Of a DNA stretch of 33,345 nucleotides, positions 1 to 33,345 are shown one piece after another. The notes under the pieces are model-generated. The model did not search any database and was not told the DNA's origin. It saw nothing but the letters and a program-made list of their open reading frames with translations. Position numbers and translations under genes: made by a program. Origin of the DNA: a virus; IMG/VR virus record IMGVR_UViG_3300017605_000308, positions 1-33,345 of that record. The stretch is one strand, 5' to 3'. Position 1 is the stretch's first letter. Each line of letters begins with the position of its first letter.

Positions 1-336
1 CACGATACCGATGCCAGACCCTGCATCCGAGGTGGCGTAGACATGTATGGCGACTGGAACGCAAGCGTCCACGGTGCCGACCATGTTAATTGCCCTGATC
101 TCGACGCTGATCACCTGGTACTTCCAGGCGGGCGGAACCTGGGGGTTCGCAACCTCGACCGGATTGAAGGGGGTCAGCGGCGGGATGTCTCGCGATGCAC
201 ACGCTGGAGGATTCGGGTTGACCCACGAAACCTCCGGGTTGTCTGGCGGTTCGGGCGGTTCGCCACCTTGCGTCGGTTGACACGCGGTGATCGACGCCAG
301 AAGCGCCACTGCGGAGATTGCACGAGCTAACTGCAC
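1..336 (-). CDS. putative lipoprotein, 3' end outside window
   Basis: The reading frame is open from a GTG at 334-336 to the window edge, giving 112 residues of an incomplete protein. An AAGGA element lies nine bases upstream of the GTG. The N-terminus has a basic start (MQLARA), a hydrophobic stretch and a lipobox-like ASITAC at about residues 14-19, so Cys19 would be the lipidated residue. The mature part is Pro/Asn rich (QPTQGGEPPEPPDNPE) and then looks like a folded domain. Signal peptidase II processing and anchoring to the outer face of the membrane are known for such signals; which role this protein has is inference. Surface lipoproteins made by phages often act in superinfection exclusion. 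The family was not recognised. Confidence 0.72.
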   Translation of the reverse strand, partial: MQLARAISAVALLASITACQPTQGGEPPEPPDNPEVSWVNPNPPACASRDIPPLTPFNPVEVANPQVPPAWKYQVISVEIRAINMVGTVDACVPVAIHVYATSDAGSGIGIV

Positions 337-367
337 GAGCTAGGATCCTTCCTTGCGGGCCGGACCC

Positions 368-721
368 TTAGTGGATAAAGACCGTAGCGGGAAGCAGTCC
401 CGTCGGTCGGCCTCGACTCGCACTCAAGGGCGGCGGGGCGATACGGTGGGGCGAGGCGACCATGCCCGGATCACGGAGCATGATGCCAGACGGCGCCGGC
501 AGGGATGATGCCGGCGCCTTCTTGGGTGCGGGAAGGTGGATGATTCCCTTCTGTCCCCAAGAGATCTCGGGTGCGCCGGGGGTCGCCTTCGGGCGAGGGC
601 GCGCTGGGTTGGACTTGAAGTCCAGTTCGTCGGCCAGGCACACCAGTTCGGTACACCTGTTGGCGTAGTGGATGCGACAGCGGCGAGAAATCACCGCACC
701 CGCAAAATCCAGAATGAGCAT
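368..721 (-). CDS. hypothetical protein, Pro/Ala-rich C-terminal half
   Basis: The frame encodes 117 residues starting at ATG 719-721 with a strong GGGAGG site about eight bases upstream. The first 40 residues look folded (MLILDFAGAVISRRCRIHYA and a CTELVCLADEL segment with two cysteines); the rest is rich in Pro, Ala, Lys and Arg and probably disordered. Third codon positions are strongly G/C throughout, which supports coding. A 9-bp inverted repeat lies inside the C-terminal part. It sits downstream of the 746-798 hairpin and upstream of the lipoprotein gene on the same strand. I do not recognise the family. Confidence 0.6.
   Translation of the reverse strand: MLILDFAGAVISRRCRIHYANRCTELVCLADELDFKSNPARPRPKATPGAPEISWGQKGIIHLPAPKKAPASSLPAPSGIMLRDPGMVASPHRIAPPPLSASRGRPTGLLPATVFIH
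492..518. repeat. inverted repeat inside coding region
   Basis: GGCGCCGGC (492-500) and its exact complement GCCGGCGCC (510-518) flank a 9-base loop. It lies within the 368-721 gene and codes an Ala-Pro-rich stretch, so it may be a by-product of repetitive codons or a transcription attenuator. Confidence 0.5.
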
Positions 722-745
722 GGATTACCTCCCTTTCTACTTAAG

Positions 746-798
746 AAGAAATGCCCCGGCCCTTGTCATGCTCTTTCCCCAGGGCCGGGGCATTTCTT
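746..798. terminator. bidirectional terminator-like hairpin, 18-bp stem
   Basis: Positions 746-763 pair perfectly with 781-798 (core ATGCCCCGGCCC). The A-rich flank on one side and T-rich flank on the other give a terminator shape on both strands. It separates the 27-residue peptide gene (817-900) from the 368-721 gene. Confidence 0.8.
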
Positions 799-816
799 TG
801 GGAGGAGAGAAACGTT

Positions 817-900
817 TCACACCCACATGGGCAGGGTGGCAAGGGCTATGGATACAGCGCCCACGAAGACGGAAGCGAAGGTGACAACTCGCTCGATCAT
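817..900 (-). CDS. 27-residue membrane micropeptide
   Basis: ATG at 898-900 opens a 27-codon frame, MIERVVTFASVF then GAVSIALATLPMWV with one valine between, ending at TGA 817-819. A GAAGG element lies about nine bases upstream. One hydrophobic helix covers nearly the whole peptide, preceded by a charged MIER start, so a single-pass membrane peptide is expected. It is isolated between two strong hairpins (746-798 and 933-964), which argues that it is a separate unit. Such peptides in phages include holin-like and regulatory types; nothing here decides between them. It could also be a chance frame, but the ribosome site and hairpin boundaries support it. Confidence 0.5.
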   Translation of the reverse strand: MIERVVTFASVFVGAVSIALATLPMWV

Positions 901-932
901 GTTCGATCGCCTTCTTCTTTGGATACTTGGGA

Positions 933-964
933 CCGGGGCAGCGTGCGGGACAGCGCTGCCCCGG
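933..964. terminator. terminator-like hairpin, 11-bp stem
   Basis: CCGGGGCAGCG (933-943) pairs exactly with 954-964 across a 10-base loop, followed by CCTTTA on the plus strand. It ends the leftward untranslated unit of 965-1512 and stands just upstream of the micropeptide gene. Confidence 0.7.
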
Positions 965-1037
965 CCTTTATGGCGGCATCATGGCACGTCCCAGCTAAGC
1001 CGGCAGGGAAGCAGGGGAGGTGCATAGCTGCGCGCGG

Positions 1038-1169
1038 GCCGGTGTCCAGGTTCGAACTGGAACATCCTCACTTCGGGACCTGGAGAACGGGGAGGAACTC
1101 AGCAGGAGGTTTGTAGGACCCGACTATCCCAAAGCTGATGAGGCATGCTTCCATTTACATCACACCGAC
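1038..1169 (-). ncRNA. tRNA-like cloverleaf with 68-base anticodon loop
   Basis: Read leftward, 1169-1163 (GTCGGTG) pairs with 1044-1038 (CACCGGC) as a 7-bp acceptor stem with one G-U. Two bases follow, then a D-arm ATGT/GCAT with loop AAATGGAA holding the usual GG. One base later CCTCA (1143-1139) pairs with TGAGG (1070-1066), four bases follow, then the T-arm TCCAG-TTCGAAC-CTGGA (1061-1045). All spacings match a canonical tRNA except that the anticodon loop is 68 bases (1138-1071). No CCA is encoded and no base gives the universal T33 cleanly. This may be a tRNA with an insertion, a decayed tRNA or a tRNA mimic; isotype cannot be assigned. Confidence 0.42.
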
Positions 1170-1181
1170 ACTTGGTGCAGG

Positions 1182-1219
1182 GGGGCTGGCGCACAACGGG
1201 AAGTTAAAACGCCAGCCCC
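1182..1219. terminator. terminator-like hairpin, 10-bp stem
   Basis: GGGGCTGGCG (1182-1191) pairs exactly with 1210-1219 across an 18-base loop. It follows directly on the 3' end of the half-tRNA-like segment in the leftward direction. Confidence 0.65.
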
Positions 1220-1223
1220 TCGC

Positions 1224-1269
1224 GTGCAGGAAGGGAATCGAACCCCTCGTTCAGGACCCGCGAAGTCCC
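1224..1269 (-). other. 3'-half-tRNA-like segment
   Basis: Leftward, GGGAC-TTCGCGG-GTCCT (1269-1253) forms an anticodon-type arm with T33 and triplet CGC, followed by a five-base variable loop (GAACG), a T-arm AGGGG-TTCGATT-CCCTT (1247-1231) and seven acceptor-type bases. The preceding 26 bases cannot form the matching acceptor strand or a D-arm, so only the 3' half is tRNA-like. Such halves are typical of attP cores that match host tRNA genes, but no integrase is in view; a decayed tRNA is the alternative. Confidence 0.4.
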
Positions 1270-1474
1270 GAAGAGCTATGGTCACATTTACTCAAGACGC
1301 TGATCGCACGGTGATACGGCCAGCGTGGGTGGTCGCGACCATACCCAAGCTCTGCAACACCCTTCCATAGCGCTTCGTTCGGCCGCTGGGATGACCGACG
1401 TACCACACAGGAAGTCTTGACACACTCACGAAAACTGGTAGTTCTCACATCGCGGACTGGTTTGCGCCTAAGCG

Positions 1475-1489
1475 CTACCGATGCGTCAT
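1475..1489 (-). other. four-codon leader frame (MTHR-stop)
   Basis: ATG ACG CAT CGG TAG at 1489-1475 is preceded at an ideal six-base distance by GGAGGT (1496-1501), just after the 1513-1540 promoter. This is a near-perfect translation start that stops after four codons. It may be a leader peptide, or the start of a gene whose body has been lost. Confidence 0.4.
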
Positions 1490-1512
1490 GGTCTTACCTC
1501 CTCGACGCAACC

Positions 1513-1540
1513 AGTATACGCAATCGTGCCGGTTTGTCAA
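1513..1540 (-). promoter_or_regulatory. near-consensus leftward promoter
   Basis: Read leftward, TTGACA (1540-1535) and TATACT (1518-1513) are separated by 16 bases. This is the strongest sigma70-type promoter seen in the window and would start an RNA near 1506 that runs into the non-coding unit. Confidence 0.75.
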
Positions 1541-1561
1541 TACCCCTGGCGAGGTATTTAA

Positions 1562-1852
1562 CTATCGGCCCAACTCCAGGTATTCAAGGAGCATGCGAAC
1601 TGTGTCCGATACCGTGTCCAGCTTGTTGGCTAAACGAACACGGAGCAGCCACTGGTAGGTGTCCTCCTCCACGAGGATCGAGACCATCCCTGACTCGGGG
1701 CTGCCTCGATCCCCGTGGCTGGGGACTTGACGGGTAGAGAGTGGAGCGCCGATCGAGAACCCACTAGCTGGGCCAGTGATACCCTCGGGAAGCTCCGGGC
1801 TGTCGTCGCCCAGCTCTGATGGTTGGTGCGACCTGGAGGGCTCGACTGTCAT
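1562..1852 (-). CDS. C-terminal ribbon-helix-helix-like protein
   Basis: The start is taken at ATG 1850-1852, which overlaps the TGA of the upstream gene as ATGA; this gives 96 residues. The first half is Ser/Pro/Glu rich and probably flexible. The last 42 residues (SILVEEDTYQWLLRVRLANK then TVSDTVRMLLEYLEL) have the pattern of a ribbon-helix-helix fold, a beta strand, then two helices, placed at the C-terminus instead of the usual N-terminus. The coupling to the 1849-2259 gene, itself a ribbon-helix-helix protein, suggests the two are made in fixed ratio and may form hetero-oligomers on DNA. DNA targets are unknown; autoregulation is likely for such pairs but not shown. Confidence 0.65.
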   Translation of the reverse strand: MTVEPSRSHQPSELGDDSPELPEGITGPASGFSIGAPLSTRQVPSHGDRGSPESGMVSILVEEDTYQWLLRVRLANKLDTVSDTVRMLLEYLELGR

Positions 1853-2259
1853 GAGGCCCGCCTGTTGAGCGAGATCGGGGTGGCATCGTCGACCAGCTCC
1901 CAGGACTGTATGTCGACCTTCCACAGTGACTGCGTTCCAGCCACCGGGCGAGCCGAGAACATCTCGAGCTGATCGACATGCATTCCCTGGCCCAGGTACA
2001 CCATCACGGACTCGCGAGCGTAACGCTGAGTCAGGGACTTGTGCCTGATCTTGTACTTCTTGCCGATGACCATGGGGTCCGGCACTTCTTCACCTCCCTG
2101 GTTGGTCTCGGGCTGATCAGATTCGGTCAGCTGAGACTGCTGCTCGCGCACCATCCGAGCGACGGTTTCGCTCATGCTCTCCCAGTCAAGCCGATTAGCC
2201 TTTAGGTAAGCATAGACGTCATCGTCTACCCTGATCGTACGCGACCTGCTGGGCTGCAT
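1849..2259 (-). CDS. ribbon-helix-helix DNA-binding protein
   Basis: The product has 136 residues. ATG at 2257-2259 is preceded by GGGAGG with a four-base spacer. Residues 5-45 (RSRTIRVDDDVYAYLKANRL, then WESMSETVARMVREQ) match the N-terminal strand, helix, turn, helix of ribbon-helix-helix repressors. After an acidic linker, residues 60-130 form a separate domain (PMVIGKKYKIRHKS, then YARESVMVYLGQG, WKVDIQSWELVD) that looks like a small beta barrel. It is the first gene of a coupled pair with 1562-1852. The likely role is gene regulation or centromere-type DNA binding; the C-terminal domain was not recognised. Confidence 0.75.
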   Translation of the reverse strand: MQPSRSRTIRVDDDVYAYLKANRLDWESMSETVARMVREQQSQLTESDQPETNQGGEEVPDPMVIGKKYKIRHKSLTQRYARESVMVYLGQGMHVDQLEMFSARPVAGTQSLWKVDIQSWELVDDATPISLNRRAS

Positions 2260-2268
2260 GAAGCCTCC

Positions 2269-2454
2269 CTACTCTGCCTCGAAACTCTCGACGCGAATCT
2301 GGTAGGCGACATCATCGCCGTCTTCCACTTCCACCTGGAATTCCAGGCCATCCAGAGCATCCTTGAAGTAGCGCAAAACCTCCTCGCGCGGAGCCTCGGT
2401 TCCGTCAATGTAGAAGGTCTTGGCCACCAAGACAGCGGTAATCTTGTGCTGCAT
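2269..2454 (-). CDS. small hypothetical acidic protein
   Basis: ATG at 2452-2454 has a GGTAGGGAAGG region about four bases upstream, giving 61 residues; a longer in-frame reading to 2559 overlaps the next gene out of frame and was rejected. The protein alternates strand-like and helix-like segments (ITAVLVAKTFYIDG, EEVLRYFKDALDGLEFQVEV) and ends in an acidic tail. It lies nine bases downstream of the 2465-2941 gene and is likely co-transcribed. The family was not recognised; proteins of this size and pattern are common in accessory regions of actinophages. Confidence 0.7.
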   Translation of the reverse strand: MQHKITAVLVAKTFYIDGTEAPREEVLRYFKDALDGLEFQVEVEDGDDVAYQIRVESFEAE

Positions 2455-2464
2455 GATGCCTTCC

Positions 2465-2941
2465 CTACCTCGGGTCGCGCTCCGACTGCCAGATGATCGC
2501 TGTGTCCACGTCGTAGTCGACGAGAACCTGGGCGAGCTTGTCGAGCATCTCGGCCTCACCGATCAGGTTGATCAGCATCTGGAACGTGCCACGCACCATC
2601 TTGACTCGGTCAAGCCTGGCCTGTGCAGCTTCGGCTGCCGCGACGTTTCTGATGAACGTCTCGACGCTTTCGCCGCCGTGGTCGACAACAGCATCAACTG
2701 CAGCCTGAGCCGTAGCCTCAGCTGCAGCCGTGATGCTCTCGGCCACCTCCGGCCGCCGCTCGATGAGCAGCTTGTATCGAGCTGCATGCACCATGCCAGT
2801 CGGGTACTTGGCGCCCGACTTCGTGACGCACGGCTTGGCCCGATGTGCTGGACACTTGGGGCATGAGAAGTAGCTCGTCGCCGCAGCGCTGAGCTGATTC
2901 TTGAGGTCGGCCATGTCAAGGTATTCCTTGATTTCGGTCAC
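2465..2941 (-). CDS. zinc-finger protein with CPxC...HAAR motif
   Basis: The GTG at 2939-2941 has AGGAGG nine bases upstream and gives 158 residues; an inner ATG (MADLKNQ) is possible but has no comparable site. Residues 24-60 carry SYFSCPKCPAHRAKPCVTKS followed by a GMVHAARY segment. This C-x2-C...C...H pattern is a zinc-binding motif seen in many actinobacteriophage proteins that are thought to bind nucleic acid. The remainder is helical and Ala-rich (ITAAAEATAQAAVDAVVDHG) and could form a coiled coil. The gene follows the 2974-3001 hairpin, which would limit its transcription from upstream. Target and role are unknown. Confidence 0.72.
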   Translation of the reverse strand: MTEIKEYLDMADLKNQLSAAATSYFSCPKCPAHRAKPCVTKSGAKYPTGMVHAARYKLLIERRPEVAESITAAAEATAQAAVDAVVDHGGESVETFIRNVAAAEAAQARLDRVKMVRGTFQMLINLIGEAEMLDKLAQVLVDYDVDTAIIWQSERDPR

Positions 2942-2973
2942 TGGTTTTCACCTCCTCTCACCTTGAAGCACAA

Positions 2974-3001
2974 AATCCCCTGCTTTTCAGGGCAGGGGAT
3001 T
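2974..3001. terminator. terminator-like hairpin, 10-bp stem
   Basis: AATCCCCTGC (2974-2983) pairs exactly with 2992-3001 across an eight-base loop. It lies between the 3023-3271 gene and the zinc-finger gene on the minus strand. Confidence 0.75.
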
Positions 3002-3022
3002 AAGCGCATTCAGTCCACCAGT

Positions 3023-3271
3023 TCAGTCGGCGTCGATGACGAGCTTGAGATCGTTCGTGACCGAGTCGAAGTGGGTATCGCCTGGCGTCCCGTCTTCGAA
3101 TGACCAGAGATCCCAGTCCTCGTCATAGTCCTCATCGGCCGGCATCCTGACGAGAAGCCTGGCCGTGGCGATTGACTCCTCGCCCTCGAAGGAGACGATT
3201 ACGTCCATCTCCTCCCAGCCTGGGATGAGCTTGATGTTGTCGATCAGCTCCGCCAGCGCGGGAACCTTCAC
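3023..3271 (-). CDS. hypothetical protein
   Basis: GTG at 3269-3271 follows a GGGAGGAG site at a normal distance and gives 82 residues. The sequence begins MKVPALAELIDNIKLIPGWE, a pattern of a helix followed by a strand (MDVIVSFEG), and the middle holds an acidic run (DEDYDEDWDLWSFED). It starts three bases after the stop of the 3275-3469 gene, so translation is probably coupled. No family recognised. The compact, acidic composition would suit a protein-binding or inhibitor role, but that is a guess. Confidence 0.72.
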   Translation of the reverse strand: MKVPALAELIDNIKLIPGWEEMDVIVSFEGEESIATARLLVRMPADEDYDEDWDLWSFEDGTPGDTHFDSVTNDLKLVIDAD

Positions 3272-3274
3272 GGT

Positions 3275-3469
3275 TCACTCCTCCCAGGTGGAGCCGTGCG
3301 AGGCTCCGGTGAAAACGCGGCAGGATTCCAGCTCGCCGCGTGCGGTGTGATCGCTGAGCACACAGAACCACATCTCCATGTAGTCCTCGTGTTCACGCTG
3401 CCAGATTGCAGCGTCGCGGAGCGCCCTCGAACGCTCCTCGGCTACGAGCCGAGCGGATTTACGGGCCAT
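3275..3469 (-). CDS. small hypothetical protein
   Basis: ATG at 3467-3469 has GAGGAGGG about nine bases upstream; the product has 64 residues. The N-terminal half is helical and rich in Arg, Ala and Glu (ARLVAEERSRALRDAAIWQR), the C-terminal half is strand-like with two cysteines (MWFCVLSDHTARGELESCRV). Its stop is followed almost at once by the 3271 start, forming a two-gene unit bounded by the hairpins at 3499-3546 and 2974-3001. The family was not recognised. Confidence 0.68.
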   Translation of the reverse strand: MARKSARLVAEERSRALRDAAIWQREHEDYMEMWFCVLSDHTARGELESCRVFTGASHGSTWEE

Positions 3470-3498
3470 GGTTGAATCGCCCTCCTCTCACTAGAGAG

Positions 3499-3546
3499 CA
3501 CAACGGCCAGCTACCCGGACGTGAGGTCAGGTAGCTGGCCGTTGTG
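3499..3546. terminator. long terminator-like hairpin, 17-bp stem
   Basis: Positions 3499-3515 (CACAACGGCCAGCTACC) pair exactly with 3530-3546 across a 14-base loop. It stands just after the stop of the leftward 3566-4600 gene and would end its transcript. Confidence 0.85.
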
Positions 3547-3565
3547 GGTCAGGTGGAGCCGGGCG

Positions 3566-4600
3566 TCACAGCTTGACGGCGCCCTTCTTGTCGCGCTGCT
3601 CGGGCCGGATACCCGGCACCTTGCACTTGGTCGCGTCGTTGCCCGGGAACAGGCGGGCCGCGATCGCACCCGGCGAAGGCTCGTCGTCACCGTACTCGGT
3701 GGACTTGAACTTCACGATGTCTCCGATGGACATCCAGTCCCCCGGGTTCTTGTCCGCGAACGCCTCCTGGATGTGCGCGGAGGTGTCGTGGCGCGCGCCG
3801 GGATCTCCGGCGGCCTTCGGCTTCGCCGCACCCGCCGGACTGGTGGCGGCCTTGCGGGTCACGGCGCGACCCTTCGCGGCCGCCGCAGCGGCGAGAACGA
3901 TCGGGTCGACCGTCGGAGCCTCGGTCTGCTCGTCGGAGGCCTTGTCCTTGTTCTCGGCCATCCAGTTGCGGTAGGCCAGGACCTGGCTGCTCAGCTCGTT
4001 CGCCTTCTCCTGGGCCTTGGTCGCCCAGTCCTCGGCAACGCCCTCCTCGGCTTCGAGCAGGTTGACGGACAGCATCAGGGCCGCCGCACGAGCGATGTGC
4101 GCCTCGGTCGGGTCGACCGGAGGCTTGCCGGCCGTCTCCTTGCGGGAGCCGGTCGACTTCAGGCCGTTCAGCAGCTCGAGGTAGCTGCGCGCGTCGAGGT
4201 ACTTGCCCTCCGTCATGGCCTCGGTCATCTTCTCGGTCAGCCACTCGCGGGCGTTGCCCTTGTAGCGGGTGCCCAGCGCGGTGTACGCCTGGGCGACCGG
4301 AGCGATGGTCGCGGCGGGCAGGGTGCCCGTGCTCTCGTCGCGGCTCTCGTCGGCCAGCGCGCCTTCGGCGGCCGCCGTGAAGACCTCGAACAGCTCCTTG
4401 TCGGACGGACCGGTCTCGGCCGGCTTCTCGTCCGCCTTGCTGGTGGAGTCCTCGGTGCTGGTCTCGGTGGTCGTGGCCTCCTCCGTGCTGGCCTCCTCGG
4501 CCTGCTCGGTGGACTCCTCGGCCTGCGCCTCGGCGGCCTCGTCGGTCGTCGCGGTCGTGTCTTCGGCCAGAACCTCGGTCTCGTCGATCTCGCGTGCCAT
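3566..4600 (-). CDS. acidic low-complexity protein with folded C-terminus
   Basis: ATG at 4598-4600 has GGAGG seven to eight bases upstream and gives 344 residues; a longer in-frame reading from 4645 lacks a ribosome site and would overlap the promoter. Residues 1-75 are almost only Glu, Ala, Thr and Ser (EAQAEESTEQAEEASTEEA) and must be disordered. A helical middle part (about 80-230) contains DKELFEVFTAAAEGALADES and similar segments. The last 75 residues form a compact domain (DTSAHIQEAFADKNPGDW, FKSTEYGDDEPSPGAIAARL) that resembles a winged-helix layout. It is a single-gene unit with its own HrdB-type promoter and terminator, so it is likely made in quantity. A DNA-binding or chromatin-like role is possible; no family recognised. 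Confidence 0.75.
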   Translation of the reverse strand: MAREIDETEVLAEDTTATTDEAAEAQAEESTEQAEEASTEEATTTETSTEDSTSKADEKPAETGPSDKELFEVFTAAAEGALADESRDESTGTLPAATIAPVAQAYTALGTRYKGNAREWLTEKMTEAMTEGKYLDARSYLELLNGLKSTGSRKETAGKPPVDPTEAHIARAAALMLSVNLLEAEEGVAEDWATKAQEKANELSSQVLAYRNWMAENKDKASDEQTEAPTVDPIVLAAAAAAKGRAVTRKAATSPAGAAKPKAAGDPGARHDTSAHIQEAFADKNPGDWMSIGDIVKFKSTEYGDDEPSPGAIAARLFPGNDATKCKVPGIRPEQRDKKGAVKL

Positions 4601-4643
4601 TTGGTTTCCTCCAGGTGATCGGCACGGATTGGGATATACGACC

Positions 4644-4673
4644 AACCTAGCTCGGTGGCCGGGTACCCGTCAA
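4644..4673 (-). promoter_or_regulatory. HrdB-type leftward promoter
   Basis: Leftward TTGACG (4673-4668) and TAGGTT (4649-4644) are 18 bases apart. TAGGTT fits the streptomycete vegetative -10 consensus TAGRRT. It drives the 3566-4600 gene with a leader of about 35-40 bases. Confidence 0.72.
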
Positions 4674-4924
4674 GCCCTGTTGCCAGGTCTTTTGGATGCC
4701 GTCCCCTATGCCCGATGAATGGGCTGCACACACACCCTGGAGTATGTGTTGCTAGGGGTACTATCGGCCCAGGATGGACCGACGATATTCACCAGCTCTC
4801 ACCTACGGTGGGAACTAAGCGAAATCGAAAGCTGCCCGCATCGAAGACGGGACTCGCGTACGCCGCTTCACTGCAACGCGCACACAAGCGCTAACCTGCC
4901 AGCTCCCCCCTCCCGACTGCGCGA
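4674..4924. other. intergenic stretch without a gene
   Basis: Short frames here lack ribosome sites. Leftward, CCCGT-CTTCGAT-GCGGG near 4842-4858 has the shape of an anticodon arm (T33, triplet TCG, A37), but no adjoining T-stem forms, so it is at most a tRNA remnant. Confidence 0.35.
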
Positions 4925-5326
4925 CTACACTGAAGGCTCGAAGTACGCCATCAGGTAATCGCGCAGAGAAGGTTCAGGGATGCCCTGCTTTTTGTGCTCC
5001 GCCCTCACTAGGATGTCGAAGTCAACAAAGATCTCAGTGTTGTCTTTCGACACCAGGCGGACGTTGTAGTCCTGGAACCACTTCTCCTGGCAGTCCGGGC
5101 ACATCGTCACGCCGTAGGCGAAGTGAGGCTCATCGTTGTGATCGCACTCACCAGGCTCCAGGTATGGGATGGAAACCCAGCGAAACGCAAGCTCATCGAT
5201 TGCCCAGAGAATCTCGCCCTCGTAGTCGCCGTATGGATCTTCGACTTCAAACAGGGGCTGCCTGGTCATGATGAAGGCAAGCGTGTCTTCGCACGAGACT
5301 GCCCACTCGCCCTGTTGGTCGAGCAC
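4925..5326 (-). CDS. hypothetical zinc-binding-like protein
   Basis: GTG at 5324-5326 is preceded by GAGGTG at five bases; 133 residues result. An alternative start is the ATG at residue 20 (MTRQPLFEVEDP). The middle holds CDHNDEPHFAYG then MCPDCQEKWF, so C-x-H plus C-x2-C could bind zinc. The C-terminal part contains a strand-helix pattern (EIFVDFDILVRAEHK). It lies 38 bases downstream of the tRNA-like element at 5364-5439 and may share its transcript. The family was not recognised. Confidence 0.65.
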   Translation of the reverse strand: MLDQQGEWAVSCEDTLAFIMTRQPLFEVEDPYGDYEGEILWAIDELAFRWVSIPYLEPGECDHNDEPHFAYGVTMCPDCQEKWFQDYNVRLVSKDNTEIFVDFDILVRAEHKKQGIPEPSLRDYLMAYFEPSV

Positions 5327-5389
5327 GGCTACACCTCGCTGGTTGATTGGATATTGCAGGTACGTGAGATTGACGGACTCGAACCGCCG

Positions 5390-5423
5390 CCCTCGTTTCG
5401 TCTTGTTTCACGTGAAACGAGGG
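5390..5423. terminator. hairpin after the 5445-6104 gene
   Basis: CCCTCGTTTC (5390-5399) pairs exactly with GAAACGAGGG (5414-5423) across 14 bases. It follows the stop of the leftward gene by 22 bases and so is a plausible terminator; it shares bases with the parS palindrome. Confidence 0.6.
5405..5418. promoter_or_regulatory. parS-like ParB-binding palindrome, copy 1
   Basis: GTTTCACGTGAAAC is present without mismatch. It equals the 14-bp parS consensus bound by chromosomal ParB in Streptomyces. A second exact copy lies at 6496-6509. Confidence 0.8.
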
Positions 5424-5444
5424 CCCACCTGAAACCCCATCTTA

Positions 5445-6104
5445 CTACTTGGCGCAGTACTCTTGCACGTTCTGCTCGTGTTTGATTGCGAGCCGTGCGG
5501 CCCGACGCATCTCGTCGGTGATCACGAAGTTAGCGGGCAGCTTGCCCTTCTTGTTTTTGCCCTTCGCGGTGGCCTGCTGGGCCTTCCCGCGAATGTAGGC
5601 GTCAACAAGGGCTGTGGGCATGGGTGCCCGACGGGTGCGGGTCGGTCGGTCGGATGCCGACGCTGGGCTGCCGTTGCTACGCACGGCGCCTCCTTTACGG
5701 GTGACGGGTGCGCGACCACGGACGATAGAGGGTAATGCCTCATCGCCCATTTCGACAGTCCGGATTGCATGGTTACTCGCGTTCTTGCGAGTGTACCAAT
5801 TCCCCTGGGAGTCTTTCTGTGGCGTGACTGAGAGGTCACGCTTCGGGTTGTGCAGGGGAACGATCGGCGAGGGTACCAGCACCTTGCAGCCGTCCGGAAT
5901 GGTCAGCGGCGAGGTGACGCCAGTACACCAGCCTGTGCTGGTGTCGGTAACCTCGGTGTAAGAGTTACCACCTTGGTCACGCACCTTGATCCGGTCAGGA
6001 TTCGCAACCAGCGGAATAAGACCGTCCCTGATCGGGTGCAGTCGGATTCCGCCCTTGCGAGACAAGCTCGGACCGTTCTGTGGGATATCGCTGTAATCTT
6101 CCAC
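5445..6104 (-). CDS. hypothetical protein with basic C-terminus
   Basis: The frame from GTG 6102-6104 gives 219 residues, but no ribosome site is visible there, so the start is uncertain. The N-terminal half is strand-rich (IRLHPIRDGLIPLVANPDRI, GCKVLVPSPIVPLHNP). Residues 125-190 are very basic (GRAPVTRKGGAVRSNG, KAQQATAKGKNKKGKLP) and could contact nucleic acid, and the end is helical (TDEMRRAARLAIKHEQNVQE). The gene lies between the 6139-6197 and 5390-5423 hairpins, thus a single-gene unit, and both parS copies are within 400 bases of its ends. No ParB-type domain can be seen. No family recognised. Confidence 0.65.
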   Translation of the reverse strand: MEDYSDIPQNGPSLSRKGGIRLHPIRDGLIPLVANPDRIKVRDQGGNSYTEVTDTSTGWCTGVTSPLTIPDGCKVLVPSPIVPLHNPKRDLSVTPQKDSQGNWYTRKNASNHAIRTVEMGDEALPSIVRGRAPVTRKGGAVRSNGSPASASDRPTRTRRAPMPTALVDAYIRGKAQQATAKGKNKKGKLPANFVITDEMRRAARLAIKHEQNVQEYCAK

Positions 6105-6138
6105 GCGCGCAGGCTGGCTACTGACGCCTGAGCTGCCC

Positions 6139-6197
6139 GCACAAGATCACGGATCGGATGGTGAAACAGAAGTGAAACTTGATCCGTGATCTTGTGC
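6139..6197. terminator. long hairpin, 17-bp perfect stem
   Basis: Positions 6139-6155 (GCACAAGATCACGGATC) pair exactly with 6181-6197 around a 25-base loop. It lies upstream of the 5445-6104 gene and would block leftward read-through into it. Confidence 0.75.
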
Positions 6198-6409
6198 GTC
6201 AAAACTGGGCCTGCGCGTTGCCTCGAAGGCTAATCCCTGGTCGACTCTAACGGGCCCAAAATACACCCGTGACTTGTCGCGCCAGGTTTCCCTTCGCGCT
6301 GGCTACGTTACTAGTCGGCCCGGCTTTTTCGAGAGTCCGGACTAGGCAGGCGCTACCTGCGAAGTCGGACTCCTGCACTAACTGACATCGGAGTACAGTC
6401 ACGACTACG

Positions 6410-6619
6410 ATGCCCGAGTGTGCGTACGAAGCCACGTGTCAGCCAACCTTCACGCTGGCCTGGGACTCGGCCACGTGCTACGGGAACAAGTCACCGTTTC
6501 ACGTGAAACCAAACTGCATCCCAGACCTTCGCCAGGCCCGGTACGCTCGACGTACTAGACTGAGTAGGGCACCAATGGCTGAGAATCCAGCTAATCCAGC
6601 GTTTACTGCGTGGCGGTAG
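6410..6619 (+). CDS. doubtful small Cys-containing protein
   Basis: ATG at 6410 opens 69 codons. The first 40 residues look protein-like, with four cysteines (PECAYEATCQPTFTLAW, SATCYGNKSPFHVKPNC), and third positions are G/C rich there. No ribosome site is present; a TACAGT ten bases upstream could be a -10 box of an almost leaderless message. The parS palindrome at 6496-6509 encodes part of it (FHVK), which may instead mean the frame is accidental. Confidence 0.3.
   Translation: MPECAYEATCQPTFTLAWDSATCYGNKSPFHVKPNCIPDLRQARYARRTRLSRAPMAENPANPAFTAWR
6496..6509. promoter_or_regulatory. parS-like ParB-binding palindrome, copy 2
   Basis: A second exact GTTTCACGTGAAAC, about 1.09 kb from copy 1. 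Unlike copy 1 it is not part of a larger hairpin, which supports selection for the palindrome itself. Confidence 0.8.
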
Positions 6620-6869
6620 GCCATCACATTTTACAGGTACCCGGACTGATCCCATACTCGCGACATGCCCTCCCCTAGGTGCGGGGTATTACCAGGCATG
6701 GCGCTAGCTTGGGGCCGGCACGCTGGCATCCGTGAGCTACCAGACTAGGCGAACGAGTCACCCGGAAGGCAGATCTCGGTACTCGGACTGGTCCCCATGA
6801 TCAGAGACCGGTCCGTACTGGTAATGCTGGTAATGCGGATCTTGCATGTAGTGCTGTGTTGCTAGATAC

Positions 6870-6898
6870 AGCAAACCTCACACGTGCGACCATGTCAA
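6870..6898 (-). promoter_or_regulatory. possible leftward promoter
   Basis: Leftward TTGACA (6898-6893) and TTTGCT (6875-6870) are 17 bases apart. The -35 box is perfect, the -10 box poor. It could transcribe the gene-poor stretch toward the 5445-6104 gene. Confidence 0.35.
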
Positions 6899-7245
6899 GC
6901 GCCGCGTGGCAAGATTTTTTGTTGCCTCGAATCCCATGGCCCGTGCGACGCGCCCGATGGTTCCAGGTTCGGCGCTCGTTCCGTGTGACTCGATTGGTGT
7001 AACGCTACGTCGGTATCACGGTTACGGGATATCCCCCGAACGGGTGATATTTCTGTCATCCGTTCGGTCAGGCCGATGTCCCCGCGCACCCGCGTGAGGC
7101 AATCGGGCTGAACCGGACATACCGGACATAGCGCCCAACCAGGCTCAATGGTGACGTAACCGGACATTCTGGTACAAACTGGACATCGGCCGGGGTTGCC
7201 CCGTTCTACCGGGTGAGCACCATCGCTGAAACCGTTGTCTAGCAA
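6895..7245 (-). CDS. doubtful zinc-ribbon-like frame
   Basis: An open frame of 116 codons starts at TTG 7243-7245 without a ribosome site. Residues 19-50 contain RCPVCTRMSGYVTIEPGWAL followed by CPVCPVQPDC, a layout like a zinc ribbon. The second half has no clear protein character. The CPV codons coincide with the repeated CGGACA DNA motif, so the apparent ribbon may come from DNA-level repeats. I rate coding and non-coding about equally. Confidence 0.3.
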   Translation of the reverse strand: MLDNGFSDGAHPVERGNPGRCPVCTRMSGYVTIEPGWALCPVCPVQPDCLTRVRGDIGLTERMTEISPVRGISRNRDTDVALHQSSHTERAPNLEPSGASHGPWDSRQQKILPRGA

Positions 7246-7420
7246 CGTGTTTTCACGTAGGCGGCCTTTTGCGGGTTGCCTGGCGTGATCGTGTCTAGAT
7301 GCGGGTTTGACCCGCGTACGGGCCCGCTAGGTGCCTCAAATGGCCCAGTCCGTTTTGTCCGTACCGGCTAGGTGGTCGAGTCTGCTACCAAACGACACGA
7401 ATGCCCTGGTTTGTGCCTGT

Positions 7421-7843
7421 TTAGTTGATTTGTCCGATAAGTCCGATTACGACCACGTCGAACGCATACTCCCACGTTTGGCCTGGTTCGTTGCGGTATG
7501 GGTCGTTCTCGTCGGCCAGGTGGTGAATGTCGGCAATGTCCGAGCCGACACCAATCAGGTAATTGCGCCGCGCTTCGTAGGCACGCTCATATTCTGCCCA
7601 CATTTCGCGCGTCATGTGACCTTCGGTCGGTTCCGCGTGCATAGGACAACACACGTCCCATTCAATGCGATAAGTCCGGATGTAGTCGGTTGAGTACAAA
7701 TCGCAGTCTTGTGCAATTTCTACGATTACGCCCTCACATGTGAACATATCGCACTGGTCGTCCTCGATTGGGATGATTAGTCCCGAAGGACGGTATTCGA
7801 TGCGCATTCCAACGGCATTGAGTGTTTCAAGTACGTCTAGCAT
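7421..7843 (-). CDS. hypothetical protein
   Basis: ATG at 7841-7843 has GGGG six bases upstream; the product has 140 residues. The first 85 residues are strand-rich (MRIEYRPSGLIIPIEDDQCD, GVIVEIAQDCDLYSTDYIRT, WDVCCPMHAEP) with five cysteines, and a helical section follows (EMWAEYERAYEARRNYL). An acidic C-terminal part ends in a hydrophobic segment (YAFDVVVIGLIGQIN). Its composition is less G/C biased than that of the structural genes, in line with the surrounding region. The family was not recognised. Confidence 0.62.
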   Translation of the reverse strand: MLDVLETLNAVGMRIEYRPSGLIIPIEDDQCDMFTCEGVIVEIAQDCDLYSTDYIRTYRIEWDVCCPMHAEPTEGHMTREMWAEYERAYEARRNYLIGVGSDIADIHHLADENDPYRNEPGQTWEYAFDVVVIGLIGQIN

Positions 7844-7997
7844 GGATTACCCCTTATTGGCTAGCTCAGGATGCAATGTCCGTTTCGAGCATCAATAAGG
7901 GCATTCGTGCCGTTAGGTCGCGGACTCGGCCACCTAGTAACGGTTTGAGTAGGCGTGTATCCGAACGTGTCGGTTTACGCTGAATTGCTAGGGTTAG

Positions 7998-8333
7998 CTA
8001 CAGGTTTTCGTTCTTGATGTCTTCGAGCATGTATTGGTCGTTGACGTCGGCTTCGTCGCGAAGGTTGCGTTCGTGGTATTCGACGCAATACGCCAAAGAT
8101 TCACCGTTCTCGACCCACATGTCGTAAATGCGCTCGGTGCCCGATTCGCCCAGCTGGGGCCATGCCGCACGAATTGCACTCTTCAGGATGGCCTGGGTGT
8201 GTGCGTACGGCTTCGCCTGGTAGAAGGCGATATCCGCTGATTCGTGGCAAGCGGTCCAATAGTGCAATTCGGCGATCTTCTGGGCGTATTCCCGAAGCGC
8301 GGCGTAATTGGTGGGAATGTTCGACCTTGTCAT
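7998..8333 (-). CDS. hypothetical helical protein
   Basis: ATG at 8331-8333 with GGGGAG five bases upstream gives 111 residues; a longer reading to 8387 has no ribosome site. Helical segments dominate (YAALREYAQKIAELHYWTAC, THAQAILKSAIRAAWPQ with small variation, CVEYHERNLRDEADVNDQYM). The gene is divergent from 8399-8662 across a 65-base spacer containing a GTCGGG/CCCGAC inverted repeat that could be an operator. The family was not recognised. Confidence 0.68.
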   Translation of the reverse strand: MTRSNIPTNYAALREYAQKIAELHYWTACHESADIAFYQAKPYAHTQAILKSAIRAAWPQLGESGTERIYDMWVENGESLAYCVEYHERNLRDEADVNDQYMLEDIKNENL

Positions 8334-8398
8334 TGTATCTCCCCTTTTGTCGGGTCTTTTGTTGGTTGGTGCTGGATTGCCCGACAACGTTCGGATAC

Positions 8399-8662
8399 AT
8401 GCCTACTCAAACCATTAAGGGACATTTCAGTGTGCTAGCTACCCTTTACCGTGCCTTGTTGCGTTCTGCCCTAGTGGGCCCGCATTGTCCGTTTCAGAAC
8501 GGTTATGCGTGGCCGAGTCATAACGCGGGTGATTTGTACGTGGGTGCGAAAGATGTCGGTACTTGGGCCCGTGCAGGCGCACGGTTCGCCGAATGGGCAG
8601 CCGACATATCGGAATTGATGGCGGATGTTTGCCTTTACCCAGAATGTCTTGGTCATGCCTAG
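8399..8662 (+). CDS. small hypothetical protein
   Basis: ATG at 8399 opens 87 residues, MPTQTIKGHFSVLATLYRAL and onward, with a soluble, mixed fold pattern (GTWARAGARFAEWAADISEL) and cysteines at CPF, CLYPEC. The ribosome site is weak (CGGA). The frame makes better protein than the opposite strand. It is the only rightward gene in this stretch and meets the 8659-8817 gene tail to tail, sharing the palindromic stop CTAG. The family was not recognised. Confidence 0.5.
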   Translation: MPTQTIKGHFSVLATLYRALLRSALVGPHCPFQNGYAWPSHNAGDLYVGAKDVGTWARAGARFAEWAADISELMADVCLYPECLGHA

Positions 8663-8817
8663 TCGCCCAAGTAGCGGCGATTGCGGATGATTCTTTCGGT
8701 TTCGTCCTGGATGAAGACGATTAGCGCAACCAATTGCGTTATGCGGCCTTGGAACCTTCTGACCGAATCGACGCGATTGTCGAGATAGTCAAAAAGGCGC
8801 TCAATTATCCTGATCAT
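8659..8817 (-). CDS. 52-residue amphipathic helical protein
   Basis: ATG at 8815-8817 has GGGGAG seven bases upstream. The product is MIRIIERLFDYLDNRVDSVR, RFQGRITQLVALIVFIQDET, ERIIRNRRYLGD, one long helix pattern with a hydrophobic stripe and a central apolar run (QLVALIVFI). This could form a coiled coil or lie on the membrane. Its stop codon overlaps the stop of the convergent 8399-8662 gene. Too short for most gene callers, it is supported by the ribosome site and the regular heptad-like pattern. The family was not recognised. Confidence 0.58.
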   Translation of the reverse strand: MIRIIERLFDYLDNRVDSVRRFQGRITQLVALIVFIQDETERIIRNRRYLGD

Positions 8818-8995
8818 TCTAGTACTCCCCTATTCTTACCGATTTGGCCGGTATTTGTGGGGTCCGAGTACTCACGTCACACTCGGCCACGTTTACCGGT
8901 TAACGCCCGATTCATGCAAGAATGCACAACAAGGCACGGAAAGGGGTAGCTAGACCACAGGTGTCCCTTTTGCCGGTTACGTCACTATTGAGGAT

Positions 8996-9148
8996 TCAAG
9001 TTACGATTTGAGGCATTCCGTGCGCATTAGGGGGGAAGAATCCCAAACGGTCCGAATTGTGCTGGTCCGTCCCTTTTTCCGTGTCGCCTCGTTCCATGTC
9101 AAACATAGCGTATCTGACCTGGGACGGTTCACCCTTTCGGTTAGACAT
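8996..9148 (-). CDS. possible 50-residue protein
   Basis: ATG at 9146-9148 begins MSNRKGEPSQVRYAMFDMER, followed by GDTEKGTDQHNSDRLGFFPP and NAHGMPQIVT before TGA. The composition is like a small soluble protein and unlike random translation. The ribosome site (GGGTG) is weak. It is bordered by long gene-free DNA on the right. No family recognised. Confidence 0.42.
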   Translation of the reverse strand: MSNRKGEPSQVRYAMFDMERGDTEKGTDQHNSDRLGFFPPNAHGMPQIVT

Positions 9149-9505
9149 GGTTCACCCGAAAGGATGACGCTTAAAACGGACGAATAGGACGCAAGATCGC
9201 TCGGCCACGTGCCGGAATGGACGGGTGAGAATAGGGGAATAAAGCACGACATGTCCGGATATGTGATGCAGGTGGGTGCGCGTGCGCCTGGGCGCGCGGG
9301 TGCGGGTCGGGACGGGTACCCGAGGGGACAAAAGGGACGTATGGGATTGAAAAGTACATGTTTATACTTATGCGATCAATGGGGCCTAGTGTGCTTTGTT
9401 GGTGCGTATGGGGAAAGAAAGGGTATATAGGGTGAATGGTAAGTATGTAGGGTTAAGTATAGCAACATAGGACTCTTTGGAAACGTCGGGCATCTTATAC
9501 TAATT

Positions 9506-9584
9506 GTGCTCAATTACCATTCAATGCATTCTTATCGGGCGCTCATTGTGCATTCTTGTGCAATGGTGCTCAATGGTGTGCAAT
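9506..9584 (+). repeat. iteron-like GTGC(TC)AAT cluster
   Basis: Within 80 bases the related motifs GTGCTCAAT (9506, 9566), GTGCATT (9548) and GTGCAAT (9558, 9578) recur. Clusters of short direct repeats are typical of replication initiator or partition-protein binding regions. Confidence 0.42.
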
Positions 9585-9598
9585 TCGGACAAAGGTGC

Positions 9599-9620
9599 GC
9601 CGATAGTGTGCGCTATCGGC
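9599..9620. repeat. 8-bp inverted repeat
   Basis: GCCGATAG (9599-9606) pairs with CTATCGGC (9613-9620) across six bases. The same 7-base arms recur, further apart, at 10285-10291 and 10315-10321. Confidence 0.5.
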
Positions 9621-9960
9621 TAGTGGACATACCGGACAAGTACGTACAGATGTGTACAAACCCGTACAAAACGGACATCTCGGACGAAGGGGGGGATAAG
9701 GGAAAATCCGAACCGGGGTGCGCCGGCGCGCTCTCTTTCGTCCCCCGATGCCCAGTAAGTTTTTCAGAGCCCAAGATCAATTCTTACCCAGCTAAACCCT
9801 ACCCTGCAAGCTAAGCTCATCCACCATGCTAGGCAAGACTCTAGGTCTATGCACTCACATTACCCTGACGCGGCACACAGCGACGTTTAGAATCCGTAAG
9901 GTACGCTAGGCCACACCGTGTACGGTATCGCAGCCGGGCTGTACACACGGTCTCGGCCAT

Positions 9961-10168
9961 GTTTCCGCAGGTCAATGGGGTTGTGTGTATTTTGTGTATT
10001 ATGTGCTTTAGTATATCAATAGATATTAAAGGTATATATATAAGATCAGATCTCAATATTAAGAGACTTATTTTCTTATTATCTTCCTCTCACTCTTATA
10101 GGACACAAATCACAGAACGCATAACCCCTATTTGATCTATGTTTTCGCAGGTCAAAGGGTATTGTGTA
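9961..10168. other. AT-rich candidate origin between imperfect direct repeats
   Basis: About 9985-10100 is strikingly AT-rich (runs such as TATATATAAGATC) in a high-G+C genome. It is flanked by related copies of a segment starting GTTTYCGCAGGTCAA at 9961 and 10141, 180 bases apart. AT-rich DNA next to repeats is the usual form of a DNA-unwinding element. Confidence 0.4.
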
Positions 10169-10232
10169 CGTGGCTGCGGAACCCCCGTCACGAAACCACC
10201 CCGTACACGGATGGGGTCGCGCCGGCCAACGC

Positions 10233-10418
10233 ATCCCCTATACATTTGTTCGAATGCCGTCAGTACGTCGAACCAGTCTTACCGCCGATAGTCGTTTAGG
10301 CCGTGGCCGAGCGGCTATCGGACGTAGAGCTTTGGGGCCAGCAGGGGTAGAATTTAGTAGGGTCGATGTGAACTTAATGTAGCGGTTTTCGGACGTATCC
10401 CCTATACATTTGTTCGAA
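10233..10418 (+). repeat. pair of exact 22-bp direct repeats
   Basis: A 22-base sequence with core CCCTATACATTTGTTCGA occurs at 10233-10254 and again at 10397-10418, 164 bases apart. The second copy ends 16 bases before the start codon of the 10435 gene. TATACA inside it could be a -10 box; a shared operator is the other reading. Confidence 0.6.
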
Positions 10419-10434
10419 CAGTAGGCAGGTCCGC

Positions 10435-10734
10435 ATGACTCAAATCGACAAATTTTGGCTGGCCGTTTGGCTCGGAGTGCCCGTGCTGGCCCTCGGAATC
10501 CTGATCGGAGGCATCGTCGGCTATGGCCCAGGCTATATTCTCAGCGCTGTGGGACTCGGTATTCTTCTTGGCGCTTTTAGGTGGCGCTACCTTCGCTCGC
10601 TGGATTGGCGGGAAGCTAGCCGCGCTGTGGCTGAACAACACCAGCCCCTGGATTGGGGAACGGGCAGCCAACACCCGAGCTGCACTTTGGGGGAGGCGCA
10701 AGAAATTACTGTCCACCCTTGGGCGCGTTGGTGA
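10435..10734 (+). CDS. small membrane protein, first gene of rightward operon
   Basis: ATG at 10435 with AGGT four bases upstream gives 99 residues. Residues 8-50 form two hydrophobic helices (FWLAVWLGVPVLALGILIGG and YILSAVGLGILLGAF). After residue 55 the sequence loses protein character, exactly where the overlapping +1 frame (10523-11260) becomes convincing. Either the protein truly ends in this odd tail, or the ribosome or the sequence shifts frame by +1 so that the two membrane parts form one protein. The family was not recognised. Confidence 0.5.
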   Translation: MTQIDKFWLAVWLGVPVLALGILIGGIVGYGPGYILSAVGLGILLGAFRWRYLRSLDWREASRAVAEQHQPLDWGTGSQHPSCTLGEAQEITVHPWARW

Positions 10735-11260
10735 ACTGAGCGTCCTTCTGTACGTCGTCCTGCTGGTGCTGGCGCTGCTGGGCCTGAACCCAACCACTGT
10801 AGGTCTCGGCCCCAGTTTCTGGGGAATAGCGCTCAGGGTCGGCGTCGCGCTGTACTTCTTCGGAAAGGTTGGCTGGTATCTGGCGACCACCCTCGAACTT
10901 TACTACGCCAAACAAGCCGCAGAAATCGGAGCTTTAGCTGATGAGTACCTCAAACAATACCAGGCCGGACTCGTCCACTGGGGAAGACTCCCCGCCCGCG
11001 ACGCCGGACTCGAATGGGCCAGACTACCTGCGCCAAATAAGCCAGGCGCTGAGGCAACCCAGCCCGCCGGCACAGCAGGCACCCATCGGGCAGCTCCAGA
11101 AGGCGATCAACGAGCACCGGAGGAACAAACTCCGCGAGGAGGCCCTCCGGGAGGAGGACTACTACTTCACCCCAGTGGCCAGCCTGGGCCCCAGCGTGAA
11201 GGACTGGCTCAACCGATCGGACGCCACAACCAGCGAAGCCCCTGGGCCCGTCCCACCTGA
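10523..11260 (+). CDS. multi-pass membrane protein, long out-of-frame overlap
   Basis: ATG at 10523 has GGAGG eleven bases upstream; 245 residues. Hydrophobic segments lie at about 13-22, 72-88 (SVLLYVVLLVLALLG) and 98-122 (WGIALRVGVALYFFGKVGWY), with a basic, helical stretch between the first two. Up to about residue 140 it is good protein. The last 106 residues lie out of frame within the next gene and are a Pro/Gly/Arg-rich string, which is unusual. It overlaps the 10435 gene by 212 bases at its start as well. A membrane scaffold or transport role is conceivable; no family recognised. Confidence 0.58.
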   Translation: MAQAIFSALWDSVFFLALLGGATFARWIGGKLAALWLNNTSPWIGERAANTRAALWGRRKKLLSTLGRVGELSVLLYVVLLVLALLGLNPTTVGLGPSFWGIALRVGVALYFFGKVGWYLATTLELYYAKQAAEIGALADEYLKQYQAGLVHWGRLPARDAGLEWARLPAPNKPGAEATQPAGTAGTHRAAPEGDQRAPEEQTPRGGPPGGGLLLHPSGQPGPQREGLAQPIGRHNQRSPWARPT

Positions 11261-11543
11261 ACTCAGACCAGACGTCGACCTGAGCTGTCTGTACGCTGAA
11301 GGCAACACCGGCTTCAGCGAAGACACCCTTCGAAAGCTGTACTTCGCCCTGAAGATAGCCCGCCGCGGAATCAGCGAAGACACCGAAGAGGATCTGGTGG
11401 ACGCCCTCATCGACACCGACCCTGACGACGTTAACGAAGCGCTGGCGGCGCTGCTCAAGATCCAGCAGATCCTCATGGCGGTGGGCGCCAACTGCCAGAT
11501 GGGCCGACTCATCGACCGAAAACCGATCGGAGAAAACAAGTGA
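10941..11543 (+). CDS. hypothetical protein
   Basis: ATG at 10941, nine bases after GGAG and directly after an in-frame TAG, gives 200 residues. The first 40 residues are Ser/Pro/Asn rich and flexible. Residues 47-90 are basic and helical (QLQKAINEHRRNKLREEALR). The C-terminal 90 residues are compact and helical (EDTLRKLYFALKIARRGISE, EDLVDALIDTDPDDVNEALA). Third positions are strongly G/C, so it is the real reading frame of the overlap with 10523-11260. The family was not recognised. Confidence 0.72.
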   Translation: MSTSNNTRPDSSTGEDSPPATPDSNGPDYLRQISQALRQPSPPAQQAPIGQLQKAINEHRRNKLREEALREEDYYFTPVASLGPSVKDWLNRSDATTSEAPGPVPPELRPDVDLSCLYAEGNTGFSEDTLRKLYFALKIARRGISEDTEEDLVDALIDTDPDDVNEALAALLKIQQILMAVGANCQMGRLIDRKPIGENK

Positions 11544-11767
11544 GCACAGATCAGACCGCGCCGGAACCAGGCGACGTTTACCTGTATCTCGCCGACGAGG
11601 CACAGGTAAAGGCCTACTTCCGTGGCCAGCGCGACGTTGTGAAGTCGCTGCGCGACTCTGCGCTGTCCGAACTGGCAGGCGAAGAGCGCGCACTCATCCT
11701 CCACGCCACCGATGCTCTCGAGCGCACAATCGACATTCGAGAAAGGGACTACAGGAACTCCCGATGA
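11540..11767 (+). CDS. small acidic helical protein
   Basis: GTG at 11540 overlaps the preceding TGA (GTGA) and has GGAG seven bases upstream; 75 residues. After a short flexible start the sequence is one helical domain (DEAQVKAYFRGQRDVVKSLR, ALILHATDALERTIDIRERD). The next gene overlaps its stop, so it is co-translated within the operon. The family was not recognised. Confidence 0.7.
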   Translation: MSTDQTAPEPGDVYLYLADEAQVKAYFRGQRDVVKSLRDSALSELAGEERALILHATDALERTIDIRERDYRNSR

Positions 11768-12012
11768 CCGACAACGACAAGCCGGCCCGCACCCGGATCA
11801 TGCTGATTCGGGTCGAGGCATACGTGGCCGTGACCGACGCCGAGTTCGACACCTACGAGGCCAAGACCTTCGAGGAGGTGATCGAGAACCAGAAGAAGTG
11901 GATCGACGACGGCGAGTCGGCCGTCGAGGAGCTGATCGGCTGGGCGCCACGGGTCATCTCCGTTAAGCTCATGCCCGAGGACTTTGCCATCCCCAAGGAG
12001 GCTCACGAGTAG
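11764..12012 (+). CDS. small hypothetical protein
   Basis: ATG at 11764 overlaps the previous stop as ATGA, with AGGA eight bases upstream; 82 residues. A strand (IMLIRVEAYVAVTDAEFDTY) is followed by a helix (FEEVIENQKKWIDDG) and a strand-like segment (RVISVKLMPEDFAIP), a small alpha/beta fold with marked acidity. Membership in the tightly overlapping operon suggests a partner role. The family was not recognised. Confidence 0.7.
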   Translation: MTDNDKPARTRIMLIRVEAYVAVTDAEFDTYEAKTFEEVIENQKKWIDDGESAVEELIGWAPRVISVKLMPEDFAIPKEAHE

Positions 12013-12206
12013 TGCTGTCCCGCAATCCAGCCTGGCGGGAGGCCCTACCCTGGGAAACGCCAGGCCAACTGGAACCTGAACTTCGATCTGAAGAAAGGAG
12101 TTACAGTGAGCTTCGTCTCAAGTCCTGGAAGCAAGCACAGATGCGCCATTACGGCGTCCGGCAGCTGGTACGAGACGGTCAACCAACATGTCAGGCTGCG
12201 GCATGA
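12012..12206 (+). CDS. possible small basic protein overlapping next gene
   Basis: GTG at 12012 shares a base with the preceding TAG and has AAGGAGG ten bases upstream, so a start is likely. The 64 residues (MLSRNPAWREALPWETPGQL and so on) end 101 bases inside the next gene in another frame. A hairpin of 8 bp (12030-12065) lies within it. It could be a real peptide or a translational coupler that feeds ribosomes to 12106. Confidence 0.42.
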   Translation: MLSRNPAWREALPWETPGQLEPELRSEERSYSELRLKSWKQAQMRHYGVRQLVRDGQPTCQAAA

Positions 12207-12435
12207 GTATGACCCGTACGGCACGGTCCGCCAGTGCCCTGAACCCACCTGCGGCAAGACTTACGTTGCCATTCCCAGCAGCAATCCTGGTGTCATCGGT
12301 GTCATGTGGGTTAGGGAGTCCTGGTGGGCTGAAATGTGGCGGGTAGCGCCCGAGGGAATGAAGCTGATCTCGGGTGTGTATGGTGCCTGCTTTTTCCTGG
12401 CGGCCGTCGTCATCATCGCCTACCTGCTCCTGTAA
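12106..12435 (+). CDS. membrane-anchored Cys protein
   Basis: GTG at 12106 with AAAGGAG five bases upstream gives 109 residues. A short domain has cysteines at about 13, 43 and 48 (VRQCPEPTCGKTYVAIP), where C-x4-C could be part of a metal site. The last 22 residues are a hydrophobic helix (GACFFLAAVVIIAYLLL), so the protein should be tail-anchored with the N-terminal domain inside the cell. The family was not recognised. Confidence 0.65.
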   Translation: MSFVSSPGSKHRCAITASGSWYETVNQHVRLRHEYDPYGTVRQCPEPTCGKTYVAIPSSNPGVIGVMWVRESWWAEMWRVAPEGMKLISGVYGACFFLAAVVIIAYLLL

Positions 12436-12438
12436 CCC

Positions 12439-12681
12439 ATGGGCAGCAATAAAGTCTTCGTCGATTCGACAGGGGAGCTAACCGTTCCACACTGTCCTAC
12501 CTGTACGTGTGGCCAGACCAGTAAAGCTGTCACGTACGGACCGGATAAAGCTAAGCCCGGCGATCCCGCGTGGGATCAGATCGTTGCACTTCAGCAGGAA
12601 CATGCATCAGCCGAAGGAGTGTGCGACCATGGCATAGAGTGGGCTACCATGTCCTGGGCGCACTACAAGACAAAGCACTAG
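12439..12681 (+). CDS. small Cys-rich protein
   Basis: ATG at 12439 lies three bases after the previous stop without its own ribosome site, so reinitiation is likely. The 80 residues contain HCPTCTCGQTSKAV and later GVCDHGIEWATMSWAHYKTK, giving C-x2-C-x-C plus C-D-H; zinc binding is plausible. The central segment is helical (AWDQIVALQQEHASAEG). The family was not recognised. Confidence 0.62.
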   Translation: MGSNKVFVDSTGELTVPHCPTCTCGQTSKAVTYGPDKAKPGDPAWDQIVALQQEHASAEGVCDHGIEWATMSWAHYKTKH

Positions 12682-12700
12682 AGAACTGGACGGTAGTCTG

Positions 12701-13450
12701 ATGAATGGCGTACACACTCACGACGCGAACTACGCGAGGCTCAAGAGTCACGCAGTCTGGCAGAAGGGGCGATACGGTCACCCCTTCAGGACCTGCGGCT
12801 ACTGCGGCTGCATCCACCCGGAAGACCTGGCCAAGACCCAGAACTGGTACGCCAGCTGGGCTGACCGGAAGTACGGATGGCCCCACAAGTTCTACGTCGA
12901 GAACCTGGTCAATCCGGAACCCGACAAGCTCTTCATCATCGGCTCCAGTAACGGTAACGAGGCGCCTGGGCACGCCGGCGATGCAACCTGGGTCAGGTAC
13001 GCCGACATGACCGACGACCAGGCCGAGGTGGCGCTTGCCGAGGGTTACGGACCAATCAGCCTGCTCGGGTCCATCAAGGGGAAGAAGAACCCCGACTGGC
13101 TTCTGTTCGGTCACCGGCCCACCCTGTTCGCCAAGTTCTACACCGAACACCTGGCGGACACCGAGATCGAAGACGATGTCAAGGATCTCATCATGCGTCG
13201 CAGCGATCTCTGGATCAACTTCAACGCTGACGGTTCCGATGGCCTGCGGTGGCAGAGGTACTCCGTCAAGTTTCGCGACAAGCTCCCGCCGCACGCCGAG
13301 CGCATCGCGTCCTGTGACGTCTCCGAGTTTCACACCTGGCCGCGGGAGTTCTGCACCGTGTGCGGATGGAGTACCGACGACTTGGACCCCGAGGCCAAGA
13401 AGAACTGGGGTCCGCCTGAGCTTCGTCGCCTTAAGGAGGATGACGATTAG
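12701..13450 (+). CDS. hypothetical protein with two Cys-pair motifs
   Basis: ATG at 12701 gives 249 residues; the ribosome site is weak (GGACGG). Near the N-terminus is FRTCGYCGCIHPEDL, and near the C-terminus EFCTVCGWSTDDLD, so C-x2-C pairs at both ends could jointly hold a zinc ion. Between them is a mixed fold rich in aromatic residues (NWYASWADRKYGWPHKFYVE, DWLLFGHRPTLFAKFYTEHL). The CGYCGxxHPEDL pattern recalls uncharacterised phage proteins known to me only as hypothetical. It is the longest member of the operon. Confidence 0.72.
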   Translation: MNGVHTHDANYARLKSHAVWQKGRYGHPFRTCGYCGCIHPEDLAKTQNWYASWADRKYGWPHKFYVENLVNPEPDKLFIIGSSNGNEAPGHAGDATWVRYADMTDDQAEVALAEGYGPISLLGSIKGKKNPDWLLFGHRPTLFAKFYTEHLADTEIEDDVKDLIMRRSDLWINFNADGSDGLRWQRYSVKFRDKLPPHAERIASCDVSEFHTWPREFCTVCGWSTDDLDPEAKKNWGPPELRRLKEDDD

Positions 13451-13464
13451 CAAGAAATGAAAGG

Positions 13465-13821
13465 ATGAAGGTGTTTGCTGTGGGAACAAGGGATCTGCCC
13501 GAAGGGGTGATGAGTCCATCGGAATATGAGCGCCGAGAGGACGCGGCCCTTCTCGGTGCAGTGATTCCCCCAAGCGGTACCAGCTGCGAGCCGGCAACGA
13601 CTCGGCTTGCAGCTATCACAACCCCCCTGGAAGTTTTGGCAACAATGGAGCCGACTGGTCGCACAATCCCTGGAGAAGAGCGAACCTGGTCGGTTCCTGA
13701 GATGCGTGGACCTGCACGGATTGAAGACCCGACGTGGACCTGGGTTTGCCTCATCTTCGGATCCGAGTTGGCGATGGGTGCGTTTTTCACCATACTCAAC
13801 GTGTGGCTCTGCGGCAAGTAA
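13465..13821 (+). CDS. C-terminally anchored membrane protein
   Basis: The start is ATG 13465 or, better spaced from AGGA, GTG 13471, giving 118 or 116 residues. A soluble acidic region (EGVMSPSEYERREDAALLGA, MEPTGRTIPGEERTWSVPEM) is followed by one C-terminal hydrophobic helix (WVCLIFGSELAMGAFFTILN) with a short WLCGK tail. As the last gene of the rightward operon it runs into the large hairpin at 13814-13884, which even includes its stop. The family was not recognised. Confidence 0.65.
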   Translation: MKVFAVGTRDLPEGVMSPSEYERREDAALLGAVIPPSGTSCEPATTRLAAITTPLEVLATMEPTGRTIPGEERTWSVPEMRGPARIEDPTWTWVCLIFGSELAMGAFFTILNVWLCGK

Positions 13822-13884
13822 GAACGAGCCTGACCCCCTAAGCACACCTGGAAGTGCTGCGGGATCAGGCTCGTTCTTACTTGC
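13814..13884. terminator. bidirectional terminator, 20-bp stem
   Basis: Positions 13814-13833 pair exactly with 13865-13884 (core GAACGAGCCTGA). The loop carries its own 5-bp hairpin (AGCAC 13841-13845 with GTGCT 13854-13858). It lies between two convergent operons and suits termination of both. Confidence 0.85.
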
Positions 13885-13892
13885 GTGTCGGG

Positions 13893-14282
13893 TCAGACGA
13901 GCGGCTTGAACAGCAGTAACCCCGACGCTTCAAATGTCTGGGGTCTTGCGATCTTCGCCGCCTCGAGATCATTGTAGTGCAACCTCGTCGCGATGTCAAT
14001 TAGTGAGTCGTAGCGCGCGATTCTTGCGTTCGCCCTCGAGCCTTTTCGGTTTCGCATCCAATCTCGAAGGGCCTTCGCGCACAGTGGTCCATTGCACCTC
14101 AGGTTTCGCACGTGGCGAGTTCCGTGCTTGCGGCCCCGGAAGAGTTCGTTCTCGAGTTCGCGTCGAATATCGAGAACGACTCCCATGTCCTCGACGTGAA
14201 CATGAAGCTTCAAGAAGGGTACGTAGACATACTCGGGGGCGCTATCCTTCACGAAGACCGATCTGTCACTCACTGACGACAT
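13893..14282 (-). CDS. hypothetical protein in primase operon
   Basis: 129 residues from ATG 14280-14282; a GTG at 14271-14273 with GAGGT ten bases upstream is an equally good start. Both overlap the end of the 14266-16134 gene, so translation is coupled. The first 40 residues are strand-rich (YVYVPFLKLHVHVEDMGVVL), then a basic helical section (RNRKGSRANARIARYDS) and a helix (LIDIATRLHYNDLEAAKIA). The position behind the primase genes suggests a replication accessory function. The family was not recognised. Confidence 0.68.
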   Translation of the reverse strand: MSSVSDRSVFVKDSAPEYVYVPFLKLHVHVEDMGVVLDIRRELENELFRGRKHGTRHVRNLRCNGPLCAKALRDWMRNRKGSRANARIARYDSLIDIATRLHYNDLEAAKIARPQTFEASGLLLFKPLV

Positions 14283-16134
14283 ACCTCACAGTCGGTCGCC
14301 CGCCGGAGTTTGCTGCGGGCTGCACAAGTTCTCGTAGTCTGCCGATGATGACAAGGTTTTTGACGATCTCGAGGACCTGCTTGGTGTTCGCTGACCTTCG
14401 TATGCTCTGGTGAATGTCGCGCACGCTTGGGGCTTTCTGGTTTGCCTTGTAGTGCTTGGCCACGATGGCTATGACACGTTCTTCGAGTTGATTCTCGGGC
14501 GTGTCGGAGATCTCTTCCTTTACGACTCCATACGTTCGGAGTAGATACGGGAAGAGTGCGATGGCCTGGTCTACGATATTCGCGTCGACTTCGAGGGTCT
14601 GGAGATTGCAGGCGAACAGAACAAGCAGTTTCTTGTACAGAAGGTCTATGCGATTCAGGAGTGGCGACCCCGACAGCTCCATCATCCGCTTGGTTGGAAC
14701 GAGCGTCTCATGGAAGAAGTCGTCCCATTGCTTGAATCCGCTGTCGGTAAGGGCAATCATCTTGCTGGTGTCGGCCCAGCGATGTATGCCCTTTAGCATC
14801 TCGGCCGCCGCACCCAGATCGACGATGGTGCCGCCGATGGAGTGCTGCCTCTTAAGTTTACCGGACGCGAACACCCAGCGGTTCATGAACCCTGAAACCT
14901 CATCTGATCTTCCCAGGAGATTTCGAAGGCTTCCATCCTGCGTCGACGAGGTTACCTGGCCAAATGGAAGGTGTGCGACCCGCTCCCCGTGGGTGAGTGA
15001 TCCCGACCCGATCGTCTGGCTGGCGTCGTAGATCTCGATGAGTTGTGGCTTCATCGTTGATCCGACTCGATTTCCCATCGTGACGAGTGTCGCAAGTTCG
15101 TCGAAGTCGACCTGGGCCCTGACGGATGCATACCCAAGAATCTTCTTTGGGAAGGCTGGATCGGGGATAGGGGCAGAGAAGGCTCGAACGACATACTCGG
15201 CTGAGCCTGGTGAACTGATGTGCTTGGTCCCCGTACTCAGTGGATTGTCGTACTCGTATGGCATGACTTCCTGGACGACCCTATGCAGGTAGGATTTGGC
15301 CGACGACTTTCCGGCGCCAGATGGTCCGACGAAGCAGACAAAGAGATTTGGCACGACAGGGCGAGTGTCCTGGAGGGTCCTGTTTCTTCCGACGGCGAAA
15401 CCGATCGACATGAGCCCAGTCCAGAAGTGGTATTCTTCAGGACAGTCGTCAAGTGTCGTGGCATCGAGCCAGGCTCGGAGGAAGGTTTGTTCGGGCACGA
15501 TGGTGCGCCAGTCTATGACTGGTATGTTGGACTGCTTTTCTTCACGTTCTTCTTGCTCGACTTGCTGCTCAACAGCTGATGGTAGGACTCTCACGTTCTC
15601 CGGAGTTTGCACCGGGACTGGTGTCGTGACGGGCGCTTCGAGTACTGGAGCTATGATGGCGCCAGTGATTGACTTTACAAAGCCTAGTTCGACGCCAATT
15701 CGTTCACGAAGCTCGCGGAACTGGGATGGGTCGTTCTTGTAGTGCGGCACGTTGTAGCCGAAGTGCCAGGCCGCCATATCCCAGACGTCCCCGCCTTGGG
15801 CGCAGCCAGAGCAGTAGTAGACGTTCTTCTCTCTGTTCAACCACGCCGATGGGTGCTTGTCTGGATGCGCTGGGTTTGGGCATGATACCTTGATGCTTTC
15901 CTTGAGTCGGCCACCGCGTGTGTCCGGGCGCATTTTCTTGCACCAGCGGTTGTATGCGTCGACCACATCCATAGCTCGGATGGCTTGGTCAAGCTCATCG
16001 TCTTCTGGAGACTTCGTGTACTCGATGTCGGGTGCGTATTCACTCCAGTCTTTGGTCGCGGGAGTACTTGCAGCCTTCGCTGCTTCGTGCTCCTTTACCC
16101 TGCGAAGGAAGACTGAAGTGGTGTCGTCACTCAC
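14266..16134 (-). CDS. CHC2 zinc finger fused to P-loop ATPase (primase-helicase partner)
   Basis: 622 residues from ATG 16132-16134, overlapping the upstream AEP gene by eight bases. Residues 85-111 hold C-x4-H-x17-C-x2-C (SCPNPAHPDKHPS then YYCSGCAQGGDVWD), the CHC2 finger that recognises template in DnaG primases. A linker (about 155-205) leads to an ATPase domain with Walker A GPSGAGKSS (270-278) and Walker B VDFDE (342-346), like DUF3987-type helicase-related proteins. The C-terminus (about 530-622) looks like a winged helix (APSVRDIHQSIRRSANTKQV). No TOPRIM catalytic domain is present; the catalytic primase is supplied by the neighbour. Template binding and unwinding or primer hand-off is the inferred role. 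Confidence 0.82.
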   Translation of the reverse strand: MSDDTTSVFLRRVKEHEAAKAASTPATKDWSEYAPDIEYTKSPEDDELDQAIRAMDVVDAYNRWCKKMRPDTRGGRLKESIKVSCPNPAHPDKHPSAWLNREKNVYYCSGCAQGGDVWDMAAWHFGYNVPHYKNDPSQFRELRERIGVELGFVKSITGAIIAPVLEAPVTTPVPVQTPENVRVLPSAVEQQVEQEEREEKQSNIPVIDWRTIVPEQTFLRAWLDATTLDDCPEEYHFWTGLMSIGFAVGRNRTLQDTRPVVPNLFVCFVGPSGAGKSSAKSYLHRVVQEVMPYEYDNPLSTGTKHISSPGSAEYVVRAFSAPIPDPAFPKKILGYASVRAQVDFDELATLVTMGNRVGSTMKPQLIEIYDASQTIGSGSLTHGERVAHLPFGQVTSSTQDGSLRNLLGRSDEVSGFMNRWVFASGKLKRQHSIGGTIVDLGAAAEMLKGIHRWADTSKMIALTDSGFKQWDDFFHETLVPTKRMMELSGSPLLNRIDLLYKKLLVLFACNLQTLEVDANIVDQAIALFPYLLRTYGVVKEEISDTPENQLEERVIAIVAKHYKANQKAPSVRDIHQSIRRSANTKQVLEIVKNLVIIGRLRELVQPAANSGGRPTVRYVVSE

Positions 16135-17005
16135 CCTCGTACCGCCAGATGTTATCCGTGGTGAGCGCTTCGATGGAGTCCATCGGAACGAAGTCCGACA
16201 TCGCTGTGCGCATGTCGATGAAGAAGCACGAGTCCTTCGGCGAGCGAAGGTTGCGCCCCAGTGGAAGTCGCATGAGATTACCCAACTGGGTTGAGTCGAG
16301 TGAGTCCTGCTTCGGATAGATCTCGACGTTCAGATTGGCCAGGTTCGCGATTGGATCATCTTGACAGCCCGCCTTGACGGCGTCAAACCTGAACCAGTTA
16401 TTGCCCTTGAAGAGGGAATACCCCGCAGCCTCTAGAGCTATCTGGGCACCCTTCCGCGCGTGCTCGCACGACACAAGTCCCGTGAACCCGTACACGTGGA
16501 TACCTTTTGAGCCGGAGTATGCAACGGCGACCGGGATACTCAGTTGATCCGTGACGGCGCGGGCAATGCTGCTAGCGGCCATCTTCATCTGAAGCTTGAT
16601 GACGTCGCGGCCGGGCCCCTGTTTTCTTGAGGCCCAGTGCTCCCGAAGTTCTACATCCTTCCATCCGACATAGTCGATTCCGAACTTCGCGTCGGGGAGG
16701 CGGCCGACCTTTTCGAGATCGATGTCGAATGCAAACAGCTTGACCTTATTGTCTTGGCTCACCATGTAGTGACCGAAGGTCTGTTCGCCCCGGAGGTGGG
16801 CGAGGAGGGAGGGCATGTCGAACTTGTTATCTCGCTGTGGTCTGTATTCGCCGTCTGGGAGCTGAATGGCTCGCACATCAGACCGTGCAATGAACTTACT
16901 GGCGAAAAGCTTGGCGATAGCCTTCGCCGCGTTTTCTTCCACGCAGCCTCCCGTTGTGGATTTATCGTATTGGGGGCAGAAAGAAACAGTAGTCATAATT
17001 CTCAT
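16127..17005 (-). CDS. archaeo-eukaryotic-type primase (AEP)
   Basis: 292 residues from ATG 17003-17005 (a second ATG three codons on is possible). The AEP catalytic motifs are visible: FAFDIDLEK with DID at 94-96 for metal binding, SGSKGIHVYGFTG at 164-176 (the S-x-H motif, His170), and LNVEIYPKQ with Glu228 as third acidic motif, followed by GNLMRLPLG. The pair EIxPKQ and GNLxRLPLG is typical of the AEP branch found in TOTE-type operons and several phages. It should synthesise primers for DNA replication, and perhaps longer products. It starts the leftward replication operon and overlaps the CHC2/ATPase gene. Confidence 0.88.
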   Translation of the reverse strand: MRIMTTVSFCPQYDKSTTGGCVEENAAKAIAKLFASKFIARSDVRAIQLPDGEYRPQRDNKFDMPSLLAHLRGEQTFGHYMVSQDNKVKLFAFDIDLEKVGRLPDAKFGIDYVGWKDVELREHWASRKQGPGRDVIKLQMKMAASSIARAVTDQLSIPVAVAYSGSKGIHVYGFTGLVSCEHARKGAQIALEAAGYSLFKGNNWFRFDAVKAGCQDDPIANLANLNVEIYPKQDSLDSTQLGNLMRLPLGRNLRSPKDSCFFIDMRTAMSDFVPMDSIEALTTDNIWRYEGE

Positions 17006-17017
17006 GACTACCCGATC

Positions 17018-17047
17018 ATCCTAGCTTAAAGCTGATAATCCTTGCAA
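17018..17047 (-). promoter_or_regulatory. primase promoter, nearly leaderless
   Basis: Leftward TTGCAA (17047-17042) and TAGGAT (17023-17018) are 18 bases apart; TAGGAT fits the TAGRRT -10 consensus. The start of RNA would fall near 17011, only about six bases before the primase ATG. Confidence 0.65.
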
Positions 17048-17067
17048 CACCCGATAAAACATTCGTG

Positions 17068-17096
17068 TTGACGTGACGTGCTAAATTGTGTACTGT
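17068..17096 (+). promoter_or_regulatory. rightward promoter divergent from primase
   Basis: TTGACG (17068-17073) and TACTGT (17091-17096) are 17 bases apart. RNA would start near 17103, at the foot of the 17104-17132 hairpin. Confidence 0.58.
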
Positions 17097-17102
17097 GTAC
17101 CT

Positions 17103-17216
17103 CGGCGAGGGCGACACGGCGACGCCCTCGCCAGCCAGAGTGTGCCTTGGCCAGTGCGCTCGTGGTATTGAGATCGGCCCGACCAGGATGCCTCCCCGGT
17201 CGGGCCGATTTCTCTT
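17103..17216 (+). ncRNA. candidate structured small RNA
   Basis: From the predicted start at 17103 the RNA would fold a 10-bp hairpin at its very 5' end (17104-17113 with 17123-17132) and end in a 12-bp hairpin followed by TTTCTCTTTT (17173-17216). No frame with ribosome site lies inside. About 115 bases with a capped 5' end and a classical terminator fit a stable small RNA; a transcription attenuator for the 17271 gene is the alternative. Confidence 0.48.
17173..17209 (+). terminator. intrinsic terminator, 12-bp stem plus T-run
   Basis: ATCGGCCCGACC (17173-17184) pairs with 17198-17209 and is followed by a T-rich tail. It is the most classical intrinsic terminator in the window. Confidence 0.8.
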
Positions 17217-17270
17217 TTGGTATTATCGGTGGATTGTGTTAGTTGCCTAGTGTTATGCATACTGACAGGC

Positions 17271-18761
17271 ATGGATCTTTGGGCGCGGCAACCGATGCAG
17301 ATAATTGACGAGGCTCTCTTCGAGGGCTTTCGTGGATTTACTTGGCATATCGGTTACGCCATGGCGAAGAAGATAGACCCACTCGCCAAGATGAGAATGC
17401 GGGCGCTCCCATATGGCCAGGACATCCGCATCATGCTCATCGACTTTGCCGGCGCTCCGGAGTACGGACTCTTTAGCAGGTACGACAAGCCACTCGCCGT
17501 TTACCCCACCTGGTCCCCAGGCGAGCCCCAGGATCTTCTGATTGAGTTAGCTGCATACAATGTCGGCGAGGACGAGGACATCTGCGGCAACAAGTCTGTT
17601 CGCCCGGAGCATCGCCCAGTACTCGGCCAGAAGCACCGCGTTGTTGTGCATCGTCTCGATGAGTGCGATGACAAGCACACCCTTCTCAAGTTCATCACCG
17701 AGACGCAGAAGACCTACCCTGACTGCGAGATCTTTGTTTCGGGCCTTACGAGCTTTGACCATATCTTCAGCTGGGGCCTTAAGGCTTGTGACTTCAGGCC
17801 GTCGTGCTTCTCGGGCTACCAGATCCTCCCCCGGGTTACTCTACCGTCGGGTAGGACTCTTATCCATAGTCTCCACATGCAGACCAGTCTGTTCGACCCA
17901 AGGTACAGTGATTGGTTTGACCTGCTTGGAATCTCGCAGCTCGAGATGATGGAAGCTTTGGCTCGCGGACGAAAGAAGATGTTTCCGCGATTCACTCTTA
18001 GGTCGGCCCAATGGGCAAGGCGAAACTACTCACTTGTGGAGCCGTTTGCCCTGGATCGCAAGACGCGGCGCAAGGAGAGTTTCTCTTTGAGCGAGGGACT
18101 CATATCTGTACCCAATGACGCTTTCGTTCTTCCAGCTACCCGCAGAAGGGTCATGCGGAACATAGGCATGGAGCTTGGCGAGCTTGACAAGTTCATGTGC
18201 GATACATGTATACTTCAGAATGCCTGCACCCTGTATCGAGAGGGTGCGGTCTGTGGATTGAAGGGGAGTGACGGCGTGGGACTCTCCGACGCATTCGGAA
18301 GCCGTAGCGCTGACCGCATCATCGATGGCCTTGGTGAACTGCTCAAGAAGCAGGCCGATCGGCTTGAGGATGCCATGGCAGCAGAGGATGCCGGCGATCC
18401 GAGCAGTGACGTGACCAAGCAGCTTAACTCGCTATTCGGCAATGCCGTGAAGCTTGCGAAGCTTGTGGATCCAGCCCTCGCCGGCGGATCCAAGGTGCAG
18501 GTCAACATCGGCGTGGGAGCTGGTGGAAATGCTGCAATCGTGGCTTCGCAGGACCCCAGGCAGATCACGGCACAGATCGTGCGTGAACTCGAGTCGCAGG
18601 GAATTCCTCGCGACAAGATAACAGGCCAGATGATCGCTGGCTACTTCGAGAGCATGGGTCTTGGCACCACCAAGAAACAGGCCATCACTGCCGCAAAGGT
18701 CGTCGCCGAGGAGTCGGCCATCGTTCCGAAGGTTATCGAGGGCGAGGCAGAGGCGGCATGA
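17271..18761 (+). CDS. putative terminase small subunit-like protein, long form
   Basis: ATG 17271 gives 496 residues; a TTG at 17217 in frame would add 18 residues that look unnatural. No good ribosome site is seen, and a CATACT box just upstream may make the message nearly leaderless. Residues 1-280 form a large unknown domain (IRIMLIDFAGAPEYGLFSRY, EIFVSGLTSFDHIFSWGLKA). Around residue 310 a Cys cluster FMCDTCILQNACTLYREGAV with CGL after it could bind metal. The C-terminal third is helical with a glycine-rich link (VQVNIGVGAGGNAAIV) and ends in a helix-turn-helix-like part (IPRDKITGQMIAGYFESMGL). The ATGA overlap with the large terminase supports a packaging role. Recognition is by position, not by family. 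Confidence 0.55.
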   Translation: MDLWARQPMQIIDEALFEGFRGFTWHIGYAMAKKIDPLAKMRMRALPYGQDIRIMLIDFAGAPEYGLFSRYDKPLAVYPTWSPGEPQDLLIELAAYNVGEDEDICGNKSVRPEHRPVLGQKHRVVVHRLDECDDKHTLLKFITETQKTYPDCEIFVSGLTSFDHIFSWGLKACDFRPSCFSGYQILPRVTLPSGRTLIHSLHMQTSLFDPRYSDWFDLLGISQLEMMEALARGRKKMFPRFTLRSAQWARRNYSLVEPFALDRKTRRKESFSLSEGLISVPNDAFVLPATRRRVMRNIGMELGELDKFMCDTCILQNACTLYREGAVCGLKGSDGVGLSDAFGSRSADRIIDGLGELLKKQADRLEDAMAAEDAGDPSSDVTKQLNSLFGNAVKLAKLVDPALAGGSKVQVNIGVGAGGNAAIVASQDPRQITAQIVRELESQGIPRDKITGQMIAGYFESMGLGTTKKQAITAAKVVAEESAIVPKVIEGEAEAA

Positions 18762-20653
18762 CAACGCCCGGATCACTTTCGGGGGGACTCCTTGCGGCCA
18801 TTGAAGAACTTGACTGGCTTAAGAATAACCCTGCCTTCGAGGAGCGACCCGCCTCCATCGGTGAGTTTCTCGGACCCAAGTACCTGGATATTGATTCCGG
18901 CATTCGGCCTGGGCTTCGTGGGGTACTTGTCGATATCTTTGGCGAGCAGAGCAATCCTTACAGCTTGGCGCGCTACAGTGAAGCGATGATGACAGGCGCG
19001 ATCGGTATTGGCAAGACGACGTTTGCCAGTATCGCGCTGCCTTACATGGTTCACTGGGTGCTGTGCATCAAGGATCCGCAGAAGTTCTTTGACCTGCTCC
19101 CGGGTTCGCGCATCGCATTCATGCAGATGAGCACATCGGAGGACCAGGCTCGTGAGGTTATCTTCGGAGATATCCAGGCCAGAATCAAGCACAGTCCCTG
19201 GTTCAAGAAGTGGCCTAGTGATCCAAGTTTCAAGAATCAGATTCGCTGGCCCCAGAAGGATATCTGGATTGTGCCGGGCGACAGCGCAGAAACAACCTTC
19301 GAGGGATACAACATACTCGGAGGAATTCTTGACGAGATGGATTCTCACAAGATAACCCTCAAGAAAGATTATGCTGAGAACGGTTACGAAACAATCAGTA
19401 ACCGTATCAAGTCAAGGTTCGAGGACCGCGGCCTGTTCATCCTCATCGGCCAGATGAAGGGTCAGCGTGGGTTTGCCGCTCGACACTTCGCTCGCATGAA
19501 GGACGAGGAGAACTCCTACGCCAGTCGAATGACCCTATGGGAGTCGTTTGGCTGGGAGAAGTATCTACGGCCCGACGGCACTAGGGATAGCTTCTGGTTT
19601 GATTCCAGGCGGAAGATAGAGATCCCGCGTTTGGTGGCCGAGTTCGTGGAAAATCCTGACTTCATGGAGATACCCAACGTCTACAAGTCTAATTTCCTGA
19701 AGAACCCCGAGAAGGCCCTCAAGGACCTAGCAGGCATGCCGCCTGCCGTGGGAAGTCCTTTCATCGGCATGACTTGGCTTCTTGATGAACCAGCACAGCG
19801 ATGGGCTGAGAGGTTTGGCATCGACGAGTCGCCGGTAAATGACAATATCTCGAACCCAGGGTTTGCCGAATGGTTCAGAGCCAAGGATAGCTTGCCGCGT
19901 GTGATTCACATTGACATTGCCTATAGCGGTGACGGGGACGCTTTAGGGTTGGCCATGGGACACATCCGAGAGATAAAGGAAATCGAGGACGAAGCAAGGC
20001 CCGTGATTGTCTTCGACTTCCTTATGCGGATTCGGGCTGCACCTGGACGTGAAATCATTCTGGGTGATGTGCGTCGGATCATATATTTGCTGCGAGATGT
20101 GCTAGGCTTTAGGATCAAGTTCGTTAGTTTAGATGGATTCCAGAGTACTGACACCGTCCAGCAACTCCGGAAGAAGCGTTTCCAGTCCGACTATCTTTCC
20201 ATCGACAAGAGCCTTCTTCCATACCACGACCTTCGTGATGCGATCTACGATCAGCGAGTCGAGTGGCCTAAGTACATGGTGTATATGGAGCATGGGTCCA
20301 CAAAGCTCGTCGATATAGCTTGGCAGGAGTTGAGTCAGCTCGTCGACGACGGCAAGAAGATTGACCACCCGCAGAATGGCAGTAAGGATGTATCTGATGC
20401 CATGGCGGGAGTAGTGCATGTTTTGATGGGTGACAGGTCGTTCCGTCGCGGGGTATCGTTGCAACAGCAGCGAACTTCTCGCGCCGACGGCGCAATCTCT
20501 GTCGATTCTGATTTGCCTCGTGTCCCTGTTCCCCCGAACCTCAGTGGCCTGAGTATTCCGGGTTACGGTGATCCTCGCATCTCGGTTCCGCCAGGAATGC
20601 GCGGAACTGGAGACATCTACGATGGAACAGGAATCTCTCGCCCCCGCCGCTAG
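18758..20653 (+). CDS. terminase large subunit
   Basis: 631 residues from ATG 18758 in ATGA overlap with the upstream gene. Walker A is GAIGIGKTT (80-88), Walker B GGILDEMD (188-195) with Asp192 and Glu193, and the coupling region ILIGQMKGQRG lies at 228-238. The RNase H-like nuclease domain shows HIDIAYSGDGDALGLA (Asp386), FVSLDGFQSTD (Asp459) and NGSKDVSDAMAG (Asp544, Asp547). The enzyme cuts concatemeric phage DNA and pumps it into the prohead using ATP, docked on the portal. A Pro/Gly-rich tail follows the nuclease domain. Nearby Mu-like portal and protease genes fit a Mu/SPP1-type packaging module. Confidence 0.95.
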   Translation: MTTPGSLSGGLLAAIEELDWLKNNPAFEERPASIGEFLGPKYLDIDSGIRPGLRGVLVDIFGEQSNPYSLARYSEAMMTGAIGIGKTTFASIALPYMVHWVLCIKDPQKFFDLLPGSRIAFMQMSTSEDQAREVIFGDIQARIKHSPWFKKWPSDPSFKNQIRWPQKDIWIVPGDSAETTFEGYNILGGILDEMDSHKITLKKDYAENGYETISNRIKSRFEDRGLFILIGQMKGQRGFAARHFARMKDEENSYASRMTLWESFGWEKYLRPDGTRDSFWFDSRRKIEIPRLVAEFVENPDFMEIPNVYKSNFLKNPEKALKDLAGMPPAVGSPFIGMTWLLDEPAQRWAERFGIDESPVNDNISNPGFAEWFRAKDSLPRVIHIDIAYSGDGDALGLAMGHIREIKEIEDEARPVIVFDFLMRIRAAPGREIILGDVRRIIYLLRDVLGFRIKFVSLDGFQSTDTVQQLRKKRFQSDYLSIDKSLLPYHDLRDAIYDQRVEWPKYMVYMEHGSTKLVDIAWQELSQLVDDGKKIDHPQNGSKDVSDAMAGVVHVLMGDRSFRRGVSLQQQRTSRADGAISVDSDLPRVPVPPNLSGLSIPGYGDPRISVPPGMRGTGDIYDGTGISRPRR

Positions 20654-22343
20654 TGACACGATCCTGGTTGGCCAGATCTTCGGGCAGGATGCCAGGCCCA
20701 CGTCTTCGTACAAGAAGGCTGCGCCGCCGATCCTCGGCGAGGCCTTTGGTTCTCGCTGGAATAACTCCCAGATCATGTGGCAGTCCATGCCGGGCGGTGG
20801 AGTAGTCGGGTTCGACTTGAATCGCCTCACGCTGGCCGACTTCCGCATGATGCGTGACCACTACCAGGTCAACGCTTCCCTGTCTGTTCTCGCATTCATG
20901 ATGCACCAGCTCCAGTGGAGTATCGAGTCGGACAGCAAGAAGGTTCGAGATCACGTCACGGTCAATATGAAGCTGACCTGGACGAGGCTCGTCCGTGCTT
21001 TATCGCAGGCGTTCTGGGCTGGATACTCGCCCAACGTCCTCCAGTGGGAGAACGACCTCCTGGAGAACCGCGTCATGCTGACGAAGATCAAGGATCTGAT
21101 TCCTGAGGAGTCTCTCGTCAACTGGAAGTACGTCGACGGGTGGGCGCCGCCGGATCGTCCGAAGCCCAAGCTTGCCGTGTACGACGGCATCAAGCAGATA
21201 AGTGGGTCGTACCCGATCCCGCCAGACAACACCCTCTGGTACCCACTTCTCATGGAGAACGGTGATATGTATGGCCGAAAGCTTCTTCGTCCAGCATTCA
21301 CGTCGTGGTTTTTCAGCATCATCATCCACCTGTTTGCCAACAGGTACTTCGAGCGCTACGGCGAGCCGACCATTCTCGGTCGCGCCCCGTACGATGACGA
21401 GATCGACGTCGACGGCAAGAAGGTCCCCGGCCGTCAGGTCATGCTCGATTTGCTCATGGCTGTTCGGAACAGGGGCGCCGTTGTCCTGCCGTCCCAGAAG
21501 GAAACCACAGGACTCACGGGCTCCCAGAAGCCGGACTTTGAGTACGATATGGAGTACCTCGAGTCACAGATGCGAGGTGCCGACTTCGAGCGGTATCTCA
21601 TGCGACTCGACGAAGAGATCTCGCTGGCACTGTTCACGCCGCTTCTGATGCTCCGTACTGCCGACGTTGGGTCCTACAACCTCGGCACTACGCACGCTCA
21701 GGTGTACCTCCAGATGCTCAACGCCCTTGCCGGCGACTGGAAGGAGTACATTGACCACTATGTTCTGAAGAACATGGTCAATTACAACTTCGGAGAGAAG
21801 GCTCCCAGGGCGTACATCAAGTTCCGTAAGCTTGGCGACGACAGGATGGACTTGGTCAAGTCTATCCTTCAGCAACTGCTCGCTCGACCGAACATCATGC
21901 CGGACCTCGCCGAGCTTGGCGAGATGGCTGGCCTCACCCTTAACGAGGTCGAGGTCGTAACTGAAGCACCACCTGCGCCAGACCCTAACGCCGATCCCAC
22001 TCAAGGTGGAAATAATGGCGACAACAACGCACTACGCAAGTCGGTGGTCACGCAAATGCTTGGTCGCCTCCGTTCGCAAGTCACCAAGGCCTTGCGCGAG
22101 GGAGAGCTGTCGGAGGAGTTCGTACCGTCACTCGGATTCGAGAGACAACTGGAGGATGCGCTCGTGGCGAGCGGTGCTGTTCGATCTGAAGCATCGCAAG
22201 TTCATCGGTTCCTCACTGCTTGGGTAGGCGATCTCGCAGGCGCGAGATTTGAGTCTCCCGATCAGGCAATGCAGATAATTCAAAACGGACTCGAAAGCAA
22301 GGTTGAGGAACTGTGCGGAGGACAGCCAGCAAGAACAAGCTGA
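20622..22343 (+). CDS. portal protein, Mu gp29-like
   Basis: ATG 20622 with GGAG nine bases upstream gives 573 residues and overlaps the terminase end by 32 bases. The body is of DUF935/Mu gp29 type: MMRDHYQVNASLSVLAFMMH near residue 75-95, FEYDMEYLESQMRGADFERY and MRLDEEISLALFTPLLMLRT around 305-350, and NLGTTHAQVYLQMLNALAGD. The portal forms the dodecameric channel at one head vertex, binds the terminase during packaging and later the connector. A helical C-terminal part (about 480-573) follows a linker rich in Pro and Asn. Confidence 0.9.
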   Translation: MEQESLAPAASDTILVGQIFGQDARPTSSYKKAAPPILGEAFGSRWNNSQIMWQSMPGGGVVGFDLNRLTLADFRMMRDHYQVNASLSVLAFMMHQLQWSIESDSKKVRDHVTVNMKLTWTRLVRALSQAFWAGYSPNVLQWENDLLENRVMLTKIKDLIPEESLVNWKYVDGWAPPDRPKPKLAVYDGIKQISGSYPIPPDNTLWYPLLMENGDMYGRKLLRPAFTSWFFSIIIHLFANRYFERYGEPTILGRAPYDDEIDVDGKKVPGRQVMLDLLMAVRNRGAVVLPSQKETTGLTGSQKPDFEYDMEYLESQMRGADFERYLMRLDEEISLALFTPLLMLRTADVGSYNLGTTHAQVYLQMLNALAGDWKEYIDHYVLKNMVNYNFGEKAPRAYIKFRKLGDDRMDLVKSILQQLLARPNIMPDLAELGEMAGLTLNEVEVVTEAPPAPDPNADPTQGGNNGDNNALRKSVVTQMLGRLRSQVTKALREGELSEEFVPSLGFERQLEDALVASGAVRSEASQVHRFLTAWVGDLAGARFESPDQAMQIIQNGLESKVEELCGGQPARTS

Positions 22344-22612
22344 ACTGTTTTTGCGCTAGGCAGCCTTTGCTCGCCATCTGGGGCACTGATGAAAGCGGTA
22401 GGCCATACGTTCACGTACGGATCTTCAAGCAGAGCAGGATCTACGGAGACGTGATTGCATACGATGGCGAAGTAAAGGTTCGGTGCAGGGATTGCTTCAG
22501 ATGGCATCGGATCAGGTTTGTTCACGAGAGAGCAGAGCTAGTAGAAATTTCCACTCCGACGGAGCTAGACAATCCGGAAGACGTGGCCGAAACTGTGATG
22601 AACGAAGGGTAG
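22313..22612 (+). CDS. Com-like zinc-ribbon protein
   Basis: GTG 22313 with GAGG five bases upstream gives 99 residues and overlaps the portal by 31 bases. Two Cys pairs, LNCFCARQPLLAIWG and VKVRCRDCFRWHRIRF, frame a strand-rich middle. This resembles the Mu Com family, small zinc-ribbon proteins that in Mu bind mRNA and activate mom translation; similar ribbons sit between portal and protease in other phages. Regulatory RNA or DNA binding is a fair inference, its target unknown. Confidence 0.68.
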   Translation: MRRTASKNKLNCFCARQPLLAIWGTDESGRPYVHVRIFKQSRIYGDVIAYDGEVKVRCRDCFRWHRIRFVHERAELVEISTPTELDNPEDVAETVMNEG

Positions 22613-22616
22613 GTCC

Positions 22617-23759
22617 ATGAGCACGGCAACACTTTCGCGGGCGTCTTTATTCGCGTTCAGCACAGGGTTCGGCCTCACGCCGGTGCTGTATCGCAAGGAC
22701 AACGGCTCGCTCAAGATGGAGCGCGTGGCGGTCTTTCGGTCCGGAACGTTCCGGGACAGCGCCGGCATCCAGGCCACCTACGAGAAGCTTCACATCGACC
22801 AGCTCGTGGGCAACTTCAATCACCTCAAGGACTCGGGCATCTTCCCCGACGTTCCCGTGAGGGACGGCCACCCCTCGTGGCTGGTGCGGGGCCTTCCCGG
22901 AAACGGCAAGGTCGTCGGCTACCACGACAAGGTCTGGACGGAGAACCTCGCGGCACCGCATGACGGCCAGAACTACGACTATGTGCTGACCGACATGAAC
23001 ATCACCGACCCCGAGGCCGTCCGGAGTATCGAGAACGGTACCTGGCGCAACAGGTCCGCCGAGATCATCTCGTACCTCTCCAACACCGAGGCCGAGTATT
23101 GGCCGGTTTTGGGTGGTGTCGCGTGGGTCGACATACCGGCCGTGGAGGGCCTAAAATTCCAGTCCAGCAACGGTGGTGCCGCGACTGGTGCCGCGCGTCA
23201 GATGTACGTTTTCATGGAGAAGGAGACAGGCGTGGGAGCCGAACCGAACACCACGACTGCGCCTCAGCCGAACGCGGCGCCGGCCCCGGCCCTGCTCGGT
23301 GTCACGCCGCCCGCCCAGGTCTACTCGGTCAACGGCAGCCAGGTCACCGACCCGGCCGCCGTCCAGGCTCACATCACGAGCCTCGAGATGTTCCGCGCGG
23401 AAACGGTCGAGGCCGGTCGCAAGAGCTTCGTGAGCGGCCTCGCCGCGGCGAACAAGATCCTGGCCAGCCAGGTCGAGGGCCTCGAGGCCTTCGCCACCTC
23501 GCTCACGCCCGACCAGTTCACGGCCTGGTCCAAGACGTTCGACGCGGCCCCGGTTCAGCCGGCCCTCGCGAACCACGCGGCCGGCGTGACCAACCCGGGC
23601 AATGCCGCTCAGCAGCCGGTCGACGAGAAGGCGATGAAGCTGGACACGGCCCGCGAGATCGTCGCGAACCACCGCCGGGCCGCGATGCCGGCCGAGCAGA
23701 TCAAGCAGACCAAGAGCTACAAGGCCCTGGTCGCCGCCGGCGAGACGCCGGACCTGTAA
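22617..23759 (+). CDS. capsid maturation protease with scaffold, Mu I-like
   Basis: ATG 22617 after AGGGTAGG gives 380 residues. The N-terminal 190 residues resemble the Mu I protease: VPVRDGHPSWLVRG with His85, a strand (NYDYVLTDMNITDPEAVRSI) and WRNRSAEIISYL where Ser148 is a nucleophile candidate. A Thr/Pro/Ala linker (about 205-235) leads to a helical scaffold region (TSLEMFRAETVEAGRKSFVS, MKLDTAREIVANHRRAAMPA). In such fusions the scaffold guides prohead assembly and is then cut away by the protease. The place before decoration and capsid genes is standard. Confidence 0.8.
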   Translation: MSTATLSRASLFAFSTGFGLTPVLYRKDNGSLKMERVAVFRSGTFRDSAGIQATYEKLHIDQLVGNFNHLKDSGIFPDVPVRDGHPSWLVRGLPGNGKVVGYHDKVWTENLAAPHDGQNYDYVLTDMNITDPEAVRSIENGTWRNRSAEIISYLSNTEAEYWPVLGGVAWVDIPAVEGLKFQSSNGGAATGAARQMYVFMEKETGVGAEPNTTTAPQPNAAPAPALLGVTPPAQVYSVNGSQVTDPAAVQAHITSLEMFRAETVEAGRKSFVSGLAAANKILASQVEGLEAFATSLTPDQFTAWSKTFDAAPVQPALANHAAGVTNPGNAAQQPVDEKAMKLDTAREIVANHRRAAMPAEQIKQTKSYKALVAAGETPDL

Positions 23760-23806
23760 CCGACCGCAAGTAACAACACCGAACATCAGGAGAGGATCAG
23801 GACACA

Positions 23807-24586
23807 ATGCCTGACTTCAAGAAGGGTGGGGCACTCAAGACTCCGTTCGGCAAGAACGTCTACCTGCGGTCCACCGTTGGGTGCAAGTTCGAGTCGTACA
23901 CCGTCGCCTGTGCCACGATCCCCAACCAGACCATCGACGGCGTCATCGCCGAGAAGGTCCTGCAGCCCGGCACTGTCCTGGCCAAGATCACGTCCGGTCC
24001 GGACTCCGGCAAGGTCGGTCCGTTCCAGGCGTCGGGTACCGCCGAGGTCCAGACGATCACGCCCACCACGCTGACGGCCGGTGTCGTGACCCTGACCATC
24101 GTCAACCCGATCACCGGTGTCTCGCGCACCACGGCTCCGATCGCCTACAACGCGACGGCGGCCCAGATCCAGGCGGCCCTCGAGGCGCTGGACAACGTCG
24201 AGATCGGTGACGTGCTGGCCGCCGGCGGTCCGCTGAACACCACGCCGGTGACGGTGACCTTCTACGGCAACTACCAGGGCAACCCGGCCCAGCTGGTGGA
24301 CGACGACTCGGGTGCCACCGGCACCATCGCCGTCACCACTACGACTCCGGGTGTCGCTGGCGCGGCCGACGGTCGCCAGACGCTGGCGAACATCGTCGGC
24401 CTCAACGACACCTTCCTGCCCTGGCAGCTCATGGAGGGTGACCGCGAGGTCGCGGCCATGTACATCGGCACCGCCGTGCAAGCGTGGTGCTTCGAGCTGA
24501 ACGCGGCTGGCGCCGCGATCACGCTCACCAACACCACGGCTGACGGCATGCGGTCCACCAAGGGCCTGGACGTCACCTTCAAGTAG
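23807..24586 (+). CDS. head decoration protein, gpD-like, with inserted domain
   Basis: 259 residues from ATG 23807, with GGAGAGGA upstream. The N-terminal part contains the decoration pattern EKVLQPGTVLAKITSGPDSG, and the C-terminal part DGRQTLANIVGLNDTFLPWQ resumes it. Between, about residues 78-185, is a beta-sandwich-like domain with ATAAQIQAALEALDNVEIGD and PVTVTFYGNYQGN. The decoration protein binds the outside of the expanded capsid and stabilises it; the insert would project from the surface. A similar inserted domain occurs in the 28513-29859 tail protein. Confidence 0.78.
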   Translation: MPDFKKGGALKTPFGKNVYLRSTVGCKFESYTVACATIPNQTIDGVIAEKVLQPGTVLAKITSGPDSGKVGPFQASGTAEVQTITPTTLTAGVVTLTIVNPITGVSRTTAPIAYNATAAQIQAALEALDNVEIGDVLAAGGPLNTTPVTVTFYGNYQGNPAQLVDDDSGATGTIAVTTTTPGVAGAADGRQTLANIVGLNDTFLPWQLMEGDREVAAMYIGTAVQAWCFELNAAGAAITLTNTTADGMRSTKGLDVTFK

Positions 24587-24602
24587 GAGGGCAAGAACAA
24601 GC

Positions 24603-25847
24603 ATGAACCTCAACGTTGGCCTGGCTGGTCCGGCCGCCGCAGGTGCCCTCACTGGGGGCGGCGGTGTGCCGGGGCAGCATGGCTCGCCGATCGGGCAGGA
24701 CCGGCTCGTGCGCAAGGAGGTGTCTCTCGGTCTGATCCGTGAGATCGTTCCTCCCGAGACGCACATCGGCCTTCAGCTCTTCCCGTTCCTGGAAGTCGCC
24801 ACCGACGACGTGATCTTCAACTACGCCCTGGGCATGACCGATGGTCTGGCCCCGGCGCGTGCCGAGGACGCCGAGTCCGAACTCGCCCAGAAGGACGACA
24901 CGTTCGCCACCGAGGGCCGCGCGTCGGTCATCGACTGGGCCGTCAAGGACCACTACACGGCCAGCGACGTGAGTCGCTATCGGGAGTGGCTCAACATCCT
25001 CGAGACCATGCGCGACAGTCGGGCCCTGCCCCTCACGGCCTCGTCGGCCACCGAGGGCTTCCAGGACCGGCTCGCGAAGGACACGCTCCGGCGCCGGCGG
25101 AAGCTGGACAACCGGCTCGAGTGGCTCACGATGACCACGCTGTCCGCCGGCACGATCACGTACAACGACGGCAAGATCAAGTTCACGGTCGACTACGGGC
25201 GGCCCACCGGCCAGCAGATGGTGCTCGGCACCACCACGCTGGTAGGCGGCGTCTCGGGTTACCCGCTGGGCGCGGTCTGGTCAGGCACGACCGGTGACCC
25301 GATCAAGGACATCCAGTCGATCCAGAACCACGCTTACGACACGTACGGCGTCCGCATCACGCGGGCCGTCGCGAGTCGCAAGGCGCTCAACCAGCTGCTG
25401 AACAGCGACAAGTTCGTCGCGCGGTCCGGCCTGGTCGTCGCCTCGGGTGGCACCACGATCGACCCGAAGTACCTGATCGACGGCTGGGGTCCGCTCGCGG
25501 CCCAGGCCGTGGTCGAGTCCCAGACGGGCCTGAAGTTCATCGAGTACGACTCGGTGTATCGGACCCGCCCGGTCGGCTCGAACACGGTCACGATCAACCG
25601 CTTCCTCCCGCAGAACCGCATCATCTTCCTGCCGGACGAGGCGGACGTCGCCGAGTTCGACGACACGGGCATCGGGTTCGGCAAGGTCCTGACCTCGCCG
25701 CACCCGGCCGGCAACTGGACCGCCGGCTTCTACGAGTGGGAGCGGGACTACGGTGTCGACCCCTGGGGTTACGACACCGGTACGGGCATCAAGGCCTTCC
25801 CGGTCTTCACGCACATGGACCTGTCGTACGCGCTGGACGTGTACTAG
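24603..25847 (+). CDS. major capsid protein, gpE family type
   Basis: 414 residues from ATG 24603, following GGAGGG. Features of the lambda gpE/HK97-fold family include LIREIVPPETHIGLQLFPFL, IKFTVDYGRPTGQQMVLGTT and TTIDPKYLIDGWGPLAAQAV, and the late segment RIIFLPDEADVAEFDDTGIG. It should build the icosahedral shell. Strong G/C third positions and a dedicated hairpin directly after the stop fit very high expression. The N-terminal 30 residues are Gly-rich and flexible. Confidence 0.9.
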   Translation: MNLNVGLAGPAAAGALTGGGGVPGQHGSPIGQDRLVRKEVSLGLIREIVPPETHIGLQLFPFLEVATDDVIFNYALGMTDGLAPARAEDAESELAQKDDTFATEGRASVIDWAVKDHYTASDVSRYREWLNILETMRDSRALPLTASSATEGFQDRLAKDTLRRRRKLDNRLEWLTMTTLSAGTITYNDGKIKFTVDYGRPTGQQMVLGTTTLVGGVSGYPLGAVWSGTTGDPIKDIQSIQNHAYDTYGVRITRAVASRKALNQLLNSDKFVARSGLVVASGGTTIDPKYLIDGWGPLAAQAVVESQTGLKFIEYDSVYRTRPVGSNTVTINRFLPQNRIIFLPDEADVAEFDDTGIGFGKVLTSPHPAGNWTAGFYEWERDYGVDPWGYDTGTGIKAFPVFTHMDLSYALDVY

Positions 25848-25854
25848 CAGGACC

Positions 25855-25897
25855 AGGGCAGCCCCGGGCGTTTGAGTAGCCCGTCCGGGGCTGCCCT
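25855..25897 (+). terminator. terminator-like hairpin after capsid gene
   Basis: AGGGCAGCCCCGG (25855-25867) pairs exactly with 25885-25897 around a 17-base loop, eight bases after the capsid stop. No long T-run follows, so partial read-through to the tail genes is likely. Confidence 0.75.
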
Positions 25898-25919
25898 TGG
25901 CGAAAGGAAAAGGAGAGAG

Positions 25920-26147
25920 ATGGCACGGCGCAGTTCCAAGAACTCCAACCCGGGCACGGCGGTTCTCAAGACTCCGCGCAAGGTGGCGTCTCCCGTCAGC
26001 GGCAGTGGCACCACCGTCGTGAAGACGCCGGCCTCCAAGTCGGCTCCGCGCAATCCGTCAGGCAATCCGTCGGTCACCAGGCTCAAGGGCCAGGGTCCGG
26101 CGAGCAAGTCGAACGTGCGGGGCGCCGACGAGACCCGGAACAAGTAG
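25920..26147 (+). CDS. small basic hypothetical protein
   Basis: ATG 25920 directly follows AGGAGAGAG; 75 residues. It is almost wholly made of Ser, Pro, Lys, Arg, Gly and Thr (MARRSSKNSNPGTAVLKTPR, KTPASKSAPRNPSGNPSVTR), so disordered and strongly basic. Location between capsid and connector genes and bordering hairpins suggest a minor virion or DNA-binding protein. The family was not recognised. Confidence 0.68.
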   Translation: MARRSSKNSNPGTAVLKTPRKVASPVSGSGTTVVKTPASKSAPRNPSGNPSVTRLKGQGPASKSNVRGADETRNK

Positions 26148-26163
26148 CCCACGATCTTCGTCG

Positions 26164-26194
26164 AGGGGGAGTCGGGTTCTGTCCGGCTCCCCCT
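26164..26194 (+). terminator. terminator-like hairpin, 12-bp stem
   Basis: Positions 26164-26175 pair with 26183-26194 (one G-U pair), followed by TT before the next ribosome site. It ends the small basic gene unit. Confidence 0.7.
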
Positions 26195-26218
26195 TTGCGA
26201 TGAGTGAAGGAGAAGCAA

Positions 26219-26596
26219 GTGAAGGACGAAACCCAGGAACCGGAACTCGACAAGACGGCCTACGTGGGCGTCGACGAGATGTACCAGAACGCCGCCAGTC
26301 CCACCGAGTACCCCCTGGCAACCGACGGCGAGCGTGAGCGCGCGGCCGAGGCGGCCGGCGGTCTCGCCAAGACCGAGCCCGACAACGCGGAAGTCTCCGC
26401 CGAGGGTGACGGCGTCGAGGACGAGGAGGACGAGGACGCCGAGGTCGAGGGCACCGGCGAGGACCCGGCCAACCCCGACGGCGGCGACAGCGCGTACGCC
26501 AGCAGCGTCTACGCCAACCAGGACCCTGCCAACGCGGACGCCGGCAGCGGTTCGCCGGACGGCGAGGGCAAGGTCGCCGAGGTTCCGATCCTCTAG
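26219..26596 (+). CDS. acidic disordered protein
   Basis: GTG 26219 with GGAG six bases upstream gives 125 residues; an in-frame GTG at 26204 would add five. Composition is dominated by Glu, Asp, Ala, Gly and Asn (GVEDEEDEDAEVEGTGEDPA, NPDGGDSAYASSVYANQDPA), with YVGVDEMYQN as the only aromatic segment. It is nearly the charge opposite of the preceding basic protein, so the two could bind each other. The family was not recognised. Confidence 0.7.
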   Translation: MKDETQEPELDKTAYVGVDEMYQNAASPTEYPLATDGERERAAEAAGGLAKTEPDNAEVSAEGDGVEDEEDEDAEVEGTGEDPANPDGGDSAYASSVYANQDPANADAGSGSPDGEGKVAEVPIL

Positions 26597-26606
26597 GAGG
26601 TAGACA

Positions 26607-27110
26607 GTGCCGAGCGAAGTTACGTACTGCGAGACGACCGATCTCGACTGGGGCGGCATGCCGTCTCCAGCCAACGCCCAGCACTGGGTCAGCAAGGGCG
26701 CCGAGGAGATCGACAGTATCGTCGGCATGCGCTATGCGACTCCGGTCATTCTCGGAAACAGTGCGGAAGAGCGCCCGGCCAAGCTTCTACTCAAGCGGAT
26801 CAACGAGTGGCTTGCGATGGGTCGTGCTATCCTCTCCCAGGCAATTGGCGGCGAGGATACCACGACCCATGCGCAGGGAAGGTACTACGTCGACGAGGCG
26901 CTCAAGGCGCTCATGGCAATCGCCAACGGAGACATCGTTCTTCCCAACGTGCCACTCTCGACGCCAGAGCAGACCAAGGAGACCGGTCCGCTGATTCAGA
27001 ACCTCGATGATGCTTCACTCGTCGAGAGCTTTGACTCGGTCTTTGGCAACGCCGCCAAGACCGCCCTGGCCCTTCCGCGGCCGGTGTGCATCATGGATCG
27101 AGTCTGGTAG
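26607..27110 (+). CDS. head-tail connector, DUF1320/Mu gp36-like
   Basis: GTG 26607 with AGGAGG six bases upstream gives 167 residues. The helical layout with VTYCETTDLDWGGM near the start, WVSKGAEEIDSIVGMRYATP, and RINEWLAMGRAILSQAIGGE with YYVDEALKALMAIANGDI is typical of connector proteins that attach beneath the portal. These form a ring that closes the head after packaging and receives the tail. Location three genes after the capsid is standard. Confidence 0.75.
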   Translation: MPSEVTYCETTDLDWGGMPSPANAQHWVSKGAEEIDSIVGMRYATPVILGNSAEERPAKLLLKRINEWLAMGRAILSQAIGGEDTTTHAQGRYYVDEALKALMAIANGDIVLPNVPLSTPEQTKETGPLIQNLDDASLVESFDSVFGNAAKTALALPRPVCIMDRVW

Positions 27111-27113
27111 CGC

Positions 27114-27617
27114 ATGACGGGATTCCTGATTGACATTCAGACGGATGTCGATGGACCACAGAGGATCTTCGCTCAGCTGGAGGCGAAAGTCCAGCAGTCC
27201 AGTCTCGCTGACTGGCTCTACAATGTTGTGTCGCCGTACGTGGCCGAGCGCATTCAGGATAGGTTTTCGTCTGAGGGTGATGACGTGTCTGGACCCTGGG
27301 CGCCGCTTCGCTCTACTACGGAGGCATTCAGAACGAGCAAGGGCTTTCCGCCCGATCATCCAATCAATGTCAGAACCCACCTCATGGAGGGGTTCTTGGT
27401 TGGTGATCCCGGACGAGTTTCAACGTCGGGCGCTGGAGTTACACTCACCCACCCTGGGAATACGCCCGGCCCACTCACCGCGCTCAAGATCCAAGCGGCG
27501 CAACAGGGTAAGACCTTTCCGCAGACTCCACCTCGCCCGGTGATCGGGTTGAGTAACCTGGACTCAATCTTCATCAACAGTGAGCTGGTCCGATATCTAT
27601 TCTCGGGGCTGACATGA
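27114..27617 (+). CDS. tail completion / virion morphogenesis protein
   Basis: ATG 27114 gives 167 residues; the ribosome site is weak. The segment YVAERIQDRFSSEGDDVSGP then WAPLRSTTEAFRTSKG matches the pattern of the Mu gpG/P2 gpS-like completion family, where a conserved W-x-PL precedes a Thr-rich stretch; LMEGFLVGDPGRVSTSGAGV fits its later strand pairs. Such proteins sit at the head-tail joint. Four bases separate it from the connector, and it overlaps the next gene as ATGA. Confidence 0.7.
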   Translation: MTGFLIDIQTDVDGPQRIFAQLEAKVQQSSLADWLYNVVSPYVAERIQDRFSSEGDDVSGPWAPLRSTTEAFRTSKGFPPDHPINVRTHLMEGFLVGDPGRVSTSGAGVTLTHPGNTPGPLTALKIQAAQQGKTFPQTPPRPVIGLSNLDSIFINSELVRYLFSGLT

Positions 27618-28105
27618 CAATCACTCAGGGTGACGTTGTCTTTCCTGACAACTGTATGCCACTCATCGTGGCGAGGATCCCCCTTGCCATCGACGCTGAT
27701 CTTTCAGTTCAGCGTCGCCCACTTCGTCCGAGTGATCCAGCACAGAGTGTCGGCGTGTTCCCTCTAACGATCGTTCCGGATGACAGTACGATCGAGATAC
27801 AATCCCTCGAGCCAACGATCAACCGATACCACATCATCATGCAGAGTATGGTTAAGGACATGGACCTCACGAGGGGCGTCAACGTCCACTCCATCCTTTC
27901 CGCCAAGCTGCGCAAGATGTGGTACCGGGATGCACCACTCCATGCCGGCTTGACAGTCTTGAGCGTTACAATGTTCAATAGTACGGAACGGTTTCAGAAT
28001 CGAGGGGTCACTCAACAGAGGTATCTATCGACCGAAGTTGAGGGTCAGTTCATCTTCACCTCTTGGCTCGAGGCCTGGATCGAGACGGAAACAACAGCAA
28101 CCTAA
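27614..28105 (+). CDS. tail terminator or neck protein candidate
   Basis: ATG 27614 overlaps the preceding stop; 163 residues. The sequence is an alpha/beta pattern with EIQSLEPTINRYHIIMQSMV, NVHSILSAKLRKMWYRDAPL and VLSVTMFNSTERFQNRGVTQ, ending in EGQFIFTSWLEAWIET. Tail terminators of siphoviruses have this size, place and fold type and cap the tail tube before joining. Family assignment rests on order and size. Confidence 0.6.
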   Translation: MTITQGDVVFPDNCMPLIVARIPLAIDADLSVQRRPLRPSDPAQSVGVFPLTIVPDDSTIEIQSLEPTINRYHIIMQSMVKDMDLTRGVNVHSILSAKLRKMWYRDAPLHAGLTVLSVTMFNSTERFQNRGVTQQRYLSTEVEGQFIFTSWLEAWIETETTAT

Positions 28106-28137
28106 ACCATCACCAAAGAGAAGCACGGAGACTGCTG

Positions 28138-28509
28138 ATGCTCAGTCAAGCAGACCGCGAGGCGCTGAGGTTGCGCCAGCAGGGTCTTCTCCAGGAGGTG
28201 ACTTCACTGAAGGCTGAGCGGACGCAGGCCCTTACCGAGGCGTCCGAATCTCAGCAGGACGTGGCCCTCATCGAAGAGGTTGCCCGTCTCGAGGCAGAGA
28301 AGGACGCCGCCCTGAAGGAGCGTGACGAGGCTCGCGACCTCGCGAAGGGTTCCGTCGAAGACGCCATGGCGGCCATGAACGCCGCTGCCGGCATCGTCGT
28401 CGTGGAGCCGGTCAACGAGAACGATGCCGAGAAGGCGGAGCCCGACGAGGCTGTGTCCACCGACACGGCCGCCAAGGACGACGTCGCTACTGACGGAGAG
28501 GTGGCGTAA
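28138..28509 (+). CDS. coiled-coil protein
   Basis: ATG 28138 with GGAG seven bases upstream gives 123 residues. Residues 1-80 have heptad-like patterns (LSQADREALRLRQQGLLQEV, EEVARLEAEKDAALKERDEA), and the tail is acidic and Ala-rich (EKAEPDEAVSTDTAAKDDVA). It lies directly before the tail tube gene, three bases away, so a role in tail assembly is likely. The family was not recognised. Confidence 0.7.
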   Translation: MLSQADREALRLRQQGLLQEVTSLKAERTQALTEASESQQDVALIEEVARLEAEKDAALKERDEARDLAKGSVEDAMAAMNAAAGIVVVEPVNENDAEKAEPDEAVSTDTAAKDDVATDGEVA

Positions 28510-28512
28510 CCG

Positions 28513-29859
28513 ATGGGCCAGTCATCGCAGGCAGGCTTCGTCGCCTTCCGCACTCAGTCCGCACCCAACACGTTCCCGGCCGACTTCGCCACACAGGCTA
28601 TCGCCATGAAGCTGCGCAGCGGCTCGCTGGCGCCGGCCCGTGAACTGATCACGCCCGACCCCGAGATCGGTGGCGGTCGCGACATCGTCGACACGTACCT
28701 CGGTCCGGTCGCCTACCAGGGTGACTACGAGTACTACGTTCGCTTCAACGCCATGATGACGTTGCTGCAGGCGGTACTCGGAACGCACCTCGTCAAGACG
28801 CCCGGTGGCACTGACCGCACGCAGACCATCACCGGCGGCACGATCACCGGCGGTACGTACACGCTGACCTACAACGCTCAGACGACTGCCGCCATTCCGG
28901 CGGCGGCTCCGCCCGGCCAGGTTCAGGCCGCACTCGAGGCCATATCGTCGATCCTCACGGGCAACGTGGACGTGACTGGTCCGGACACCGGCTTCGTCGG
29001 TACCGGCGCAGTCATGACGATCAGGACGCGCGGCGCGCAGACTGGCATCGGATTCGCCTTCACGACTGGCGTCGGCTCGCTGACGGGTGGCGCTCCTACG
29101 CTTACGCCGGCAACCACGATCGCTGGCACGGACTACGTAGGCGCCTCGAGCCACCTGTTCCTTCCGAGCGACGCGGCGCAGCTGCCGTTCCTCGGCGTAC
29201 AGGAGCGGATCGGCGCGAGCCTGGAGACGTACCAGTACACGGACGCCGTCCTCAACACCATGCACCTGGAGACGGACGCCAAGGGATACCTCATGGGTAC
29301 CTGTGGCGCCATCGCCCGACTGCAGACGGCCGGTGCCTCGGTCATCAACCCACTCGGGTTCTTCGACAACCTGCCGATGGTGGTCGGGACCAACATCACC
29401 CTCAGCTACAACGCGGTGACGGTGGCGGCCAAGTCCTGGTCCATGGACATCAACAACAACTTCGAGAGCGACGACTTCCGACTTGGTTCGTTCTTCCTCG
29501 GCGATCTCACGCCCAAGCGGCGTGAGATGGAGTTCGGGATCAAGATCCGTGAGCAGGACAGTTCGCTCTGGCGCCAGGCAACCAACGGCCTCTCGGCCGC
29601 CACGACGCCTGGTGGTGTGGTCACGCGGGCTCCGCTCGTCATCACGATGAGCACCTACGAGACCATCCCGGGCAGTACGCCAACGTTGTCGTACAGCCTG
29701 AAGATCACGGTCCCCAAGGCCGTGCTCGCCCCGTACGCCTACCAGCCAAGTGGCGACGACATCATCGACTCCGACATCGTCATCAAGGCCGTTCGGCCGG
29801 ACTCGTGGCGACCGCTGGCGGAGTTCGTCGTCACCACTCCGAAGTCAACGGTTCAGTAG
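28513..29859 (+). CDS. tail tube protein with inserted beta domain
   Basis: 448 residues from ATG 28513. The start QAGFVAFRTQSAPNTFPADF and the late section AKSWSMDINNNFESDDFRLG, LGDLTPKRREMEFGIKIREQ fit a major tail tube protein with duplicated tube fold. Around 100-210 an insert carries TYTLTYNAQTTAAIPAAAPP, QVQAALEAISSILTGNVDVT and GIGFAFTTGVGSLTGG, similar in pattern to the insert of the 23807 decoration protein. The tube guides DNA during injection. The next hairpin and the chaperone gene follow the standard order. Confidence 0.78.
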   Translation: MGQSSQAGFVAFRTQSAPNTFPADFATQAIAMKLRSGSLAPARELITPDPEIGGGRDIVDTYLGPVAYQGDYEYYVRFNAMMTLLQAVLGTHLVKTPGGTDRTQTITGGTITGGTYTLTYNAQTTAAIPAAAPPGQVQAALEAISSILTGNVDVTGPDTGFVGTGAVMTIRTRGAQTGIGFAFTTGVGSLTGGAPTLTPATTIAGTDYVGASSHLFLPSDAAQLPFLGVQERIGASLETYQYTDAVLNTMHLETDAKGYLMGTCGAIARLQTAGASVINPLGFFDNLPMVVGTNITLSYNAVTVAAKSWSMDINNNFESDDFRLGSFFLGDLTPKRREMEFGIKIREQDSSLWRQATNGLSAATTPGGVVTRAPLVITMSTYETIPGSTPTLSYSLKITVPKAVLAPYAYQPSGDDIIDSDIVIKAVRPDSWRPLAEFVVTTPKSTVQ

Positions 29860-29871
29860 TACGCGCACTAC

Positions 29872-29928
29872 TTTCGGGGTAGGGTTCACCTTCGACCTGC
29901 TCTAGGTCGGGGCGGCCCTACCCCGAAA
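29872..29928 (+). terminator. terminator-like hairpin after tail tube gene
   Basis: TTTCGGGGTAGGG (29872-29884) pairs exactly with 29916-29928. The loop holds a second 5-bp hairpin (CGACC/GGTCG). It would lower read-through from the abundant tube gene to the chaperones. Confidence 0.75.
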
Positions 29929-29966
29929 CCCGTAAAGGATGGCACCGACGGTCACAGGAGGACCAA

Positions 29967-30563
29967 ATGCCCACGCATGTCGACGACCGCGACGACCTAG
30001 AGCCGGGTGCCGGGATCATCTCGGCTCCCCCGGCGATCGTGCCAGTCAACCAGCTCATCGAGGGTGTGGAGGCGGACCCGTTTGCTGGGTACGTCGACTA
30101 CTTCGGATTCTCGGGCAACGAGAGGTGGTACTTCCCGGACGGGAAGCAGTGGCTCGAGTTTCGCAGGATGAACGAAGGCGAACGCGCCAAGTTCCAGCGG
30201 ATGACTCGTCCCGACGTCACCATCAACCAGAAGTCCGGAGACGCGAAGGTTCCCTTCGACGCCGCCAAGGAGCGCTGGGAACTCATCACCACGTCGGTCA
30301 CCGACTGGCACGTAGTCGGAAAGCAGAAGAACGGCGCGATGGGACTCGTGCCATTCAGTAAGGGCAGTCCCAACGCGGCGCTGAACCAGTGGCTCGTCGT
30401 GGCCGACCCGGTGGTCGTCACCGAGCTTGAGCGGGCGATTCGCAAGGCGAACCCGTGGATGACATCCGAGATGTCGGTCGACCAGATCGACAAGGAGATC
30501 GCGAATCTCGAGGAGATGAAGAAGGACATCCTCGAGCGTGAGGCTTCGGAAAAAAATTCCTAG
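29967..30563 (+). CDS. tail assembly chaperone, gpG-like
   Basis: ATG 29967 with AGGAGG five bases upstream gives 198 residues. The protein starts acidic and ends in a helical section (MSVDQIDKEIANLEEMKKDI, LEREASEKNS). It lies between tail tube and tape measure and its last codons form a run of seven A. These are the hallmarks of the lambda G position; the protein coats the tape measure during tail assembly and is absent from the finished virion. Confidence 0.82.
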   Translation: MPTHVDDRDDLEPGAGIISAPPAIVPVNQLIEGVEADPFAGYVDYFGFSGNERWYFPDGKQWLEFRRMNEGERAKFQRMTRPDVTINQKSGDAKVPFDAAKERWELITTSVTDWHVVGKQKNGAMGLVPFSKGSPNAALNQWLVVADPVVVTELERAIRKANPWMTSEMSVDQIDKEIANLEEMKKDILEREASEKNS

Positions 30564-30835
30564 AGCAGGCCAGGGCGTACGCCAAGGGCGAGTCCATAAC
30601 TTCGCCCTTTGAGGAAATTCGCCTGTTCAACCTGCTCTCGAATATGAAGTGGGCGCACCTACCTGTACAGGGCGGGTTCTACGATCAGGACCCATGCTTA
30701 ATGGACAGGTTCGCAATCATCTTTGGCGAGATTGGAAGACATCAAGCCGAAGAACAAGACAGGCACAACCAGGAAGTTGCTGACGAAAAGGCTAGACGCA
30801 GTCGCGGACAGTCAAGACTTCGTCGGTCGCGGTAG
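29967..30835 (+). CDS. tail assembly chaperone, gpG-T-like frameshift product
   Basis: A -1 slip at AAAAAAT (30551-30557), just before the TAG at 30561-30563, joins the upstream frame to a second frame that stays open to TAG 30833-30835. The added part, 93 codons including stop, begins FLEQARAYAKGESITSPFEE and contains MKWAHLPVQGGFYDQDPCLM and a basic end (ARRSRGQSRLRRSR). The second frame has no start of its own near the junction. The fused form is made at low ratio in long-tailed phages and links tube subunits to the tape measure. Confidence 0.8.
30551..30557 (+). promoter_or_regulatory. -1 ribosomal frameshift slip site
   Basis: In the zero frame the codons read GAA AAA AAT, so tRNAs on AAA and AAT can both re-pair one base back on A AAA AAT. 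The stop codon follows four bases later, and the second chaperone frame opens exactly in the -1 phase. Confidence 0.82.
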
Positions 30836-30838
30836 TCG

Positions 30839-30879
30839 GCGGCGGATCGCAACCCTTGACAGGGGAAAGGGTCCGCCGC
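30839..30879 (+). terminator. hairpin after chaperone gene
   Basis: GCGGCGGA (30839-30846) pairs with TCCGCCGC (30872-30879). The -35 box of the next promoter lies in its loop, so this DNA ends one transcript and begins another. Confidence 0.5.
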
Positions 30880-30885
30880 TATCCT
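30856..30885 (+). promoter_or_regulatory. promoter for the tape measure gene
   Basis: TTGACA (30856-30861) and TATCCT (30880-30885) are 18 bases apart. RNA would start near 30892, about 50 bases before the tape measure start. Confidence 0.62.
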
Positions 30886-30943
30886 GTCACACGTCGGGCA
30901 CAACGAGGCCCACCGATGTGGTGCGGACTCCCAGGAGCCTGAC

Positions 30944-33345
30944 TTGAACAGTTTCGTGAATGTCCAGATTCGCGTATTCGCCACACAGGCACAGGCGCGA
31001 CTCGCTGCCCTCAATTCCCAATTGAACGGCCTTGGCGGTTCAATGGGTGGAGCGGCTAAGGCGACTGGGCAATTCGGTCAGGCGGTCAACGGGCTGCGAC
31101 TGGATGCACTGGGATCTCGCATTCAGTGGATCGGTCGACAGCTTGAGTACAACTTCACGCTTCCATTAATAGCAGCTGCAGCGGCAAGTTATAAGTTCGC
31201 ACTCGACAACGAGGCTGCCTTCACTCGCGTCATCAAGGTTTACGGTGACGCAACCCACTCTGCCGAGTTCTACAAGAACGAACTTAACTCCCTGCAGGGC
31301 GCGTTCCGCGAGCTGTCGAACCACTTCGGTATCGCCCAGAAGGACGCAATCAATATCGCTGCCGACTGGGCGGCGGCTGGCGCTTCGGGTCTGGCCCTCG
31401 CGAAGTCGGTCAAGCTAACCCTTGAGACCATGATCCTCGGCGAACTCCAGGCTGCGGATGCAACCAAGTCTCTCATCGCAATTCAGGCTCAGTATGGTTT
31501 GTCCATCGACGAGCTTTCAAAGACCATCGCCGTCCTGAACATGGTGGAGAACCAGACCGGTATCTCCATGGCCGGCCTGATCGATGGCTTCTCGAGGGCG
31601 GCCGGCGTAGCTCGATCTGCCGGCGTAGATGTTAGGCACTTGGCTGCGATGCTGGCCGCTTTGACGCCAGCTGCTGGATCAGCCGCTCAGGCTGGTAATG
31701 CGCTGAAGACTATCTTCTCGCGGCTCTTGTCTCCAACCGAGGAGACCGTTCAGGTTCTCGATCTCATGGGGATCAAGACCAGTGATCTTGGTTGGCAGTC
31801 CGCTAACCTCACGGACCGTCTAGGGATCTTGGCCGACAAGTTCAGTCAGTTGTCCTCGGCCCAGCAGGGCGTTGTTAGCTCGGTGGTGGCGAGTCGCTGG
31901 CAGATCAACAAGTTCGAGATCCTCATGCGAGAGCTTGCCAGTACGACTGGCTACTACCAGAAGGCCCTCGAATCCACGGCCGATGCCCAGGCGAACTTCA
32001 ACCAGATGCAGCGAGAACTTAACACGGTTCTCCAGTCCAACCCGCGGCGCCTCCAGATTATCTGGACAATGTTGCAGAACGCTGCTGCGGACATCATCAC
32101 CCCGATGATCCCCCTGCTCCTCTTCCTGGCGCAGTCAATTCAGAAGGTCGTTACATGGTTCAGTAACTTGAACCCAGCACTGCAGAAGTTTATCCTCGCG
32201 GGCCTTGGCGTCCTTGCGTTCCTTGGCCCCGTCGTCAGGCTGAGTGGAGCATTCATACTCGCGTTCGCCGAGATGGGCAAAGCTGTCAAGTGGTTCGGCG
32301 GCATCATTCTCTGGCTGATCACGGGTCCGTTCGGCCTCCTAAAGAAGGCCATCCCCGCATTGGCTGGAGCGCTGGGTGGGCCGTGGGGTATCGCTATCGG
32401 CATAGCGATAACTCTCATACTCTCGTTCTGGGATCAGATCAAGGCGTTCGCACAGGGCGTCGTGAAGGTGATGCGGAACGCCTTCAATGCCCTCCCGCAG
32501 GCCGTGCAGAATGGACTGATCGCGCTCATCCGAACGGTGGCGGCCGCCATCCGAAAGGTGCGCGAACTCCTCAGCTACCTCAACCCGTGGGCGAGGCACT
32601 CCCCTTCGCTCGTTGACAACGTGACAACTGGTGTCGCGGAAATCATCAGGCAGTTCTCAACGCTTGATAATGTCGCTGCCATCTTTGGCCGCGCCGGCGT
32701 TGCTCTTGAGAAGTTCTCTCAGGCGCTCTACGAGGTAAACCAGATTGCCGACCAAGGACAGATGGATCAGCTAAGGTCTGACGTTCTTGAGTTTACTCCG
32801 CAGGCAATCGGTAACTTTGACATGCTCGTCTCGGTGCTGAAGTCTTTGCGCCTTGAGATGACGCAGCTTCAGGCGTCGTATCCAATCGAGCAGGCCAAGG
32901 CGTTCTCGGATGCGATCTTCGAGAACCAGATGCAGATGAAGGCCCTCCAGCTTCAGATGATGAAGATGGAGGACGCTGTTGGTCCACTGGATCAACTCCA
33001 GTCTCGCATGGAGTCGATCAATGGAATGCTCGAGTTCCTGAATGGCGAGAAGACAGACCTTCGTAACGCTGGCGCTGGTAGCGATATTCTCTCCCAGTAT
33101 GACGATCAGATCAGTGCGCTCGAAGAGCAGAAGGGTGCGATCGAAGCTCAGATCAAGCCGATCAAGGATGTATCGGATCAGCTTGAAGCACTTCGTCGCA
33201 AGGGTGAAGAACTAGACCTTGAGCAGTCGCTCGCCCTTGATCCCATCACTCGCCAGATGGACGAACTCAACTCGGCTATTCAGGCCGTAGAGTCAGCACT
33301 CAGCGCTATGGGTCAGGCCGCATCGAATGCTTCAGCGGCCACGAA
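30944..33345 (+). CDS. tail tape measure protein, 3' end outside window
   Basis: TTG 30944 with AGGAG six bases upstream opens a frame that runs to the window edge (800 codons seen). The N-terminal 400 residues match the TP901-type tape measure core: FTLPLIAAAAASYKFALDNE, FGIAQKDAINIAADWAAAGA and GFSRAAGVARSAGVDVRHLA. Hydrophobic segments near 385-480 (ITPMIPLLLFLAQSI, LGVLAFLGPVVR) may become membrane-active on DNA injection. Later parts are coiled coil (EEQKGAIEAQIKPIKDVSDQ). Its length sets tail length, and the product already exceeds 800 residues. Confidence 0.92.
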   Translation, partial: MNSFVNVQIRVFATQAQARLAALNSQLNGLGGSMGGAAKATGQFGQAVNGLRLDALGSRIQWIGRQLEYNFTLPLIAAAAASYKFALDNEAAFTRVIKVYGDATHSAEFYKNELNSLQGAFRELSNHFGIAQKDAINIAADWAAAGASGLALAKSVKLTLETMILGELQAADATKSLIAIQAQYGLSIDELSKTIAVLNMVENQTGISMAGLIDGFSRAAGVARSAGVDVRHLAAMLAALTPAAGSAAQAGNALKTIFSRLLSPTEETVQVLDLMGIKTSDLGWQSANLTDRLGILADKFSQLSSAQQGVVSSVVASRWQINKFEILMRELASTTGYYQKALESTADAQANFNQMQRELNTVLQSNPRRLQIIWTMLQNAAADIITPMIPLLLFLAQSIQKVVTWFSNLNPALQKFILAGLGVLAFLGPVVRLSGAFILAFAEMGKAVKWFGGIILWLITGPFGLLKKAIPALAGALGGPWGIAIGIAITLILSFWDQIKAFAQGVVKVMRNAFNALPQAVQNGLIALIRTVAAAIRKVRELLSYLNPWARHSPSLVDNVTTGVAEIIRQFSTLDNVAAIFGRAGVALEKFSQALYEVNQIADQGQMDQLRSDVLEFTPQAIGNFDMLVSVLKSLRLEMTQLQASYPIEQAKAFSDAIFENQMQMKALQLQMMKMEDAVGPLDQLQSRMESINGMLEFLNGEKTDLRNAGAGSDILSQYDDQISALEEQKGAIEAQIKPIKDVSDQLEALRRKGEELDLEQSLALDPITRQMDELNSAIQAVESALSAMGQAASNASAAT

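Follow-up and report, generated by a model that had tools for sequence, protein, structure and literature searches.

Two exact copies of a bacterial chromosomal parS site in a tailed-phage genome fragment: candidate sites for recruitment of host ParB

ParB/parS is the main bacterial system for chromosome segregation and SMC loading, and its chromosomal parS sites are located near oriC. The window, i.e., the whole stretch of DNA analysed here, is an IMG/VR virus fragment of 33,345 bases. It contains the palindrome GTTTCACGTGAAAC with zero mismatches at 5405-5418 and at 6496-6509, both sites having the exact core of a ParB-type parS, and these are the sole copies in the record. The first-pass annotation of this DNA had pointed out both palindromes and considered them beyond chance, with about 0.0001 copies expected; under a second-order Markov model the expectation for the window is 6.9e-5 copies, in agreement with that estimate. 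Read backwards as a control, GTTTCACGTGAAAC has 0 copies in the window, and the next-best match to the palindrome itself (9091-9104) has 3 mismatches.

The phage and the surroundings of the two sites

No relatives at the DNA level were found among 50,697 phage records. At the protein level the relatives are siphophages infecting Gordonia, Tsukamurella, Rhodococcus and Nocardia, with identities of 27-30% for the terminase small subunit, ~44% for the portal, 54% for the major capsid protein and ~31% for the helicase. As complete relatives measure ~72-84 kb, the window covers under half of the phage. Judged from these protein relatives, the host probably belongs to the same group of soil-type bacteria; signs of a Streptomyces phage were not visible among the gene and protein matches in the window. 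Annotation with PHROGs identified terminase, portal, protease, capsid and tail genes, as well as a helicase and a primase. Leftward genes occupy 1-6.1 kb, including a conserved gene (phrog_6708, 3566-4600, minus strand), and are followed by a mostly noncoding stretch, small genes, the replicative helicase gene (phrog_5311, 14266-16134, minus strand), the DNA primase gene (phrog_5362, 16127-17005, minus strand) and the rightward terminase and structural genes, of which the terminase small subunit (17217-18761, plus strand) is the first. The major capsid protein (24603-25847, plus strand) served for gathering relatives: an alignment of capsid proteins found them in IMG/VR, where the small terminase, used as a single query protein, yielded none. 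A capsid profile search of bacterial genomes found no related prophages.

Two leftward ORFs without a family match flank the first parS copy, which lies in the gap that separates them, 79 bp upstream of where the small ORF at 4925-5326 (minus strand) starts; the other ORF (5445-6104, minus strand) is located between the two copies. The second copy is found in the largely noncoding stretch past 6104, where a plus-strand ORF of 69 aa (6410-6619) overlaps it. An extended palindrome is absent around the window sites. Between them there is a perfect 18-bp inverted repeat (6138-6199; DNA fold z -6.6). Its loop contains two direct copies of the half-site GTGAAAC (6161-6167 and 6172-6178), lone parS half-sites numbering only four window-wide, and the repeat may be part of the parS system. 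A sub-threshold match to an Rfam miRNA at 6137-6199 was dismissed as merely a long inverted repeat.

On the minus strand, a tRNA-like fold with a good T-arm (GGTTCGAGTCC) overlaps the first parS copy (5364-5445). A tRNA gene at this place was rejected, as ARAGORN predicted none and the match to tRNA-Sec is weak (20.8 bits vs. a cut-off of 47); the fold is possibly a decayed tRNA or an attachment-site remnant. The minus-strand RNA near the second copy (6440-6560) has an unusually stable fold (z -3.96). Elsewhere in the window, two direct repeats of 26 bp (10229-10254 and 10393-10418) are 96% identical and spaced 164 bp.

Host chromosomes, related phages and the search for partition genes

Exact copies of GTTTCACGTGAAAC occur in 56 of the 61 genomes of Tomitella's GTDB family (Mycobacteriales), with 1-9 copies each that are mostly clustered within a few kb where positions are listed; the reversed control gives 0 in all 61. 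The same sequence is given as the M. smegmatis parS in a review (PMC7022226), and the phage site is thus the one found in the chromosomes of the likely host group. Further copies were counted in one Streptomyces genome (16) and in one Arthrobacter genome (8). The initial description of the sites as Streptomyces-type is therefore too narrow, M. smegmatis and most genomes sampled from the Mycobacteriales family carrying them too. An attribution of the phage to Streptomyces is not supported by its protein relatives, which infect the four genera named above.

Searches for the ParB and ParA families were positive in most control genomes. ParB_N (PF02195) was found neither in the window nor in Woes, Orchid, TIN2, Katyusha or Hotorobo; HTH_ParB (PF17762) was absent from Woes, Orchid and the uncultivated relatives G021 and G027, and no ParA-type AAA_31 match was obtained in the window or in eight relatives (including Woes, Orchid, Gibbles and Shelley). 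Neither the ParB gene nor the ParA gene of a self-contained phage parABS system was detected in the window, itself a partial genome, or in the complete site-bearing relatives, in line with the first-pass annotation, to which none was visible. Its suggestion that ParB may be encoded elsewhere is not supported by the complete genomes of Woes and Orchid, where none was found. Segregation of a plasmid-like state, proposed at the same time, finds no direct support: the passages on cluster CS (Woes) in PMC5559632 describe it without integrase, parABS, repressor or temperate features, and those on CX report integrase-like genes for which attP sites were not found. A tyrosine recombinase was found in Orchid and Gibbles, whereas the same search gave none for Woes, Shelley and the window.

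Among 19 relatives found via terminase, helicase, portal or capsid, two contain exact copies of the site, namely Orchid (78481 and 79446 of 80650) and Woes (71020 and 71441 of 73752). Gibbles and Shelley have two exact copies apiece, TIN2 has one site with one mismatch, G027 has one exact copy, and G021 (78,971 bases, capsid 68% identical to that of the window) has six exact copies (61731-66251) that span 4.5 kb. The backwards control gives 0 in every relative record. The site-bearing Woes, Orchid, G021 and G027 are kin of the window at the protein level, with no DNA in common. Exact sites are missing from 17 of the 19 relatives and from 43 of the 46 capsid-related IMG/VR records, many of which are fragments and which include several cultured phages over again. 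A 54-bp segment around the first Woes site is kept in 19 records (18 phages). Guillaume, classed in the species of Woes and isolated on an identical host, has no exact sites, and its gaps homologous to the site gaps of Woes contain other hairpins; the absence of sites in this phage indicates that plaques can form on G. terrae without them. As most relatives are without sites, their role appears to be optional or host-dependent. The palindromes, whose retention in related phages had been named as a check, are kept in Woes, Orchid, Gibbles, Shelley, G021 and G027, and are missing from the majority.

Position and sequence context of the sites

In the window, Woes and G021, every site is located between phrog_6708 and the helicase. 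The window protein encoded at 3566-4600 (minus strand) has homologs in Woes (gp88, 34% identity, E 2e-35) and G021 (34%, E 2e-23). The G027 site apparently occupies the same interval, with a weak and partial match to phrog_6708, and in Orchid the left boundary gene differs (DUF932), the sites being at the corresponding place beside the helicase. With one site counted per lineage, placement in that interval by chance has a probability of ~1e-5, a value that is indicative only, as the intervals were picked after the sites had been seen. The phrog_6708 protein was considered as a partner of the sites, a candidacy weakened by its presence in site-less phages.

The linear genomes of Woes and Orchid end in direct repeats (184 bp in Woes, 249 bp in Orchid), and their sites lie 1.2-2.7 kb off the right end. 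Cumulative GC skew reaches its minimum at ~5.0-5.5 kb in the window, at 69 kb in Woes and at 77 kb in Orchid, and in all three the sites are within ~2 kb of this minimum. Such a location would fit the biology of parS, since chromosomal parS is near oriC, but gene orientation also shapes the skew and the site-less Hotorobo has its minimum there too.

The local context of the sites is variable. Perfect palindromes of 30-36 bp, situated in intergenic units, are centred on both Woes sites and on one Orchid site, and sister units in Orchid, Hotorobo and Guillaume contain hairpins without the parS core. In G021, four of the six sites lie within leftward ORFs and two outside, and in MrWormie one flank substitution breaks the outer palindrome with the core unchanged. 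Because the contexts differ between the window, Woes/Orchid and G021, we regard the 14-bp core as the common factor, rather than a hairpin or promoter setting; the distribution of the G021 sites inside and outside ORFs likewise indicates that the 14-mer itself is kept. The intergenic units are repeated (Orchid, L168: 78006, 78472, 78861; Woes, L149: 71009, 71433; also Guillaume, L151). Their flanks are conserved and the hairpin at their centre varies, parS being one filling among several; they stand directly ahead of the ribosome site of the leftward gene that follows.

Host ParB as the probable partner, and its alternatives

We consider it probable, at roughly two in three, that the two palindromes act as nucleation sites recruiting the chromosomal ParB of the host and, through ParB, also ParA/SMC. 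The lack of recognisable phage partition genes, together with relatives that keep sites at a like position, fits such recruitment. Binding by ParB, and a benefit that lies in positioning rather than titration, are what we infer here from the sequences.

The same binding could serve a different end, in which the main effect of the sites is titration of host ParB (and SMC) away from the chromosome, which would disturb segregation or free factors. Since host genomes have 1-9 copies, a replicating phage with 2-6 would soon exceed them, and G021 carries six; in addition, Woes is without lysogeny genes by the published annotation (PMC5559632), so that segregation is no obvious need. However, both M. 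smegmatis and C. glutamicum can live without ParB (PMC7022226), which leaves the gain unclear, and the position of the sites is kept although a pure decoy needs no fixed place in the genome. Titration as the main role seems unlikely to us. A ParB-like protein encoded on the missing part of the genome, reading the sites as part of a self-contained partition system, is highly improbable. More than half of the genome lies outside the contig, a divergent ParB could sit on the remainder, and other actinophages do encode parABS (PMC7157519), but the complete, site-bearing Woes and Orchid have no match to ParB_N, HTH_ParB or ParA, and the known actinophage parS sites are arrays of 8-bp direct repeats, not a 14-bp palindrome (PMC7157519).

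Alternatively, host ParB or a phage regulator might bind the sites and repress or roadblock the leftward early genes: the first window copy, both Woes sites and the Orchid site at 78481 are 58-80 bp upstream of leftward start codons, and for P. aeruginosa the title of PMC5521831 reports repression of nearby promoters by ParB. Yet other sites are 330-390 bp off or inside ORFs and a promoter match was not found at the sites, and we hold an operator to be quite unlikely. Very unlikely, too, is that the palindromes act in the leftward transcripts as stem-loops, be it for termination, RNA stabilisation or processing, with only a secondary likeness to parS. Three of the four Woes and Orchid sites do centre the long intergenic palindromes described above, other hairpins occupy the sister units in Orchid, Hotorobo and Guillaume, and in the window copy 1 part-overlaps an 11-bp stem and copy 2 lies in the stable minus-strand fold. 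Against this, there is no T-tract, with no terminator-like match at the window sites and no T run after the Woes and Orchid palindromes; the identical 14-mer recurs in non-homologous DNA; most G021 sites are inside ORFs and without long extended arms; MrWormie keeps the core where the arm is broken; and 28 bits of identity with the host parS would be left unexplained. The terminator and operator readings were both ranked lower because of the G021 sites inside ORFs.

If host ParB is recruited, host ParB-CTP would load at the sites when phage DNA enters the cell and slide along it, and a partition complex would form near the putative origin or terminal region of the phage. ParB could then couple the phage genome to host ParA, and with it to positioning at the nucleoid and pole, as well as to the loading of SMC, so that the infecting or replicating genome would be placed and organised; with rising phage copy number, the sites would also pull ParB off the few parS of the host. 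ParA positioning, SMC loading and spreading are established ParB biology that we carry over to the phage and that may apply by analogy.

As in the chromosomal ParABS/parS systems of Actinobacteria (M. smegmatis, C. glutamicum, Streptomyces), the identical 14-bp site is present in several copies within a few kb, near a GC-skew minimum; unlike those systems, it is phage-borne, lacks recognisable parA/parB and is optional among close relatives. The concept of parS hijacking has a precedent in SGI1: ParB from the ParABS system of its IncC helper plasmid binds two parS-like sites on this element (PMC10954446). Similarly, the window has two sites identical to the parS of another replicon, without a recognisable ParB of its own, and may use that replicon's ParB in trans. 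SGI1 differs in being an integrative element that exploits a plasmid system, as established by experiment, whereas the window is a tailed phage with the site of a chromosome system, known from sequence alone. Phages with their own parABS are known as well (PMC7157519): the prophages RedRock, Miko and Gordonia subcluster A15 are similar in being actinobacterial phages with centromere-like sites, and differ in having their own ParA and ParB, a parS of 8-bp direct repeats and extrachromosomal lysogeny. The Gordonia phages of Woesvirus (CS3) and Orchidvirus (CX) share with the window two exact copies in the same interval and no ParAB; they differ in that their sites are mostly in extended intergenic palindromes, and have no DNA-level similarity to the window. 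The sections of PMC5559632 on Woes and Orchid make no mention of these sites, and in the literature searched, which is mostly non-subscription and hence no proof of novelty, there is no report of host-chromosome parS without ParB in phages.

A scan of IMG/VR found GTTTCACGTGAAAC in at least 120 stretches, and 17 among the 120 matches listed hold at least 2 copies, with varied spacing. The control palindromes TTGTCACGTGACAA and TTTGCACGTGCAAA occur in 72 and 88 stretches over all IMG/VR, and their multi-site contigs are mostly one repeat family with 207-bp spacing for the former and number 2 for the latter; with at least 120 stretches for parS, its enrichment over these controls is a lower bound. 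The whole records of the 17 multi-site contigs contain 2-6 copies (control 0) and no ParB_N, many being fragments of which some may carry ParB off contig. The unrelated contigs L018, L030, L075, L088 and L103 have 3-6 exact copies, mostly tightly clustered, and no ParB_N. By their terminase, portal or DNA polymerase, several of the 17 belong to other lineages of tailed phages, and one is similar to a phage recorded from Gammaproteobacteria, which suggests a wider strategy. We tentatively propose, at somewhat less than even odds, that ParB-less clusters of the near-universal bacterial parS evolved recurrently in unrelated tailed phages, and load host ParB (and SMC) as if they were a host origin region. 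If true, phages without lysogeny or partition genes would exploit the ParB/parS system of the host in trans during infection. Woes and Guillaume, with and without sites in the same species and on the same host, offer a cultured pair for comparison, Orchid and Gibbles are further cultured carriers of the sites, and such phages would be natural reporters for tracking phage DNA with fluorescent host ParB.
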